From positions 122,270-186,269 of the forward strand of contig JANYAV010000012.1 in assembly GCA_025361145.1 (NCBI GenBank): a stretch of DNA of 64,000 nucleotides, written 5' to 3'. The notes under the pieces were generated by a model that worked only from the letters and a program-made list of their open reading frames with translations, was not told where the DNA came from and made no database searches. Below, piece by piece: positions 1 through 64,000 of the stretch. Origin of the DNA: Dehalococcoidia bacterium. Lineage in GTDB: Bacteria > Chloroflexota > Dehalococcoidia > Dehalococcoidales > UBA3254. The first letter of the stretch is position 1, and every line of letters begins with the position of its first letter. The position numbers were made by a program, and so were the translations under genes.

Positions 1-2
1 TC

Positions 3-266
3 GTCAGGGATATGGCTTTGATAATAGATGCAGGTATAACTCATCAGCAGGTCCAAACAATAATTCGAGGCTTCCCACTGGTGGAACAGGTGGATATTTT
101 CGATGTCTATTCAGGAGAACAGGTCATGGCCGGCAAGAAATCGCTGGCATATCGAATCAGTTTTCGTTCTGCTGAGCATACTTTAACAGATGAGGAAGTA
201 AACCAGGTCTTTCTGGATATTTTAAACCGGTTGACTTCGGAATTAGGAGCAGTTCTGCGAAGCTAG
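3..266 (+). CDS. pheT: Phenylalanyl-tRNA synthetase beta subunit, C-terminal fragment (FDX-ACB domain; 5' end outside window)
   Basis: Open frame from window edge; VRDMALIIDAGI...FRSAEHTLTDEEVNQ...L is typical of the PheT C-terminal anticodon-binding domain. Confidence 0.85.
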   Translation, partial: VRDMALIIDAGITHQQVQTIIRGFPLVEQVDIFDVYSGEQVMAGKKSLAYRISFRSAEHTLTDEEVNQVFLDILNRLTSELGAVLRS

Positions 267-328
267 AACGTAATTTAGCTCTAAAAGAGCAAAGTATTAT
301 ACCTTTTTTACAATTTAGCTTTATCGTG

Positions 329-358
329 TTGACAAAACGAGTTTACCTATGATAGACT
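329..358 (+). promoter_or_regulatory. Putative sigma70-type promoter of the str/ribosomal operon
   Basis: TTGACA (329-334), N18, TAGACT (353-358) upstream of rpsL. Confidence 0.5.
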
Positions 359-423
359 TAACAGTCGGATTTAGTAGTCCATAACTGGTTTCTGACAGAT
401 TGAAATTTGGCGTTCGGTCTGTC

Positions 424-455
424 TTTAATGGATGAGCTGGGTCTCATCCATTAAA
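424..455 (+). promoter_or_regulatory. Leader hairpin upstream of rpsL
   Basis: Perfect 13-bp inverted repeat TTTAATGGATGAG-CTGGGT-CTCATCCATTAAA between promoter and rpsL start. Confidence 0.6.
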
Positions 456-481
456 ATTTGTGTAAAATAGGATGGAATAAA

Positions 482-913
482 TTGCCTACAATTAATCAAT
501 TGGTCCGCAAGGGACGCAAAAAGATCGCTAAGAGAGTCAAGGCGCCTGCATTAAGGTATACTTTTAATGCTTTGAGGAACAAAACTACGATTCACGCTAC
601 TTCCGCTCCTCAGAAGCGAGGCGTATGCTTGCAGGTTAGAACTATGACCCCCAAGAAACCTAACTCAGGTCTCCGCAAGATAGCTAGAGTTCGATTGAGT
701 AATGGTATTCAAGTCACCGCTTACATACCTGGTGAAGGTCATGATCTCCAGGAGCATTCCGTAGTGCTGGTGCGCGGAGGGCGCGTTAAAGATTTACCTG
801 GCGTTCGTTATCATATCATTCGCGGAACGCTGGATGCTAGCGGTGTTGACAAACGCCGTCAGGGTCGCAGTAAATATGGTAATAAAAAACCCAAGGTCGA
901 AGCCACCAAGTAG
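482..913 (+). CDS. rpsL: 30S ribosomal protein S12 (probable TTG start)
   Basis: [13 protein letters not shown]...[16 protein letters not shown]...[15 protein letters not shown]; the ORF track start at 458 is too early. Confidence 0.95.
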
Positions 914-926
914 TTGAGGAGAAGAA

Positions 927-1397
927 ATGCCTAGACGTAAAAATACTGAAAAGAAAGTTAGAGTCCCGGATGCCAAGTTCAACAACATGACTCTGGCTGA
1001 ATTGATTAATAAGATCATGTATTCTGGGAAAAAGAGCACTGCGGAAAATGTTGTTTATGGTGCCATGGATATCATCCAGGATAAAGAAAAGAATGACCCT
1101 ATTCTTACCTTGGAATTAGCTCTTAAAAACGCCACACCTCTTTTGGAAGTTAAAGCTCGCCGTGTTGGTGGCGCTACCTATCAGGTGCCTGTTGAAGTGG
1201 ACGCCGATCGCGGCAGATCGTTAGCCATCCGATGGCTAATCAAATCTACTCGTGCCAGGTCTGGCCGTTCCATGTCGGATAAATTTGCCTCTGAGTTATT
1301 AGATGCTGCCAAAGGGCAGGGTGCTACCGTTAAGAAGAAAGAAGACGCTCATAAGATGGCCGAAGCCAATCGGGCTTTCGCTCATTACCGATGGTAG
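927..1397 (+). CDS. rpsG: 30S ribosomal protein S7
   Basis: MPRRKNTEKK...GRSMSDKFASELLDAA...HKMAEANRAFAHYRW. Confidence 0.97.
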   Translation: MPRRKNTEKKVRVPDAKFNNMTLAELINKIMYSGKKSTAENVVYGAMDIIQDKEKNDPILTLELALKNATPLLEVKARRVGGATYQVPVEVDADRGRSLAIRWLIKSTRARSGRSMSDKFASELLDAAKGQGATVKKKEDAHKMAEANRAFAHYRW

Positions 1398-1468
1398 ATC
1401 TTCGTCACAATTAGCGGTTATTTAGAATAAAATTTAATTCTCAAACAATTGAGTTCAAGGAAAGTACA

Positions 1469-3550
1469 GTGCCCAGAAGTTTTCCACTAGAATTAATACG
1501 TAATATAGCGATTATCGCTCATATAGATGCTGGTAAGACTACCACTACCGAGCGGATACTTTATTACACCGGACGCACCTATAAAATCGGTAATGTTGAT
1601 GAAGGCACTACCGTTATGGATTTTATGCAGCAGGAGCGCGAACGGGGTATTACTATTAAGTCCGCAGCTACCACCACGAGTTGGGGAAATTATCGTATCA
1701 ATATTATCGATACTCCCGGACATGTAGATTTTACCGCTGAAGTAGAGCGCAGTCTTAGAGTCCTTGATGGAGGCGTGGTTGTTCTGGATGCCGTTCAGGG
1801 TGTCGAGGCTCAATCTGAAACCGTGTGGCGTCAAGCTGATAAGTATCATGTGCCCAGGATTTGCTTTGTCAATAAAATGGACCGCACTGGAGCGAATTTT
1901 GATCGTACAATTCAAATGATCAAAGACCGGCTGCAATGTATTCCCATTATCGTACAATTACCTCTAGGCGCAGAAGAATATTTTGAAGGCTTTATCGATC
2001 TTCTTGGTAATAAAGCCTGGCGCTTCAGCAATGACCCGGATGTTAAACCTGAAGAAGTAGCCATTCCAGAAAATATGCTGGAAAAAGTCAAGAAAGCACG
2101 CGCCGATATGATCGAGAGACTTGGCGAAACCGATGATCATATAATGGAAGCTTATCTGGCCGGCGAAGAAATTTCTATTGATGAAATTAAAGCAGGCTTA
2201 AGAAGAGTTACAGTTTCTAATAAAGCTGTCCCGGTATTTTGTGGCAGTTCTCTTAAAAACAAAGGCGTTCAAGCCTTGCTAGATGGCGTAGTTGATTATC
2301 TACCCTCGCCTCTGGATATGCCTGCTTTATATGCCATTAGTTCCGAGACATCGGAGAAAGTTGCTTGTGCACCTTCAGACGCTTCTCCTTTTATCGCTTT
2401 GGCTTATAAAGTTGTTACTGATCCCTATATGGGTAGGTTGGTATATTTAAGAGTCTATTCCGGTACCCTTGAGACCGGCGCTACTGTAATGAATTCCACG
2501 CGGAACAAGAAAGAGCGTATCGGACGTATAGTTTTGATGCACGCCAATCACCGCGAAGAGATCAATGACGCTGATACCGGAGCTATTATTGCTATTCTTG
2601 GTTTGAAAGATACTTTTACCGGAGATACTGTTTGCGATCCTGTTAAGCCCATGGTTCTGGAAACCATTAAATTTCCAGAGCCTGTTATACAGGTGGCTGT
2701 TGAACCTAAGACACGGGCCGATCAGGATAAGCTGGGTGAAGCTCTGCGTAAGATGTCTGATGAAGATCCTACCTTTAAAGTTAAATACAATGATGAAACT
2801 GGGCAGATGATTATCGCCGGGATGGGCGAGCTGCATCTGGATGTTATCATCAGCCGTATGCTTACCGAATTTGGCGTAAATGCTAAAGTAGGTAATCCGC
2901 AAGTGGCCTATAAGGAGACTATCACCCAATCGGCAGATGTAGAAGGCCGTTTTGTCAGGCAGACTGGTGGTCACGGACAGTTCGGTCATGTAGAGGTCAT
3001 TTTCGAACCTCTGGAGAGAGGTAAGGGCTTTGAGTTTGTAGAAGCTATCAAAGGCGGCATTATTCCCCGTAAATTTATTGGTCCTACTGAAGCTGGTATT
3101 AAAGAAGCTATGCTGGGTGGTATTCTGGCAGGTTATCCTTTGGTGGACATTAAAGCTACCTTACATGATGGTAGTTATCATGATGTCGATTCGTCTGATA
3201 TAGCCTTTAAAATGGCTGGATCAATAGCTTTGAAAGAGGGCGCGCGTAGAGCTAAGCCTATCCTTCTCGAGCCTATTATGAAGTTGGAAATTATGACTCC
3301 GGAAGAATTCATGGGCGATATTATTGGCGACCTCAATTCACGCCGAGGGCATATCGAAAATATAGATACTCGTGCTGGTATGTCAATCATTCATGGTTAT
3401 ATTCCACTGGCTTCAACTTTCGGATATTCAACTATAATTCGTTCACTTACTCAGGGTAGAGCCAATTACTCAATGGAGTTTTTCACATATCAACAGGTCC
3501 CCAGCAATGTGGCTGAGGAAATTGTAAGTAAGGGTAGAGGAAATGCCTAA
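1469..3550 (+). CDS. fusA: Translation elongation factor G (GTG start)
   Basis: [24 protein letters not shown]; full-length EF-G domains. Confidence 0.98.
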
Positions 3551-3851
3551 ACAAAAAATTCGTATTCGTTTAAAAGGTTATGATCACAAAATTGTGGATC
3601 AGTCTGCAGCGCAGATTGTAGAAGCAATTGAGCGCAGCGGGGCTGTTGTGTCAGGTCCTGTTCCGTTGCCTACGCGGATTGAAAAATTCAGCGTTATCCG
3701 CGCATCCTTCATCGATAAAGATTCGCAGGAGCAATTTGAGATAAGGACTCACAAGCGTCTGATTGACATTGTGGAGACTACTTCAAAGACCATTGACGCT
3801 TTAACCAAGCTCAATTTGCCCTCCGGCGTTGAAGTCGATATCAAATTATAA
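3543..3851 (+). CDS. rpsJ: 30S ribosomal protein S10
   Basis: [18 protein letters not shown]...THKRLIDI; overlaps fusA stop by 8 nt. Confidence 0.97.
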
Positions 3852-3870
3852 GCAAATAAATTATTAATGG

Positions 3871-4509
3871 ATGGTTAAAATGCCTGGTATTTATGGTATT
3901 TTAGGAAAAAAGTTGGGAATGACTCAGGTCTTTACAGAGGCCGGCAAATGCATAGCTGTTACAGCTATCGAAGCTGGTCCATGTAAGATTACCCAGATCA
4001 AAGATGCTTCTACCGATGGCTATAATGCCGCTCAAATGGGATTCGGCCAAGCAAAAAAACTCAGCGCAGCTGAGAAAGGTCACCTTAAAGAGATGGGCCA
4101 GTTTCAATATCTGCGCGAGTTTCGTATGGATGTTGTGGAAGGGTTAAAAGCCGGGGATGTTATCGATGCTGGGTTATTCAAACCTGGTGATGTAGTAGAT
4201 GTTATCGGAATAACGAAAGGTAAAGGCTTTGCCGGTGTCGTCAAAAGGCACCATTTCAAAGGTGGTTCCAAGACTCATGGTGCATCTGATCGAACGCGCG
4301 CACCGGGCTCTATCGGTTCTACTACCTCCCCCGGTCGTGTTTGGAAGGGTCTGAGGATGGGCGGTCATATGGGAGATGAGAGAGTAACTGCCAGAAATCT
4401 GGCTGTCTATAGCTCGGATACCGCTAGAAATTTGATCTTGATTGATGGAGCTGTTCCGGGTGCAAATAATAGTCTGGTGATTATTCAAAAATCACGCAAA
4501 GGGGGCTAA
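3871..4509 (+). CDS. rplC: 50S ribosomal protein L3
   Basis: GILGKKLGMTQVF...GKGFAGVVKRHHFKGG; alternative start ATG 3880. Confidence 0.97.
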   Translation: MVKMPGIYGILGKKLGMTQVFTEAGKCIAVTAIEAGPCKITQIKDASTDGYNAAQMGFGQAKKLSAAEKGHLKEMGQFQYLREFRMDVVEGLKAGDVIDAGLFKPGDVVDVIGITKGKGFAGVVKRHHFKGGSKTHGASDRTRAPGSIGSTTSPGRVWKGLRMGGHMGDERVTARNLAVYSSDTARNLILIDGAVPGANNSLVIIQKSRKGG

Positions 4510-4511
4510 AA

Positions 4512-5168
4512 GTGAAAGTCCCAGTTTATAACATCGGTGGACAAGTAGTAAAAGATATAGAGGTTAGCGATTCGGTTTTTGGCGTGCCGTTTAATGAGGC
4601 TGTAGTGCATCAGGCGATGGTTAGACAGAGAGCCGATGCTCGCCAGGGAACTTCTGACACCAAAGGGCGTGGCGAAGTAGCCGGTAGTGGTAAGAAGTTG
4701 TACGCGCAGAAACACACCGGAGAAGCCAGAGTTGGTGACAAACGTTCACCTACCCGTGTACATGGTGGCGTTGCTTTCGGACCTCATCCCAGGGATTATT
4801 CCAAGGACATGCCCAAAAAAATGAGACAATTAGCTTTACGTTGTCTCATCTCCTCCAAGGTTTCTGAGGGCGGTTTGAAGGTAATAGAAAATTTCCCCTT
4901 TAACGCTCCTAAAACCCAACAAGTTGTAGATGTCCTGGACGCTTTAAAATTGAATAAAACGGCTTTGATTGTTACCGCTGCGACGGAAGTGAATGTGGTG
5001 AAATCGGCCAGAAATATTCCCGGTATTAAAACTTTGCCGGCCAGTATCTTAAACGTGGTTGACCTTCTTACCCATGACGCTCTGGTAATGACTGAAGATG
5101 CGGTTCGTAAAGCCGAACAGATTTGGGGTAAGGAGTTGTCTCAGGAGGAAAACAGTGCAGCTCTTTGA
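4512..5168 (+). CDS. rplD: 50S ribosomal protein L4 (GTG start)
   Basis: RQGTSDTKGRGEVAGSGKKLYAQKHTGEARVGDKRSP. Confidence 0.96.
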   Translation: MKVPVYNIGGQVVKDIEVSDSVFGVPFNEAVVHQAMVRQRADARQGTSDTKGRGEVAGSGKKLYAQKHTGEARVGDKRSPTRVHGGVAFGPHPRDYSKDMPKKMRQLALRCLISSKVSEGGLKVIENFPFNAPKTQQVVDVLDALKLNKTALIVTAATEVNVVKSARNIPGIKTLPASILNVVDLLTHDALVMTEDAVRKAEQIWGKELSQEENSAAL

Positions 5169-5439
5169 GGTAATTAGACGTCCTTTAGTAACTGAGAAAA
5201 ATACTACTTTGCAAACTCAGGGTAAATATGCCTTCGAAGTTGCTAAAGAAGCCAATAAAAATCAGGTCAAGCAGGCGGTTGAGAAAGCTTTTAAAGTAAG
5301 CGTAACTGCTGTCAATGTGATAACTGTCAGGGGCAGAGAACGCCGTGTCGGGCGCAGAATTGTGACCGGTAGTGGCTGGAAGAAAGCCGTTGTTACCCTA
5401 AAGACCGGTGATAAGATTCAAATCTTCGAAGGTGTCTAA
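5155..5439 (+). CDS. rplW: 50S ribosomal protein L23 (GTG start)
   Basis: MQLFEVIRRPLVTEKNTTL; AGGAGG SD before GTG at 5155. Confidence 0.95.
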   Translation: MQLFEVIRRPLVTEKNTTLQTQGKYAFEVAKEANKNQVKQAVEKAFKVSVTAVNVITVRGRERRVGRRIVTGSGWKKAVVTLKTGDKIQIFEGV

Positions 5440-5457
5440 AGGTAAGGAGTATATCAG

Positions 5458-6285
5458 ATGCCATTAATTAAATTTAAACCGACTTCACCTGGTAGGCGCA
5501 ATCAAAGCGGCTATACATTTGAAGAGATTACTAAGAGCAAGCCAGAGAAGGCGTTAACATCACCTCATAAGATGGCCGCAGGTCGTAATAACCGTGGTGT
5601 TATCACTTCTCGCCGTCAGGGTGGTGGTGTAAAACAAGCTTTACGAGCTATTGATTTTAAAAGAGATAAGATCGGTGTTCCCGGCAGAGTGGCTGCGATC
5701 GAATATGATCCAAACCGAACCGCGCGTATCGCTCTTATCATGTATGCTGATGGTGAAAAGCGCTATATTTTGGCTCCCGTCGATCTTAAAGTTGATGATG
5801 TTGTTAAGGCAGGGGCCGAAGCTGAAGTCAGAACTGGCAATCATATGCCAATGAAGAATATTCCTAGTGGTACTGCCATACACAATATAGAAATGCAAAA
5901 AGGCATGGGCGGGCAATTGGTTAGAAGCGCCGGTGGTACCGCTCGCTTGATGGTTAAAGAGGGTGATTATGCCCTTATTCGATTGCCTTCCAGCGAGTTG
6001 AGAAAAATTAGCGTTGAATGTTCTGCTACAATCGGCCAGATAGGCAATATCGAACACGCCAACATCAGTCTTGGCAAAGCGGGTAAGCGTCGACTTATGG
6101 GTTGGAGACCAAAATCCAGAGGTTCCGCGACTACTCCTAGAGACCATCCGCACGGTGGTGGTTCAGGTAAATGCCCTATCGGTATGCCTGGGCCTAAAAC
6201 TCCCTGGGGTAAGCCTGCCTTGGGATATAAAACTCGTAAAAAGAAATCTTCAGATAAATTAATTGTTAGACATAGGGAGAAATAA
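5458..6285 (+). CDS. rplB: 50S ribosomal protein L2
   Basis: [16 protein letters not shown]...[28 protein letters not shown]. Confidence 0.98.
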
Positions 6286-6287
6286 TA

Positions 6288-6593
6288 ATGTCAAGGTCGA
6301 CTAAAAAAGGACCGGCACTAGATCCGAAATTGATTAAAAAGGTCGAAGCTGTGAATCGTACAGGACAAAAGACCGTCATTAAGACTTGGTCACGTTTTTC
6401 CACGATTCTGCCCCAGATGGTCGGTTTGACTTTCGGTGTTCACGACGGTCGCCGGCATGTACCGGTGCTGATTACCGAAAATATGGTAGGTCATAGACTG
6501 GGTGAATTCGCAGCTACCAGGACCTTTAGAGGACATGGCACCAAAGTAGAGAAGGCTGCTGCCCCTCCGGCTGCTCCTGCCGGGAAGGCATAG
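6288..6593 (+). CDS. rpsS: 30S ribosomal protein S19
   Basis: [15 protein letters not shown]...[23 protein letters not shown]. Confidence 0.97.
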
Positions 6594-6645
6594 TCACCGG
6601 GTAGAGTGGCTTATTACTAAAAACTAAAACTAGGTTAGGCGTAAA

Positions 6646-6975
6646 ATGGAAGTTAAAGCAGTATCTAAAGACACAGGTGTTTCACCCCGCAAGATGCGGT
6701 TAATAGTAAATATGGTTAGAGGCAAGAAAGTCGAAGAAGCCCTTAATATTCTGCGCTTCGCTCCTACTCCTAATGCTGTCGTGGTAGCCAAGACTATTAA
6801 AAGTGCAGCAGCGAACGCGGAAAACAATTTTCAAATGACTCCTTCAGAGTTGAAAATAGTAAAAATTACGACTGATGAAGCGAGAATGCTTAAAAGATTT
6901 AGACCTCGCGCTCGCGGTAGAGCTAACGAGATTCTCAAGCGATCCAGTCATATTACAGTCGTGGTTTCAGAGTAG
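6646..6975 (+). CDS. rplV: 50S ribosomal protein L22
   Basis: SPRKMRLIVNMVRGKKVEEALNIL...RPRARGRA. Confidence 0.97.
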   Translation: MEVKAVSKDTGVSPRKMRLIVNMVRGKKVEEALNILRFAPTPNAVVVAKTIKSAAANAENNFQMTPSELKIVKITTDEARMLKRFRPRARGRANEILKRSSHITVVVSE

Positions 6976-6985
6976 GAGGGATATT

Positions 6986-7735
6986 TTGGGACGTAAAGTT
7001 CATCCCGTTGGATTTAGAATTGGTACAATCAGAGATTGGCAGAGCAAATGGTATTCCGATCGCAACTATACGGAATATCTGATGGATGATCTCAAGCTTA
7101 GAAAGGCGATTTTGGCAAAATACGCAGAAGCCGCTATTTCTAAAGTAGACATCGATCGTCAAGCTAATGAAATTGCTGTCACACTGCACACTGCGCGTCC
7201 AGGAATTGTTATTGGCCGTGGTGGACAGCGCGTGGAAGAGATGAGACAGTATCTTGAAAAACTTGTCGGTAAAAAAATTCGTTTGAACATACAGGAAATC
7301 CGACAGCCTGAACTTGATGCCGTGCTAGTTTCTCGCTCAATCGGTGAGCAATTAGAAAGACGTATTGCTTACCGCCGCGCCATGAAACAGGCTATGTTCC
7401 GCACTATGCAGGCTGGTGCTAAAGGTATAAGAATTTTGTGCTCTGGCAGACTTGCCGGTGCAGAAATAGCCCGCCGTCAATTAATGCATCAGGGTCGTGT
7501 TCCTCTTCATACTATTCGAGCTGATATCGATTATGGAATTACCGAGGCTCGTACTAACATGGGGCGGTTGGGTATAAAAGTTTGGATTTATAAGGGCGAT
7601 GTTCTGCCAGAGAAAAAAGAGACTCAAGCTGCTAATGCTTCCGCTCAGGCTCCGGCCGGCAGTATTAACACTGCTGCTCACGCATCGGTTCCCGTAGTTT
7701 CGGAGGAAAAAGATGCTTCAACCAAAGCGAGTTAA
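6986..7735 (+). CDS. rpsC: 30S ribosomal protein S3 (probable TTG start)
   Basis: [36 protein letters not shown] upstream; the ORF track start at 6875 is inside rplV. Confidence 0.96.
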
Positions 7736-8144
7736 ATATCGTAAAATGCAAAAAGGTTCCATGAGAGGCCAAGCTCATTCCGGTAACACCGTTGTCTTTG
7801 GTGCTTTCGGTCTTATGGCCATGGAGAACTCTTTTATTACAGATCGTCAGATTGAAGCAGCCAGACGTGCTATAACTCGTCATATCCGTCGCGGCGGTAA
7901 TGTCTGGATTCGTATTTTCCCGGCTAAATCAATTACTCACAAACCGGCAGAAACCCGTATGGGCAGCGGTAAAGGTTCTCCAGACCATTGGGTGGCTGTA
8001 GTTAAAGCCGGACGTGTTATGTTTGAAATGGCCGGCGTTGATGAGACCGTAGCTAAAGAAGCTATGCGCTTGGCAGCTATGAAACTGCCTATCAGTACTA
8101 AATTTGTTACTAAGGAATCCGGCGCCGCTGTTGGTGCCGTCTAA
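7713..8144 (+). CDS. rplP: 50S ribosomal protein L16
   Basis: [19 protein letters not shown]...[17 protein letters not shown]. Confidence 0.97.
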
Positions 8145-8162
8145 TCAAAGGAGTAGGGTTAT

Positions 8163-8354
8163 ATGAAAGCTGAAGAAATGAGAGCACAGAGTGCCGAGGA
8201 GTTAACCAAGCGTGTTAATGATGCTCACGAAGAGCTGTTTAATTTGCGCTTCAGGTTGTCTACTCGTCAATTAGTGAATCATCGTGAGTTACCGAGAGTG
8301 AAGAAGGAGATAGCCAGACTGAATACCATAATTCGCGAAAAGCAGGCTAAGTAG
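8163..8354 (+). CDS. rpmC: 50S ribosomal protein L29
   Basis: MKAEEMRAQSAEEL...EELFNLRFRLSTRQL. Confidence 0.95.
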   Translation: MKAEEMRAQSAEELTKRVNDAHEELFNLRFRLSTRQLVNHRELPRVKKEIARLNTIIREKQAK

Positions 8355-8407
8355 AGCCAGCAATAGTGGTTTGGTCAGGTTTTGGCTAATTCAGGAGAAG
8401 CAAGATA

Positions 8408-8689
8408 ATGGCAGGAAAACATAAAGTCAGACAGGGTCGCGTTATTAGCGATAAAATGCAAAAAACGGTAGTGGTGGAAGTGCAGAATACTGAGAAACAT
8501 CCTCTCTATCATAAGAATATCATCACGACTGCCAAGTATAAGGCTCATGATGAGAATAAAATCAGTAAGGTTGGGGATGTGGTCAAGATTATTGAAACTG
8601 CCCCGATTTCTCGCGATAAGAGATGGCGTGTGGCTGAAGTGATAATCAAATCTGAAGTCATTGAAATCAAACCTACAGAAATTGTCTGA
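8408..8689 (+). CDS. rpsQ: 30S ribosomal protein S17
   Basis: [18 protein letters not shown]...[19 protein letters not shown]. Confidence 0.96.
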
Positions 8690-8712
8690 AATTAATTTGG
8701 GGATGGATTATT

Positions 8713-9081
8713 ATGATTCAACATTATACTAGACTCAAAGTGGGAGATAATACTGGGGCTCGTTCTTTGATGTGCATGAATATTCTGGGCGGCAGCAATA
8801 AACAGTTCGCAGCCGTTGGAGATATTATTGTATGTGCCGTTAAGAAAGCCATTCCGAATGGGATGGTTAAGAAGGGCGAAGTTGTTAAAGCTGTTGTGGT
8901 TCGCTGCGCCAAACCTTATATAAGAGCAGATGGTTCCTTCATCCGTTTTGATGAGAACGCTGCTGTTATTTTAGCGGAAGGGAACAATCCCAAGGGAACA
9001 CGTATATTTGGACCGGTAGCTCGCGAGCTTAGAGAGAAAAACTTTTCTAAGATCATATCGCTGGCGCCTGAGGTTTTATAA
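8713..9081 (+). CDS. rplN: 50S ribosomal protein L14
   Basis: [27 protein letters not shown]. Confidence 0.97.
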
Positions 9082-9092
9082 GAAGGTTGGCT

Positions 9093-9404
9093 ATGAAAAT
9101 CAAGAAAAACGATACGGTCCTCATTATATCCGGTAAGGATAAAGGCAAGAAAGGTAAAATCCGCTTCGCATATCCGGAAGAGGATAAGATCATGGTCGAA
9201 GGCGTAAATATGATCAAGAAACACGCCAAAGCCAAAGCGCAAGTAAAACAGGCCGGCATTATTGAGCGCGAAGCTCCCATTAAAGCTTCCAATGTTATGC
9301 TGATCTGTAGCAAATGCAACAAACCGGCCAGAATCGGTCTCCGGGTTCTTCAGGACGGTAAAAAAGCAAGATTCTGCCGCGTTTGCGGTGAGGTGGTTGA
9401 ATAA
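9093..9404 (+). CDS. rplX: 50S ribosomal protein L24
   Basis: [26 protein letters not shown] 9093 or TTG 9087. Confidence 0.96.
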
Positions 9405-9946
9405 TGTTGCAATTTAAAGAAAAGTACAAGAAAGAAATCGTTCCGCAATTGATGGAGCGGTTGCAATTTACCAATGTAATGCAAGTCCCCCGTTTGGAAA
9501 AGATCGTTTTGAACATTGGTCTTGGTGAGGCTATTACCAATGCCAAGGCTCTGGAAGCCGGTGAAACAGATCTAGGGGCAATCACGGGGCAGCATCCAGT
9601 TATCACTCGTTCCAAGAGATCTATTTCTGCTTTTCGACTAAGAGTTGGCATGGCTATTGGTGTCAAAGTCACTCTGCGTGGTAAAAGAATGTGGGACTTC
9701 TACGAAAAGTTGGTCACCATCACTTTACCCCGGGTTAGAGAGTTCTCGGGCATACCGCGCAATGCCTTTGACGGCCGCGGAAATTATACCCTGGGATTTA
9801 AAGATCAGACCGTTTTCCCTGAAATAGAATTTGATAAAGTTGATAAAGTCCGCGGATTGGAAGTGGTTATCGTTACTACAGCAAAAACAGACGAAGAGGG
9901 CAGGACTCTACTGGAGTTATTAGGTATGCCCTTCGTTAAGGAATAA
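9404..9946 (+). CDS. rplE: 50S ribosomal protein L5
   Basis: [13 protein letters not shown]...[28 protein letters not shown]. Confidence 0.97.
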
Positions 9947-9955
9947 GGATACAGA

Positions 9956-10141
9956 ATGGCTAAGACATCAAAAATTGTAAAATCTCAACGTCCGGCAAAA
10001 TTTAAAGTGCAACAGCATAACCGTTGCGCGATATGTGGTCGACCTCGCGCTTATATGCGAAGATTCGGTACTTGTAGAATATGCTTCCGCGGGCTAGCTC
10101 TCGCTGGCCAGATCCCTGGAGTGAGAAAATCGAGCTGGTAG
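9956..10141 (+). CDS. rpsZ: 30S ribosomal protein S14, zinc-binding type
   Basis: [39 protein letters not shown]. Confidence 0.96.
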
Positions 10142-10165
10142 TTAAAGCTGGCTAAGAGGTGAATA

Positions 10166-10564
10166 ATGGTTATAACTGATCAAATTGGAGATATGTTAAC
10201 TCGTATTCGGAATGCCGCGACGGTCAGACACGATACCGTGGAGATGCCGGCTTCTAAATTAAAAGTCGCTGTTTTGAAGATCCTTAAAGAAGAGGGTTTT
10301 ATAAACGATTTTGAGCTGGTCAAGGGCAAACCTGAGCGCTTGATAAAAATCAAACTTAGATACAAAGATGACAACCAATCCATTATTAGCGGGATTGAGC
10401 GTGTGAGTAAACCAGGATTAAGGATATATACTCAGCATAACGAAATTCCTCGCGTTTACGGCGGGGTTGGCATAGCCATTTTGTCTACCCCCAAGGGTGT
10501 AATTACCGGGCAGAAAGCCCGCAAAGAAGGGGTTGGCGGAGAAGTTCTCTGCTATGTCTGGTAA
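10166..10564 (+). CDS. rpsH: 30S ribosomal protein S8
   Basis: DQIGDMLTRIRNAATVRHDTVEMPASKLK...GGEVLCYVW. Confidence 0.97.
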   Translation: MVITDQIGDMLTRIRNAATVRHDTVEMPASKLKVAVLKILKEEGFINDFELVKGKPERLIKIKLRYKDDNQSIISGIERVSKPGLRIYTQHNEIPRVYGGVGIAILSTPKGVITGQKARKEGVGGEVLCYVW

Positions 10565-10585
10565 ATAAGACAGGGAGATATATAA

Positions 10586-11140
10586 ATGTCTAGAATAGGG
10601 CGTTTGCCTGTGATCGTACCGTCGGGAGTGACGGTTAATATCAAAGATAATCGGGTGACTGTGAAAGGTCCTAAAGGCGAAATTAGCCAGGAATTTGATC
10701 CTGCTATAACTGTAAAGCTAGAGGAAGGCAAACTAGTGGTTAGTCGTGGCAATGATTCTAAACAAGCCAGGGCTTTACATGGTTTGACTCGTGCTCTGCT
10801 TAATAACATGGTTACCGGTGTTACAAAGGGTTGGGAAAAGAGCTTGGAAATCGTTGGGGTGGGTTATCGCGCTGAGAAAGCCGGTGAAAAAATTTCAATG
10901 CGTCTGGGATTTTCACACGCGGTGGAAGTTTCACCCCTCCCCGGGGTTACATTGAGTATTGACGGTCCTACTAAAATTAAAGTGACTGGCGTTAATAAAG
11001 AAGTAGTTGGAGAAATGGCAGCTGAGTTGCGAGGAATTCGTCCGCCTGATGCCTATAAAGGCAAAGGCATCAGATATGCTGGTGAATCAGTACGCCTTAA
11101 GGCAGGCAAGGCCGGCAAAGCTGCAGGTAAGGGGAAATAA
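10586..11140 (+). CDS. rplF: 50S ribosomal protein L6
   Basis: [17 protein letters not shown]...[16 protein letters not shown]. Confidence 0.97.
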
Positions 11141-11502
11141 TGAAAAGCAATACTAGATTAAGCCGCATAAGAAGACACGATCGAGTTCGCTCTAAGGTGG
11201 CGGGCACTACTGAAAGACCAAGGTTGTCGGTCTTCCGTAGTCTCAATCACATCTATGCCCAGGTGATCGATGACGTAAAAGGTGTTACCGTGGTATCTGC
11301 TTCTACCGTTGATCCTGAGGTCGTCGCTGGTCTGGAAGGCAAAGTCAAGAAATCACAGGCTGAAATGGTCGGACAGACCGTAGCTAAAAGAGCGATGGAA
11401 AAGGGCGTCGAGCAAGTAGTTTTTGATCGCGGCGGGTATAAATATAGCGGTCGGGTTCAGGCTCTGGCTGATGCAGCTCGTAAACAGGGATTAAAATTTT
11501 AA
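11140..11502 (+). CDS. rplR: 50S ribosomal protein L18
   Basis: [20 protein letters not shown]...[22 protein letters not shown]. Confidence 0.97.
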
Positions 11503-11517
11503 GAGGTAGTAAGACAG

Positions 11518-12042
11518 GTGAAAGAGGTTATTAGCAAAATAGACCCATCTGGATTGACTTTAAATGATAAGCTTATTTATATCAACCGAGTGGCTAAAGT
11601 GGTCAAGGGCGGTAAGCGCATGAGATTCAGCGCCCTCACTGTCACCGGCGACGGTAATGGTCATGTTGGCATCGGTATGGGCAAAGCCAATGAAGTGCCT
11701 GAAGCCATCGCCAAAGCCGGCGCGGTAGCTCGTAAGAATCTTATCCAAGTTACCTTGAGAGGCACTTCTATACCCCATGAAATTGAGTTTAAGTACGGCG
11801 CTGCGAAAGTTCTGCTTAAACCCGCCGCTCCCGGTACTGGTGTCATTGCCGGCGGCAGCGTCCGCGCTGTTCTAGAAGCCGCCGGGGTTAAGGATGTTTT
11901 AACCAAATCGATGGGCAGTTCTAATCGGATAAATGTTGCTAGAGCTACTTTGCTGGCCTTGCAAAGCCTCAAGAATCCTGCTGAAGAACTTGCTAGACGG
12001 AAATCAGCCCCCAAGGCGCAGGAGGTAGCTACCAGTGGCTAA
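11518..12042 (+). CDS. rpsE: 30S ribosomal protein S5 (GTG start)
   Basis: [43 protein letters not shown]. Confidence 0.97.
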
Positions 12043-12229
12043 ATTAAGAATTACTTTAGTGAAAAGTCCTAACGGCTATAGCCCGGACCAGGTAAGCACC
12101 GTAAGGACTCTGGGTTTACATAAAATTAATCAGTATGTTGTTCGCGAGGATTCCCTTTGTTTGCGCGGTCAGGTTATGAAAGTTAAACATCTTGTGATGG
12201 TGAAGGAAGAGACAAATGCAGCAGAATGA
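12035..12229 (+). CDS. rpmD: 50S ribosomal protein L30 (GTG start)
   Basis: [32 protein letters not shown]. Confidence 0.94.
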
Positions 12230-12659
12230 TTTGTTCCCGGCCCCGGGTTCAAGAAAAAATAGAAAGCGCGTCGGTAGGGGTAACGGCAGCGGTCACGGTA
12301 CCTTCTCAGGCCGTGGTATTAAAGGTCAGAAATCACGCTCAGGCGTTCAAATCCAACGCGGCTTTGAAGGCGGCCAGCTTCCTATAATTAAACGTCTGCC
12401 CAGAAAGCGTGGGTTTTTTAATTTGAACAGGGTAGCGTATAGCCCTGTCAATGTTGGCTCTCTTAGTCTCTTTGCTGCAGGCAGTGAAGTTACACCTGAA
12501 AAATTGTTCGAAGCAGGGCTTATCGAATCCCTTGTTAAACCCGTTAAAGTTTTAGCCGATGGCGAAATCACTAATGCTATTACTGTAAAGGCCAGCAAAT
12601 TTTCAGCAGCCGCTAAAGCTAAGATCGAAGCCGCCGGCGGTAAAGTGGAGGAAATTTGA
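12216..12659 (+). CDS. rplO: 50S ribosomal protein L15
   Basis: PAPGSRKNRKRVGRGNGSGHGTFSGRGIKGQKSRSG. Confidence 0.96.
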   Translation: MQQNDLFPAPGSRKNRKRVGRGNGSGHGTFSGRGIKGQKSRSGVQIQRGFEGGQLPIIKRLPRKRGFFNLNRVAYSPVNVGSLSLFAAGSEVTPEKLFEAGLIESLVKPVKVLADGEITNAITVKASKFSAAAKAKIEAAGGKVEEI

Positions 12660-13975
12660 GTAGTAATCCTAACCAGGGGATGCCCAGACTATTTCAAGCC
12701 ATGAAGGATGCCTTCAGCCTGCCCGATCTGCGAACACGTATTCTATTTACTCTTGCAATGTTAATCGCTTTTCGTCTGGTAGCCCATATTCCTTTACCCG
12801 GCGTAGATCTGGACCAATTGGCTAAGGTATTCAGTCAGAACCAGCTTTTAGGAATGTTGGATCTTTTTAGCGGCGGCGCTTTAAGGAAATTTAGCGTAGC
12901 TGCTATGGGTGTTTATCCTTATATTACAGCTACGATTATTATGACCATTTTGGTTCCTGTCATCCCCAAATTACAGGCTCTCTCTATGGAAGGGGAGTCC
13001 GGAAGAAACAAGATCAATATGATTTCTCACTGGTTGACCATTCCGTTGGGCGCTCTGGAAGCTTACGGACAGTTGACCTATTTAAGAAGCCAGGGAGTTA
13101 TTGGTGACACTGCTATTCTAGCCATGGTTACTATGATAATTTCTATGGTCGCAGGTACAATGCTACTGGTGTGGTTTGGCGAATTAATTACAGAACACGG
13201 TATCGGTAACGGTATCTCTATCATAATTTTCGGTGGTATCGTAGCCAGTTATCCTCAATTAATAAGTCAGGCTAGTTTGATCGGTAGCGGTAATGTTTTC
13301 GGTCTGGTCTTCTTCGCCTTGATTTTGTTAGCTACAGTAATCATAATTGTTATTTTTACAGAAGCCCACAGACGTATCCCTGTACAATACGCCAAGAGTG
13401 TTTTTCGCGGCGGTAAAATGTACAAACAGTCCGGCGCAACCCATATTCCTTTAAGGGTCAACACCGCCGGTATGATCCCTCTTATCTTTGCCATGTCTCT
13501 GGTGCTTTTCCCAGGTATCGTGGCTACCTATTTTATGGGTCCCGCTGACGCGCCTAACTTTGCTAATGCAATTTATAAATGGTTTAGTCCTAATACAGCT
13601 TTACCCATTGGCATATTTTATTGGGCGCTTTATTTCCTGCTGACTATTGGTTTTGCTTTCTTCTATACCTATATAATCTTCCAGCAGCAGGATTTGCCCG
13701 GGACCTTACAAAAACAAGGTGGATTTATTCCAGGGATTCGTCCCGGCTCACAGACTAAAAAATATTTGGATAGTGTAATTGGCCATATTACTTGGGCTGG
13801 TGCTCTTTTCCTGGGTTTGGTAGCGGTAGTACCTTTTCTCGCCCAGGTTTTAACCGGTATAAACCTGCAATTTTCCAGCATGGGCTTAATCATTGTGGTT
13901 GGTGTTGTTCTGGATACCATGAAACAACTTGAATCTCAATTAGTTATGCGCCGCTATGAAGGCTTTATCAAATAG
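12656..13975 (+). CDS. secY: Preprotein translocase subunit SecY (TTG start)
   Basis: LFSGGALRKFSVAAMGVYPYITATI...GGFIPGIRPG. Confidence 0.97.
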   Translation: MSSNPNQGMPRLFQAMKDAFSLPDLRTRILFTLAMLIAFRLVAHIPLPGVDLDQLAKVFSQNQLLGMLDLFSGGALRKFSVAAMGVYPYITATIIMTILVPVIPKLQALSMEGESGRNKINMISHWLTIPLGALEAYGQLTYLRSQGVIGDTAILAMVTMIISMVAGTMLLVWFGELITEHGIGNGISIIIFGGIVASYPQLISQASLIGSGNVFGLVFFALILLATVIIIVIFTEAHRRIPVQYAKSVFRGGKMYKQSGATHIPLRVNTAGMIPLIFAMSLVLFPGIVATYFMGPADAPNFANAIYKWFSPNTALPIGIFYWALYFLLTIGFAFFYTYIIFQQQDLPGTLQKQGGFIPGIRPGSQTKKYLDSVIGHITWAGALFLGLVAVVPFLAQVLTGINLQFSSMGLIIVVGVVLDTMKQLESQLVMRRYEGFIK

Positions 13976-13995
13976 TATATGAGGATTAAATACAT

Positions 13996-14655
13996 ATGTA
14001 TCTAGTCTTATTAGGCGCTCCGGGAGCAGGTAAAGGAACCCAGGCAGCTACTTTGACCAAGGAACTGAAATTGGCGCATATCGCCTCTGGTGATTTATTC
14101 CGGCAAGCCTTGTCCAAAGGAACTGAATTGGGTCTTCAGGCTAAAGCCTATATGGAGAAAGGCCAGTTAGTTCCTAACGAGGTTACTATAAAAATGGTTC
14201 TGGACCGTATTACCGCTCCCGATTGTGCAGCCGGGATCATTTTAGATGGTTTTCCCCGCAATGTAGAACAGGCCAAAGCCTTGGATGAAGCCTTGAAAGC
14301 TCAGAAGAAAGGCATTGACAAGGCTGTTTATATTAAGGTGTCTGAGGCTGAATTATTAAAGAGACTGACCGGGCGCTGGATCTGCCGCAGTTGTCAGGCT
14401 CCTTATCACGAGGTTTCCTCCCCCTCCCGGGTAAAGGGAAAATGTGACAAATGCGGCTGTGAGCTTTATCAGAGGGCTGATGATAACACCGAAACCATAA
14501 AGAAGAGACTGGTAGTTTTCTTCGCTGAAACAGCTCCATTAATTGAGTATTATTCTAAAGTCGGTAAGCTTATAGAAGTTCAGGGCGAAGGAAGTATGCA
14601 AGATATCGGCGCGCGAATTATAGCTGCGCTTAAAGTTAAAAAATCGAATAATTAA
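13996..14655 (+). CDS. adk: Adenylate kinase (zinc-binding LID)
   Basis: LGAPGAGKGTQAA; CRSC...CDKC in LID. Confidence 0.97.
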   Translation: MYLVLLGAPGAGKGTQAATLTKELKLAHIASGDLFRQALSKGTELGLQAKAYMEKGQLVPNEVTIKMVLDRITAPDCAAGIILDGFPRNVEQAKALDEALKAQKKGIDKAVYIKVSEAELLKRLTGRWICRSCQAPYHEVSSPSRVKGKCDKCGCELYQRADDNTETIKKRLVVFFAETAPLIEYYSKVGKLIEVQGEGSMQDIGARIIAALKVKKSNN

Positions 14656-15404
14656 TGGCTATAACAATTAAATCTGAGCGAGAGATTGTCTTGATGAGGC
14701 AGGCCGGGAAAATAGTGGCCACAGTGCTCGCACAGCTGGTTGAAGCGGTTCGGCCAGGTTTAAAAACTAAAGAATTGGATGTCATTGCTGAGAGAGAAAT
14801 CCGACTGATGGGTGGGGTGCCCTCATTTAAAGGCTATCACGGATATCCTGCAAGTGTATGTGTCTCAATTAATGATGAGATTGTACACGGGATTCCTGGA
14901 GAGCGGGTAATACAGACTGGCGATATTGTATCGTTGGATTTGGGAGCCATCTATCAGGGATTTCAAGGTGATGCCGCACGCACTATCGGGGTTGGTGCCT
15001 TAAGCTTGCAGGCAGAAGCTTTAATGCAGGCCACTCAAGGGGCTTTACAAGCTGGTATACAGATGGCTCGGCGGGGTAATCATCTGGGAGATATATCAGC
15101 CGCAGTCCAGCGGTATACTGAGTCGAAGGGTTTTGCTGTAGTTCGCGAATATACCGGACATGGTATAGGCCGCGAGATGCATGAAGAGCCGTTAATTCCC
15201 AATTTTGGCTCACCTGGCACTGGACCCTTATTGAAAAAAGGCATGACCCTGGCGATCGAACCGATGTTGAATGCCGGAGATTGGCGGACCAGATTGGGAA
15301 GCAATAAATGGACGGTTTCGACAATAGACGGAAGTTTATCAGCGCACTTTGAAAATACAGTTTTAATCACTAATGGCGATGCCGAGGTACTAACCGTAGT
15401 TTAG
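14655..15404 (+). CDS. map: Methionine aminopeptidase type I
   Basis: Metal ligands D/D/H/E/E intact: LDLGAIYQGFQGDAART, GHGIG, LAIEPM, HFENTVLIT. Confidence 0.96.
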   Translation: MAITIKSEREIVLMRQAGKIVATVLAQLVEAVRPGLKTKELDVIAEREIRLMGGVPSFKGYHGYPASVCVSINDEIVHGIPGERVIQTGDIVSLDLGAIYQGFQGDAARTIGVGALSLQAEALMQATQGALQAGIQMARRGNHLGDISAAVQRYTESKGFAVVREYTGHGIGREMHEEPLIPNFGSPGTGPLLKKGMTLAIEPMLNAGDWRTRLGSNKWTVSTIDGSLSAHFENTVLITNGDAEVLTVV

Positions 15405-15434
15405 CCCAAATAATAGATTTGATAACGGGAGTAT

Positions 15435-15653
15435 ATGTCGAAAAAAGAGGCAATAGAAGTTGAAGGTACGGTTGTTGAGGCTCTACCCAACGCTAATTTC
15501 TGGGTTGAACTGCCTAATGCCCATAGGGTATTAGCGCATATTTCAGGCCGTATGAGGATGCACTACATTCGTATACTTCCCGGAGATAGGGTGTTAATCG
15601 AGTTATCTCCTTATGATCTGTCACGGGGTAGGATTACTTACCGCTTGGAATAG
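15435..15653 (+). CDS. infA: Translation initiation factor IF-1
   Basis: [20 protein letters not shown]...[16 protein letters not shown]. Confidence 0.96.
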
Positions 15654-15779
15654 AAAATAGGGAAAACTGGATTATTTGTACTCATTTGTAGTACAATATT
15701 ACGTTGCGTCTGAAAAGGCTAGTAAAACCGGCAAACATTTCGAGGCCGGCTAAAAATAGATAAGGTTGAGAGATTAACT

Positions 15780-15893
15780 ATGAAAGTTAGAACTTCAGTT
15801 AAAACTAGATGTGAAAAATGCCGCGTTATCAAGAGACATGGGATTGTTAGAGTGATCTGCCCCAATCCCAAACATAAGCAGAAGCAGGGTTAG
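15780..15893 (+). CDS. rpmJ: 50S ribosomal protein L36 (not in supplied ORF track)
   Basis: Own translation: [37 protein letters not shown]. Confidence 0.95.
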
Positions 15894-15914
15894 AAGGACA
15901 AGGAGGAAGTTTTA

Positions 15915-16304
15915 ATGCCGCGTATTTCTGGTGTGGATATACCCCGTAATAAACAGGTTTGGGTCTCGCTACAATATTTATATGGCGTTGGACCTACAAA
16001 TAGTAAGACTATTCTGGATAAGGCTGGTATTAAGCACGAAACCAAAGCTGATGCCTTAACGGAAGAAGAGATTGCCAAAATTCGTGAGGTTATCGATAGA
16101 GAAGTCCCGGTAGAGGGTGATCTTCGCAAAGAGATCAATCAGAATATCCGCCGTTTGATTGAGGTCGGTTGCTACCGTGGCACTCGCCATCGCCGTAGTC
16201 TACCGGTCAGAGGCCAAAGGACTAGGACCAATGCCCGCACCAGAAGAGGTACTAGAAAGACTGTGGCAGGACGCGGTCAGAAACGCGGCGCTACCAAGAA
16301 ATAA
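15915..16304 (+). CDS. rpsM: 30S ribosomal protein S13
   Basis: [24 protein letters not shown]...[14 protein letters not shown]. Confidence 0.97.
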
Positions 16305-16361
16305 TAATTAACATCGAATATATGAATTTGCACTTGTTGCTGGATAATTCAGGAGGAACAA

Positions 16362-16748
16362 ATGGCCAAGCAGGCTAAAACAAAAAGAAGAGAGAAAAAG
16401 TCGGTAGTAAATGGTAAGGCTTTTATTCAGTCTACATTTAACAATACCATTGTTACTCTATCCGATCCTCAGGGCAATGTACTTTCCTGGGGTAGTGCCG
16501 GTTCATCCGGATTTAAGGGTTCACGTAAAGGCACGCCTTACGCTGCTCAGATGGCTGCGCAGGGAGCTGCCCGCAAGGCCATGGAACAGGGCTTGCGTCA
16601 GATTGAAGTCTTTGTAAAGGGCCCCGGCAGTGGACGTGAAGCGGCTATTCGCTCTCTTCAGAGTTCCGGTCTGTATATCACGATTATCAGAGACATTACC
16701 CCTATTCCTCATAACGGTTGTCGACCTCCCAAGAGACGGAGAGTATAG
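16362..16748 (+). CDS. rpsK: 30S ribosomal protein S11
   Basis: [27 protein letters not shown]...[11 protein letters not shown]. Confidence 0.97.
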
Positions 16749-16756
16749 GAGCTGAA

Positions 16757-17383
16757 ATGGCAAGATTAACTGGACCTGTATGTAGATTATGCCGCCGTAG
16801 CGGTGATAAGTTAATGTTAAAAGGTGATCGGTGTTTCGGCCCTAAATGTGCCGCTGACAAACGTAATAAACCACCTGGACCTCATGCTGTAACACGCAGA
16901 AGAATGTCTGATAGAGGCGTACAGCTCAGAGAAAAACAGAAAGCCAAGTATGTATATGGTTTATTCGAGCGCCAGTTTAAGAGATTTTTCAGTGAGGCTG
17001 AGAAACAGGTCGGTATCACCGGTAATAACCTGGTTGTAATGTTGGAACGCCGCCTTGATAACGCTGTTTATAAATTGGGTTTTGCCGATTCTCGTTCCCA
17101 GGCTCGTCAGTTAGTGTTGCATGGTCATATTCTGGTCAACGATCATAAACTTAATGTTGCTTCCGCTCTAGTCAATCAAGGTGACACCATTAAATGGCGC
17201 GAAGGTAGCAAGAAGACTGAATATTACAAGATTATTCTTGAGAATATAAAAGCTAAGAATGTGCCTGCTTGGTTAAGCTTGGATCGTGCGACTTTAGTCG
17301 GCCAGGTAATCGGTATGCCCTCATCTGATGTTGTCGAAGCTAAGTTTGAACCTACCAGTGTAGTCGAGTGGTATTCTAGATAA
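16757..17383 (+). CDS. rpsD: 30S ribosomal protein S4
   Basis: MARLTGPVCRLCRRSGDKLMLKGDRC...; the ORF track start at 16718 lies in rpsK. Confidence 0.97.
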   Translation: MARLTGPVCRLCRRSGDKLMLKGDRCFGPKCAADKRNKPPGPHAVTRRRMSDRGVQLREKQKAKYVYGLFERQFKRFFSEAEKQVGITGNNLVVMLERRLDNAVYKLGFADSRSQARQLVLHGHILVNDHKLNVASALVNQGDTIKWREGSKKTEYYKIILENIKAKNVPAWLSLDRATLVGQVIGMPSSDVVEAKFEPTSVVEWYSR

Positions 17384-17416
17384 AATTTTCCGGTAAGTAG
17401 AAATGGAGGTAGTACC

Positions 17417-18400
17417 TTGTCTCCTTTAACATTACCTCGAATAGAGTGTATAGAGAACAAAGGTAACTTTGGCCGCTTTTCGGTCGAGCCCCTTGATAAA
17501 GGGATCGGGGTTACTCTGGGTAACTCGCTGCGGCGTATGCTGCTCGGTTATCTGCCCGGTGCTGCCATTACCTCAGTTAAAATCGAAGGCGTTCAGCATG
17601 AGTTTTCGACCATACCTGATGTAAAAGAAGATACCATTGAGTTTTTACTGAACGTTAAGGCTATTCGCTTAAAGGCTCTCTCTGGCCGGCCAGGTAAACT
17701 GGTTATGGAAGTCAATCGGGAAGGCGAAGTACACGCCTCTGATATACAAGGCTCTGATGATTTTGATATTGTCAATCCTGATCAGTATTTAGCGGCTCTG
17801 GATTCTAAGGACGCTAAACTGTATGTCGAGTTTAATGTTGAATTGGGTGAAGGTTTTAGACAGGCTGATACCAATGCCAATTTACCTATTGGTGTGATAC
17901 CGGTAGATGCCATTTTTACACCTATACGTAAAGTTAATTTCACCATTGAACCTGTTCATATTGGCCGTGAGACCAGCCGGGAACGTATGTACCTGGACGT
18001 TTGGACAGACGGTACTATTTCACCATTAGAGGCGGTTAGTAGAAGTTCGGACTTGCTCGTACAGCAGTTAACTCCTTTTGTCGCTTTGGCCCAGGCTTCT
18101 CAGATTAAAATTGAACAAAAATCTATTGCCGCTGCTATACCGGATGAAAAATATAATATGCCCGTGGAAGAGTTGGATCTATCTGTCCGGACTATGAATA
18201 GCTTGCGCCGGGGTGGTATCACTACCGTCGGTGAATTGGTTTCTAAGGGCGAAAAAGAACTTTTATCCTTGAGGAATTTCGGACAGAAGTCTCGTCAGGA
18301 AGTAGAAGAGCGATTGAAAGCTTTGGGTATGACCTTAGCCCTAAGTGGTAAGGGTCCAGAAGATTCTGTTGAGGATGACACCGAGGAAGATGAAGTTTAG
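17417..18400 (+). CDS. rpoA: RNA polymerase alpha subunit (TTG start)
   Basis: FSVEPLDKGIGVTLGNSLRRMLLGYLPGAAI; alpha-CTD present. Confidence 0.97.
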   Translation: MSPLTLPRIECIENKGNFGRFSVEPLDKGIGVTLGNSLRRMLLGYLPGAAITSVKIEGVQHEFSTIPDVKEDTIEFLLNVKAIRLKALSGRPGKLVMEVNREGEVHASDIQGSDDFDIVNPDQYLAALDSKDAKLYVEFNVELGEGFRQADTNANLPIGVIPVDAIFTPIRKVNFTIEPVHIGRETSRERMYLDVWTDGTISPLEAVSRSSDLLVQQLTPFVALAQASQIKIEQKSIAAAIPDEKYNMPVEELDLSVRTMNSLRRGGITTVGELVSKGEKELLSLRNFGQKSRQEVEERLKALGMTLALSGKGPEDSVEDDTEEDEV

Positions 18401-18447
18401 CTCTATTTGGTATTAATGATTCACAAATTTGCTGAGGAAGAATAAAT

Positions 18448-18801
18448 ATGAGACACGGTGTTGTAAGTCGAAGATTTGATAGGCCCATCGGTTGCCGGCA
18501 GATGATGTTCCGCAACCTTGTCACTGAAATATTGGATCATGAAAAGATTAAAACGACCGAGCCTAAAGCTAAAGCGGTGCGTGGCATGGCCGAAAAGATG
18601 ATTGGTTTAGCTAAAGCGGGTGATTTGAGTGCCCGCAGACAAGCTTTAGCCTTTATTACAGATAAAAAAGTGGCCGCTAAACTGTTTGCTGAGTTGGGTC
18701 CTAGATACGCTCAGCGAAGCGGCGGTTATACGCGCATTATCAAACTGGGCAGGAGATTAGGCGACGGCGCAGCTATTGTCCAGATTGAATTAGTAAAATA
18801 A
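18448..18801 (+). CDS. rplQ: 50S ribosomal protein L17
   Basis: MRHGVVSRRFDRPIGCRQMMFRNLVTEILDHEKI. Confidence 0.96.
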   Translation: MRHGVVSRRFDRPIGCRQMMFRNLVTEILDHEKIKTTEPKAKAVRGMAEKMIGLAKAGDLSARRQALAFITDKKVAAKLFAELGPRYAQRSGGYTRIIKLGRRLGDGAAIVQIELVK

Positions 18802-18838
18802 AACGGAAACGTTAGATGCGTCTGCCCGGTGGGAGAAT

Positions 18839-19627
18839 TTGAGCAGCGATCTCATTAAAATAGTTCTGGTAGTGGAATATGATGGTGCTAGTTATTGCGG
18901 ATTCCAGTTCCAGAACAATGTTAAAACAGTTCAAGATGAGATAGAAAAAGCCTTGCTTAAATTGACCGGTGAAAAGCTGAGAGTGATCTCGGCTAGTCGC
19001 ACAGATACCGGGGTGCATGCCAGGGGGCAGGTGGTCAGTTATTGGACCGCCAGCCGGTTGGCCAATGAAAGAATTTTAAATGGCTTGAATTATTATCTAC
19101 CGCAAGATATAGCGGTAAAAGCAGTTTACAAAGTAAATAGCCGGTTTAACGTACAGAAGGACGCGGTCAGCCGCGAATACAGTTATCTCATTTGGAATAG
19201 CTATACGCGGTCTCCTTTGCAAAGAGCTCGCACCTATCAGGTAGGCGGCGCTCTGGACATCGAAAAGATGAGTAGGGCTTGTGCGTTGCTAATTGGGGAA
19301 CATGACCTTTCTTCTTTCATAACTGATTTCAGTCAATCGGTTATCAAGAGTCCGATTAAAACGGTAATTTTGGCCAGGGTGGAGAAAGAGGGCGATATGG
19401 TGAACTTTAGTATCGCCGCCAATGCCTTTCTTCCTCATCAGGTAAGGAACACCGTGGGTGTCCTTATCAGAATGGGTCTGGGCAAACTAAATTTAGAAGA
19501 TTTTAAAACTTTAATGGAGGCAAAACAACCGGGTTTGGCAGGTCCAACAGTTCCTGCGCAGGGATTATATTTGATGCGAGTCAATTATCCTCGCCCGTTA
19601 GGAGAATATTATGATGAAAACCTATAG
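18839..19627 (+). CDS. truA: tRNA pseudouridine synthase A (TTG start)
   Basis: EYDGASYCGFQFQ...SRTDTGVHARGQV. Confidence 0.95.
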   Translation: MSSDLIKIVLVVEYDGASYCGFQFQNNVKTVQDEIEKALLKLTGEKLRVISASRTDTGVHARGQVVSYWTASRLANERILNGLNYYLPQDIAVKAVYKVNSRFNVQKDAVSREYSYLIWNSYTRSPLQRARTYQVGGALDIEKMSRACALLIGEHDLSSFITDFSQSVIKSPIKTVILARVEKEGDMVNFSIAANAFLPHQVRNTVGVLIRMGLGKLNLEDFKTLMEAKQPGLAGPTVPAQGLYLMRVNYPRPLGEYYDENL

Positions 19628-20114
19628 TGTAAAACAGAGCGACATAGTAAGAGAGACACACGTGATCGACGCTTCCGATAAAATCCTCGGACGCGTGGCA
19701 ACCGAGATCGCCAAGTTATTGATGGGCAAACATAAAGTTATGTTCAGCCGCAATTCAGATCTTGGTGACAACGTCACAGTCATTAATGCCGCCAAAATTC
19801 AGGTTACTGGCAATAAACCTGAGCAGAAGTTGTATTATTGGCACTCTAATTATCCGGGCGGTTTTAGGAACATTTCTTACGCTAGATTAATGGAGGAACA
19901 TCCAGAGCGGATCATTATATTTGCCGTAGACGGAATGTTGCCTCATAACCATTTGCATGATAATATGATGAAGCGTTTGAAAGTTTACGCTGGACCCGAT
20001 CAGGTAGAGGGTGCTGTTATAGAGGCTGCTGTTGTTAAGAAAGGCATCAAAAAAGCTGAGATCAAGCATGTAGCTATCAAAGAGGCCAAGGAAAGAAAAC
20101 AGGGCAAGCGCTAA
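19611..20114 (+). CDS. rplM: 50S ribosomal protein L13
   Basis: HVIDASDKILGRVATEIAKLLMGKHK. Confidence 0.96.
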   Translation: MMKTYSVKQSDIVRETHVIDASDKILGRVATEIAKLLMGKHKVMFSRNSDLGDNVTVINAAKIQVTGNKPEQKLYYWHSNYPGGFRNISYARLMEEHPERIIIFAVDGMLPHNHLHDNMMKRLKVYAGPDQVEGAVIEAAVVKKGIKKAEIKHVAIKEAKERKQGKR

Positions 20115-20125
20115 AAATTAATCAG

Positions 20126-20156
20126 TTTCGGATTTCGAATTTCGGAATTCGGATTT
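20126..20156. repeat. Heptanucleotide repeat TTTCGRA x4 (plus partial)
   Basis: tttcgga tttcgaa tttcgga attcgga ttt between rplM and rpsI. Confidence 0.8.
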
Positions 20157-20172
20157 AAAGAAAATAAGGGGA

Positions 20173-20577
20173 TTGAATTCTGTGGAAAAACAAGCTTACT
20201 TTTATGGTACTGGTAGACGTAAAACCGCGGTAGCCAGGGTTAAATTAGTGCCAGGCACTGGTGCTATTATAGTCAATGGTGTGCCTTATGAGGAACTGAT
20301 TACCCGCGTTGAGTTACGCCGAAGGGTTCTTCAGCCCCTGGTAGCTACAGAAAGCATGGGTAAATACAATGTTATTTGTAAAGTTGAAGGCGGTGGAATT
20401 TCCGCTCAAGGCGGCGCTATTTCACACGGTATCGCCCGCGCTCTGGTAGTGGTGGACGAGAAATCCAAAGATGCACTGCGTAAGGCCGGTTTGCTAACCC
20501 GCGATTCCAGAGAGAAGGAAAGAAAGAAACCAGGTTTGAAACGTGCCAGAAAGGCCACTCAATATACTAAGCGTTAA
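20173..20577 (+). CDS. rpsI: 30S ribosomal protein S9 (TTG 20173 or GTG 20182 start)
   Basis: [22 protein letters not shown]...[14 protein letters not shown]. Confidence 0.96.
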
Positions 20578-20601
20578 CACCAGAATAAGATCTGCGTTAT
20601 T

Positions 20602-20643
20602 AAAGACCCCGGCTCGAGTTATCTCGGCCGGGGTCTTTTTTAG
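20602..20643 (+). terminator. Rho-independent terminator after rpsI (possibly bidirectional with rnc)
   Basis: AAAGACCCCGGC-...-GCCGGGGTCTTTTTT. Confidence 0.9.
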
Positions 20644-20671
20644 TTTCTTTATCTCAGTATTAATCAGAGAA

Positions 20672-21358
20672 CTATTTTATCTTGGACAGTGCAGCCTTCG
20701 CAGCTTCCATTTCGGCCAGTTTTTTACTTTTTCCAGAGCCATGCCCCAGAACTTCTTCCCCTGCACGCACCTCGACTTTAAATTGTTTTAGATGCTCCGG
20801 TCCTACCGCCTCAATCAATACGTAGGTGGGGGTGATCTGTTCTTGAGCCTGCAAGATTTCCTGTAATTTTGACTTATAGTCTGTTCCTGCCCCCCGGTGC
20901 GCTTGTTGGTATATCTCAGCTCCGAAAAGGCCAAGGATGAAGCTTCTGGAGCGTTCTAGGCCCTGATCCAGGTAGATGGCGGCAATTAAAGATTCAAAAG
21001 CCCCAGACAGATTGGCTGATTTGTCTTTTCCGCCTCCCGTTTCCTCGCCAATGCCAAGTGTGAGGTAATTACCAAGATCGATCTTGCGGGCCATCTGGGC
21101 TAGTGTTTCACGCCGTATTAACGCTGACCGCAGACGGGTCAGATCGCCTTCCGGAGAGTTGGGGAAGTCTTGGTAGAGTTTTTCAGCGATTATAAGCCCA
21201 AGGACGGCATCGCCCAGGAATTCAAGACGTTCATTGCAATCTACCGTTAGGCTGTGATTTTCATTGATGTAGGAACTGTGGATAAGAGCCAATTCAAGAT
21301 AGGCCACATTGTGAAAGCTGAGGCCTATTTTATTTGCAAATTCTGCAAGATCAGCCAC
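20672..21358 (-). CDS. rnc: Ribonuclease III
   Basis: NERLEFLGDAVLGLIIAE; GDLTRLRSALIRRETLA; C-terminal dsRBD. Note D->G at the second metal-binding Asp position. Confidence 0.95.
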   Translation of the reverse strand: MADLAEFANKIGLSFHNVAYLELALIHSSYINENHSLTVDCNERLEFLGDAVLGLIIAEKLYQDFPNSPEGDLTRLRSALIRRETLAQMARKIDLGNYLTLGIGEETGGGKDKSANLSGAFESLIAAIYLDQGLERSRSFILGLFGAEIYQQAHRGAGTDYKSKLQEILQAQEQITPTYVLIEAVGPEHLKQFKVEVRAGEEVLGHGSGKSKKLAEMEAAKAALSKIK

Positions 21359-21377
21359 TTTTGATCCAACTCCCCTA

Positions 21378-22580
21378 TTATTTGTTGTCGACCAGTGCCC
21401 TTTGAAAAACCGCTACGGCCCTTTCCAGAGTTTTATCATCTACGCAGTAGGATATTCTGAAGTAGCCAGGTGCTTGGAATTCACTTCCGGCGACGGTAAG
21501 GACGAGTTGTTTCTTGAGCTCAGTAACAAAGGCCTTATCGTCTCTGGTCGGGCTTTTTACAAGCATAAAGAATCCACCTGCCGGTTTTACCACTTTATAG
21601 CCCAAACCAACCAATTTTCCAAACAGAAAATTGCGTTTTCTCTGATAATCTTTAAGATATACCAGAGTTTCAGGTAAGCGCCTTACCACGTTCTGTATGA
21701 GCGCAGGACAGTTAACAAATCCCAGCGTTCGGTTGGTGTGAATCAGTGCGGCGGAAACTTCTTTGCCTCCTTCACAATCAGGATGGATAGCTGCGTATCC
21801 AATCCTTTCGCCAGGTATGCAAAGTTCGCTCGAGTAGGAAGAAAGGGCAATCGTGTTTACATAATGATTAAACATGTGCGGATATGTTATTCCATCAAAA
21901 ATTAGACGGGAATAGGTCTCATCGCTAACGGCATAAATAGTGGTATTTAGTTCAGTGCCCCTCCGGGACAGGACATCTGCGATGCCTTTCAGTGTTTCGG
22001 CGCTGTAAACCAATCCGGTGGGATTATTGGGCGAATTGATAATAATCGCTTTAGTTTCAGGTGTGATAGCTGTTTCCAAAGCCTTAAGATCGGGCGTGAA
22101 ATCATCGTTAGTTGGGATTACTTTACACACGCCGGAATAATTTTCTAAATATGGGACATATTCAGGGTAAAACGGAGAGAAAACGATAAGTTCTTCGCCG
22201 GGATTAAAAATTCCTTTGAAAATAATATTTAAAGCGCCGCTGGAGCCGCAGGTCATGATAACGTTATCCGAACTGAAATTAAGTCCTGTCTCTAGTTTTA
22301 ACCGTTCTGCCACCATACTTCGGTTAGCCATAAACCCGGCGTTTTCCATATAGCGGTGCTTGCCGGGCTGTGGTAGTTCTACGAAGTTCTTTAATACCTC
22401 AACGAATTCCGGGGGAGGGGCCATGAGAGTGTTACTGACGGAAAGATCGAAGACCTGTTCTTTACCGTAGTTGTTCTGTAAGATTTGGCTTTCTTCAGCC
22501 GATTTGGTGGCATAATTTGACCTGGTAATTCCTCTTTTAATATTCTCGGCAATCGGCATCCGGTTATACCTTCCAATCAA
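21378..22580 (-). CDS. Aminotransferase class I/II-like protein lacking the canonical PLP lysine
   Basis: Fold-type I motifs NSPNNPTG, SDETY, PGERIGY; SYSS in place of S-x-S-K. Confidence 0.85.
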   Translation of the reverse strand: MIGRYNRMPIAENIKRGITRSNYATKSAEESQILQNNYGKEQVFDLSVSNTLMAPPPEFVEVLKNFVELPQPGKHRYMENAGFMANRSMVAERLKLETGLNFSSDNVIMTCGSSGALNIIFKGIFNPGEELIVFSPFYPEYVPYLENYSGVCKVIPTNDDFTPDLKALETAITPETKAIIINSPNNPTGLVYSAETLKGIADVLSRRGTELNTTIYAVSDETYSRLIFDGITYPHMFNHYVNTIALSSYSSELCIPGERIGYAAIHPDCEGGKEVSAALIHTNRTLGFVNCPALIQNVVRRLPETLVYLKDYQRKRNFLFGKLVGLGYKVVKPAGGFFMLVKSPTRDDKAFVTELKKQLVLTVAGSEFQAPGYFRISYCVDDKTLERAVAVFQRALVDNK

Positions 22581-22619
22581 TTATTGTTCATTACGCAGCT
22601 TCGCTTCAAAGCCCCCTTT

Positions 22620-22628
22620 ATTATAGCA
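22620..22628 (-). promoter_or_regulatory. Extended -10 (TGCTATAAT) upstream of the aminotransferase-like gene
   Basis: Minus strand TGCTATAAT. Confidence 0.45.
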
Positions 22629-22703
22629 CAAGATGAGATCAGGCTGACAAATTCAATTAATTAATAGAGAAGCCGGTTTATTAAAGTTTAGCCTTTAGAA
22701 ATC

Positions 22704-22826
22704 ATGCGTGGATTGGAAGAAAAACGCCAGAAGGTTACCTCTGATGAAATAGAGTTTACTCGCAAGCTGCTGTTTGAACAGCACTCTGCTGAAAAGACGT
22801 CTTACAAACAGAAATCTTTTGAGTAA
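22704..22826 (+). CDS. Possible small ORF (40 aa), unknown
   Basis: Own translation: MRGLEEKRQKVTSDEIEFTRKLLFEQHSAEKTSYKQKSFE*; no clear SD. Confidence 0.25.
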   Translation: MRGLEEKRQKVTSDEIEFTRKLLFEQHSAEKTSYKQKSFE

Positions 22827-22885
22827 CTCAATGCTTTGGATTCTTAACCTTTTCACCTCGTTCGATAACTCACGAAGAGATAAAA

Positions 22886-22916
22886 CAGCCTCGTAAAGAC
22901 TAAGTTTACGAGGCTG
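22886..22916 (-). terminator. Terminator after MFS gene
   Basis: CAGCCTCGTAAA-gactaag-TTTACGAGGCTG, T-rich tail on minus strand. Confidence 0.85.
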
Positions 22917-22938
22917 CCATTTTACCTGACTAAATCAA

Positions 22939-24312
22939 TTACTCAGCTATAGTCCGGGTATCTCTATCCGGCATGGCGAAGATAAAGGGAATTGTAAGCA
23001 AAGCTATTACACCGGTGGATATAAAAACCACCTTAAAACCCAGTGATATATTGCCTATAAACTGCAGTATCATGGTGGTGATGGAGATACTAATAGCTCC
23101 TCCGCTGTTTCGGAACATTCCCCTGACCCCAGAAATAGTAGAAGCCCGCTGAGGCATCAGGTCAAGACAGGCATTACTTGAAGCTGGACTGGCAATTCCC
23201 ATCCCAAGTCCTATCATGAGGGTGATGACGGAGAGCATTACTACCGAGGTGATTTCTGTGCCTAATATGTTCATCTTTGAAAACTCAAATCCATATAATA
23301 GAATTCCACCGGACCCGATAATTGAACCCAGCAGCATTGGCTTGCGGTAACCCCATTTCACCAGGAAATAACTGCTGGTCATTGACGCCACAATGAAGCC
23401 GATTGATCTGACCATTAATACAAAAGCGCTCTGAACAGTGGTCATGCCGTACACCGCAACTGCGTAGAGAGGGACAAAAGAAGTAAATCCTAAGAGACAG
23501 GCGCCGTACATGAAATTATAGATATTAGCTGCCGCGAAAGGTTTCAAGCGCAGTAGATCCAGGTCTATTATGGGGTCTCGGGTTTTCAGTTCATGCCGGA
23601 TAAACAGGACCAGGAAAACGCTGCTGGCTACAAAAATGAGACTGGTGATTAACCAGCTCGAGCCCGTTTCGCTATGAGCAGCCTGAGATAGCCAGACCAT
23701 TAAGGTAAAAAGAAACGAGCTGAACAACCCTGCCCCTGCATAATCTATCTGGACTTTGACTCTCTTATTGGATTTTAAAATGAAGAATAGGGGAATAACC
23801 GCCAGAGTAACCAGGGGCACATTAAACCAGAATACAGATTGCCAGCCGAAGGTGGTAATCAACCAGCTGCCAATATTGGGGCCAACGATCCCCCCCAGGC
23901 TGTTGATGCTCATATTTATCCCGATAACTTGCTGGCGGTGACGGGGAAACATTTCGACGATGATACCAATAGAAGTAGGCACGAAGCCACCTCCACCAAT
24001 ACTCTGGATAAAACGAGCTGCTATCAATAGTTGAATGTTAGGCGCCAGAGCCGCTAATAGTGATCCTGTTACAAAGAGGCCTGAACAAATCAGAAAAGTG
24101 TTCTTACGTCCCAGCACGTCGCTTACTTTTCCCATTAAAACCATGGAACAAGCAGCTATTAACTGATAGATGCTTAATACCCAACCCGCTAAAACCAGTG
24201 AAGTATCATAGTAGGCTGTGATATTGGGGAAAGCTACCGAGACTGCTGTGCTGCTTATCCAGGAAAGCAGCAACACCAGCTGGATACCAGCAAAGACTAA
24301 AATCGCTTGCAT
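22939..24312 (-). CDS. MFS transporter, DHA2/EmrB-QacA-like
   Basis: Many TM helices; MGKVSDVLGRKNTFL; GGGFVPTSIGIIVEMFPRHRQQVIGIN. Confidence 0.85.
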   Translation of the reverse strand: MQAILVFAGIQLVLLLSWISSTAVSVAFPNITAYYDTSLVLAGWVLSIYQLIAACSMVLMGKVSDVLGRKNTFLICSGLFVTGSLLAALAPNIQLLIAARFIQSIGGGGFVPTSIGIIVEMFPRHRQQVIGINMSINSLGGIVGPNIGSWLITTFGWQSVFWFNVPLVTLAVIPLFFILKSNKRVKVQIDYAGAGLFSSFLFTLMVWLSQAAHSETGSSWLITSLIFVASSVFLVLFIRHELKTRDPIIDLDLLRLKPFAAANIYNFMYGACLLGFTSFVPLYAVAVYGMTTVQSAFVLMVRSIGFIVASMTSSYFLVKWGYRKPMLLGSIIGSGGILLYGFEFSKMNILGTEITSVVMLSVITLMIGLGMGIASPASSNACLDLMPQRASTISGVRGMFRNSGGAISISITTMILQFIGNISLGFKVVFISTGVIALLTIPFIFAMPDRDTRTIAE

Positions 24313-24472
24313 ACCTTGTGATTATAACCTTCTAAGTGAATTTCTGTAAAAACGCGATAATGTATGATCCAGGGCTATTTTATGCTAATGCCCAATGACC
24401 CATCTCCGAGTATATATCTGTAAGCGATTCCATTGCAGGCTTGCATGACTGTTATTGTCTAGAAGGGGGATT

Positions 24473-24547
24473 TGGCTCCCCGACCAGGGCTCGAACCTGG
24501 AACCTAGCGGTTAACAGCCGCGCGCTCTACCATTGAGCTATCGGGGA
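24473..24547 (-). tRNA. tRNA-Asn (anticodon GTT), CCA encoded
   Basis: Minus: TCCCCGATAGCTCAATGGTAGAGCGCGCGGCTGTTAACCGC...GGTTCGAGCCCTGGTCGGGGAGCCA. Confidence 0.95.
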
Positions 24548-24594
24548 ATGCCGACGTGGAGCACAGGTGAGTGAAGCTTTTGCCCACAAGGGAT

Positions 24595-24623
24595 ATTATC
24601 ACTTTTTGATGCTGAAAAGTCAA
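24595..24623 (-). promoter_or_regulatory. Promoter of tRNA-Asn
   Basis: Minus: TTGACT-N17-GATAAT. Confidence 0.65.
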
Positions 24624-24791
24624 GCTTAGGGTTGTATTATGCAGGGTTTAAACAGGCCATGCAGCGAAATGCTTAAATTTCGAATCTGTTCCTAAAAATG
24701 TTATAATTAGTTATACTTTGAATTATGACAATATATTTCCCGCTTCAAACACTTAATAGCTCACAAATCAAATTAATAGGAATAATAAACG

Positions 24792-25388
24792 ATGTTTCGT
24801 TCTAATCGTATTTCTGGTTTGAATCCGGTTCTTGTTTTGATAGGTGTGACAGTCGTTATTTATCTGGCTCAGATGTTCGATCAGAGTGGGAATATTGAAA
24901 GACAATTTGCTCTGTCCACATCCGATTGGATTAATAAACCCTGGACACTCCTGACCTATATGTTTCTGCATGCCAGTCTTTCACATGTACTTTTTAACAT
25001 GATCACTCTCTATTTTTTCGCCAATTTTGTGATCGCCCTGGTGGGAGAAACCACTTTCCTGCTGACTTATTTCGCGGGGGGAGTGGTAGGCGGACTCATG
25101 TATATTCTCTTTTCATACATCCCCGTACCTTTTATCCAGACTTCTCCCATGGCCTCCGTAGTAGGAGCCTCTGGAGCAATATTCGCTCTGGGTGGGATAC
25201 TGATGCTTATGCGCCCCAATGCCAGGGTCTTGATGTTTTTTGTGATTCCTTTGCCGCTATGGATAGCCATTTTGCTTGGGTTTTTAATTATCACTCCCGG
25301 TATAGCCTGGCAAGCCCACCTGGGTGGGTTGGTCTACGGAGCTTTGGTTGGCTGGTATTACCGTCGCCGGGAAATAAGAAGATTTTAA
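24792..25388 (+). CDS. Rhomboid family intramembrane serine protease
   Basis: [11 protein letters not shown] (Ser) and AHLGGLVYG (His) in multi-TM protein. Confidence 0.92.
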
Positions 25389-25419
25389 GACTGGTTTTTA
25401 TTATACAAGGAGGGATTGC

Positions 25420-26664
25420 ATGGGGTCTTTGAAACAAACTGATCCAGAGGTCAGTAGAATTCTGGAAAATGAAGTCAAACGCCAGAAAGAAACTATCAAT
25501 CTAATTGCCTCTGAAAATTATACCAGCCGGGCGATTTTGGAAGCCCAGGGCTCTGTTTTTACTAACAAATACGCTGAAGGATATCCCGGAGCACGCTATT
25601 ACGGTGGTTGCGCCAATGTGGATGCGTTGGAAAGTTTAGCAATTGAGCGGGCCATGCAGCTTTTCAAAGCGGAATATGCCAATGTCCAGCCTCATAGCGG
25701 GGCTCAGGCTAATATGGCAGTCTATTTTGCCCTACTGAACCCTGGTGATACAGTCATGGGCATGAGTTTGGCCCATGGTGGGCATCTTACTCACGGGGCC
25801 CCTGCCAACTTTTCGGGCAAAATATATAATTTCGTGGGTTACGGTGTCGATAAAGAAACCGAACGCATTGATTATGATGAAGTGCAAAGATTGGCGATTG
25901 AGCATAAACCTAAGCTTATTGTGGCTGGAGCTAGTTCTTATCCTCGCATTATTGATTTTGAGCGCTTTAAGAAGATTGCTGATATGGTGGGTGCTAAATT
26001 CCTGACGGATATCGCTCATATCGCCGGCTTGGTTGCCGCTGGCGTTCACCCGTCACCGGTGCCGTATGCTGATCTGGTTACCGGAACCACCCATAAGACC
26101 CTGCGCGGGCCGCGAGCCGGTTTTGTCGTCGGCAAGAAAGAATATGCCCATAAAATAGATTCAGCCACTTTTCCACGCATGCAAGGCGGGCCTTTAATGC
26201 ATGTGGTAGCCGCTAAAGCGGTCTGTTTCCTTGAGGCTTTACAGCCGGATTTTGTCAAATACCAGCAGTCCATTCTGGATAATGCTATGGTCCTGGCGGT
26301 CGAACTAGAAAAAGCTGGCTTACGCCTGGTTTCCGGTGGAACGGATAATCATATGCTGCTTGTGGATTTAACGCCCATCGGCGTATCTGGATTGGATGCG
26401 CAACAGGTCTTGGAATCCGTGGGCATCATCGCCAACCGCAATGCGATTCCTTTTGATCCTCTACCGGTCAGAGTTGCCAGCGGTATGCGCTTTGGCACGC
26501 CAGCCGTGACTTCCCGCGGTATGGGCCAGACGGAGATGAAAGTCTTATCCGGTTGGGTTGTGAAAGTGCTTACCCATATTGGTGATATCAATATTCAGAA
26601 ACAGGTAAACGATGAAGTGAAACATCTTTGCGGGAAGTTCCCTATACCCGGAATTGACTATTAG
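25420..26664 (+). CDS. glyA: Serine hydroxymethyltransferase
   Basis: [15 protein letters not shown]; full-length SHMT. Confidence 0.97.
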
Positions 26665-26686
26665 TCATTAATACTCAGATATTCGT

Positions 26687-26730
26687 AAAAAAACTCCTTC
26701 CCTGCAGATTACGCAAGGAAGGAGTTTTTG
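26687..26730. terminator. Bidirectional terminator between glyA and convergent ORF
   Basis: AAAAACTCCTTCC-...-GGAAGGAGTTTTT. Confidence 0.88.
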
Positions 26731-26754
26731 ATTATAGTTTCCTCTTTTTATCTT

Positions 26755-27447
26755 TCATGAATAGCCGTTCTTTTTTAGCCACAAAAGACCTTTCTGAGTA
26801 TCACTGGCGACTCTGGCTTTTTCACAGGTCTTGAGCCGGTGTTGGAAGCACCAGTACGTGAATTGCTTGACCTCAGTCAGGTTGCTGTTAGACAGCAAAT
26901 GATAATGTTTTTCTTTGCGGAATTGCTTTAAAAGTGTGGAGTAAGGCTCATCATACACTCTGGAAAAAACCTCTTCCTCTTCAGCTGTATTGTTAGTCCA
27001 AAAGTTTGAGCGCCTTTCTTTACGCACCTCTTCACGAATAGCCTGAATCAGGGCTTCTTCGACTGTAATACCATAAAAGAAATTCAGGTACTTATGATAT
27101 TTAGCCTCTCCCATCAGGTTTTTATATTGGTCGGGGCTTAATGGCAGGGGCGGTTTGCCGTGAAATAGCAGGTCATTTTTTTGCTGGTCGGGGATAAAAC
27201 CTTCCGCTGTGTCACAGAGTCGTTCTGCCAGCAGCAGCCAGTCAAAAGCTTCTCCTTCAATCAGGTATTGAAATTCGCGTCCATCAATTACCTCGCTTTC
27301 GTCCGTCCATAGGCCAATGGTTTCCAGCAGGGCCAGATACCAGTGTTTTCCGCCCGCCAATGCAGCCTGAAAATGGCGGATCGCCATTTCAGTGTTACTG
27401 ACAGGAGGAAGCCCTTGATCGTTTAAGTTATGAGTAGACTCATCCAT
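26755..27447 (-). CDS. Conserved-looking hypothetical protein (230 aa)
   Basis: Intact ORF; no family recognised by eye. Confidence 0.75.
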   Translation of the reverse strand: MDESTHNLNDQGLPPVSNTEMAIRHFQAALAGGKHWYLALLETIGLWTDESEVIDGREFQYLIEGEAFDWLLLAERLCDTAEGFIPDQQKNDLLFHGKPPLPLSPDQYKNLMGEAKYHKYLNFFYGITVEEALIQAIREEVRKERRSNFWTNNTAEEEEVFSRVYDEPYSTLLKQFRKEKHYHLLSNSNLTEVKQFTYWCFQHRLKTCEKARVASDTQKGLLWLKKNGYS

Positions 27448-27536
27448 CTTATCTTATTTTAACATGCCCTGATCAAGAATCAACTGCAAAATCATCATTT
27501 GTTAAGTGAAAATCAATTTGGAATGTTGATAGTCAC

Positions 27537-29258
27537 CTAGGATTTTAATGAGGCTTTAAATTTAGCTAAAGGCAGTGTATTTAAAATATCCCTGGCTTCG
27601 CACCAGCCGCGCCTTGCGATTCCTATCCCATACCGCATGAAGTTGAATTGTTCGGGATGGTGGGAGTCTGTGTTAATAACCAGTTTGATTCCTAATTGCC
27701 GTGCCTGATAGATATGTGTATCCTTTAAATCCAGTCGGCTAGGCGTCGCATTGATCTCAAGCACGGTTTGATGATCCAGTGCTGCTTTAAAGACTGCTTC
27801 AATATCTATTTCTACGGCTTCCCTTTCCCCTAGCAGACGGCCGGTGGGATGCCCCAGGATATCTACATGGGGATTGCTGACGGCTGAGATGACGCGCTTG
27901 GTCATCTGGTCGATACCCTGATTCATACCTGAATGAATGGAAGCGATTACTATGTCAAGCTTAGCCAGCACCTCATCCGGAACATCCAGTGCCCCGTTAG
28001 CTCTGATATCAACCTCCATTCCGCTGAATATATGGATATCAGAATATTTCCGGTTTAATTCAGAGATCAGCTGAAGCTGTTGCTGGATGCGGTCAATGCT
28101 GAGACCGTGGGCGATCCCTAATCCGGGTGAATGGTCGGTCACCGCCACATATTCATACCCTTGCTCGAGGGCCCCGGCGATCATTTCTTCCAGAGGTGCT
28201 GCACCATCACTCCAATCACTGTGAAGATGCAGATCGCCTTTGATGTCGGAAAGTTCGATCAGATGCGGTAGTTTGCTTTGTTCAGCCAGTTCTATCTCAT
28301 GCAGGCCTTCGCGGATTTCGGGTGGGATATATTCCAGCCCCTGCCGCTTGTAAAAAGCTTCTTCTGAGATGTATGTTTCCAGTTGGCCTGTAACAATATC
28401 TGTAATGCCGTATTCTGAAAGGCTCAAACCCAGTCGCGCAGCCCGCGTGCGTAATTCAATATTATGCTGCTTGCTGCCGGTGAAATACTGCAGTGCAGAT
28501 CCAAAAGCGTCATTACTTAATAAACGCAGATCTACCTGTAGCCCGTTGTTGATTATGACACTTGCCTTGGTGGGACCTTTTTCCTGAAGCTCGTTGATTG
28601 AGGGTAGTTGAATAAAAGCCTCAATAGCCTCCTCCGGATTATCGGCCGTCCCGATCAGGTCTATGTCCCCGATAGTATCTCTAAAGCGGCGCAGGCTGCC
28701 GGCCGGACTAAGATGCCGTATCCCTGCGATTGCGTGCATCTCTTCCATCAATATTTCTGCAGCGGTTAAAGCTGTGCTCACCGGTACACGTTGTTCGCCC
28801 TTCTTTTTGCGGTAAGCCTTGATCTGACGAAGGATATTTTGAGCGGTTTTTTCGCCCATACGCGGTAATTCTGCCACCTGTCCATTTTCAATAGCCTTTT
28901 CCAGACTGTCGATGTCGGCAATACCCAGTTCTTTGGTTAAGAGCAGAGCGGTGCGTGGGCCGATGCCCGGCACTTCCATTAGTATGTTTATCCCTGGAGG
29001 AAATTCGGCTTTAAGTTTTTCGTAATAATCGAGGTGTCCCGTGCTCACCAATTCAGTCAGCTTTTGCGCAATGGCGTCACCCACTCCTGGAATTTCTTTC
29101 AAACGTTCCTCTGACACCAGTTTGTCTACTTCTTCAGACAGAAATTCGATAGAGCGGGCGGCTTTTTGGTAAGCCCTGGATTTAAAGATGCTTTCACCTT
29201 TAAGTTCAAGTAACACCGCGATGTTATCGAGAATTTCGATTATTTCAGTGTTCTTCAT
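27537..29258 (-). CDS. polX: DNA polymerase X family with PHP domain (PolX)
   Basis: HhH motifs, GDIDLIG nucleotidyltransferase motif, PHP motif GDLHLHSDWSDG. Confidence 0.94.
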   Translation of the reverse strand: MKNTEIIEILDNIAVLLELKGESIFKSRAYQKAARSIEFLSEEVDKLVSEERLKEIPGVGDAIAQKLTELVSTGHLDYYEKLKAEFPPGINILMEVPGIGPRTALLLTKELGIADIDSLEKAIENGQVAELPRMGEKTAQNILRQIKAYRKKKGEQRVPVSTALTAAEILMEEMHAIAGIRHLSPAGSLRRFRDTIGDIDLIGTADNPEEAIEAFIQLPSINELQEKGPTKASVIINNGLQVDLRLLSNDAFGSALQYFTGSKQHNIELRTRAARLGLSLSEYGITDIVTGQLETYISEEAFYKRQGLEYIPPEIREGLHEIELAEQSKLPHLIELSDIKGDLHLHSDWSDGAAPLEEMIAGALEQGYEYVAVTDHSPGLGIAHGLSIDRIQQQLQLISELNRKYSDIHIFSGMEVDIRANGALDVPDEVLAKLDIVIASIHSGMNQGIDQMTKRVISAVSNPHVDILGHPTGRLLGEREAVEIDIEAVFKAALDHQTVLEINATPSRLDLKDTHIYQARQLGIKLVINTDSHHPEQFNFMRYGIGIARRGWCEARDILNTLPLAKFKASLKS

Positions 29259-29268
29259 AGCTAAAATA

Positions 29269-29312
29269 CAAAATGCGATATGCTGTTCTTGCCTTTATCA
29301 TATCGCATTTTG
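29269..29312 (-). promoter_or_regulatory. Perfect 14-bp inverted repeat between secA and polX (terminator or polX 5'UTR hairpin)
   Basis: CAAAATGCGATATG-N16-CATATCGCATTTTG. Confidence 0.7.
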
Positions 29313-29374
29313 GGATGTCGCTGGTATTTAATCTATTTTGATCTTAATTAGATTATTCCCATTTCACTGGTTAT

Positions 29375-32341
29375 TTAACTTGATTGACCGCAGCAATGCT
29401 TAAATTTTTTGCCGCTGCCGCAGGGACAGGTATCATTGCGGCCCACTTTTTCTCCACCTACTCGGGGCACATTTTTTGGAGCTTGATTGGAAGTGCCGGC
29501 AGCCCGTGATATAGGCGTGGAGATTTTTTTATCTTCCTCACGTTTGATATTCACGTGGAAAATCATGCGCGATACTTCCTGGCGGATGGTATCCAGTAAT
29601 AACTGAAAGTTTTGGTAACCCTGATTTTTGTAGGCATCTACAGCTTTGACTTGCCGCAGAGTTTGCCAGTTAGATTCTTGCCTGGCATTTTCCATTGCAG
29701 TCAGGTGTTCAACCCAGAGTTCGTCTATAATTTTTAACATAACCAGACGCTCCAGCAAACGCATGTCCTGAGCTCCGGTCGCTTGTTCCTTTTCTTCATA
29801 AGCCGTGTACGCGGCCTCAACCAGTTGATCTTCAATTGTCTCGGGATTTAATTCAACCAGCTTGGCTGCAGACAGGTCTTTAGGTATGGGAAAGATGCCG
29901 TTAACAGCTGTTACTAGAGAGTCAATATTCCATTCATCATTAGGACGGTTGCCCAGATGCTCAGTGGCTATTTTTCCGATCTCACGGCTGATCATATCCA
30001 GGATATTGGCCTTGAGGTCCGCTCCGCTTAAAACCTTCCTCCTCTCAGAATAGATTAATTCACGGTGCTTATTGACCACATCATCAAAATCCACCAGGTG
30101 CTTGCGGATGTCGAAATGATAGCCTTCTACTTTAATCTGGGAGTTTTCGATAGTCTTGCTGACCATGGAATTTTCAATAGGAATGCTCGGGTCAAGACCT
30201 ACCCATTTCATAATACCTTGAATGCGTTCGCCACCGAAACGGCGCATGATATCATCATCCAGCGCTACATAGAAACGGCTGCTGCCCGGGTCGCCCTGGC
30301 GTCCGCTTCTGCCCCTCAGCTGGTTATCGATACGCCGAGCTTCATGACGTTCGGTGCCGATGACGTGCAGCCCGCCCCGCGCCAGTACGCGATCATGACG
30401 TTCTTCCCAATCTTTATGGGCTTTTTTATATTCATTAGGTTCGCTAAAATCCTCAGCTTTGGGTTCACGACCACCCAGTAAAATATCCACACCGCGTCCG
30501 GCCATATTGGTGGCTACAGTGACCATCCCGGGTTTACCTGCGTCGGCGATGACCTGGGCCTCTTTTTCATGATTCTTGGCATTTAATATATTGAAACTGA
30601 CGCCTTTTCTTTTTAGCAACTCTCCCAGCATTTCGGATTTTTCAATCGACACTGTGCCCACCAGCACCGGTTGACCTGTTTGATTAACTTCATGAATCTC
30701 TTCTACAACAGCGTTATATTTGGCTTTCTCATCACGGTAAATACGATCGCCGTTATCCTCCCTCAGATTGGGTTTATTGGTCGGTATAACAACTACATCC
30801 AGTTTGTAAATCTTGTGGAACTCCTCCGCTTCGGTCAAAGCCGTACCTGTCATGCCCGCCAGTTTATCATACATGCGGAAGTAGTTTTGAATGGTAACGG
30901 TGGCGTAGGTTAAACTCTCTCTCTGCACCTTGACGCCTTCTTTGGCCTCAATGGTTTGATGCAGTCCTTCTGAATAGCGCCTACCCAGCATCAGACGTCC
31001 GGTAAACTCGTCTACAATTATGACTTCATTCTGATCGTTGACCACGTAATCGCGGTCTTTTTTGTAGAGTGCATGGGCTTGCATGGACTTGCGAAAAATA
31101 GAAAGAATATCGTGTTGTTTTTTGGCTTCATCGAAGCTGTGAGCTTTTTGGTCGGTTTCTTCCTCGCCCCCAAAGAGCTCCTCGATACTCATGTTGAAAG
31201 CCTGGGCCAGTTTTCTTTGTCCCCTATCAGTTTCTTTAACGGTATGGTCTTTTTCATAGGCAAAATAATCAAATTCAGTTCCCGACTCGTCTTGTTCTTC
31301 GGCTTCTTTTTCCGCGGTAGTTACCGGCTCGTGAGGTAGTAATTTTACTTTCATGCGGCTGACCACATTATTCACCGCTTGATAGATGTTCCCGGCTTCC
31401 TCGGCCATTCCGCTGATAATCAAAGGCGTTCTGGCTTCATCCACCAGCAGGTTATCCACCTCATCCACGACCCCGAAATTCAGAGGGCGCTGTACGCATT
31501 GTTTGAGGTCTATCACCATATTGTCCCTGAGATAATCGAAACCGAATTCAGAACTGGTACCGTAAGTAATATCGGACTGGTAGGCTTGTTGGCGAGAAAT
31601 AGATTTAAAATGCTTCCAGGTTTTATCTCCAGAATCATACGCAGGATCGAACAAGTAAGCCGGGGTATGCTCGGTGGGTGTTTGTTGAGGATAAATGGAG
31701 GCCACGCTCATTCCCAGGGCATTAAATACCGGGCCCATCCAGTAAGGGTCACGCCTTGCAAGGTAGTCATTGACTGTGATCAGGTGAGCCCCGCGTCCGG
31801 TCAAGGCATTCAGATAGAGTGGACAGGTGGCCACCAGAGTTTTTCCTTCACCGGTCTTCATTTCAGCGATCTTGCCCTGGTGCAGGATAATGCCGCCGAT
31901 TAATTGCACGTCAAAATGCCGCTGATGGATAGTGCGTTTGGCTGCTTCTCTGACCGCCGCGAAGGCCTCCGGCAGGATTTCATTAAGAGCTTGCTTTTCT
32001 GCAGCTTTGAGCTCTTTTTCTTTAATTTCTAATTCTTTTTCCAGGTCTTTGCATTCCTGGGATAGGGTTTCCTCTTGAATATCGTTTATAGCCGCTGTTT
32101 TACACTGCATTTTTTCATTTAATTCGAGGTGGGCTTTTTGGACTTCTTCACGGATAACCGCGCAATTTTTATTGATACGGCCTTTAAATTCTTCGGTCTT
32201 GGCCTTCAATTCTGCGTCGCTCAGTCGTTCGAAATCTGGCTCTATTTGATTGATTTTGGTTATTATTAATTTTACGCGGTCGACTTCTCTTTCATTAGAA
32301 TCCGTCATGCCGCCGAATAATCTTTTAAACATCCTCATCAC
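29375..32341 (-). CDS. secA: Preprotein translocase ATPase SecA with extended N-terminal region
   Basis: QLIGGIILHQGKIAEMKTGEGKTLVATCP; SEC-C zinc motif CPCGSGKKFKHCC. Confidence 0.97.
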   Translation of the reverse strand: MMRMFKRLFGGMTDSNEREVDRVKLIITKINQIEPDFERLSDAELKAKTEEFKGRINKNCAVIREEVQKAHLELNEKMQCKTAAINDIQEETLSQECKDLEKELEIKEKELKAAEKQALNEILPEAFAAVREAAKRTIHQRHFDVQLIGGIILHQGKIAEMKTGEGKTLVATCPLYLNALTGRGAHLITVNDYLARRDPYWMGPVFNALGMSVASIYPQQTPTEHTPAYLFDPAYDSGDKTWKHFKSISRQQAYQSDITYGTSSEFGFDYLRDNMVIDLKQCVQRPLNFGVVDEVDNLLVDEARTPLIISGMAEEAGNIYQAVNNVVSRMKVKLLPHEPVTTAEKEAEEQDESGTEFDYFAYEKDHTVKETDRGQRKLAQAFNMSIEELFGGEEETDQKAHSFDEAKKQHDILSIFRKSMQAHALYKKDRDYVVNDQNEVIIVDEFTGRLMLGRRYSEGLHQTIEAKEGVKVQRESLTYATVTIQNYFRMYDKLAGMTGTALTEAEEFHKIYKLDVVVIPTNKPNLREDNGDRIYRDEKAKYNAVVEEIHEVNQTGQPVLVGTVSIEKSEMLGELLKRKGVSFNILNAKNHEKEAQVIADAGKPGMVTVATNMAGRGVDILLGGREPKAEDFSEPNEYKKAHKDWEERHDRVLARGGLHVIGTERHEARRIDNQLRGRSGRQGDPGSSRFYVALDDDIMRRFGGERIQGIMKWVGLDPSIPIENSMVSKTIENSQIKVEGYHFDIRKHLVDFDDVVNKHRELIYSERRKVLSGADLKANILDMISREIGKIATEHLGNRPNDEWNIDSLVTAVNGIFPIPKDLSAAKLVELNPETIEDQLVEAAYTAYEEKEQATGAQDMRLLERLVMLKIIDELWVEHLTAMENARQESNWQTLRQVKAVDAYKNQGYQNFQLLLDTIRQEVSRMIFHVNIKREEDKKISTPISRAAGTSNQAPKNVPRVGGEKVGRNDTCPCGSGKKFKHCCGQSS

Positions 32342-32558
32342 CTTCTAAAAGTTGTCTGGCTTGTTCGGCCAACGAATGTGGAACCATCACGCGGTATTCG
32401 CCTAATCCGTCGATTACAAAGACATGCACCGAAGGGGCAGCGGAAGAAACTAACATCGCCGGAATGTCATAGCTCACCAGTTTAGCTTTAATGATTTGGG
32501 CTTCAGCTTCACCATGAGCTAGATAGACTTCCTCGGGCGTTACTTCAGGGCGGCTCAT
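32325..32558 (-). CDS. Small DUF2007-like putative signal transducing protein
   Basis: VYLAHGEAEAQIIKAKLVSYDIPAMLVS...YRVMVPHSLAEQARQLL. Confidence 0.65.
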   Translation of the reverse strand: MSRPEVTPEEVYLAHGEAEAQIIKAKLVSYDIPAMLVSSAAPSVHVFVIDGLGEYRVMVPHSLAEQARQLLEGDEDV

Positions 32559-32566
32559 TTATTCCT

Positions 32567-33508
32567 CTATTCGAACATAGCGCCGATCGACATACCTGTA
32601 TGGATGCGGTGAATCGCTTCTCCCAGCAAAGGCGCCATGGACAGTACTTTAATCTTATCCAGTCTCTTGTTGGGGCCAAGAGGAATGGTGTCTGTTATCA
32701 CGATTTCTTTAACTGCGCTGCTTTCGATTCTTTTTATAGCGGGACCGGAGAGCACAGCATGAGTGCAGCATGAATACACACCCTGCACACCGCGCTCGAT
32801 CAAAGTATTTACCACATTGATCAACGAACCTGCGGTATCAATTTCGTCATCCAAAATAAGAGCCATCTTGCCTGCCACTTCACCTATTACATTGAGTGTT
32901 TCAGTACGGTCGGCGTTGCCTAGACGTCTTTTTTCCATGATGGCCAGGGGTACATTCATTTTTTCAGCTAAATCTCTGGCTCTCTTGGAGATACCGATAT
33001 CCGAGGCGACCACAATCAGGTTGCCGTTAAGTTTCTTTTCAACAAAATAATTGGCTAGAACATTTAAGGCAGTCAACTCATCTACAGGGATATTAAAAAA
33101 GCCCTGGATTTGTGGGGCATGCAGGTCAATAGTCAAGAGCCGGTTGGCGCCGGCGACAGTTAATAGATCAGCCATCAAACGGGCGGTAATGGGCACCCTT
33201 GGTTGATCCTTTTTATCGGTGCGGCCATAACCGTAATAGGGTATTACCGCCGTAATACGGCCAGCTGATGCTCTTTTAAAGGCGTCGATCATGATAAGCA
33301 GTTCGACCAGATTATTGTTGACCGGCGCACAAATTGACTGAACTACGAATATATCTCTTTCACGCACGTTTTCAAGTATACGCACGAAGGTGTTTTCATT
33401 GGAGAATTGAAATACCTCGCATTTACCTAGCGGGATTTCAAGATAGTCGACAATGGCCTGAGCCAGAGCAGGATTGGCATTCCCGCTAAATACTTTTAAT
33501 TCTTCCAT
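32567..33508 (-). CDS. prs: Ribose-phosphate pyrophosphokinase
   Basis: PYYGYGRTDKKDQPRVPITARLMADLL; LLTIDLHAPQIQGFF; DDEIDTAGS. Confidence 0.94.
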   Translation of the reverse strand: MEELKVFSGNANPALAQAIVDYLEIPLGKCEVFQFSNENTFVRILENVRERDIFVVQSICAPVNNNLVELLIMIDAFKRASAGRITAVIPYYGYGRTDKKDQPRVPITARLMADLLTVAGANRLLTIDLHAPQIQGFFNIPVDELTALNVLANYFVEKKLNGNLIVVASDIGISKRARDLAEKMNVPLAIMEKRRLGNADRTETLNVIGEVAGKMALILDDEIDTAGSLINVVNTLIERGVQGVYSCCTHAVLSGPAIKRIESSAVKEIVITDTIPLGPNKRLDKIKVLSMAPLLGEAIHRIHTGMSIGAMFE

Positions 33509-33560
33509 TCGGAATCTCCCTCTTTAATAATCTAATCACCACGTGCCAATACACCAGTCT

Positions 33561-33569
33561 ATTATAGCA
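33561..33569 (-). promoter_or_regulatory. Extended -10 (TGCTATAAT) upstream of prs
   Basis: Minus strand GTGCTATAATAG. Confidence 0.45.
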
Positions 33570-33626
33570 CTAACGGTTAGCTTACTCACCCTGACTATCT
33601 CGCAGATAGAAGCCTGAATATTGTAA

Positions 33627-36305
33627 TTAGCTAACCGAATCAAAACGGGCTAACTGCTGCTGCAAACGCTCCATTTTATCCTTGCCAGCTGTCAATCTGT
33701 CCCGTTCTTTTTGGATTACTGCCGGGGGTGCCTTGCCTGTAAATGCGACATCGCTCAGGCGCACTTCCAGACGCTCGACGTTGGTTTTTACCTCTGCCAG
33801 GTCCTTTTGCAGGCGGGCTTTTTCGGCTTCCATATCTACCATGCTGGCGAGTGGGATCACCACTTCGCAGTCTTTAAGCACCAGTACCAAATCATTATCG
33901 TTAGATTGGCCTTGATGGTGGGTGTTGTTTACTTCCAGCGGTTTGGCTTGAGCCAGGGATTGTATGGTCTGATAGTATCCTTTTAAACTCTCCGCCATTT
34001 CGCCAGCATAGATATGAGCTTCAATCCACTTGTTGCTTTCCACTTTATGCTCGGCTCTACTATTGCGGATGGCATGGACTATCTCGATAACAGTCTCAAT
34101 GATGTGCTCAGCTTCTTGATCCAGGGTTTCTTCATCGCCTGATGGATAAGCTGCTATCATAATAGATTCAGGCTGACCACTGTTGGTTGGTATTTTTTGC
34201 TTTATAATCTGCCAGAGTTCCTCGGTGATAAAGGGCATGAAGGGATGGAGCAGTCGCAGCGAGGTTTCCAGCGTATGCACAAGCACCGGCAAGGGAGAAA
34301 CCGCCTTATCATCTCTTAGACGGATCTTGGCGATTTCGATGTACCAATCGCAGAATTCACTCCACAGGAAATCGTAAATCTGGCGCTGAGCTTCCCCGAA
34401 TTGGAAATCCTGCATTAAGGCGATTGAACTGATGATGACCCTGTTTAATCGGCTTAAAATCCAGCGATCCTCAATCGGCAAGCCACTTTTAACCAGGGTT
34501 AAGTCTTTCTGATTACCTTCCAGGTTCTTGATCATGAAACGTGAGGCATTCCAGAGTTTATTGGCAAAGTTACGGCTGGATTCCAAGCGTGAAGCTGCCA
34601 TTTTCATATCATTGCCGGGGGATGTTCCGGTTGATAGAGCAAAACGCAGAGCATCTGTCCCGTACTCTTTTATAGCGTCCAGTGGATTGAGCACGTTGCC
34701 CTTAACTTTGCTCATTTTTTCGCCTTTTTCGTCTCTTACCAGACCGTGAAGGTAAACGGTATGAAAAGGTATTTCACCGGTATTCTCAATGCCCATCATA
34801 ATCATGCGGGCAACCCAGTGAAAAATGATATCATACCCTGTTTCCATCACGGAGGTGGGATAGAAATATTTAAAATCCTCGGTCTGATTGGGCCAGCCTA
34901 GAGTACAGTGCGGCCACAGACCTGAGCTGAACCATGTGTCCAGAACGTCTTTGTCCTGTTCAAGATTTTTAGACCCGCAGGTGCAAGTGGAAGGGTCTTC
35001 GATGCTAACGATTGTTTCTCCGCAGTCGCTGCAATACCAGACAGGAATACGATGTCCCCACCATAACTGGCGGCTGATGCACCAGTCACGGATATTTTCC
35101 ATCCAGTTCAGATAGACCTTTTCAAAACGCTCGGGGATGATCTTGATACGTCCGTCTTTAACCGCTTCAATCGCCGGTTTGGCCAGTTGGGGCATATTCA
35201 CAAACCATTGTTTACTGGCCAGAGGCTCGATAATGGTCTGGCAGCGCTGGCAATGACCGACAGCGTGAGAATAATCCTCAATCTTATCCAATAAACCCAG
35301 ATTTTGCAGTTCTTCAACTATTTTTTTACGGGCTTCAAATCTATCCAGTCCCTTGTAAGGCCCGGCGTTGTCATTTAAACTGGCATCATTATTCAAGATA
35401 TTAATAGCGGCTAATTTATGGCGCAGTCCGATCTCGAAATCCACAGGGTCATGAGATGGAGTGACCTTTACTGCACCGGTTCCGAAGGCGAGGTCGATGG
35501 CTTCATCTGCCACGATCGGAATAACGCGGTTTATCAGGGGCAATATTATTTTTTTCCCTACCCAGCCGGCAAACCTGGCGTCTTTAGGATTAACCGCTAC
35601 CGCGGTATCTCCCAGCATAGTTTCGGGGCGGGTGGTGGCTACTGTAATATAGTCTTTACCGTTTTCCAGCGGATAGCGGATATACCAGAGGTGACCGGAT
35701 TCATCTTTATGCTCGACTTCCAGGTCGGAGAGCACGGTTGCGCAGCGCGGACACCAGTTGGTAATCCTTTCCCCTCGGTAAATTAGGCCTTTTTTATATA
35801 GATTGAAAAAAGTGGTTCTGACAGCGAGACTCGGTCCCGGATCAAGGGTATAGGCTTCCCGGCTCCAATCACAGGAAACACCCAGCTTTTTGTGCTGATT
35901 TGTTATTGAAGCGCGGGCTTTAGCCGCCCATTCTTTCATCCGTATGTCGAATTTATCCCGGCCGAGTTGATATCTGGTTGTTTTTTCTTTAGCCAGCATT
36001 CTTTCCACTACCACCTGGGCTGCGATACCTGAATGGTCTACTCCCGGGATCCAGAGAGAGGGATCGCCCATCATGCGGTGCCAGCGGATCATAATGTCTT
36101 CCAGTGTGGCAGTTAAAGCATGGCCTACATGCAGTTCTCCTGTGACGTTGGGGGGAGGCATAATGATGGTAAAAGGTTTTTTTGAGGGATCGATTTTGGG
36201 TTTAAAATAGCCCTTCTCCATCCAGAATTGATACCATTTGTCTTCGACATTGGTAGGATCGTATGCTTTGGCCATTTCATTCTGTGTTGAATCTATCTCT
36301 GACAT
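33627..36305 (-). CDS. valS: Valyl-tRNA synthetase
   Basis: PPPNVTGELHVGHAL; KMSKVKGN; C-terminal coiled coil. Confidence 0.97.
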   Translation of the reverse strand: MSEIDSTQNEMAKAYDPTNVEDKWYQFWMEKGYFKPKIDPSKKPFTIIMPPPNVTGELHVGHALTATLEDIMIRWHRMMGDPSLWIPGVDHSGIAAQVVVERMLAKEKTTRYQLGRDKFDIRMKEWAAKARASITNQHKKLGVSCDWSREAYTLDPGPSLAVRTTFFNLYKKGLIYRGERITNWCPRCATVLSDLEVEHKDESGHLWYIRYPLENGKDYITVATTRPETMLGDTAVAVNPKDARFAGWVGKKIILPLINRVIPIVADEAIDLAFGTGAVKVTPSHDPVDFEIGLRHKLAAINILNNDASLNDNAGPYKGLDRFEARKKIVEELQNLGLLDKIEDYSHAVGHCQRCQTIIEPLASKQWFVNMPQLAKPAIEAVKDGRIKIIPERFEKVYLNWMENIRDWCISRQLWWGHRIPVWYCSDCGETIVSIEDPSTCTCGSKNLEQDKDVLDTWFSSGLWPHCTLGWPNQTEDFKYFYPTSVMETGYDIIFHWVARMIMMGIENTGEIPFHTVYLHGLVRDEKGEKMSKVKGNVLNPLDAIKEYGTDALRFALSTGTSPGNDMKMAASRLESSRNFANKLWNASRFMIKNLEGNQKDLTLVKSGLPIEDRWILSRLNRVIISSIALMQDFQFGEAQRQIYDFLWSEFCDWYIEIAKIRLRDDKAVSPLPVLVHTLETSLRLLHPFMPFITEELWQIIKQKIPTNSGQPESIMIAAYPSGDEETLDQEAEHIIETVIEIVHAIRNSRAEHKVESNKWIEAHIYAGEMAESLKGYYQTIQSLAQAKPLEVNNTHHQGQSNDNDLVLVLKDCEVVIPLASMVDMEAEKARLQKDLAEVKTNVERLEVRLSDVAFTGKAPPAVIQKERDRLTAGKDKMERLQQQLARFDSVS

Positions 36306-36384
36306 TTTATTTCCTTTTCACTTAAATACCCAATCTTATACTATCTTAAAATAAATATCCGATAATTGCATTCCCCAAAAAGAA

Positions 36385-36400
36385 GGGGGCCTTAGCCCCC
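36385..36400 (-). terminator. Terminator after coaBC
   Basis: GGGGGC-CTTA-GCCCCC followed on minus by CTTCTTTTT. Confidence 0.75.
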
Positions 36401-36435
36401 CTAATAAACTTCATTAAACCTGGAAAGGGGACATA

Positions 36436-37635
36436 TCAGGCTTTTGGCTGATCAACCAGCAGTCTAACGACTCTGTCTAGTATACGATCGGCTACTGCTC
36501 GCTTGCTCATCACCGCCAGATTCTCCGGCATACCATCTTTGCCTATTAAGACTACCTTATTGGTATCGGCGCCAAATCCACTATGCTCTTCAGTAATATC
36601 ATTAGCCACGACCAAATCCAGTTTCTTGTTTTTTACCTTTTTCCTGGCATTGGCAATTAAATCCTGGCTTTCAGCCGCGAAACCTATTTTTAAAAAGGTG
36701 CCTTTAACTTCCGCCAGTATATCCGGAGTATGTACCAGCTTCAAGGTCAGATCGCCTCTTTCTTTCTTGATCTTGTTTACAGACGTCTCAGCTACTTGAT
36801 AGTCCGCAACGGCTGCGGCCATAATTAGCGCGTGTGTGTCGATTACCGCTTTCGCAACTTCTTTCTGCATCTGAACCGCTGTTTCTACTTCCGAGATGCG
36901 TATTCCCACCGGTCTATTGAGAGCGGTAGGGGTTGTAATTAACGTGACTTCAGCACCCCTGTCACGTGCGGCTTCGGCCAGAGCGTAGCCCATTTTTCCG
37001 GAAGATCTATTGCTGATGACTCTCACAGGGTCGATCGGCTCATGCGTCCCACCGGCGGTAACTACGATGCGTTTTCCTGCTAGATCGCCTTTTTGGCCCA
37101 GGACCATTTTAATATGGCTGATAATAACCTCAGTCTCCGGTAAACGACCCTGGCCGAGGCCGCCGGAGGCTAAACGTCCTACTGCTGGTTCGATGATATA
37201 GTAACCTCTATTCACCAGTTTGGCGCTATTCTCCCGGGTGACTGGATTTTCCCACATAGCAGTATGCATGGCTGGTGCGAAAATCACTGGTGCGTGTGTA
37301 GCTAGCACTGTGGTTGTCAGCATATCGTCAGCCAACCCTCCCGTGATCTTGGCCATCACATTGGCAGTGGCTGGAACAATAACAATTACATCAGCTATTT
37401 CAGATAATGCAATATGGTTAATACGGTGTTCAGCATCTGTATCGAACATATCTATGATCACTGAATTTGATGTGAGGGCTTCAAAAGTAAGGGGAGTTAC
37501 GAATTCCAGCGCGTTTTTGGTCATAATGACCCTGACCACAGCTCCGGCCTGCGTGAGCTTACTGGCCAGGTCAGCCGCCTTATAAACGGCAATACCACCG
37601 GTGACCCCCAGAACTATTGTTTTTCCCGTCAACAT
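36436..37635 (-). CDS. coaBC: Bifunctional phosphopantothenoylcysteine decarboxylase/synthetase
   Basis: TGGIAVYKAADLASKL; INHIALS; VTAGGTHEPIDPVRVISNRSSGKMG. Confidence 0.95.
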   Translation of the reverse strand: MLTGKTIVLGVTGGIAVYKAADLASKLTQAGAVVRVIMTKNALEFVTPLTFEALTSNSVIIDMFDTDAEHRINHIALSEIADVIVIVPATANVMAKITGGLADDMLTTTVLATHAPVIFAPAMHTAMWENPVTRENSAKLVNRGYYIIEPAVGRLASGGLGQGRLPETEVIISHIKMVLGQKGDLAGKRIVVTAGGTHEPIDPVRVISNRSSGKMGYALAEAARDRGAEVTLITTPTALNRPVGIRISEVETAVQMQKEVAKAVIDTHALIMAAAVADYQVAETSVNKIKKERGDLTLKLVHTPDILAEVKGTFLKIGFAAESQDLIANARKKVKNKKLDLVVANDITEEHSGFGADTNKVVLIGKDGMPENLAVMSKRAVADRILDRVVRLLVDQPKA

Positions 37636-37645
37636 AAGCGCTTCC

Positions 37646-38416
37646 TTATACGGACTTATTCAGATCATACACCATCCGCAAACCCTGAAATATCAGGTTG
37701 GGATTGACTACATCAATCACGTCTGTTTCTTTAGAAAATATATCTGTAAAGCCGCCTGTCAGAATAACGCGGGCTTTTTCCGGCAATTCTCTCTGAATGC
37801 GGGCAATCATGCCTTCAATTAAGCCTACATAGCCGTAAACAATTCCTGACTGCATCGCGGTAGTTGTATTGGTGCCGATGGCTTTGCTGGGGCGTACCAA
37901 TTTGACGCGAGGCAGCATGGCTGTGCGGGCGAAGAGAGCTTCAGCGCCGGTTTGTAGACCCGGAGAAATTGCTCCGCCGGTATACTCACCGCTTTTGGAT
38001 ACGGTATCAAAGGTTGTGGCTGTTCCCATATCCACAATAATCAATGGCCCACCGTATAGGTGATAGGCGGCCGCGCTGTGCACAATACGGTCAGGTCCTA
38101 CTTCCCTCGGATTATCCATACGGATTTTCATACCGGTCTTGGTTCCGGCTCCAACAATTAGAATTTTGGTGTTGAAATGGCGGGTGAAAAGGTCTTCCAG
38201 AGTACCTATCATGGGCGGTACAACCGAACACAAGCATACATCTGTAATATCTGATGTGCGTAATCCAGCTTCCCCCAAAAGAGGGAATAATAAAGCTGCA
38301 TATTCATCTGGCATACGGCTCATGCTGGTTGCCATACGCCAAGTCACACGCAGTTCGTTGTTATCGAACACGCCCAGTCCCATTCCGGTATTACCTACAT
38401 CTATCGTCAGAAGCAT
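37646..38416 (-). CDS. coaX: Type III pantothenate kinase
   Basis: LLTIDVGNTGMGLGVFD; PREVGPDRIVHSAAA; VDMGTATTFD. Confidence 0.95.
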   Translation of the reverse strand: MLLTIDVGNTGMGLGVFDNNELRVTWRMATSMSRMPDEYAALLFPLLGEAGLRTSDITDVCLCSVVPPMIGTLEDLFTRHFNTKILIVGAGTKTGMKIRMDNPREVGPDRIVHSAAAYHLYGGPLIIVDMGTATTFDTVSKSGEYTGGAISPGLQTGAEALFARTAMLPRVKLVRPSKAIGTNTTTAMQSGIVYGYVGLIEGMIARIQRELPEKARVILTGGFTDIFSKETDVIDVVNPNLIFQGLRMVYDLNKSV

Positions 38417-38440
38417 AAATCACCCCATAGATATTGTAAG

Positions 38441-40048
38441 TTAAACCTCTTTCAGTTGTCTAATCGCCACAGGCAATACCAATAGAAGATCTGAAGCTAT
38501 CATACCAGCGTCGCCGATTTCCGCTTTTACCAGTTCACCCGCTAAACCATGTATATACACACCGCAGCTAGTCGCCTCAAAACAGGACAATCCCTGGGCT
38601 TTAAAACCGGCTATGGCTCCAGCCAGTACATCGCCGGTACCTGCTGACGCTAGTCCAGCGTTAGCGAAAGGACTAATGCTCACCCGCCCGTCCGGAGCGG
38701 CGATAACGGTGTACGCGCCTTTAAGTACAATGGTTTTATTCCACCTGGCGGCGGCTTCTTTAGCTATTTCTAGACGCTTGGATTGGACCTCATCGATGGA
38801 TTTACCAGTCAACCTGGCCATTTCACCGGCATGCGGTGTTAGAATAGCATCTTCAGTGAAGAGTTTCCACCATTCTGGTTTTCGCGCCAGAGCGTTGAGT
38901 CCGTCCGCATCTACCACTACAGCAGGGTGTTGGCTCGGGCGGTCGAATAGGATTTTATATACTAGATCGACTACCGGCGGGTTCTGTCCGAGTCCACAGC
39001 CTATCAGCAGCACGTCATATAGAGGTAGTTGCTGTTGCAGAATATTGGCTGCTTCAGCAGAGGGCAGACCTAGGGCGATCTCTGGCAGAGGCAGGAAGGT
39101 TGCTTCGGTCAGTTTAGAGGCCAGAATAGGTAGCAGGCTGTGAGCAATTGCCAGGGTTGCCAGTCCGGCTCCCACCCTGATCACCCCGCTGCAAGATAAA
39201 TAAGCGGCGCCTAGATAATTAATAGATCCGGTAACCGCCAAAACTTTGCCCCAGGTGCCTTTGTTAGAATAAGGCTGCCGCACCGGTAGCATCGCGGACA
39301 CACTTGAATCAGTCAATAATTCAGTTGTTATGTGGTCTGTCAGTTTAGGCAGGATTCCAATGTCAACAATCCGGATCAAACCTGCCCTTTCTGAACCAGG
39401 ATGATTATATAGGCCAGTCTTAGGGAAACCTAAGGTGATGGTACTGTCAACGCTTGGGGTGGCCGGATCGACGGAGCCTGTATCTGGGTTTAAACCTGAG
39501 GGTAAATCAAGAGCAAATAATCGAAGGGAGCGTCTTTGTAGTCTGGCGGTATGGGTGGCTTTAAGTAGATGGGCTAAAGCCCCTTCGATTGGGCGGGTTT
39601 TACCTGTCCCTAAGATGGCGTCCACGACGGCAGTAGCTTCGGAAAGCCACTCCTCGAACTTGCTCAGTTTAACATCGTTATCTAACTCACAAATATGAAT
39701 ACTGCGCTTTTTAACCTGCTCCAGATTAGCGTCATTAGATGGACGTTTATTGCATAAATAAGTCTTGACTTTGCTTATTCCCCAATCGTAAAGGTAACGA
39801 GCAACTACCAGTCCGTCGCCTCCGTTATTACCCGGCCCTATCAGGATCAGGACATTGTGTTTTCTGAGGTCGCCTAACTGCCTTTGGATTTCCTCAGCCA
39901 CGGCTTTCCCTGCGTTCTCCATCAGGACATCCGTCGTAATGCCTGATTTCGCTGAATCATGTTCTGCCTGCTGCATCTGAGAAATAGTAACAATCTTCAT
40001 TTCTCTTTCTTCGGTAACGGTGTCATCTACGCCTTTTACCCTTGTCAA
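38441..40048 (-). CDS. nnr: Bifunctional NAD(P)H-hydrate epimerase/dehydratase
   Basis: IGPGNNGGDGLVVARYL; LTPHAGEMARL; NAGLASAGTGDVLAG. Confidence 0.94.
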   Translation of the reverse strand: MTRVKGVDDTVTEEREMKIVTISQMQQAEHDSAKSGITTDVLMENAGKAVAEEIQRQLGDLRKHNVLILIGPGNNGGDGLVVARYLYDWGISKVKTYLCNKRPSNDANLEQVKKRSIHICELDNDVKLSKFEEWLSEATAVVDAILGTGKTRPIEGALAHLLKATHTARLQRRSLRLFALDLPSGLNPDTGSVDPATPSVDSTITLGFPKTGLYNHPGSERAGLIRIVDIGILPKLTDHITTELLTDSSVSAMLPVRQPYSNKGTWGKVLAVTGSINYLGAAYLSCSGVIRVGAGLATLAIAHSLLPILASKLTEATFLPLPEIALGLPSAEAANILQQQLPLYDVLLIGCGLGQNPPVVDLVYKILFDRPSQHPAVVVDADGLNALARKPEWWKLFTEDAILTPHAGEMARLTGKSIDEVQSKRLEIAKEAAARWNKTIVLKGAYTVIAAPDGRVSISPFANAGLASAGTGDVLAGAIAGFKAQGLSCFEATSCGVYIHGLAGELVKAEIGDAGMIASDLLLVLPVAIRQLKEV

Positions 40049-40090
40049 AAGAAGACGCCTTACGAAACCCCGTCTCCTTTTCTCAAAATT

Positions 40091-40118
40091 AGAAACTCGA
40101 AACTGGGAACTCGCAGCT
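40091..40118. repeat. Heptanucleotide repeat tract
   Basis: agaaact cgaaact gggaact cgcagct. Confidence 0.65.
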
Positions 40119-40227
40119 CATTTCAGTTTGAAGTTTAGCAGTTGCGGAGATAGTGGTCAATACACTGATTGCCTGAATTATTCTCGGTAAAGGAGTCGTA
40201 TTTCTAAATCCTAAATTTTTATCGTAG

Positions 40228-40262
40228 CTTGAAATTTGAAACTTGCAGCTAGAAGCTAGAAG
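40228..40262. repeat. Heptanucleotide repeat tract abutting 3' end of the FAD-oxidase gene
   Basis: cttgaaa tttgaaa cttgcag ctagaag ctagaag. Confidence 0.7.
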
Positions 40263-40266
40263 CGCA

Positions 40267-41658
40267 TTATACCACCTTCCCCGGGTTCAGGATATTATGG
40301 GGATCGAAGGCCTTTTTAACTCTCTGCATTAAAGCCAGTTTCTCTGCAGAAAATAATAGAGACAGATATTTTTTCTTATCCGCGCCTATGCCGTGTTCCC
40401 CGGAAATAGTACCGCCCATGGTTGCTCCAACCTGATATATTTCCGTGAGTAATTCCGTCATCACCTCTTCTGAAGGCACACCGGGGCCTAACGGATGAAG
40501 ATGGACGTTACCGTCCCCGGCATGGCCGTAAGTGATTATGGGGATACTGTATCTCTTGCTAATCCGTTTCACTTCCTCAACAAAATCGGCGATTTTACTG
40601 CGCGGTACTACTACATCAGCCAGGTCTAACATACCTCTGTGCTGCATCGTGGGATAAAAATATTCTCTTAGTTCCAGCAGCCGCCGTTTAGCGCTTGCAC
40701 TGCCAGGTACATAAGTGTCCACCGCTCCGTTTTTCAAACAGATTTCGCTAATATGTTCTGATATTTTGCCGAAATCGTCATAATTGTCAGCCTCGATCAT
40801 CAACATTAAATAAGCCGGATAACCGGGAATAGGGAATTCTTTTCCGCTATAATCTTTCACCAGTTGTAAAATATCTGATTCCATGAACTCGATGCTGACC
40901 GGTAAAACGCGTTCTTTCAAGATGACCGGTACGCAGCGTATTGCTTCTGAAAGACTGTTAAAGGGGATCAGTAATATTTCGCGGATACTTGGAGGTGTTA
41001 TCAGCCGCAGTGTGACCTGACTGATGACTGCCAGTGTTCCTTCCGAACCTGTTAAAAGTTGAGTGAGATCGTAGCCAGTCGATGACTTAACATACTTCCC
41101 CCCGGTGGTAATTATCTCTCCTGTGGGTAAAACCGCTTCCAGCCCTAACACAAAATCCCGGGTCACCCCATATTTTACCGCTCTCATTCCTCCGGCATTG
41201 GTGGCAATATTACCGCCGATGGTGGCGCTCATTTCTCCTGGATATAGCGGATAAAAAAGGTTGTGTTTCTCGGTTTCTGCGCAAAAATTGGAAAGTATTA
41301 CGCCAGCCTGAGCAGAGGCGCAAAAATTAGCTTCGTCAATTTCCCCCATCTTATTTAGTTTGTCTAAAGATAAAACTATCCCTCCGTGCACAGGTACTGA
41401 TCCTCCGGAGAGCCCTGTTCCAGCTCCGCGGGGTGTTACGGGGATTAATTCTGTATTGGCTAACCTTAGGATATCCGCGATTTCTTGAGTGCTATGAGGG
41501 AAAACCACCGCTTCTGGGAGAACAGAATGAGTGTGGGGAGCTTCATCGCGAGCATAATTTTCCAGCCCTTCATCGGCAATGACACCCTTATCTCCCACAA
41601 TAAATCTCAAACGTCTAATCAGTTCGGGTGTCACTTTTTGATATTTCTGGTCATTCAT
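40267..41658 (-). CDS. FAD-binding oxidoreductase, GlcD/lactate dehydrogenase-like
   Basis: VTPRGAGTGLSGGSVPVHGGIVLSLDKLNK; GHAGDGNVH; GEHGIG. Confidence 0.9.
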   Translation of the reverse strand: MNDQKYQKVTPELIRRLRFIVGDKGVIADEGLENYARDEAPHTHSVLPEAVVFPHSTQEIADILRLANTELIPVTPRGAGTGLSGGSVPVHGGIVLSLDKLNKMGEIDEANFCASAQAGVILSNFCAETEKHNLFYPLYPGEMSATIGGNIATNAGGMRAVKYGVTRDFVLGLEAVLPTGEIITTGGKYVKSSTGYDLTQLLTGSEGTLAVISQVTLRLITPPSIREILLIPFNSLSEAIRCVPVILKERVLPVSIEFMESDILQLVKDYSGKEFPIPGYPAYLMLMIEADNYDDFGKISEHISEICLKNGAVDTYVPGSASAKRRLLELREYFYPTMQHRGMLDLADVVVPRSKIADFVEEVKRISKRYSIPIITYGHAGDGNVHLHPLGPGVPSEEVMTELLTEIYQVGATMGGTISGEHGIGADKKKYLSLLFSAEKLALMQRVKKAFDPHNILNPGKVV

Positions 41659-41684
41659 AAACTTTTGCCTTTTGACATTTGATT

Positions 41685-42455
41685 TTAAAGTTGTAGCTGC
41701 ATCCCTTCATGAGCAGGAATTATATGAATCCCCAGGATGTCTCCTGCTTGCTCCAATTCTTCCCTGATTTCCTTTTCTCCCCCCGGATTCAAATGAACCG
41801 CAAAAGTACTGGGGAAATAACCTTTCATCTTGTGAAAAAGGGCCAATTCTTTTTGCAGAAGGTGCGGCGTTAGATGTCCGTTGTTTTTAAGCTTCTCTTC
41901 CCAGCGGTTCGGGGCAGTAACCTCTATTAACAGCACATCAGGTGATATGTTTTGCCATACCTCAGACAACCCTCCTCCAGTATCTCCGGAATAAAAAATG
42001 GATTTACCCTCAGGTGATGTAATCTGATAGCCTAGAGTTGGAATGGCGTGATTGACCTTTACTGGGAGTATTCCATAAGCACTTATTTTTATCGCTGTTA
42101 AATGAGCCAGAGGGTGAAATCGGAGTGTAGGCCTATCCACGGGTTTATTATGATAAGAGGGATAAATTACATCGTTTAATAAATGAGCGGTCAGATTATT
42201 CCAGGCCGTTTGATGGGTGTATATATCAATACTCAAGGACTTCAAGTAAAGATTGATTGCCAGTGCAGGAATGTCGCGGATGTGATCGTAGTGGGAATGA
42301 GTCAAGAGGACGGCTTTTAAGCGCATCAGACCTCTGGCCGAAAGATGAGAAGTTAAAGCCCCGGCATCTACTGCTAAGACATCATCAATTAATAGGCAGG
42401 TATGCTTGGTCCGTAATGTCTCCGTATTATGGGCGCCCAGGATTTTAATCTTCAT
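41685..42455 (-). CDS. MBL-fold metallohydrolase
   Basis: LLTHSHYDHIRDIPAL; SGDTGGG. Confidence 0.85.
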   Translation of the reverse strand: MKIKILGAHNTETLRTKHTCLLIDDVLAVDAGALTSHLSARGLMRLKAVLLTHSHYDHIRDIPALAINLYLKSLSIDIYTHQTAWNNLTAHLLNDVIYPSYHNKPVDRPTLRFHPLAHLTAIKISAYGILPVKVNHAIPTLGYQITSPEGKSIFYSGDTGGGLSEVWQNISPDVLLIEVTAPNRWEEKLKNNGHLTPHLLQKELALFHKMKGYFPSTFAVHLNPGGEKEIREELEQAGDILGIHIIPAHEGMQLQL

Positions 42456-42493
42456 TTCTCATATTATAGTACATCTGCTGAATCAGCGGAAAC

Positions 42494-42525
42494 TAAAAAA
42501 GGGGCGAGGTTTTTAGCCTCGCCCC
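42494..42525 (-). terminator. Terminator after thiolase gene
   Basis: GGGGCGAGG-tttttag-CCTCGCCCC, minus-strand T run. Confidence 0.88.
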
Positions 42526-42551
42526 GGGTAGATTTCTTTTAAAACCTGGAT

Positions 42552-43847
42552 TTATTTTCTTTCCAGGATAACGGACATGCCCTGACCGCCGCCGATACAG
42601 AGAGCAGCCATACCGTATTTGCTCTGGCGTTTCTGCATCTCATTAACCAGTGAGACAACAATTCTGGCGCCTGTGCAGCCGATGGGATGGCCCAGGGAGA
42701 TGCCCCCGCCGTTCACATTGCAGATATTGGTGTCTACGCCCATTTCCTTGATGCACCCCAGAACTTGAGCAGCGAAAGCCTCGTTTAGCTCGAAAAGATT
42801 GATATCCTTCAGGCTTAATCCAGCTATTTTCAAAGCTTTGTTGGCAGCGGGTACGACGCCCATGCCCATATAAGCTGGATCAATGCCGCCGGACGCGTAG
42901 GATTTGATATAAGCCAAGGGTTTGAGGCCGTATTTCTTAGCGGATTCCTCAGACATGATCAGCAGAGCCGCCGCGGCGTCGGTGAGAGCAGAGGCGTTGC
43001 CTGCAGTAACAGTGCCGTCTTTTTTGAACACGGTTCCTAGTTTGCCCAGCGATTCTACACTGCTTTCTCTGGGATGTTCATCGGTATCGAAGATTTTAAT
43101 TTCTCTCTTGACTTTCAACTCCATGGGTACAATCTCGTCTTTGAATTTACCGTTTTTAGCGGCCGCGATGGCTCGGACGTTGCTTTCGGACGAGTATGTG
43201 TCCTGTTCCAGTCGGCTGATGCTGTATTTAGCCGCGATATTCTCGGCGGTCATTCCCATATGATAACCATAGAACAATTCATAGAGGCCGTCATAAACCA
43301 TAGAGTCCTGGATTTCAGCGCTGCCATTAGTAAGGCTGCCCATCCGGTAACCCCACCTGCCTTTGGGTAGATAGAATGGCGACTGGCTCATGTTTTCCAT
43401 GCCGCCGGCTATGATCACGTCGGCATCGCCGGCTTTGATGGCCTGTGCTGCCAGAGCAACTGCTTTAAGCGAAGAACCGCAAACCTTATTGATTGTAAAA
43501 GAGTTGACCTCTTTGGGGATACCAGAGTAGATCTGAGCTTGTCTGCCGGGGTTCTGACCTTGGGCAGCTTGCAGAACGTTTCCGATAATGACTTCATCGA
43601 TATAGATCTCTTTAAGGGACTTATCCCAGTCATTATATTTCTTTTCAAGTTCGATCTCACCGTTTCCCTGGAAGGCTTTGGGCGCGAGGTTGTCCACCGC
43701 GGGATTACGCCCGGGTCTCACACCGACTTTTTTCAAGGCGCCTTTGATGGCAATAGCCTGCAACTGGGTAGCTGGCACATCTTGTAGCGCTCCGGCATAA
43801 TTGCCAATGGCAGTCCTGGCACCGCTAACGATTACAGCTTCTCTCAC
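42552..43847 (-). CDS. Acetyl-CoA acetyltransferase (thiolase) with N-terminal insertion
   Basis: NKVCGSSLKAVALAA; NVNGGGISLGHPIGCTGARI; CIGGGQGMSVI. Confidence 0.95.
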   Translation of the reverse strand: MREAVIVSGARTAIGNYAGALQDVPATQLQAIAIKGALKKVGVRPGRNPAVDNLAPKAFQGNGEIELEKKYNDWDKSLKEIYIDEVIIGNVLQAAQGQNPGRQAQIYSGIPKEVNSFTINKVCGSSLKAVALAAQAIKAGDADVIIAGGMENMSQSPFYLPKGRWGYRMGSLTNGSAEIQDSMVYDGLYELFYGYHMGMTAENIAAKYSISRLEQDTYSSESNVRAIAAAKNGKFKDEIVPMELKVKREIKIFDTDEHPRESSVESLGKLGTVFKKDGTVTAGNASALTDAAAALLIMSEESAKKYGLKPLAYIKSYASGGIDPAYMGMGVVPAANKALKIAGLSLKDINLFELNEAFAAQVLGCIKEMGVDTNICNVNGGGISLGHPIGCTGARIVVSLVNEMQKRQSKYGMAALCIGGGQGMSVILERK

Positions 43848-44316
43848 GAAAGAACCTCCTGATCTAATATCTTACTAATATTTATTTATATTACTTTTAA
43901 AAAGGCCCAGTCTCCCTTACCCTTCTGGTCACTTTTTAATTTTGATTTTAACTTTAACTTTTGCGTTAGAATATCCCGCCGAAGGTTCCTGATGTGAATC
44001 AGGAAATGAACATTAGTGAATCGGGATTGAATTTTACCCTTTGACTTAGGTCCTTACTTTTGTACTTTTTAATTTAACTTTACGCAGATACCGCATGACC
44101 AGAGGGAATCGGGATGATTTTTCATTTGGTTCATTATTATTTTAACCCTTTTAAATTAGCAATGCTAAATAACTACACGTTTTTCGTATACGTCATGAAT
44201 ACCCCCGCAAGAATATCCAGTTGTATCTAGCTCTTTAAATATTTATGATGTAGCGAAACTTGGGTTTTGTGACGGTCAGCCTGTTTAGAGTTTTGATATT
44301 ATTTATGATTTGGTGC

Positions 44317-44351
44317 TTACTAATTACTAAATACTAATTACTATTTACTAT
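44317..44351. repeat. Heptanucleotide repeat tract TTACTAW x5, overlapping ECH stop codon
   Basis: ttactaa ttactaa atactaa ttactat ttactat. Confidence 0.85.
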
Positions 44352-45112
44352 TTTCCCCTAAACTCCGGTTTCCTTTTCTCTCGGAAGGCTTTCATCCCTT
44401 CGTGAAAATCAGCGGTAGTTTTTAAGTGGCAGCTTAAAGCCTTCTCAATTTGCAGGCCTTCTTCAGGTGAAACCTGCCAGCTTTTCAGCATGGCCTCTTT
44501 GGTGGCGCGGACGGCCAGCGGAGCAGCCCGGCAAATCGTTTCAGCTAAGCTGAGAGCACAGGTCAAGACTTGATCATGAGGCACGACGCGGTTTATTAGA
44601 CCGATTCGCATGGCGGTGGAAGCGTCAATATTTGAGCCGGTAAACAGCATTTCGGCGGCCTGGCAGCTTGAAATCTGGTGAGATAAACGCTGGGTCCCAC
44701 CCCAGGAGGGAATTAATCCTAATTTAACCTCTGGAAACCCGAATACGGCTTTGTCAGAAGCAATACGCAGGTCACAGATAAGCGCTAGCTCAAGGCCTCC
44801 TCCCAATGCCGCTCCGTTAATAGCAGCAATGAGTGGCTTGGTTATTTCCAATCCGCGTATGGGGTCAGGTTGCTCATCTGGCTGATGTTTGGCTTGAGTT
44901 CCTTCTTTGAATGAATTTATATCAAATCCGCAGCAGAAAGCTTTCTCCCCTGATCCGGTTATAATGCCTGCCCAGAGGTTTGAATCATTATTGAAAGCCA
45001 TGAGATGTTCCTGCAATTCGCCCAGAGCGGTATTATTTAAAGAATTCATCCTGGAAGGATTCTCTATGGTGTAGATGGCGATCTTTCCTTCCTGTCTGAA
45101 ATTAATAGTCAT
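44348..45112 (-). CDS. Enoyl-CoA hydratase/isomerase family protein
   Basis: AALGGGLELALICDLRIASDKAVFGFPEVKLGLIPSWGGTQRL. Confidence 0.92.
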   Translation of the reverse strand: MTINFRQEGKIAIYTIENPSRMNSLNNTALGELQEHLMAFNNDSNLWAGIITGSGEKAFCCGFDINSFKEGTQAKHQPDEQPDPIRGLEITKPLIAAINGAALGGGLELALICDLRIASDKAVFGFPEVKLGLIPSWGGTQRLSHQISSCQAAEMLFTGSNIDASTAMRIGLINRVVPHDQVLTCALSLAETICRAAPLAVRATKEAMLKSWQVSPEEGLQIEKALSCHLKTTADFHEGMKAFREKRKPEFRGK

Positions 45113-45123
45113 TTAAACTGCCT

Positions 45124-45810
45124 TTATTTGCCCATTTCCGCGGGGAATGGAATATCAATTAATTCAAGAGTCCCGAATCTGGACTGTAAATAGTTGGCAA
45201 TAATATTCTCAATTTTGGGTAATTCCAGAATTCCACTATCAATACAGAGGTGATACCGCCTGGCATCGTTCCAATCGGAACCGGTGATATTGTGCACATA
45301 GTGGGATCTATGTTTATCGCTGTCCTGGATGGCTTTGATAGCATTCTCGGCCGTTAATTGATCTTTTACTTGAATACGCTGAGAGCGTATGGAAGGATCT
45401 GCGTACAGATATATACTTGCGTGTCTTGGATGGTCGCGCAAAATAAACGATCCGCATCGTCCCACAATAACCGCGGAATTTTTCTGAGCAATGTGAGTTA
45501 TTATTTTAGTTTCTACCTTGAACAAATCCTGGTCGCTGGGAAGCATAGTTGTCGGAGGTGTGGCGAATAGCATCGGTGAAGCGTAATTTGAGGAAAGTAG
45601 AATTGATTGCCATAAGGGTGTGGTTTTTTCGTCTAATGATTCCAGGTCTTCTTCCGATACCTTGAGTTCTTCGGCAGCGCGCCGAAGGATTTCCCGGTCG
45701 AGGTAGAGGGCTTTTAATCTGGCCGCTAAGCGCTCTCCTATTAGACGGCCTCCACTGCCTAGTTGATGGCTGATGGTAACTATGATCGGCTGTGTTTGCT
45801 GTATCATCAC
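45124..45810 (-). CDS. Cytidylate kinase-like family protein
   Basis: ITVS-like P-loop ISHQLGSGGRLIGERLAARL; VGRCGSFILRDHP. Confidence 0.8.
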   Translation of the reverse strand: MMIQQTQPIIVTISHQLGSGGRLIGERLAARLKALYLDREILRRAAEELKVSEEDLESLDEKTTPLWQSILLSSNYASPMLFATPPTTMLPSDQDLFKVETKIITHIAQKNSAVIVGRCGSFILRDHPRHASIYLYADPSIRSQRIQVKDQLTAENAIKAIQDSDKHRSHYVHNITGSDWNDARRYHLCIDSGILELPKIENIIANYLQSRFGTLELIDIPFPAEMGK

Positions 45811-45918
45811 TGAATCCTTCCTGCAAAATATTATTGTTGGAAAGATATTGAGTTACTCTAATTTACACCGCTCTAAGTCTATTGTCAACGAAAGAGCTTT
45901 CTTTCTTGCTTTATATTC

Positions 45919-45946
45919 TTGACACCCGGACTGTATTTGTTATAAT
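45919..45946 (+). promoter_or_regulatory. Perfect consensus sigma70 promoter of response regulator
   Basis: TTGACA-N16-TATAAT. Confidence 0.8.
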
Positions 45947-45982
45947 CTGAACCAAGTCTGACAATAACAGTGGAGAATACCC

Positions 45983-46360
45983 ATAGCTAAACGAATTCTT
46001 GTAATTGAAGACGATCCAAGCTTTCTGCGTTATTTAACGCATGTGTTAGAGAAAGATGGCTATGAGGTGATTAGTTCCTCTAATGGTCTGTTTGGCTTAC
46101 GTAAGGCCATGGAAGACAATCCGTCTCTATTGATTTTGGATGTGATGTTGCCGGGCTTGGATGGATTCGAGGTTTGCCACCGTTTACGGGAAGATCCTGC
46201 AACGGCCAAAATCCCTGTGATCATGCTTTCTGCCAAGGGCCAGGATACTGATAGGGCCGCTGCTTTAAAGGTTGGCGCTAATGAGTTCTACGCTAAACCT
46301 GCCGATCGCATCGTTTTATTAGCCAAAATTGCTGAGCTCTTAGCCTCTAAGTCTGTCTAA
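45983..46360 (+). CDS. Stand-alone CheY-like response regulator; apparent ATA start
   Basis: (M)AKRILVIEDDPSFLRYLTHVLEKDGYEV...LLILDVMLPGLDGFEV...YAKP; track start GTG 46043 would remove the acidic DD pair. Confidence 0.85.
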   Translation: MAKRILVIEDDPSFLRYLTHVLEKDGYEVISSSNGLFGLRKAMEDNPSLLILDVMLPGLDGFEVCHRLREDPATAKIPVIMLSAKGQDTDRAAALKVGANEFYAKPADRIVLLAKIAELLASKSV

Positions 46361-46528
46361 TCATCAACGAGATTACAATTATTGGAGACCTCACAGTTTC
46401 CTTGACAACTTAACTCCCAGCCAGTATCTTGAAAAGCAAGACATCAAAAAAAGTTCGGTTTTTCCAATGTTGGTTGGCACTACTTTGGGGTGAGGGTTAT
46501 AAAAAATGTTGAGTAAAGGAGAGTAATC

Positions 46529-48427
46529 ATGACTGGAGAGTATGAAAAGGCATTCAAGAAATCCATTGAGCAGCCTGATAAATTCTGGGATGAAGCAGCA
46601 CAACAGATCGAATGGCACAAACCCTACACTAAAGTGCTCGACGATTCTCAAGCTCCTTTCTATAGATGGTTCACCGGTGGTGAACTCAATACCTGTTATA
46701 ACGCTCTTGATTTTCATGTTAAGAATGGTCGCGCTGACCAGCTCGCGATGATCTACGATAGCCCGGTAACCAACTCAATCCAGAAGTTCACCTATACCCA
46801 GCTTCGTGATAGGGTGGCAAAGTTTGCAGGCGTCCTGTTAGAAAATGGGATTAAAAAAGGCGACCGCGTAATTATCTATATGCCCATGATTCCGGAAGCG
46901 ATGATAGGTATGCTCGCGTGTGCTCGCATAGGTGCTATTCACTCGGTAGTTTTCGGTGGATTTGCACCACATGAGCTTGCCATTCGTATTAATGATGCCC
47001 GTCCAACACTGATTCTCTCCGCTTCATGTGGTATGGAAGGCAGTAAGATCATTGAATACAAGCCGTTACTGGATAAAGCAATTGAACTAGCACAACATAA
47101 ACCAGAGAAATGTATCATCTACCAGCGGCCTCAAGCTAAAGCTGGCATTATTGCTGACCGCGACATCGATTGGGTGGAAGCAGAGAAATCAGCAAAGCCG
47201 GCAGACTGCGTCTTCGTTCAGGCGACTGACCCCCTCTATATTATTTATACATCCGGCAGCACTGGTATCCCCAAGGGTGTGGTGCGGGACAACGGCGGCC
47301 ACGCAGTGGCACTTAAGTGGACGATGAAGAATATCTATAACATGGAACCAGGCGATGTTTTTTGGGCAGCTTCCGATGTTGGGTGGGTGGTAGGACATTC
47401 TTATATTGTGTATGCCCCCTTGCTGGCAGGCTGCACGACGATTATGTACGAAGGTAAACCAGTTGGTACGCCTGACCCCGGCGCGTTCTGGAGGGTTATT
47501 TCCCAGCATAACGTCAAAGCACTGTTCTGTGCTCCCACCGCATTCCGCGCCATCAAAAAAGAGGACCCCAATGGCGAGTACCTCAAAAAATACAATCTAT
47601 CCAGTTTCAAATACCTGTTCCAAGCAGGCGAGCGGCTCGACCCAGATACGTATTATTGGGCGAGTAATCTACTGAAAGTCCCGGTTATCGACCATTGGTG
47701 GCAGACGGAAACAGGATGGGCAATCGCTGCCAACTGTATGGGACTGGAGCCCCTTCCTATTAAGGCAGGCTCCCCAACAAAATCCGCGCCCGGCTACCAA
47801 ATTACCGTGATGGATAGCAACGGACGAATCCTCCCGAATGAAAAAGAAGGTACCTTTGCGGTTAAGTTGCCACTGCCTCCCGGGACCTTCCCCACCCTCT
47901 GGCAGAATGACAAGAAGTTCAGGGAATCATACCTTGACCCATTCCCAGGGTACTACTTTACCGGTGATGGTGGCTACATAGATAAAGATGGTTACCTTTT
48001 CATTATGGGTAGAGTGGACGACGTCATCAACGTAGCTGGACACCGTCTCTCCACTGGTGAAATGGAAGAAGTGGTAGCAAGCCATAAAGACATTGCTGAG
48101 TGTGCTGTGATTGGTGTGGCAGATGATTTACGAGGTGAAATACCATTTGGGTTTGTGATATTAAAGAATGGCGTAAATAGGGACCCCAAGGAAATACTAC
48201 AAGAGCTTTACGCAATGGTGCGTGACCAGATAGGTAACTTCGCTTATTTCCGAAATGCAGTGATAGTCAGGCAATTACCCAAGACTCGGTCTGGTAAGAT
48301 TTTACGTTCAACTATGCGCAAGGTCGCCAATGGTGAGCAATTTTCCATCCCGTCGACAATTGACGACCCCAATATTCTTGGAGAAATTAAAGAAGCCCTG
48401 GTGCGCGTAGACCATGTAAAAAAATAG
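46529..48427 (+). CDS. Acyl-CoA synthetase, propionyl-CoA synthetase (PrpE)-like
   Basis: YTSGSTGIPKGVVRDNGGHAVAL; LPKTRSGKILRSTMRK. Confidence 0.9.
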   Translation: MTGEYEKAFKKSIEQPDKFWDEAAQQIEWHKPYTKVLDDSQAPFYRWFTGGELNTCYNALDFHVKNGRADQLAMIYDSPVTNSIQKFTYTQLRDRVAKFAGVLLENGIKKGDRVIIYMPMIPEAMIGMLACARIGAIHSVVFGGFAPHELAIRINDARPTLILSASCGMEGSKIIEYKPLLDKAIELAQHKPEKCIIYQRPQAKAGIIADRDIDWVEAEKSAKPADCVFVQATDPLYIIYTSGSTGIPKGVVRDNGGHAVALKWTMKNIYNMEPGDVFWAASDVGWVVGHSYIVYAPLLAGCTTIMYEGKPVGTPDPGAFWRVISQHNVKALFCAPTAFRAIKKEDPNGEYLKKYNLSSFKYLFQAGERLDPDTYYWASNLLKVPVIDHWWQTETGWAIAANCMGLEPLPIKAGSPTKSAPGYQITVMDSNGRILPNEKEGTFAVKLPLPPGTFPTLWQNDKKFRESYLDPFPGYYFTGDGGYIDKDGYLFIMGRVDDVINVAGHRLSTGEMEEVVASHKDIAECAVIGVADDLRGEIPFGFVILKNGVNRDPKEILQELYAMVRDQIGNFAYFRNAVIVRQLPKTRSGKILRSTMRKVANGEQFSIPSTIDDPNILGEIKEALVRVDHVKK

Positions 48428-48596
48428 CAAACCAGCATAATATCCGGGTCTATAGCAGGGGGTGAACTTTACTGCATGCGACAGTAGGCAATATGAGTTG
48501 CCAGGTTTTTGGGGGACCCCTCTTTGGAGGAGCGGTGCATTCGACCAACGAGATTGTTCTACTCAAAAGTGAAATGAAAGTGGGTAGGGAGCTAGA

Positions 48597-49994
48597 TCAG
48601 GACACAGGAACGATGCGCTTGCGATTGGAATGACCCAGTCGGTTTTCTACAAGGCTAACTATCAATAACAAAGCCAGGCTGAGACCGATTGCCCCTATAT
48701 CCAGATATTTAATAGCGTATATCTTGCTTATCATTCCGGTTACCCCGCCTCCGATGATAGCTGCTAGAGCGGCGTTAGAGGTTACTTTTAATTTATCTTT
48801 ATAGAAACCGGCAATGGCTGGAACAATGACTCCGCAGGTATAGATAGTGTAAGCGAAAACAATTGTGCTGATCACGCCTTTTAAAAGGAGCGCCAGCCCT
48901 AAGGAGGCCAGTCCTATGAATATAACGGATAAGCGTGACACTAACAGAGACTTATTATCGGCTTGAGATTTCTTGAAGAACCCAATGATGTTTACGGATA
49001 AAATGGTGCTTGAACTCCAGAGAGTAGCTACAGCAGTTGACATAATCGCAGACACTAGAGCTGCCAAGACTAACCCGGCAGCCAGAGTTGGCAGCAAACC
49101 GGTAATCAACTTCGGGAAAGCCTGCTCTGCGGAAATATTCGGGAAAACCGCAAAGGCTCCCATACCGATCAGAGTGATCGCCAGTGCCAGCGGGATGACC
49201 AACAACGCTGACCAAAAAGCCGCTTTTCTGGCTGTTTGGCCGTCGCGAGCACAGAATAACCGACCGTATAAGTCTGGTCCTACAACGTAGGTCAGGCCTA
49301 CGACCAGCAAGTAGGTGAGCAGATCCTTAATCCCGAAGGCGGCGCTTAATGGAAAGGACAATTTGTCAGCCGGAAGAGCTGCAGCTAGGCCGCTAAATCC
49401 GCCTAAGGTTGCCAGTAAAAACCCTAATCCGCAAAATATTCCAGTGAATATAATCACAATATCCAGAATATCGGTGCGGATAATTGAATACTGTCCGCCT
49501 GTCACTGCATAGCCAACGAAGATCAAAGTAAATGCTATCATCCAAATCTCCGTTGAGCCAATGCCAAGGACGGATAGGATTTTCCCGGCAGCGATGATCT
49601 GGGCTGCGGTGACGCCTGTCCAGGCCAGAACGATCACAATAGAAGCTGCCAGGGAGACCTTTCTGCCATAATGCTTTTCCAGTATCTGTGGCAGTGTGTA
49701 AAAACCGAAATTACGAACTTTAGCTGCGAAGAAATAACCCAGAACCATCAGTCCAAGGCTACCCACCAGTAACCACCAGGCACCTGACAGCCCTTTACTG
49801 AATCCCAAGCCGGCTAGACCTATAGTGGCGGAGCCTCCGATAATAGTCGCCAGTAGGGAACCTGTAATGAACGGCGTAGAATATTTACGGCCGGCGGTCA
49901 TATATTCGTCAAAGCGTAAATGACGCCTTCGACCCGCTAGACCAATACCGATTACAGCCAGAAAATAGACAGCGATTATGGCTAACAGCAGCAT
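48597..49994 (-). CDS. Sodium:solute symporter family protein
   Basis: SSF-like multi-TM: DEYMTAGRKYSTPFITGSLLATIIGGSATIG. Confidence 0.88.
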   Translation of the reverse strand: MLLLAIIAVYFLAVIGIGLAGRRRHLRFDEYMTAGRKYSTPFITGSLLATIIGGSATIGLAGLGFSKGLSGAWWLLVGSLGLMVLGYFFAAKVRNFGFYTLPQILEKHYGRKVSLAASIVIVLAWTGVTAAQIIAAGKILSVLGIGSTEIWMIAFTLIFVGYAVTGGQYSIIRTDILDIVIIFTGIFCGLGFLLATLGGFSGLAAALPADKLSFPLSAAFGIKDLLTYLLVVGLTYVVGPDLYGRLFCARDGQTARKAAFWSALLVIPLALAITLIGMGAFAVFPNISAEQAFPKLITGLLPTLAAGLVLAALVSAIMSTAVATLWSSSTILSVNIIGFFKKSQADNKSLLVSRLSVIFIGLASLGLALLLKGVISTIVFAYTIYTCGVIVPAIAGFYKDKLKVTSNAALAAIIGGGVTGMISKIYAIKYLDIGAIGLSLALLLIVSLVENRLGHSNRKRIVPVS

Positions 49995-50051
49995 AAGCCC
50001 TCCAAAATAATAACGATAATCCCGAGGAAGAGAAAATGATGAATAAAATAA

Positions 50052-50276
50052 TTAGGTGGGCTTCTGTTGTCCGACTAAGGCTACCTCGATGTTTTTCCCA
50101 CAGTGAGGGCAGGTAAGTAGGAGGGAAACCGGTTGCTTCATAACTCGCTCAGCCACTGCCGTGACGACGGAATCGATATTATCCAGTCGTTCATCCATAA
50201 GTTCGATGCGCTGTTTTAAACGCGCAGAATCGGCATAATCACGGTCAGGATTGTTCTGTTTGCTATCATTAGCCAA
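50052..50276 (-). CDS. Small protein with C-terminal CxxC zinc-ribbon-like motif
   Basis: RIELMDERLDNIDSVV...LLTCPHCGKNIEVALV. Confidence 0.6.
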   Translation of the reverse strand: MANDSKQNNPDRDYADSARLKQRIELMDERLDNIDSVVTAVAERVMKQPVSLLLTCPHCGKNIEVALVGQQKPT

Positions 50277-50387
50277 AGTCGCACCTCTATGAAGAACCTG
50301 CTTTCTTAGTCTGACGTATTATAGCAAAGATTACGTAATAAGTTCCACTTAAACAGGATATCATCGGACGCTAGTTATCAAAGATAA

Positions 50388-50419
50388 AACCCCCTGTCTG
50401 CCACTTCGATCAGGGGGTT
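50388..50419 (-). terminator. Terminator after ribH
   Basis: AACCCCCTG-...-CAGGGGGTT. Confidence 0.82.
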
Positions 50420-50440
50420 GAGATTACATAATCATAGTAA

Positions 50441-50908
50441 TTATTCTATGCTGTGAAGCAGGTTAGCCATTTCGATGGCGGTGATAGCAGCTTTACTGCC
50501 TTCGTTGCCCTGTTTGGTGCCGGCACGCTCAATGGCTTGCTCTAGAGTATCGGCCGTGATAATACCGTATATAATAGGCAACCCCGTGTTTAGTCCTACC
50601 TGTGCAATCCCCTTGGTGACTTCTGCAGCTACATACTCAAAGTGGGGAGTACCGCCGCGGATAACTGCCCCCAGGCAAATGATAGCATCGTAATGCTTGG
50701 TAGTCGCCAGTTTTTGGGCTACCAGCGGAATTTCGAAAGAGCCTGGAACAAGCGTGACCTCAACGTCGTCTTCATTAACCCCGTGTCTGACCAGCGAATC
50801 CATGGCTCCTTCCAGCATTTTATTGGTAATAAAGTCATTGAAACGGCCTACCACTATGCCGAATTTCAGCCCGTCGCCGAGAAGCATACCTTCAAAAGTT
50901 TTTTTCAT
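50441..50908 (-). CDS. ribH: 6,7-dimethyl-8-ribityllumazine synthase
   Basis: [36 protein letters not shown]. Confidence 0.96.
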
Positions 50909-50981
50909 TTTATCCCCCTGGTAACTTAAAAATTATATTATAAAGGAATGGAAGCATTATAGAATTAAGACCTTACTCCGG

Positions 50982-52217
50982 TCAACTTTTCTTCTCGTCG
51001 AAGCTTTCAACGGCGTTGATTATATTAAGAATATGCCCCATCTTCTTCTGCTTTGTCTCCAAATAACCTTTGTTATGCGGATTGGGTTTGACCAGTATCG
51101 GAACAGTTTGAACTACCTTCAAACCATGACCAGCGAGGCTAATGACCTTTTTGGGGTTATTGGTCATCAATCTGATTTCTCGGATGCCCAGGTCTGTCAT
51201 GATCTGAGCGCCAACGCCATAATCCCTCAAATCCGGCGCAAAGCCCAAAGAGACATTAGCTTCGACCGTATCCATTCCCTGATCCTGTAAAGCATAGGCT
51301 TTGATTTTGTTATGGAAGCCGATGCCGCGTCCTTCCTGGCGCATATATATCAATACCCCGCGGCCTTCCTTAGCGATATTTTTTAAAGCGATAGCCAGTT
51401 GCTCCCCGCAATCGCACCGCAGGCTGCCGAAAATGTCGCCGGTGGCGCATTCACTGTGGACTCTGACCAGGACGGGTTTGTCTGAAGAAACGTCACCCAT
51501 CACCAGAGCAATGTGCTCGGCGGGGTCCACATCACTTTTATACGCCATCGCTATGAACTCCCCGAATTTCGTGGGCAATTTGGCTTCAGCTACCCTGTGC
51601 ACCAGTTTTTCATGACGGGAGCGGTAGGCAATAAGGTCGGTAACACTGATGATCTTAAAACCGAAATTATTTGCCATAATGCTTAGTTCAGGCAAACGGG
51701 CCATCGTGCCGTCGTCGTTGAGAACTTCACAGATAACACCCGCCGGATATAGACCGGCAAGCTTTGCCAGATCCACGATAGCTTCTGTATGTCCGGCTCT
51801 TACCAATACACCACCTTCTCTGGCTCTTAGCGGAAACATGTGCCCGGGATAAACCAGGTCACCGGGTTTGGTATTGGGATCGATCATGGTTAAAACGGTT
51901 TGTGCTCGGTCGGCCGCTGAAATACCGGTGCTGACCTTATGTTTAGCTTCTACTGAGACCGTAAAAGCCGTGGTGAAAGGCGAAGTGTTACGATCTACCA
52001 TCAAGGGGACTGCTAGCTCGTCCAGTCTCTGTCCGGTTAGCGGCAGACAGATCAAGCCGCGACCGTATTTAGCCATAAAATTGATAGCTTCAGGCGTGAT
52101 TTTCTCGGCCGCAATTGCCAGATCTCCTTCGTTTTCACGGTCTTCATTGTCTACAATCAAAACGAACTTACCCGCCTTGATGTCTGCGAGTGCTTCAGGA
52201 ATAGTTGATAATGCCAT
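50982..52217 (-). CDS. ribBA: Bifunctional DHBP synthase/GTP cyclohydrolase II
   Basis: DNEDRENEGDL; HSECATGDIFGSLRCDCGEQL; MRQEGRGIGFHNK. Confidence 0.97.
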   Translation of the reverse strand: MALSTIPEALADIKAGKFVLIVDNEDRENEGDLAIAAEKITPEAINFMAKYGRGLICLPLTGQRLDELAVPLMVDRNTSPFTTAFTVSVEAKHKVSTGISAADRAQTVLTMIDPNTKPGDLVYPGHMFPLRAREGGVLVRAGHTEAIVDLAKLAGLYPAGVICEVLNDDGTMARLPELSIMANNFGFKIISVTDLIAYRSRHEKLVHRVAEAKLPTKFGEFIAMAYKSDVDPAEHIALVMGDVSSDKPVLVRVHSECATGDIFGSLRCDCGEQLAIALKNIAKEGRGVLIYMRQEGRGIGFHNKIKAYALQDQGMDTVEANVSLGFAPDLRDYGVGAQIMTDLGIREIRLMTNNPKKVISLAGHGLKVVQTVPILVKPNPHNKGYLETKQKKMGHILNIINAVESFDEKKS

Positions 52218-52249
52218 GTTGGCCTCCCCTTAAAATGAAAAGGTGATCT

Positions 52250-52870
52250 TTAGAAACCCTGTTCCCGCAGGAATTCGGCGGATATTCCAGGCTTTTGAGC
52301 TTGAATAAAACGCTCGGCGTATTTGGCCATGATATCCACTTCCAGATTAACTGAGTTGCCCATTTTATGATACTGTAAATTAGTATGTGTCCGGGTAAAC
52401 TCTACCACGGATACTTGAAAACAGTCCGATCCCGGAGATGTGATAGTTAAACTAATACCTTCCACGCCTATATAGGCTTTTTCCACCAGGTAACGCATAA
52501 TTTCAGCAGGAGCGTTAATGCGGAAAATGGTTGCGCCGCTTTGGGGTATTATGTCAGTGATTATACCGGTACCGTCAATATGCCCCTGTACCAGGTGACC
52601 ACCTAATTCGCCTCCCAGGCTCATCGGACGTTCCAGATTGAGGAAATCGCCGGTTTTTAAACTGCCAAGTGTAGTACGTTGCAGGGTCTCCGGGCTTAAA
52701 TCGACAGCGAAAGAAATTGCATCGAAAACCGTGGCGGTTAGACAGGCGCCGTTAACACCTACGCTGCCGCCCAGTTCCAATCCTTTCGTCACCTGGCTGG
52801 CCGCGACAACTAATTTGCCGGAGCGTATAGAAGTTACCTTGCCCACTTCCTGGATGATACCCGTAAACAT
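52250..52870 (-). CDS. ribE: Riboflavin synthase alpha chain
   Basis: MFTGIIQEVGKV; GVNGACLT; GEL GGHLVQGHIDGTG. Confidence 0.95.
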   Translation of the reverse strand: MFTGIIQEVGKVTSIRSGKLVVAASQVTKGLELGGSVGVNGACLTATVFDAISFAVDLSPETLQRTTLGSLKTGDFLNLERPMSLGGELGGHLVQGHIDGTGIITDIIPQSGATIFRINAPAEIMRYLVEKAYIGVEGISLTITSPGSDCFQVSVVEFTRTHTNLQYHKMGNSVNLEVDIMAKYAERFIQAQKPGISAEFLREQGF

Positions 52871-52873
52871 GCC

Positions 52874-53965
52874 TTATTTCCCCACGTAACCACTGACCAT
52901 AATATCTTCACCCACGCGGTCAAGATTAATTCGCTTTAATTTTGCGCATTGTATTAGCTTTTCGACGCCCCTTCCGGCTACTGCGGGACGTGCTTCCTGA
53001 CCACCGATAATCATGGGAGAAAGGAAAGCCACTACTTTGTCTACTATACCGTGATCGAAAAGGGAACCTATTAAAATACCCCCGGCTTCCACCAGAATGT
53101 TGGTAATCTCCTTTTTTGCCAGGATGTACAGCAGAGCTTTTAAATCAATTTGGCCGCGGTCTGACGGCATTTCCAGGATTTCTGCTCCGGTAGCGGAAAA
53201 AGAATTTTTAACCTTATTATCCAAATCATCAGCCAGGACTAATAGCGTGCGGCCTGGCTCCGAGAAAAGACGCGCCGTTGTAGGAGTGCGTCCCCTTCCG
53301 TCAACTATAATACGCAGGGGTTGTTTATGAGTGATTCCGCCTCTAACAGCTATTCTAACGGTAAGTTGGGGATTGTCGACGATAATCGTGCCAGCCCCAG
53401 TCATTACGGCATCAACTTCATAACGCATATGCTGGACCAGTTTGCGGGCTGATTCACCGCTGATCCATTTGGAATCACCGCTGCGGGTAGCTATCTTGCC
53501 GTCCAGGCTGGACGCGAATTTAACGGTTACGAAAGGTAGTCCGGTGGTAATATATTTAATAAAGGCTTCATTAAGTATAGTGGCCTCTTCCGCGTGTTCA
53601 CCAACGTAGATTTTAACGCCGGCCTTTTGTAATTCGGCCTGGCCTTTACCTGCTACTTTGGGGTTAGGATCGACAATGGGAAAATGCACTTCAGTAATCC
53701 CAGCGTCTAATAAAGCTTTAGTGCATGGAGGAGTGCGGCCGTGATGGCAGCAAGGTTCCAGAGTAACATAAAGAACAGCGCCTCTAGCCTCGCGGCCGGC
53801 CTGTTTAAGTGCCACGACTTCCGCATGGTCGCCTCCGGGTGGTTGAGTGTAACCCTGGCCGATGATTACATCGTTTTTTACCAGAACAGCCCCCACTGCT
53901 GGGTTGGGACTGACTTGACCCTGCGCCAATCTGGCTAATAAAAGTGCTTGTGTCATGTAGTCCAT
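52874..53965 (-). CDS. ribD: Bifunctional riboflavin deaminase/reductase
   Basis: SPNPAVGAVLVKND; HAEVVAL; PCCHHGRTPPCTKAL. Confidence 0.96.
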   Translation of the reverse strand: MDYMTQALLLARLAQGQVSPNPAVGAVLVKNDVIIGQGYTQPPGGDHAEVVALKQAGREARGAVLYVTLEPCCHHGRTPPCTKALLDAGITEVHFPIVDPNPKVAGKGQAELQKAGVKIYVGEHAEEATILNEAFIKYITTGLPFVTVKFASSLDGKIATRSGDSKWISGESARKLVQHMRYEVDAVMTGAGTIIVDNPQLTVRIAVRGGITHKQPLRIIVDGRGRTPTTARLFSEPGRTLLVLADDLDNKVKNSFSATGAEILEMPSDRGQIDLKALLYILAKKEITNILVEAGGILIGSLFDHGIVDKVVAFLSPMIIGGQEARPAVAGRGVEKLIQCAKLKRINLDRVGEDIMVSGYVGK

Positions 53966-53976
53966 ATGTCGTACAT
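53953..53976 (-). promoter_or_regulatory. Candidate 7-codon uORF (MYDIWTT) overlapping ribD start
   Basis: Minus: GGAGG-N7-ATGTACGACATATGGACTACATGA; ribD ATG lies inside, different frame. Confidence 0.45.
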
Positions 53977-54129
53977 TCTAGCACCTCCATTTTCCAGACT
54001 GCAAATTAAAATAGATTACTCTAATTATCTGTAAACTTAACAACCGAGGCAGTTTGTTGTATGCTATTGGGAAATGGTTTTCGCCATTTTAAAAACGTTT
54101 CCCCCGGATTTAGTCAAGGAGTAGAAACG

Positions 54130-55239
54130 ATGACTGCGGCAATCCTGTACCGGGATGAAATCAAAGAATATCACTTTGGTTCCGGTCACCCTTTTCAAGG
54201 CGATAGATATGAGTCCTTTATGCGATTATTGCAAGAGCGCATGCCTGCCGATCATCATTATAAAATACAGGCAGCTGAGCCCGCAATCAATGATGATTTG
54301 TTGAAAATATGTGACCAGGACTATATTGATTTCTGCCGGGAATATTATCATTCGGCCGCCTCAGGTTGGATTGGTTTCTATGAGAACTTCAGTCGTTATC
54401 AGAGTCAAGATAACAAACCAATAGGAATTCCTGGACAACTGGAATGGGCAGCGCGACTGATTATTGGACAGGCTAAAATGGCTTGCGACCTTTTACAAAG
54501 CGGAGCCTATAAAAAGGTGGTATCAGTTGGAGGCGGGATGCATCACGCCAAACAACGTTCTGGTGAAGGTTTCTGTATTTATAATGATGTGGCTTTTTCC
54601 GCATTTTACTTAATAGAAAAATATAAACTTGAGCGGGTACTGGTATTAGATACCGATGCCCATGCTGGCAATGGAACCGCTGAGTATTTTCGCGGTAATC
54701 CCCATGTTTTGTATATCGACATTCATCAGGATCCAGCAACTATCTATCCTGGCACAGGTTTTGTCCAGCAAGTCGGTGTTGATGCCGGGCGCGGACTGAC
54801 TGTTAATATTTCGCTGCCGGTGAGAGCTGGCAATAGTTCATATTTGAAGGCTTTCGATGAAGTGATTCTACCCTTAGCCCGTGAATTTAAACCCCAGGTA
54901 ATTATTCGGAATGGAGGATCAGACCCCCATTTCAATGACGGATTGACTTACCTGGGATTGACTATTGCCGGATTTAAAATGATGGGCGCTAAGGTGCGCG
55001 AGATGGCGGAGATTTGCGGTGGGAAGCAGATCGATTTGATTGCCTCGGGTTATAAAGCCAATGTGTTGCCTTATGCCTGGTTGTCGCTCATCGCTGGAGT
55101 GCTCGACTTGCCTCTGAATGTCGAAGAAATTGTCGAGGTGCCTGTGCAATTCGAACAGGATTTGGCCCTGACTGAGACCGAGAAAGTCTTGCAAGAGGTG
55201 CGAAGATATCACCGCGAATTCTGGAAATGCTTAAGATAG
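54130..55239 (+). CDS. Histone deacetylase/AcuC family protein
   Basis: GGGMHHAKQRSGEGFCIYNDVA; DTDAHAGNGTAEYF; NGGSDPHFND; SD AAGGAG before ATG 54130. Confidence 0.92.
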   Translation: MTAAILYRDEIKEYHFGSGHPFQGDRYESFMRLLQERMPADHHYKIQAAEPAINDDLLKICDQDYIDFCREYYHSAASGWIGFYENFSRYQSQDNKPIGIPGQLEWAARLIIGQAKMACDLLQSGAYKKVVSVGGGMHHAKQRSGEGFCIYNDVAFSAFYLIEKYKLERVLVLDTDAHAGNGTAEYFRGNPHVLYIDIHQDPATIYPGTGFVQQVGVDAGRGLTVNISLPVRAGNSSYLKAFDEVILPLAREFKPQVIIRNGGSDPHFNDGLTYLGLTIAGFKMMGAKVREMAEICGGKQIDLIASGYKANVLPYAWLSLIAGVLDLPLNVEEIVEVPVQFEQDLALTETEKVLQEVRRYHREFWKCLR

Positions 55240-55296
55240 GTTTATTAAGCAACAACCTTAGTGGTTAATTTTCATAATTAATTTTTACTCTTTCGC

Positions 55297-55325
55297 TTGA
55301 CAGAATACACGATAACGTGTAATAT
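55297..55325 (+). promoter_or_regulatory. mutL promoter with palindrome in spacer
   Basis: TTGACA-N17-TAATAT; ACACG-ATAA-CGTGT at 55307-55320. Confidence 0.65.
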
Positions 55326-55334
55326 TGAGCCAGA

Positions 55335-57038
55335 ATGACAATTAAGATATTGGATTCCAGAGTGATTTCACAGATAGCTGCCGGTGAAGTGGTGGAACGG
55401 CCTGCGTCTGTAGTCAAAGAACTGCTGGAGAATTCTCTGGACGCCGGCGCTCATCAGATTAGCTTGGAAATTCGGGATGGCGGACTTAGTCTCATCCGGG
55501 TAACTGATAATGGTAAAGGCATCGTCGATGACGAGGTGGAGATGGCTTTTCAGCGGCATGCCACCAGTAAAATAGCTGCCTTACAGGACTTGCAGCAATT
55601 AACCACTCTGGGGTTTCGGGGTGAAGCTTTGCCAAGCATCGCCTCCGTGGCGCAAGTCGAGATGGTCACCGGCATAAACGGACTGGGAGCAGGAACCAAG
55701 GTTACTCTGGAAGAAGGAATAGTAGTTAAACACGATAGCCATGCCAGCTTGCCTGGCACTACTCTTACCGTGCACAACCTTTTTAGAAAAATTCCAGCAC
55801 GCCTTAAATTTTTAAAATCACCTTCTGCTGAAGCTAGTAGAATAGCCAATATTGTTAACCAATATGCCCTGGCGTATCCTGAAGTGCGTTTTACTTTGAG
55901 CAATGACAGCAAAATCACCCTCAGGACCGCCGGCAGCGGTAAACTTTTAGACAGCGTTGTAGCGGTTTATGGATTGGAGGTGGCCCAGAATATGCTGGAG
56001 GTCGGCTCACTGGGCACTGATTCAGTCTCGATTAAAGTCAGCGGACTGGTGGGATCGCCGCAAATATCGCGTGCTAGTCGCGACTATCTTAGTTTTTTTG
56101 TTAATAGACGCTGGGTAACAAGCCGTAGTCTGAACTTCGCAGTAGAGGAAGCTTATCACGGCTTGCTGATGCAGGGAAAGCATCCTATCGCGATTATCAA
56201 TATAACTGTTCCTCCTGCTGATATCGATGTCAACGTCCATCCAACCAAGACAGAGATCAAATTTCAGGATGAAAGAGCTGTCTTCGGGGCGGTGCAGAAA
56301 GCAGTCAGGGCCAGCTTGGTGCATAATGCACCTGTACAGCAGTTAGAGGAGATTAAACGCATTTTTAGCGTTCCCTCGGCTCCCTTTACTACCATGTCGC
56401 CTCAAGCCTCCAAAGATCATTCCAGTCCGGCCATTTCGTCTTCAGAGTACCTTGCGGGGGGGCAACCAACCCCTTTAATCTCTTTGCCACTGTTACGCGT
56501 TCTGGGACAATTGGCTCGCAACTATATCGTGGCAGAGGGACCGGATGCGCTATATCTTTTAGATCAACATGCGGCACACGAACGTATTATGCTGGAAAAA
56601 ATCCGGCTCCAACAGACTGAAAGAAAAGTTGAAGTGCAGGGGTTGCTACAGCCGGTCTCTGTTGAGTTCGATGCCAGGCAAGCGGCGACCCTGGAGTCTC
56701 ATATTCCACTACTAATAGAAGCAGGCTTCGATATCCAATATTTCGGAGAGCGCACTTTCTTGGTGCGAGCTATACCTGCGGTCTTAAGAGACAGAGACTG
56801 GTCTGCGATGCTGCGCGAAACACTGGATACTCAAACTAACGATTGGTCAGAGAATTTATTGAATAGGTTGGCCTGTCACAGTGCTATCAAGGCAGGACAG
56901 GTCCTTTCCGTTGAAGAGATGCGTGAACTGGTCAAACAACTTGAACAGACTATTTTACCTAATTGCTGTCCGCATGGGAGACCGACCATGATCAGATTGA
57001 CGATCACTCAGTTGGAAAAAGAATTTGGTCGGGCCTAA
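55335..57038 (+). CDS. mutL: DNA mismatch repair protein MutL (endonuclease-type)
   Basis: AAGEVVERPASVVKELLENSLDAGA; FRGEALPSIASV; DQHAAHERIMLE. Confidence 0.96.
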   Translation: MTIKILDSRVISQIAAGEVVERPASVVKELLENSLDAGAHQISLEIRDGGLSLIRVTDNGKGIVDDEVEMAFQRHATSKIAALQDLQQLTTLGFRGEALPSIASVAQVEMVTGINGLGAGTKVTLEEGIVVKHDSHASLPGTTLTVHNLFRKIPARLKFLKSPSAEASRIANIVNQYALAYPEVRFTLSNDSKITLRTAGSGKLLDSVVAVYGLEVAQNMLEVGSLGTDSVSIKVSGLVGSPQISRASRDYLSFFVNRRWVTSRSLNFAVEEAYHGLLMQGKHPIAIINITVPPADIDVNVHPTKTEIKFQDERAVFGAVQKAVRASLVHNAPVQQLEEIKRIFSVPSAPFTTMSPQASKDHSSPAISSSEYLAGGQPTPLISLPLLRVLGQLARNYIVAEGPDALYLLDQHAAHERIMLEKIRLQQTERKVEVQGLLQPVSVEFDARQAATLESHIPLLIEAGFDIQYFGERTFLVRAIPAVLRDRDWSAMLRETLDTQTNDWSENLLNRLACHSAIKAGQVLSVEEMRELVKQLEQTILPNCCPHGRPTMIRLTITQLEKEFGRA

Positions 57039-57604
57039 CTGCTGCCCCGTTTAGTGAGGGGTATACCGGCCTTACAAAGCGGGCATTCCTCGGCTTTATA
57101 GGCCACTGTTTCAGATCGTACGCAGCTGAAGAGTGGTACTTCGAAATCCAGAGTTTTAGTTGAGCGGTCTACTAGAACTCCAATTCCCACCAGTGTTCCC
57201 CCCGCCTGTTTAATAGGAGCGATAGTTTCCTGAATAGAACCGCCTGTGGTCAGGATGTCATCCACCAACAAGACCCGTTCGCCAGGAGATATATTAAAGC
57301 CGCGGCGGAAAGCCCTGGCGTTGCTACCTTCGACCTTTTCGGCGAAGATACCGCGCACACCTAATTGGCGGCTCACATCATAGGCTAATATTACCCCGCC
57401 GGTGGTTGGGCCTGCTACCACTTGAACACTTTGATCGCGAAATCGATCTACGATCATTTTGCAGAGCTGCTGAGTATACTCAGGATACTGGAGCACTTGA
57501 AATTTCTCCCAGTATACCGGGGAATGCAGTCCAGAGGTCAGCTGAAAATGACCGTTCAGAACGGCACCTGATATTTCGAATAGTTTCTGTGCATTGAGCG
57601 TCAT
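57035..57604 (-). CDS. pyrE: Orotate phosphoribosyltransferase
   Basis: HSPVYWEKFQVLQYP; VLLVDDILTTGGSI. Confidence 0.94.
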   Translation of the reverse strand: MTLNAQKLFEISGAVLNGHFQLTSGLHSPVYWEKFQVLQYPEYTQQLCKMIVDRFRDQSVQVVAGPTTGGVILAYDVSRQLGVRGIFAEKVEGSNARAFRRGFNISPGERVLLVDDILTTGGSIQETIAPIKQAGGTLVGIGVLVDRSTKTLDFEVPLFSCVRSETVAYKAEECPLCKAGIPLTKRGSS

Positions 57605-57634
57605 ATCTGCCTTCCTTAATTATAAACCTGAGGA

Positions 57635-58168
57635 TTACTGCAGTTCCAATTTCAGAGGATAGCCGTGTATCAGTCCCCATTCACTGAGCGGCCATAAGCG
57701 CAGCCAGACTTCGCCGACAATGCTTGGTTCTGCGACTGTCCAACCGTAATGCGAATCAGTGCTGTTGTTGCGATTATCTCCCAGAACGAAATATTGGCCA
57801 GGCTCAACCGTCACCAGTTTCATGGTGTAGTACGGCGTTTCTTTGATATAGGGTTCTTTTAAAGCTATGCCATTGACATAGACTGAATGATTTTTAATTT
57901 CCACTGTATCACCCGGAAGGCCGATGATCCGTTTGACCCACTGCTTTTCGGGAGCGGCCACAGGCGGATGAATTATGATAATATCGCCTCTCTTGGGGTC
58001 TTGGAAATGGTAAACGGCCTTTACCACGATTAGCCTTTGCCCATTCTCCAGAGTCGGTTGCATAGAGGAACCTTCCACAATGCTGCTCTGGACCGTAGTC
58101 TGCAGAATGAGAAAAATCGCCAGAGCCAAACCCAGCGTTAGAACCAGTTCACGAATAAAAGCTTTCAT
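57635..58168 (-). CDS. lepB: Signal peptidase I (catalytic Ser present)
   Basis: VEGSSMQPTLENGQRL; WVKRIIGLPGD; GDNRNNSTDS. Confidence 0.94.
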   Translation of the reverse strand: MKAFIRELVLTLGLALAIFLILQTTVQSSIVEGSSMQPTLENGQRLIVVKAVYHFQDPKRGDIIIIHPPVAAPEKQWVKRIIGLPGDTVEIKNHSVYVNGIALKEPYIKETPYYTMKLVTVEPGQYFVLGDNRNNSTDSHYGWTVAEPSIVGEVWLRLWPLSEWGLIHGYPLKLELQ

Positions 58169-58222
58169 GTCTTAAGAGTTTTTCAACCTCGTTCTTATTA
58201 TACCCTATTGCAGGAGGCCAGA

Positions 58223-58765
58223 CTAGTTAGCATTTGAAGCGGGAAGCTGTAAGCTGAGAGGATAATTATCGACTCCACCCCATTTATTCGGAGGCCAGGT
58301 GAACAGCCATGCACGGCCCATGATATTCTCTTTGGGTACGGTCCAACCCGTGGAGGAATCGTTGCTATTATTGCGGTTATCCCCCAGGACGAAGTAGTTA
58401 TTGCTGGGGACTTGATAGGCTAACAGGGTATAGCCAGGGGGGTCTTTAACATAGGGTTCGTTCAGTTTGTTTCCATCAATGTAAACAGCTCTGTCCTTGA
58501 CTTCTATGATGTCGCCGGGCAGTCCGATGATCCGCTTCATCTGGTCTAAGTCCCCGTTAGGTGATTTGTAGTAAACGATGTCGCCACGATTGGGTTCGTC
58601 AAAACGGAAGGCGATTTTGTTAATCAGCAAACGTTCACCGACATGGAGTCCGGGTTCCATAGCGTCGCTTATTACGGCATCACTGCCAACCACCAATCGC
58701 AGAAGGATAAAGATTACGATAGCAATGACCAGTGTACCGATCAATTCCCTGACAAAATTACGCAT
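58223..58765 (-). CDS. Signal peptidase I paralog with Ala at catalytic Ser position
   Basis: VISDAMEPGLHVGERL (A for S); QMKRIIGLPGD (K kept); GDNRNNSNDS. Confidence 0.9.
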   Translation of the reverse strand: MRNFVRELIGTLVIAIVIFILLRLVVGSDAVISDAMEPGLHVGERLLINKIAFRFDEPNRGDIVYYKSPNGDLDQMKRIIGLPGDIIEVKDRAVYIDGNKLNEPYVKDPPGYTLLAYQVPSNNYFVLGDNRNNSNDSSTGWTVPKENIMGRAWLFTWPPNKWGGVDNYPLSLQLPASNAN

Positions 58766-58893
58766 TAGTCTCCCTCTATAGGAAATTATAATTAATGTTA
58801 CACCTTAAGAAAAGGATAATCCAGCGGAATTTGGTCCTTTATATAATGCAGAATTCAGGTATGTAAAAATTACAGTATCATTCTTAGCCCGTC

Positions 58894-58922
58894 TTGACGG
58901 CAGGGGTGTCTTTTAGTAGAAT
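58894..58922 (+). promoter_or_regulatory. Promoter of tRNA-Val
   Basis: TTGACG-N17-TAGAAT. Confidence 0.7.
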
Positions 58923-58940
58923 TAGCTTTGTTGGTTCTAC

Positions 58941-59017
58941 GGGTGGTTAGCTCAGTTGGTTAGAGCACTGCGTTGACATCGCAGAGGTCATTGGTTCGAG
59001 CCCATTACCACCCACCA
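58941..59017 (+). tRNA. tRNA-Val (anticodon GAC), CCA encoded
   Basis: GGGTGGTTAGCTCAGTTGGTTAGAGCACTGCGTTGACATCGCAG...ACCACCCACCA. Confidence 0.95.
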
Positions 59018-59348
59018 TTAAATTAGATGCAAATCCTTTCTCAAGTTTGTTAATCCCTGTTAATCCCTGTCTTTTGGTTTTTATGTATTCCCGCATATAA
59101 GCTCTGTATTCTTCGGTGTTTTTCCTGGGTATTCTTATTTAATTTATCTTTCAATAAATGCTAAGTTAAGCTGATAAGAAACTACCGTGATCGCTTATTC
59201 TGACGCCTGGTAGAATATCTATGTTCAATTCTTTTTACATAAGATGCCCCTTATTGTCTTGCCATGGACATCAGAGGCGCCGTCTTTAAACAAGAGAACA
59301 TGTTACAATCCAATCTAAATAATTAAGTCAATTGCTGCGCGGCCAGGC

Positions 59349-59685
59349 TCCCTATTCATGATAAATTTACATTCAATCACTGTTTTATGGGATTCTTTGT
59401 TAAACCGATGGTAAGAAATCACTTTTGACAAACCTTTATATTTGTGATAAAACTAACATATTAAATCTGTTATATAGTATTATTTGTTCAACTGATCGAT
59501 AAAAACTAGCTTTTGACAAACCTATTTATTTGTGATAAGTTTACATACAATAACTGCTTTGTGAGGTTATCGAATTCTCTGGTTAAAGAATCCAACTTTT
59601 AGACAAAATATTTATTCGTGATACTTTAACATACATCTGCTGCTTTATGGGACTATCCAGATTACTACGGTAAGGGGTATTACTT
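59349..59685. repeat. Four degenerate tandem copies of a ~86-88 bp unit upstream of dppB-like gene
   Basis: GATA anchors at 59360, 59446, 59534, 59620; TTTTGACAAA-N8-TTTGTGATAA conserved in copies 2 and 3, weaker in copy 4. Confidence 0.75.
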
Positions 59686-59805
59686 TACTGATCGTGTTAT
59701 GAAGGGATAGGGAATATCACTACCTATGTCGTTTATACTGTTGAAGCTTATACTTTAAAACACTGTAAATATAGAAATTAGTGATTATACTACGTAGGGC
59801 AAGAA

Positions 59806-60723
59806 ATGACAAGATATTTAATTAACCGGTTAACTCAAGGCATCATCGCTCTTTTTCTTTCTTCGGTTCTCGTCTTTATTCTACTAAGGATGACGGGCGA
59901 CCCAACATTGTTGCTGCTTACCCCGGATGCTACCCTGGCTGATGTAGCTGCGTTAAGGGTACAATTAGGGTTAGATCAGCCATATCCTGTGCAGTATTTC
60001 CTGTTCATGCGTAATATACTGCAGGGCGATTTTGGAAATTCTCTTTTCTATCATCGTCCGGTATTAGACCTCATAGCTGCCAGGTTCCCCGCAACTCTCC
60101 TATTAGCAATAACCGCTAACGCACTGGGAATGGCTATCGCTTTGCCCTTTGGTGTGATCGCAGCAACTCATAGAGAAAAATGGCAGGATACTATGGCCAA
60201 AGTCACGGCTATCTTAGGTCAGTCTCTGCCTAATTTCTGGCTGGGTATCGTTTTAATTCAGATCTTTTCAGTATGGCTGGGTTGGCTGCCATCGTCCGGT
60301 TATGGTAGCTTGAAATTCCTGATTCTTCCTGCTGTCGCTCTAGGCTTTGGTTCCGTAGCTGCCATCCTTCGTTTGACCCGCTCTTCGATGCTTGATGTCC
60401 TGAGCGCCGACTATATAAGACTGGCTCGAATTAAAGGACTCCCGGAGCGATTGGTAATCTGGAAGCATGCTTTGCGCAACGCTTTGATTCCGGTGGTGAC
60501 CTTTGCTGGTATATATTTCGTAAGAACTCTGGCCGGTTCCGTTGTTGTTGAAACAATTTTCGCCTGGCCTGGCGTAGGTAGACTGGCCTATGAAGCTGTA
60601 GTTAGAAGAGATTTCCCGGTGGAACAGGGTATTCTGATTTTGTTCACCGCGCTTTTCATTTTATTTAACCTGATGATTGATATAATTTATTTGTTCCTCG
60701 ACCCAAGGGTAAAATTAAGATAA
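59806..60723 (+). CDS. Peptide/nickel ABC transporter permease, DppB/OppB-like
   Basis: RLTQGIIALFLSSVLVFILLRMTGDP; ALRNALIPVVTFAG. Confidence 0.93.
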   Translation: MTRYLINRLTQGIIALFLSSVLVFILLRMTGDPTLLLLTPDATLADVAALRVQLGLDQPYPVQYFLFMRNILQGDFGNSLFYHRPVLDLIAARFPATLLLAITANALGMAIALPFGVIAATHREKWQDTMAKVTAILGQSLPNFWLGIVLIQIFSVWLGWLPSSGYGSLKFLILPAVALGFGSVAAILRLTRSSMLDVLSADYIRLARIKGLPERLVIWKHALRNALIPVVTFAGIYFVRTLAGSVVVETIFAWPGVGRLAYEAVVRRDFPVEQGILILFTALFILFNLMIDIIYLFLDPRVKLR

Positions 60724-60753
60724 GGTATCGATAGGTATTACTGGAGTTAAATT

Positions 60754-61629
60754 ATGAACAAAGTTTTCCATAAGCGAAGATTATTTGGGAAAAGGTTTGG
60801 AAAAGTTAACCCCGGTGTTGTGATCTCTCTTGTTATACTGGCGGGGTTTATTATTTGTGGTATTTTCGCTCCATTTATTGCCCCTTATAGTCCCACCAAT
60901 ATTAATTTAGGTGATGCTTTAAAGCCGCCGGCTTTTCAAGCAGGGGGTGATGTACATTATCCTCTGGGGACCGATCGGTTGGGTAGAGATGTGCTCAGTC
61001 GTATTATCTTTGGTGCTAGGGTATCATTGCAGGTGGCTGCTATAGGCGTCGTAGCTAGCGGCATAATCGGGCTGACTTTGGGTGTAATTTCAGGTTACAA
61101 GGGTGGTTGGATCGACATTATTATTCAAAGAGCAGTAGACATAATGTTAGGACTGCCCATGATCCTAATCGCTATGGTCTTGGCCATTATCTTTGGTGCT
61201 TCTATTCTTAACGTTGCCTTTGTTCTGATTATTATATTCTGGGCGACTTTTGCTCGGCAGTCGCGTGCCGAAACTCTGAAGCTTAGGAATCTCGACTTTG
61301 TCACGCTGGCGCGCACTTCGGGGACTTCAGACTTCATCATAATACTTAGACATATCGTTCCTAACGTTATGGGAAGTATGCTTGTTTTGGCTACTCTTAA
61401 TGTGGGCGCTACCATAACGCTTGAAGCTACTTTAAGCTTTTTGGGAGCAGGTATTCCTCCCCCAGCGCCATCATGGGGTCTGATGACTGCTGATGGAAGG
61501 GATATGGTTGTCACAGCCTGGTGGTTGTCTTTTATGCCTGGGGTGGCTATCAGTCTGGTGGTGCTTGCCTGCAACGTTTTTGGCGACTGGCTACGGGACA
61601 GACTTGACCCCAAGCTGCGCACTATCTAG
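60754..61629 (+). CDS. Peptide/nickel ABC transporter permease, DppC/OppC-like
   Basis: HYPLGTDRLGRDVLSRIIFGARVSL. Confidence 0.93.
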   Translation: MNKVFHKRRLFGKRFGKVNPGVVISLVILAGFIICGIFAPFIAPYSPTNINLGDALKPPAFQAGGDVHYPLGTDRLGRDVLSRIIFGARVSLQVAAIGVVASGIIGLTLGVISGYKGGWIDIIIQRAVDIMLGLPMILIAMVLAIIFGASILNVAFVLIIIFWATFARQSRAETLKLRNLDFVTLARTSGTSDFIIILRHIVPNVMGSMLVLATLNVGATITLEATLSFLGAGIPPPAPSWGLMTADGRDMVVTAWWLSFMPGVAISLVVLACNVFGDWLRDRLDPKLRTI

Positions 61630-61741
61630 GCTAAGAGTCTGGCAGTCATAAAGTTTGGATATAAAATAAGATAGTTTATCCACAAAGCAAAAGTCAACTA
61701 AAAAGGCCTGAGTGAGACAATATGGTCTGGGAGGGGTTCTA

Positions 61742-62719
61742 ATGAGTGAGCTGGCAAATAGCCACCTCCTGCAAGTTATCGATCTGAAGACGCATTTTTT
61801 CGTTAGCCGCGGTACGCTTAAGGCTGTGGATGGCGTGAGCTTTTACTTAAATAAAGGCGAGGTGCTGGGCATCGTAGGAGAATCAGCTTGCGGCAAGAGT
61901 GTTACTGGGCTCTCTTTAATGAGGCTAATTGAACCTCCGGGGAAGATTGTAGGCGGGCAAATACTCTTTAATGGCGAAGACCTGCTGAAACTCGGTGAAA
62001 AAGATATGCTAAAAATCAGGGGCCGACAGATTACGATGATTCAACAGAATCCTGACACTTCGCTTAATCCGGTTTTTAGAATAGGTAACCAGATAGCCGA
62101 AGCCATTACCACCCATCGTAAGCTGAGTAAAGAAGCGCTGAATGAGAAAGTAATCGAGCTATTAAGACTTGTCAGGATACCATCTCCTGAGGTGCGGGCA
62201 CTGGACTATCCTCATCAGATGAGCGGGGGTATGAGACAAAGGATAGCTGGTGCCATAGCTCTGGCCTGCGATGCTAACCTGCTTATTGCTGATGAGCCGA
62301 CAACTAACCTGGATGTGACTACCCAGGCGCAATACATTAAATTGTTGGAGCAAATCCAGAGCGAAACTGGGGTCGGAATTATATTTATTACGCATGACTT
62401 TGGTATTGTTTCTACTCTTACCGATAGGGTGGCTGTAATGTATGCGGGCAGAATAGTTGAAACTGGCCCTACCAAGGATTTAATGGAAAAACCTGCTCAT
62501 CCGTATACTCGTGCTTTACTTGACTCGGTGCCTAAACCTGGTTCCAGCTCAACACGTTTACACAGCATCCAGGGCGGGCCGCCCAATCCAAATAAAATGC
62601 CGCCAGGTTGCCGCTTTGCTCCAAGGTGCGAAAAAGTAAAACCCGAGTGTCTTAAAGAATATCCTCCAGAAGTGAAAATAAATAATAATAGATCTGCGAG
62701 TTGTTACTATGTCGGATAA
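61742..62719 (+). CDS. Peptide ABC transporter ATPase, DppD/OppD-like
   Basis: GESACGKSVTGLS; MSGGMRQRIAGAIALAC; DEPTTNLDVTTQAQ; ATG 61742 preferred over track start 61712. Confidence 0.94.
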   Translation: MSELANSHLLQVIDLKTHFFVSRGTLKAVDGVSFYLNKGEVLGIVGESACGKSVTGLSLMRLIEPPGKIVGGQILFNGEDLLKLGEKDMLKIRGRQITMIQQNPDTSLNPVFRIGNQIAEAITTHRKLSKEALNEKVIELLRLVRIPSPEVRALDYPHQMSGGMRQRIAGAIALACDANLLIADEPTTNLDVTTQAQYIKLLEQIQSETGVGIIFITHDFGIVSTLTDRVAVMYAGRIVETGPTKDLMEKPAHPYTRALLDSVPKPGSSSTRLHSIQGGPPNPNKMPPGCRFAPRCEKVKPECLKEYPPEVKINNNRSASCYYVG

Positions 62720-63692
62720 TACAAAAACTAAAAATGATAATGTCCTGCTTGAATTCATCGACGTCAAGAAGTATTTTCCAATAAGGCAGGGAGTCTTCGC
62801 TAAAACCAAAGGCTATATTAAGGCTGTCGATGGCATCTCCTATGATATAAGAAAAGGAGAGACATTTGGATTGGTGGGTGAGTCTGGCTGCGGCAAGAGT
62901 ACGACTTCCAAGCTAGTTTTGCTTATAGAGCCGATTACCAGTGGCAAAATATTATTCGACGGAAAAGATATTAGCAATCTCTCTCAAAGTGAGCGTCAGG
63001 CATATCGTGAGTCAGTACAGCCTGTCTTCCAGGATCCGACCGGTTCTCTGGATCCTCGCTGTCGAGTAAGCACAATCATCGCTGAGCCTTTGCAGGTCAG
63101 AAAAAACATGACCAAAGAACAGATACATGCCAGAGTGCTGGAAGTACTGGAGATGGCCGGTCTACGAAGTGACCACGCAGAGCTTTTCCCTCATCAGTTT
63201 AGCGGCGGGCAGAGACAAAGAATTGCCATGGCGAGGGCACTATCAACTGAACCCAAGCTTATTATTTTGGATGAGCCTATTTCTTCTCTAGATGTATCCA
63301 TCCGCGCTAATATGATGAACCAGTTACTGGACCTGCAGGCAAAACTGGGTATAAGCTATATGTTAATAGCCCATGACCTGGCAGTTATTCTGCATATGAG
63401 TACCAGAGTGGCTGTTATGTATGTTGGTAAAATAGTAGAGACTGGTGATAGCAAAGAGTTATATGAGCATACCGCTCACCCCTACACCAAGGCACTCTTC
63501 GCTGCTGCTTTTCATAGTGCTAACGAGGGAGCGCTTATACTACCTGGTGAGGTAGCCAGTCCCTATAATCCGCCCTCGGGCTGTCATTTTCATCCCAGAT
63601 GTCCCAATGCCATGCCGAAATGTAAAGAAATTGAGCCCCTGCTTAAGGAAATTTCTCCGGGACACAAAGCCGCCTGCCATCTTTTTAAGTAG
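62709..63692 (+). CDS. Peptide ABC transporter ATPase, DppF/OppF-like
   Basis: GESGCGKSTTSKL; FSGGQRQRIAMARAL; DEPISSLDVSI. Confidence 0.94.
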   Translation: MSDNTKTKNDNVLLEFIDVKKYFPIRQGVFAKTKGYIKAVDGISYDIRKGETFGLVGESGCGKSTTSKLVLLIEPITSGKILFDGKDISNLSQSERQAYRESVQPVFQDPTGSLDPRCRVSTIIAEPLQVRKNMTKEQIHARVLEVLEMAGLRSDHAELFPHQFSGGQRQRIAMARALSTEPKLIILDEPISSLDVSIRANMMNQLLDLQAKLGISYMLIAHDLAVILHMSTRVAVMYVGKIVETGDSKELYEHTAHPYTKALFAAAFHSANEGALILPGEVASPYNPPSGCHFHPRCPNAMPKCKEIEPLLKEISPGHKAACHLFK

Positions 63693-63788
63693 TAGTGGCT
63701 TTGAAATCTAATGATTTAGCTATTGTAATTTCTCTTTTATCTAAATATACTGTTTACATAGTAGTTAAATAAGAGCAAGGAGAAGAGA

Positions 63789-64000
63789 ATGAAAAAATTG
63801 GTTATCCTGTTAGCTATCCTTTTAGTTAGTGTCCTTATCATTACCGGCTGTTCCCCCGTTGCAACTACCACTGTTAAGCCCACAACCACGACTGTTGTGC
63901 CAACAACGACAGCAGCAGAAGTACCTACCGTTACCTGGGAACAAGCTAGAGATCCGAAATACGTCAATCAAAAAATAACTGTCACTGGTCCGATTGTTCA
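63789..64000 (+). CDS. Lipoprotein, truncated by window end
   Basis: Own translation: MKKLVILLAILLVSVLIITGCSPVATTTVKPTTTTVVPTTTAAEVPTVTWEQARDPKYVNQKITVTGPIV...; lipobox ITGC. Confidence 0.8.
   Translation, partial: MKKLVILLAILLVSVLIITGCSPVATTTVKPTTTTVVPTTTAAEVPTVTWEQARDPKYVNQKITVTGPIV

Follow-up and report, generated by a model that had tools for sequence, protein, structure and literature searches.

A class I aminotransferase homologue without the PLP lysine and its lysine-bearing paralog in one genus of Dehalococcoidales: a probable heterodimer

Introduction

Several fold-type I proteins lack the lysine that otherwise binds PLP. The glycine decarboxylase P-protein of many bacteria is a fold-type I pair (GcvPA/GcvPB, alpha/beta), where the lysine is present in one subunit only, and in the fold-type I ColD-type dehydratases the PLP lysine is naturally replaced by His. 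Serine palmitoyltransferase (SPT) is composed of the paralogous fold-type I subunits LCB1 and LCB2 (SPTLC1/SPTLC2); LCB1 is devoid of the lysine but carries other catalytic residues, and a single active site at the heterodimer interface has been proposed (PMC3794620, PMC6148460). Apart from SPT, the open-access literature searched yielded no heterodimeric aminotransferase in which one subunit lacks the lysine.

The active sites of AspAT are shared between subunits. Tyr70 binds the PLP phosphate in the site of the neighbouring subunit (PMC6612543, PMC6715241). In the Plasmodium enzyme the equivalents of Tyr70 and Arg266 of one active site are supplied by different subunits, and mutant subunits assemble together with wild-type ones (PMC6612543); in the Schizosaccharomyces pombe enzyme Tyr70 is counted among the PLP-phosphate residues and is marked, as Tyr70*, as belonging to the adjacent subunit (PMC6715241). 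Gene duplication leading to an impaired and a dead copy, which act together as a hetero-oligomer, has been described for the trypanosomatid DHS and AdoMetDC prozymes (PMC3663545).

The stretch of DNA analysed here (64,000 nucleotides, hereafter "the window") stems from a Dehalococcoidia bacterium and encodes a class I aminotransferase homologue of the PRK06836 type without the PLP lysine. This gene probably codes for the non-catalytic half of an aminotransferase that works as an obligate heterodimer with a composite active site, the putative partner being a lysine-bearing paralog in the same genome. The pair resembles LCB1/LCB2 in that paralogous fold-type I proteins are concerned, one of which lacks the PLP lysine. 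Yet, LCB1/LCB2 belong to the alpha-oxoamine synthase family and are eukaryotic and membrane-bound, whereas the present pair is bacterial, homologous to class I aminotransferases and found in one genus, and its lysine-bearing partner is also degenerate in the half-site that it would donate. GcvPA/GcvPB differ by another fold-type I family and reaction, and by a split that is ancient and widespread; the trypanosomatid prozymes are eukaryotic and adopt unrelated folds. ColD needs no lysine-bearing partner for its activity; the present lysine-less proteins have Ser or Gly at the lysine position and show further losses in the pocket. The closest described relatives are the PRK06836 aminotransferases themselves, including 3ele from Eubacterium rectale, which share family, length, fold and most PLP-site residues with the window protein; in the other sampled members Lys244, Tyr70 and Arg277 all lie in one chain, which fits ordinary homodimers.

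Sequence, start and fold of the lysine-less protein

The gene lies on the minus strand, and the translated ORF (22580-21378) reads SYSSELCIPGERIGY. The mechanically listed start, TTG 22580, adds seven residues compared to ATG 22559, and a GGAAGG stretch in front of the latter is a plausible ribosome-binding site. Since the ortholog of the sister species begins with MPIADK and aligns from MPIAEN of the window protein, ATG 22559 is the likelier start. The coding sequence then extends from 21378 to 22559 (minus strand, 393 amino acids), and residues are numbered from this ATG. The residue at the lysine position accordingly is Ser244; the earlier note had identified the residue correctly but numbered it Ser251.

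The window protein is matched by Pfam PF00155 (E = 4.6e-46) and, with 450.7 bits at a cut-off of 376, by the class I aminotransferase model NCBIfam PRK06836, where the sister ortholog scores 460.9 bits. An AlphaFold2 model of the monomer adopts the fold of fold-type I PLP proteins with a mean pLDDT of 89.9. Its nearest fold match in the PDB is 3ele (TM 0.96), many AspATs follow at TM 0.8-0.9, and 3ele is also the nearest solved structure by sequence (phmmer). Membership in the alpha-oxoamine synthase family was rejected, as PRK06836 is the best profile and an oxoamine synthase model is absent among the best 25 of 74 NCBIfam matches. The profile hence places the window protein in PRK06836, but the Schiff-base lysine of the family is missing. 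Judged by its sequence, the protein is a PRK06836 homologue by descent, which on its own is predicted not to form a complete aminotransferase.

Loss of the PLP lysine

Ser244 is encoded by AGC at 21828-21830 (minus strand) and stands where the family has the lysine that forms the Schiff base with PLP (Lys258 in AspAT). This central observation of the earlier note is borne out by the ORF, by phmmer alignments in which Ser244 is paired with the lysine in both 3ele and Thermus AspAT, and by comparison with the family. The alignment comprises 84 proteins, namely 80 from outside the genus, two lysine-less and two lysine-bearing ones; all 80 proteins from outside the genus carry Lys244, and members elsewhere in the order, in the class and in other phyla invariably read S-K-[DS]-L. 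The ortholog of the sister species has Gly instead (SYSGELSISGERIGY). It is encoded in an independent, uncultured Dehalococcoidia MAG of the same genus (G001, AlinenSedimentsCore3), is 70% identical to the window protein and resides just upstream of rnc. The ribonuclease III gene rnc also lies directly downstream of the lysine-less gene in the window (20672-21358, minus strand), an adjacency that is kept between the two species; at the other loci examined rnc was not found beside a family gene.

The earlier note had argued that a single base error does not account for the serine codon, and the glycine ortholog confirms this: with Ser in the window, Gly in the sister species and intact frames in both MAGs, two different non-Lys codons exclude base error or chance. 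The ratio dN/dS amounts to 0.083 for the lysine-less pair, a rough value since dS (about 2.3) is near saturation, to 0.033 for the lysine-bearing pair and to 0.111 for the adjacent rnc. A decaying pseudogene or a sequencing or assembly error, for which nothing speaks beyond the loss of the lysine itself, can virtually be dismissed given the frame kept in two species, the ratio of 0.083, the maintained rnc adjacency and the two different codons. The window protein is a fold-type I aminotransferase homologue which is unable to form an internal aldimine and is maintained by selection.

A substitute for the missing lysine was not apparent. Within the flanking active-site segment of the alignment no Lys common to both lysine-less proteins was found, in line with the earlier note, and a compensating lysine was rejected, because the lysines that the two proteins share sit outside the segments of the active site or occur widely in the family. 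The change of the N-terminal LGNP-like motif to VSNT, also pointed out before, is real. AGT at 22434-22436 (minus strand) encodes Ser42 in place of an otherwise invariant Gly (Gly38 region of AspAT); Ser is present in both lysine-less proteins, and Gly in 80 of 80 others as well as in the lysine-bearing paralogs. The change P44T occurs in the window protein only.

A catalyst in its own right that binds PMP or PLP and needs no internal aldimine, comparable to ColD with its His, would agree with the retention of the remaining PLP-pocket residues. However, the exchange of Ser for Gly between the species leaves no conserved alternative base and disfavours an altered lysine-free chemistry, and Gly42, Ala106 and Tyr331 are lost as well, which makes such an enzyme very improbable. 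A lysine-less enzyme of the ColD type in the strict sense was rejected, as the position holds Ser or Gly and not His.

In a search of 399 Chloroflexota genomes, a sample without G001, with a degenerate motif pattern for non-Lys residues that covers codons with C, G or T as second base, the window was the sole match. A scan of genome contigs with the alignment of the two lysine-less proteins returned a lysine-less copy from the sister species only, and thus the lysine-less form appears so far to be confined to one genus.

The lysine-bearing paralog

The genome of the window (G000) encodes a second PRK06836 protein (C23:23906-25084; 45% identical, 485.6 bits), which has retained the lysine and maps to the same 186 kb contig, about 119 kb away from the window gene. 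The sister species holds an ortholog of this paralog as well, and in both species a pcrA/uvrD-like helicase gene precedes it. In the class search, at the cut-off, two PRK06836 copies were found each in G000 and G001 and one in every other matching genome, including G002, which belongs to another genus of the same family within the order. An intact copy is absent from the genus (both species). G000 also encodes LL-diaminopimelate, histidinol-phosphate-aminotransferase-like and other class I aminotransferases, each with its lysine.

Complementary losses in the two paralogs

Gly42, Tyr70, Asn73, Ala106, Phe131, Lys244, Arg277 and Tyr331 are each invariant in the 80 proteins from outside the genus. 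The two paralogs depart from this set in a reciprocal manner, a split that rests on two species. In both species the lysine-less proteins contain Ser42, Ser106, Ser or Gly244 and Phe331 but keep Tyr70, Asn73 and Arg277, whereas the lysine-bearing paralogs keep Gly42, Ala106, Lys244 and Tyr331 but contain Gln or His70, Ala or Asp73 and Gln277. Phe131Tyr is common to all four proteins of the genus and occurs in no other protein of the alignment; Asn179, Asp213, Tyr216, Ser241, Arg252, Asn283 and Arg368 are intact in all four.

The residues kept by the lysine-less protein include those that AspAT contributes across the subunit interface. Tyr70 (TAT, 22350-22352, minus strand) corresponds to Tyr70* of AspAT and is Tyr in 80 of 80 others, while the paralogs have Gln or His. 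Arg277 (CGA, 21729-21731, minus strand; Arg in 80 of 80 others, Gln in the paralogs) aligns one position from AspAT Arg292*, and from this match, one residue off, we infer a cross-subunit role. The Arg277 segment presumably also crosses the subunit interface. Asn73 is not conserved in 3ele. Among columns that are at least 95% conserved, species-shared departures in own-pocket and cross-subunit segments, respectively, number eight and one in the lysine-less pair and one and five in the lysine-bearing pair (Fisher p = 0.011, to be taken as descriptive, because the segments were fixed after the pattern had been seen); restricted to invariant columns the test yields p = 0.07.

These losses can be accommodated in a model of reciprocal specialization. 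An ancestral gene for a PRK06836-type homodimer would have been duplicated in the Dehalococcoidales genus; the window copy would then have lost residues from its pocket, the PLP lysine among them, and retained those which complete the pocket of a partner, and the other copy would have retained the lysine together with its pocket and given up the residues lent to the partner. In a hetero-pair, one site would be complete, with Lys244, Asp213, Tyr216, Arg252 and Arg368 from the lysine-bearing copy and Tyr70 and Arg277 from the window protein, and the second site would be dead, being without the lysine and without the donated Tyr. A complete site is predicted for neither homodimer. We infer that the two proteins dimerise with each other and reach full activity only as a heterodimer. 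As in LCB1/LCB2, the paralog without the lysine retains cross-subunit residues and the other one provides the lysine. The distance of 119 kb between the genes, which do not form an operon, counts against this model. On balance, it seems likely that within this one genus a class I aminotransferase passed from a homodimer to an obligate heterodimer with one composite site per dimer through reciprocal half-site loss.

The earlier note had taken the window protein for a stand-alone pseudoenzyme, sensor or enzyme of altered chemistry. The underlying assignment, an aminotransferase fold without the Schiff-base lysine, stands, but a lysine-bearing paralog with complementary losses favours a heterodimer subunit over a stand-alone role. 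Two independent homodimers, namely a lysine-less pseudoenzyme that serves as a sensor or regulator by binding PLP/PMP, an amino acid or a keto acid, and a lysine-bearing aminotransferase of altered specificity, are nevertheless conceivable, if rather unlikely. The lysine-less protein keeps Asp213 at the pyridine nitrogen, Tyr216 at O3', the phosphate-binding residues Ser241 and Arg252 and the substrate-carboxylate residue Arg368, and may still bind cofactor and ligand; changes of Arg277 and Asn73 could shift specificity, and loss of Tyr70 and Arg277 could change which substrates a lysine-bearing homodimer accepts. Independent homodimers, however, leave unexplained why the losses are split between own-pocket and cross-subunit residues, why the lysine-bearing enzyme lost the phosphate ligand Tyr70 and why the genus is devoid of an intact copy.

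Alternatively, the lysine-less protein might pair with its paralog mainly for regulation, by activation or inhibition, and its active-site residues would then be incidental. In trypanosomatids a dead paralog raises the activity of DHS about 3000-fold and that of AdoMetDC about 1200-fold (PMC3663545), but the retention of Tyr70, Asn73 and Arg277 is better suited to a donated half-site, and a mainly regulatory partner is improbable, although the two roles are not mutually exclusive.

If true, the obligate heterodimer would provide a clean natural transition from a homodimer by complementary loss, and a bacterial aminotransferase would stand beside serine palmitoyltransferase as a comparable case. 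Single-copy intact relatives exist at about 45-50% identity, both split halves are legible residue by residue, and the question of drift versus function in heteromer evolution is directly testable with two small proteins. Annotation pipelines call both proteins "aminotransferase", although according to the prediction neither would be a complete enzyme by itself.

Evolutionary history and genomic setting

In maximum-likelihood trees the lysine-less and the lysine-bearing pairs are sisters (support 97/90 and 99/93), and the grouping persists after removal of the departing columns (98/96). An AU test gave p = 0.023 against trees that join the lysine-bearing copies with other Chloroflexota and set the lysine-less ones apart. 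Since both copies sit on long stems, with 0.84 and 0.68 changes per site, the sisterhood could be due in part to long-branch attraction. The simplest account of the tree would be a duplication on the lineage leading to the genus, followed by reciprocal loss.

An MFS transporter gene (22939-24312, minus strand) is located upstream of the lysine-less gene in the window, with about 360 bases in between. The neighbour reported in the earlier note therefore exists, but a functional link was rejected, as the sister species encodes a GGDEF-type protein at this place and the neighbourhood is hence not conserved. A different MFS transporter gene is convergent to the lysine-bearing paralog in the genome of the window (G000:C23, L040:9100-10248, outside the window), and the genes downstream of the lysine-bearing copy in G001 resemble those for SDR-type dehydrogenases and a CaiB-like protein. 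Four loci from family f16 of the order (L028, L029, L097 and L106) form another long-branched PRK06836 subgroup that keeps all key residues, and thus offer a useful contrast for rate alone.
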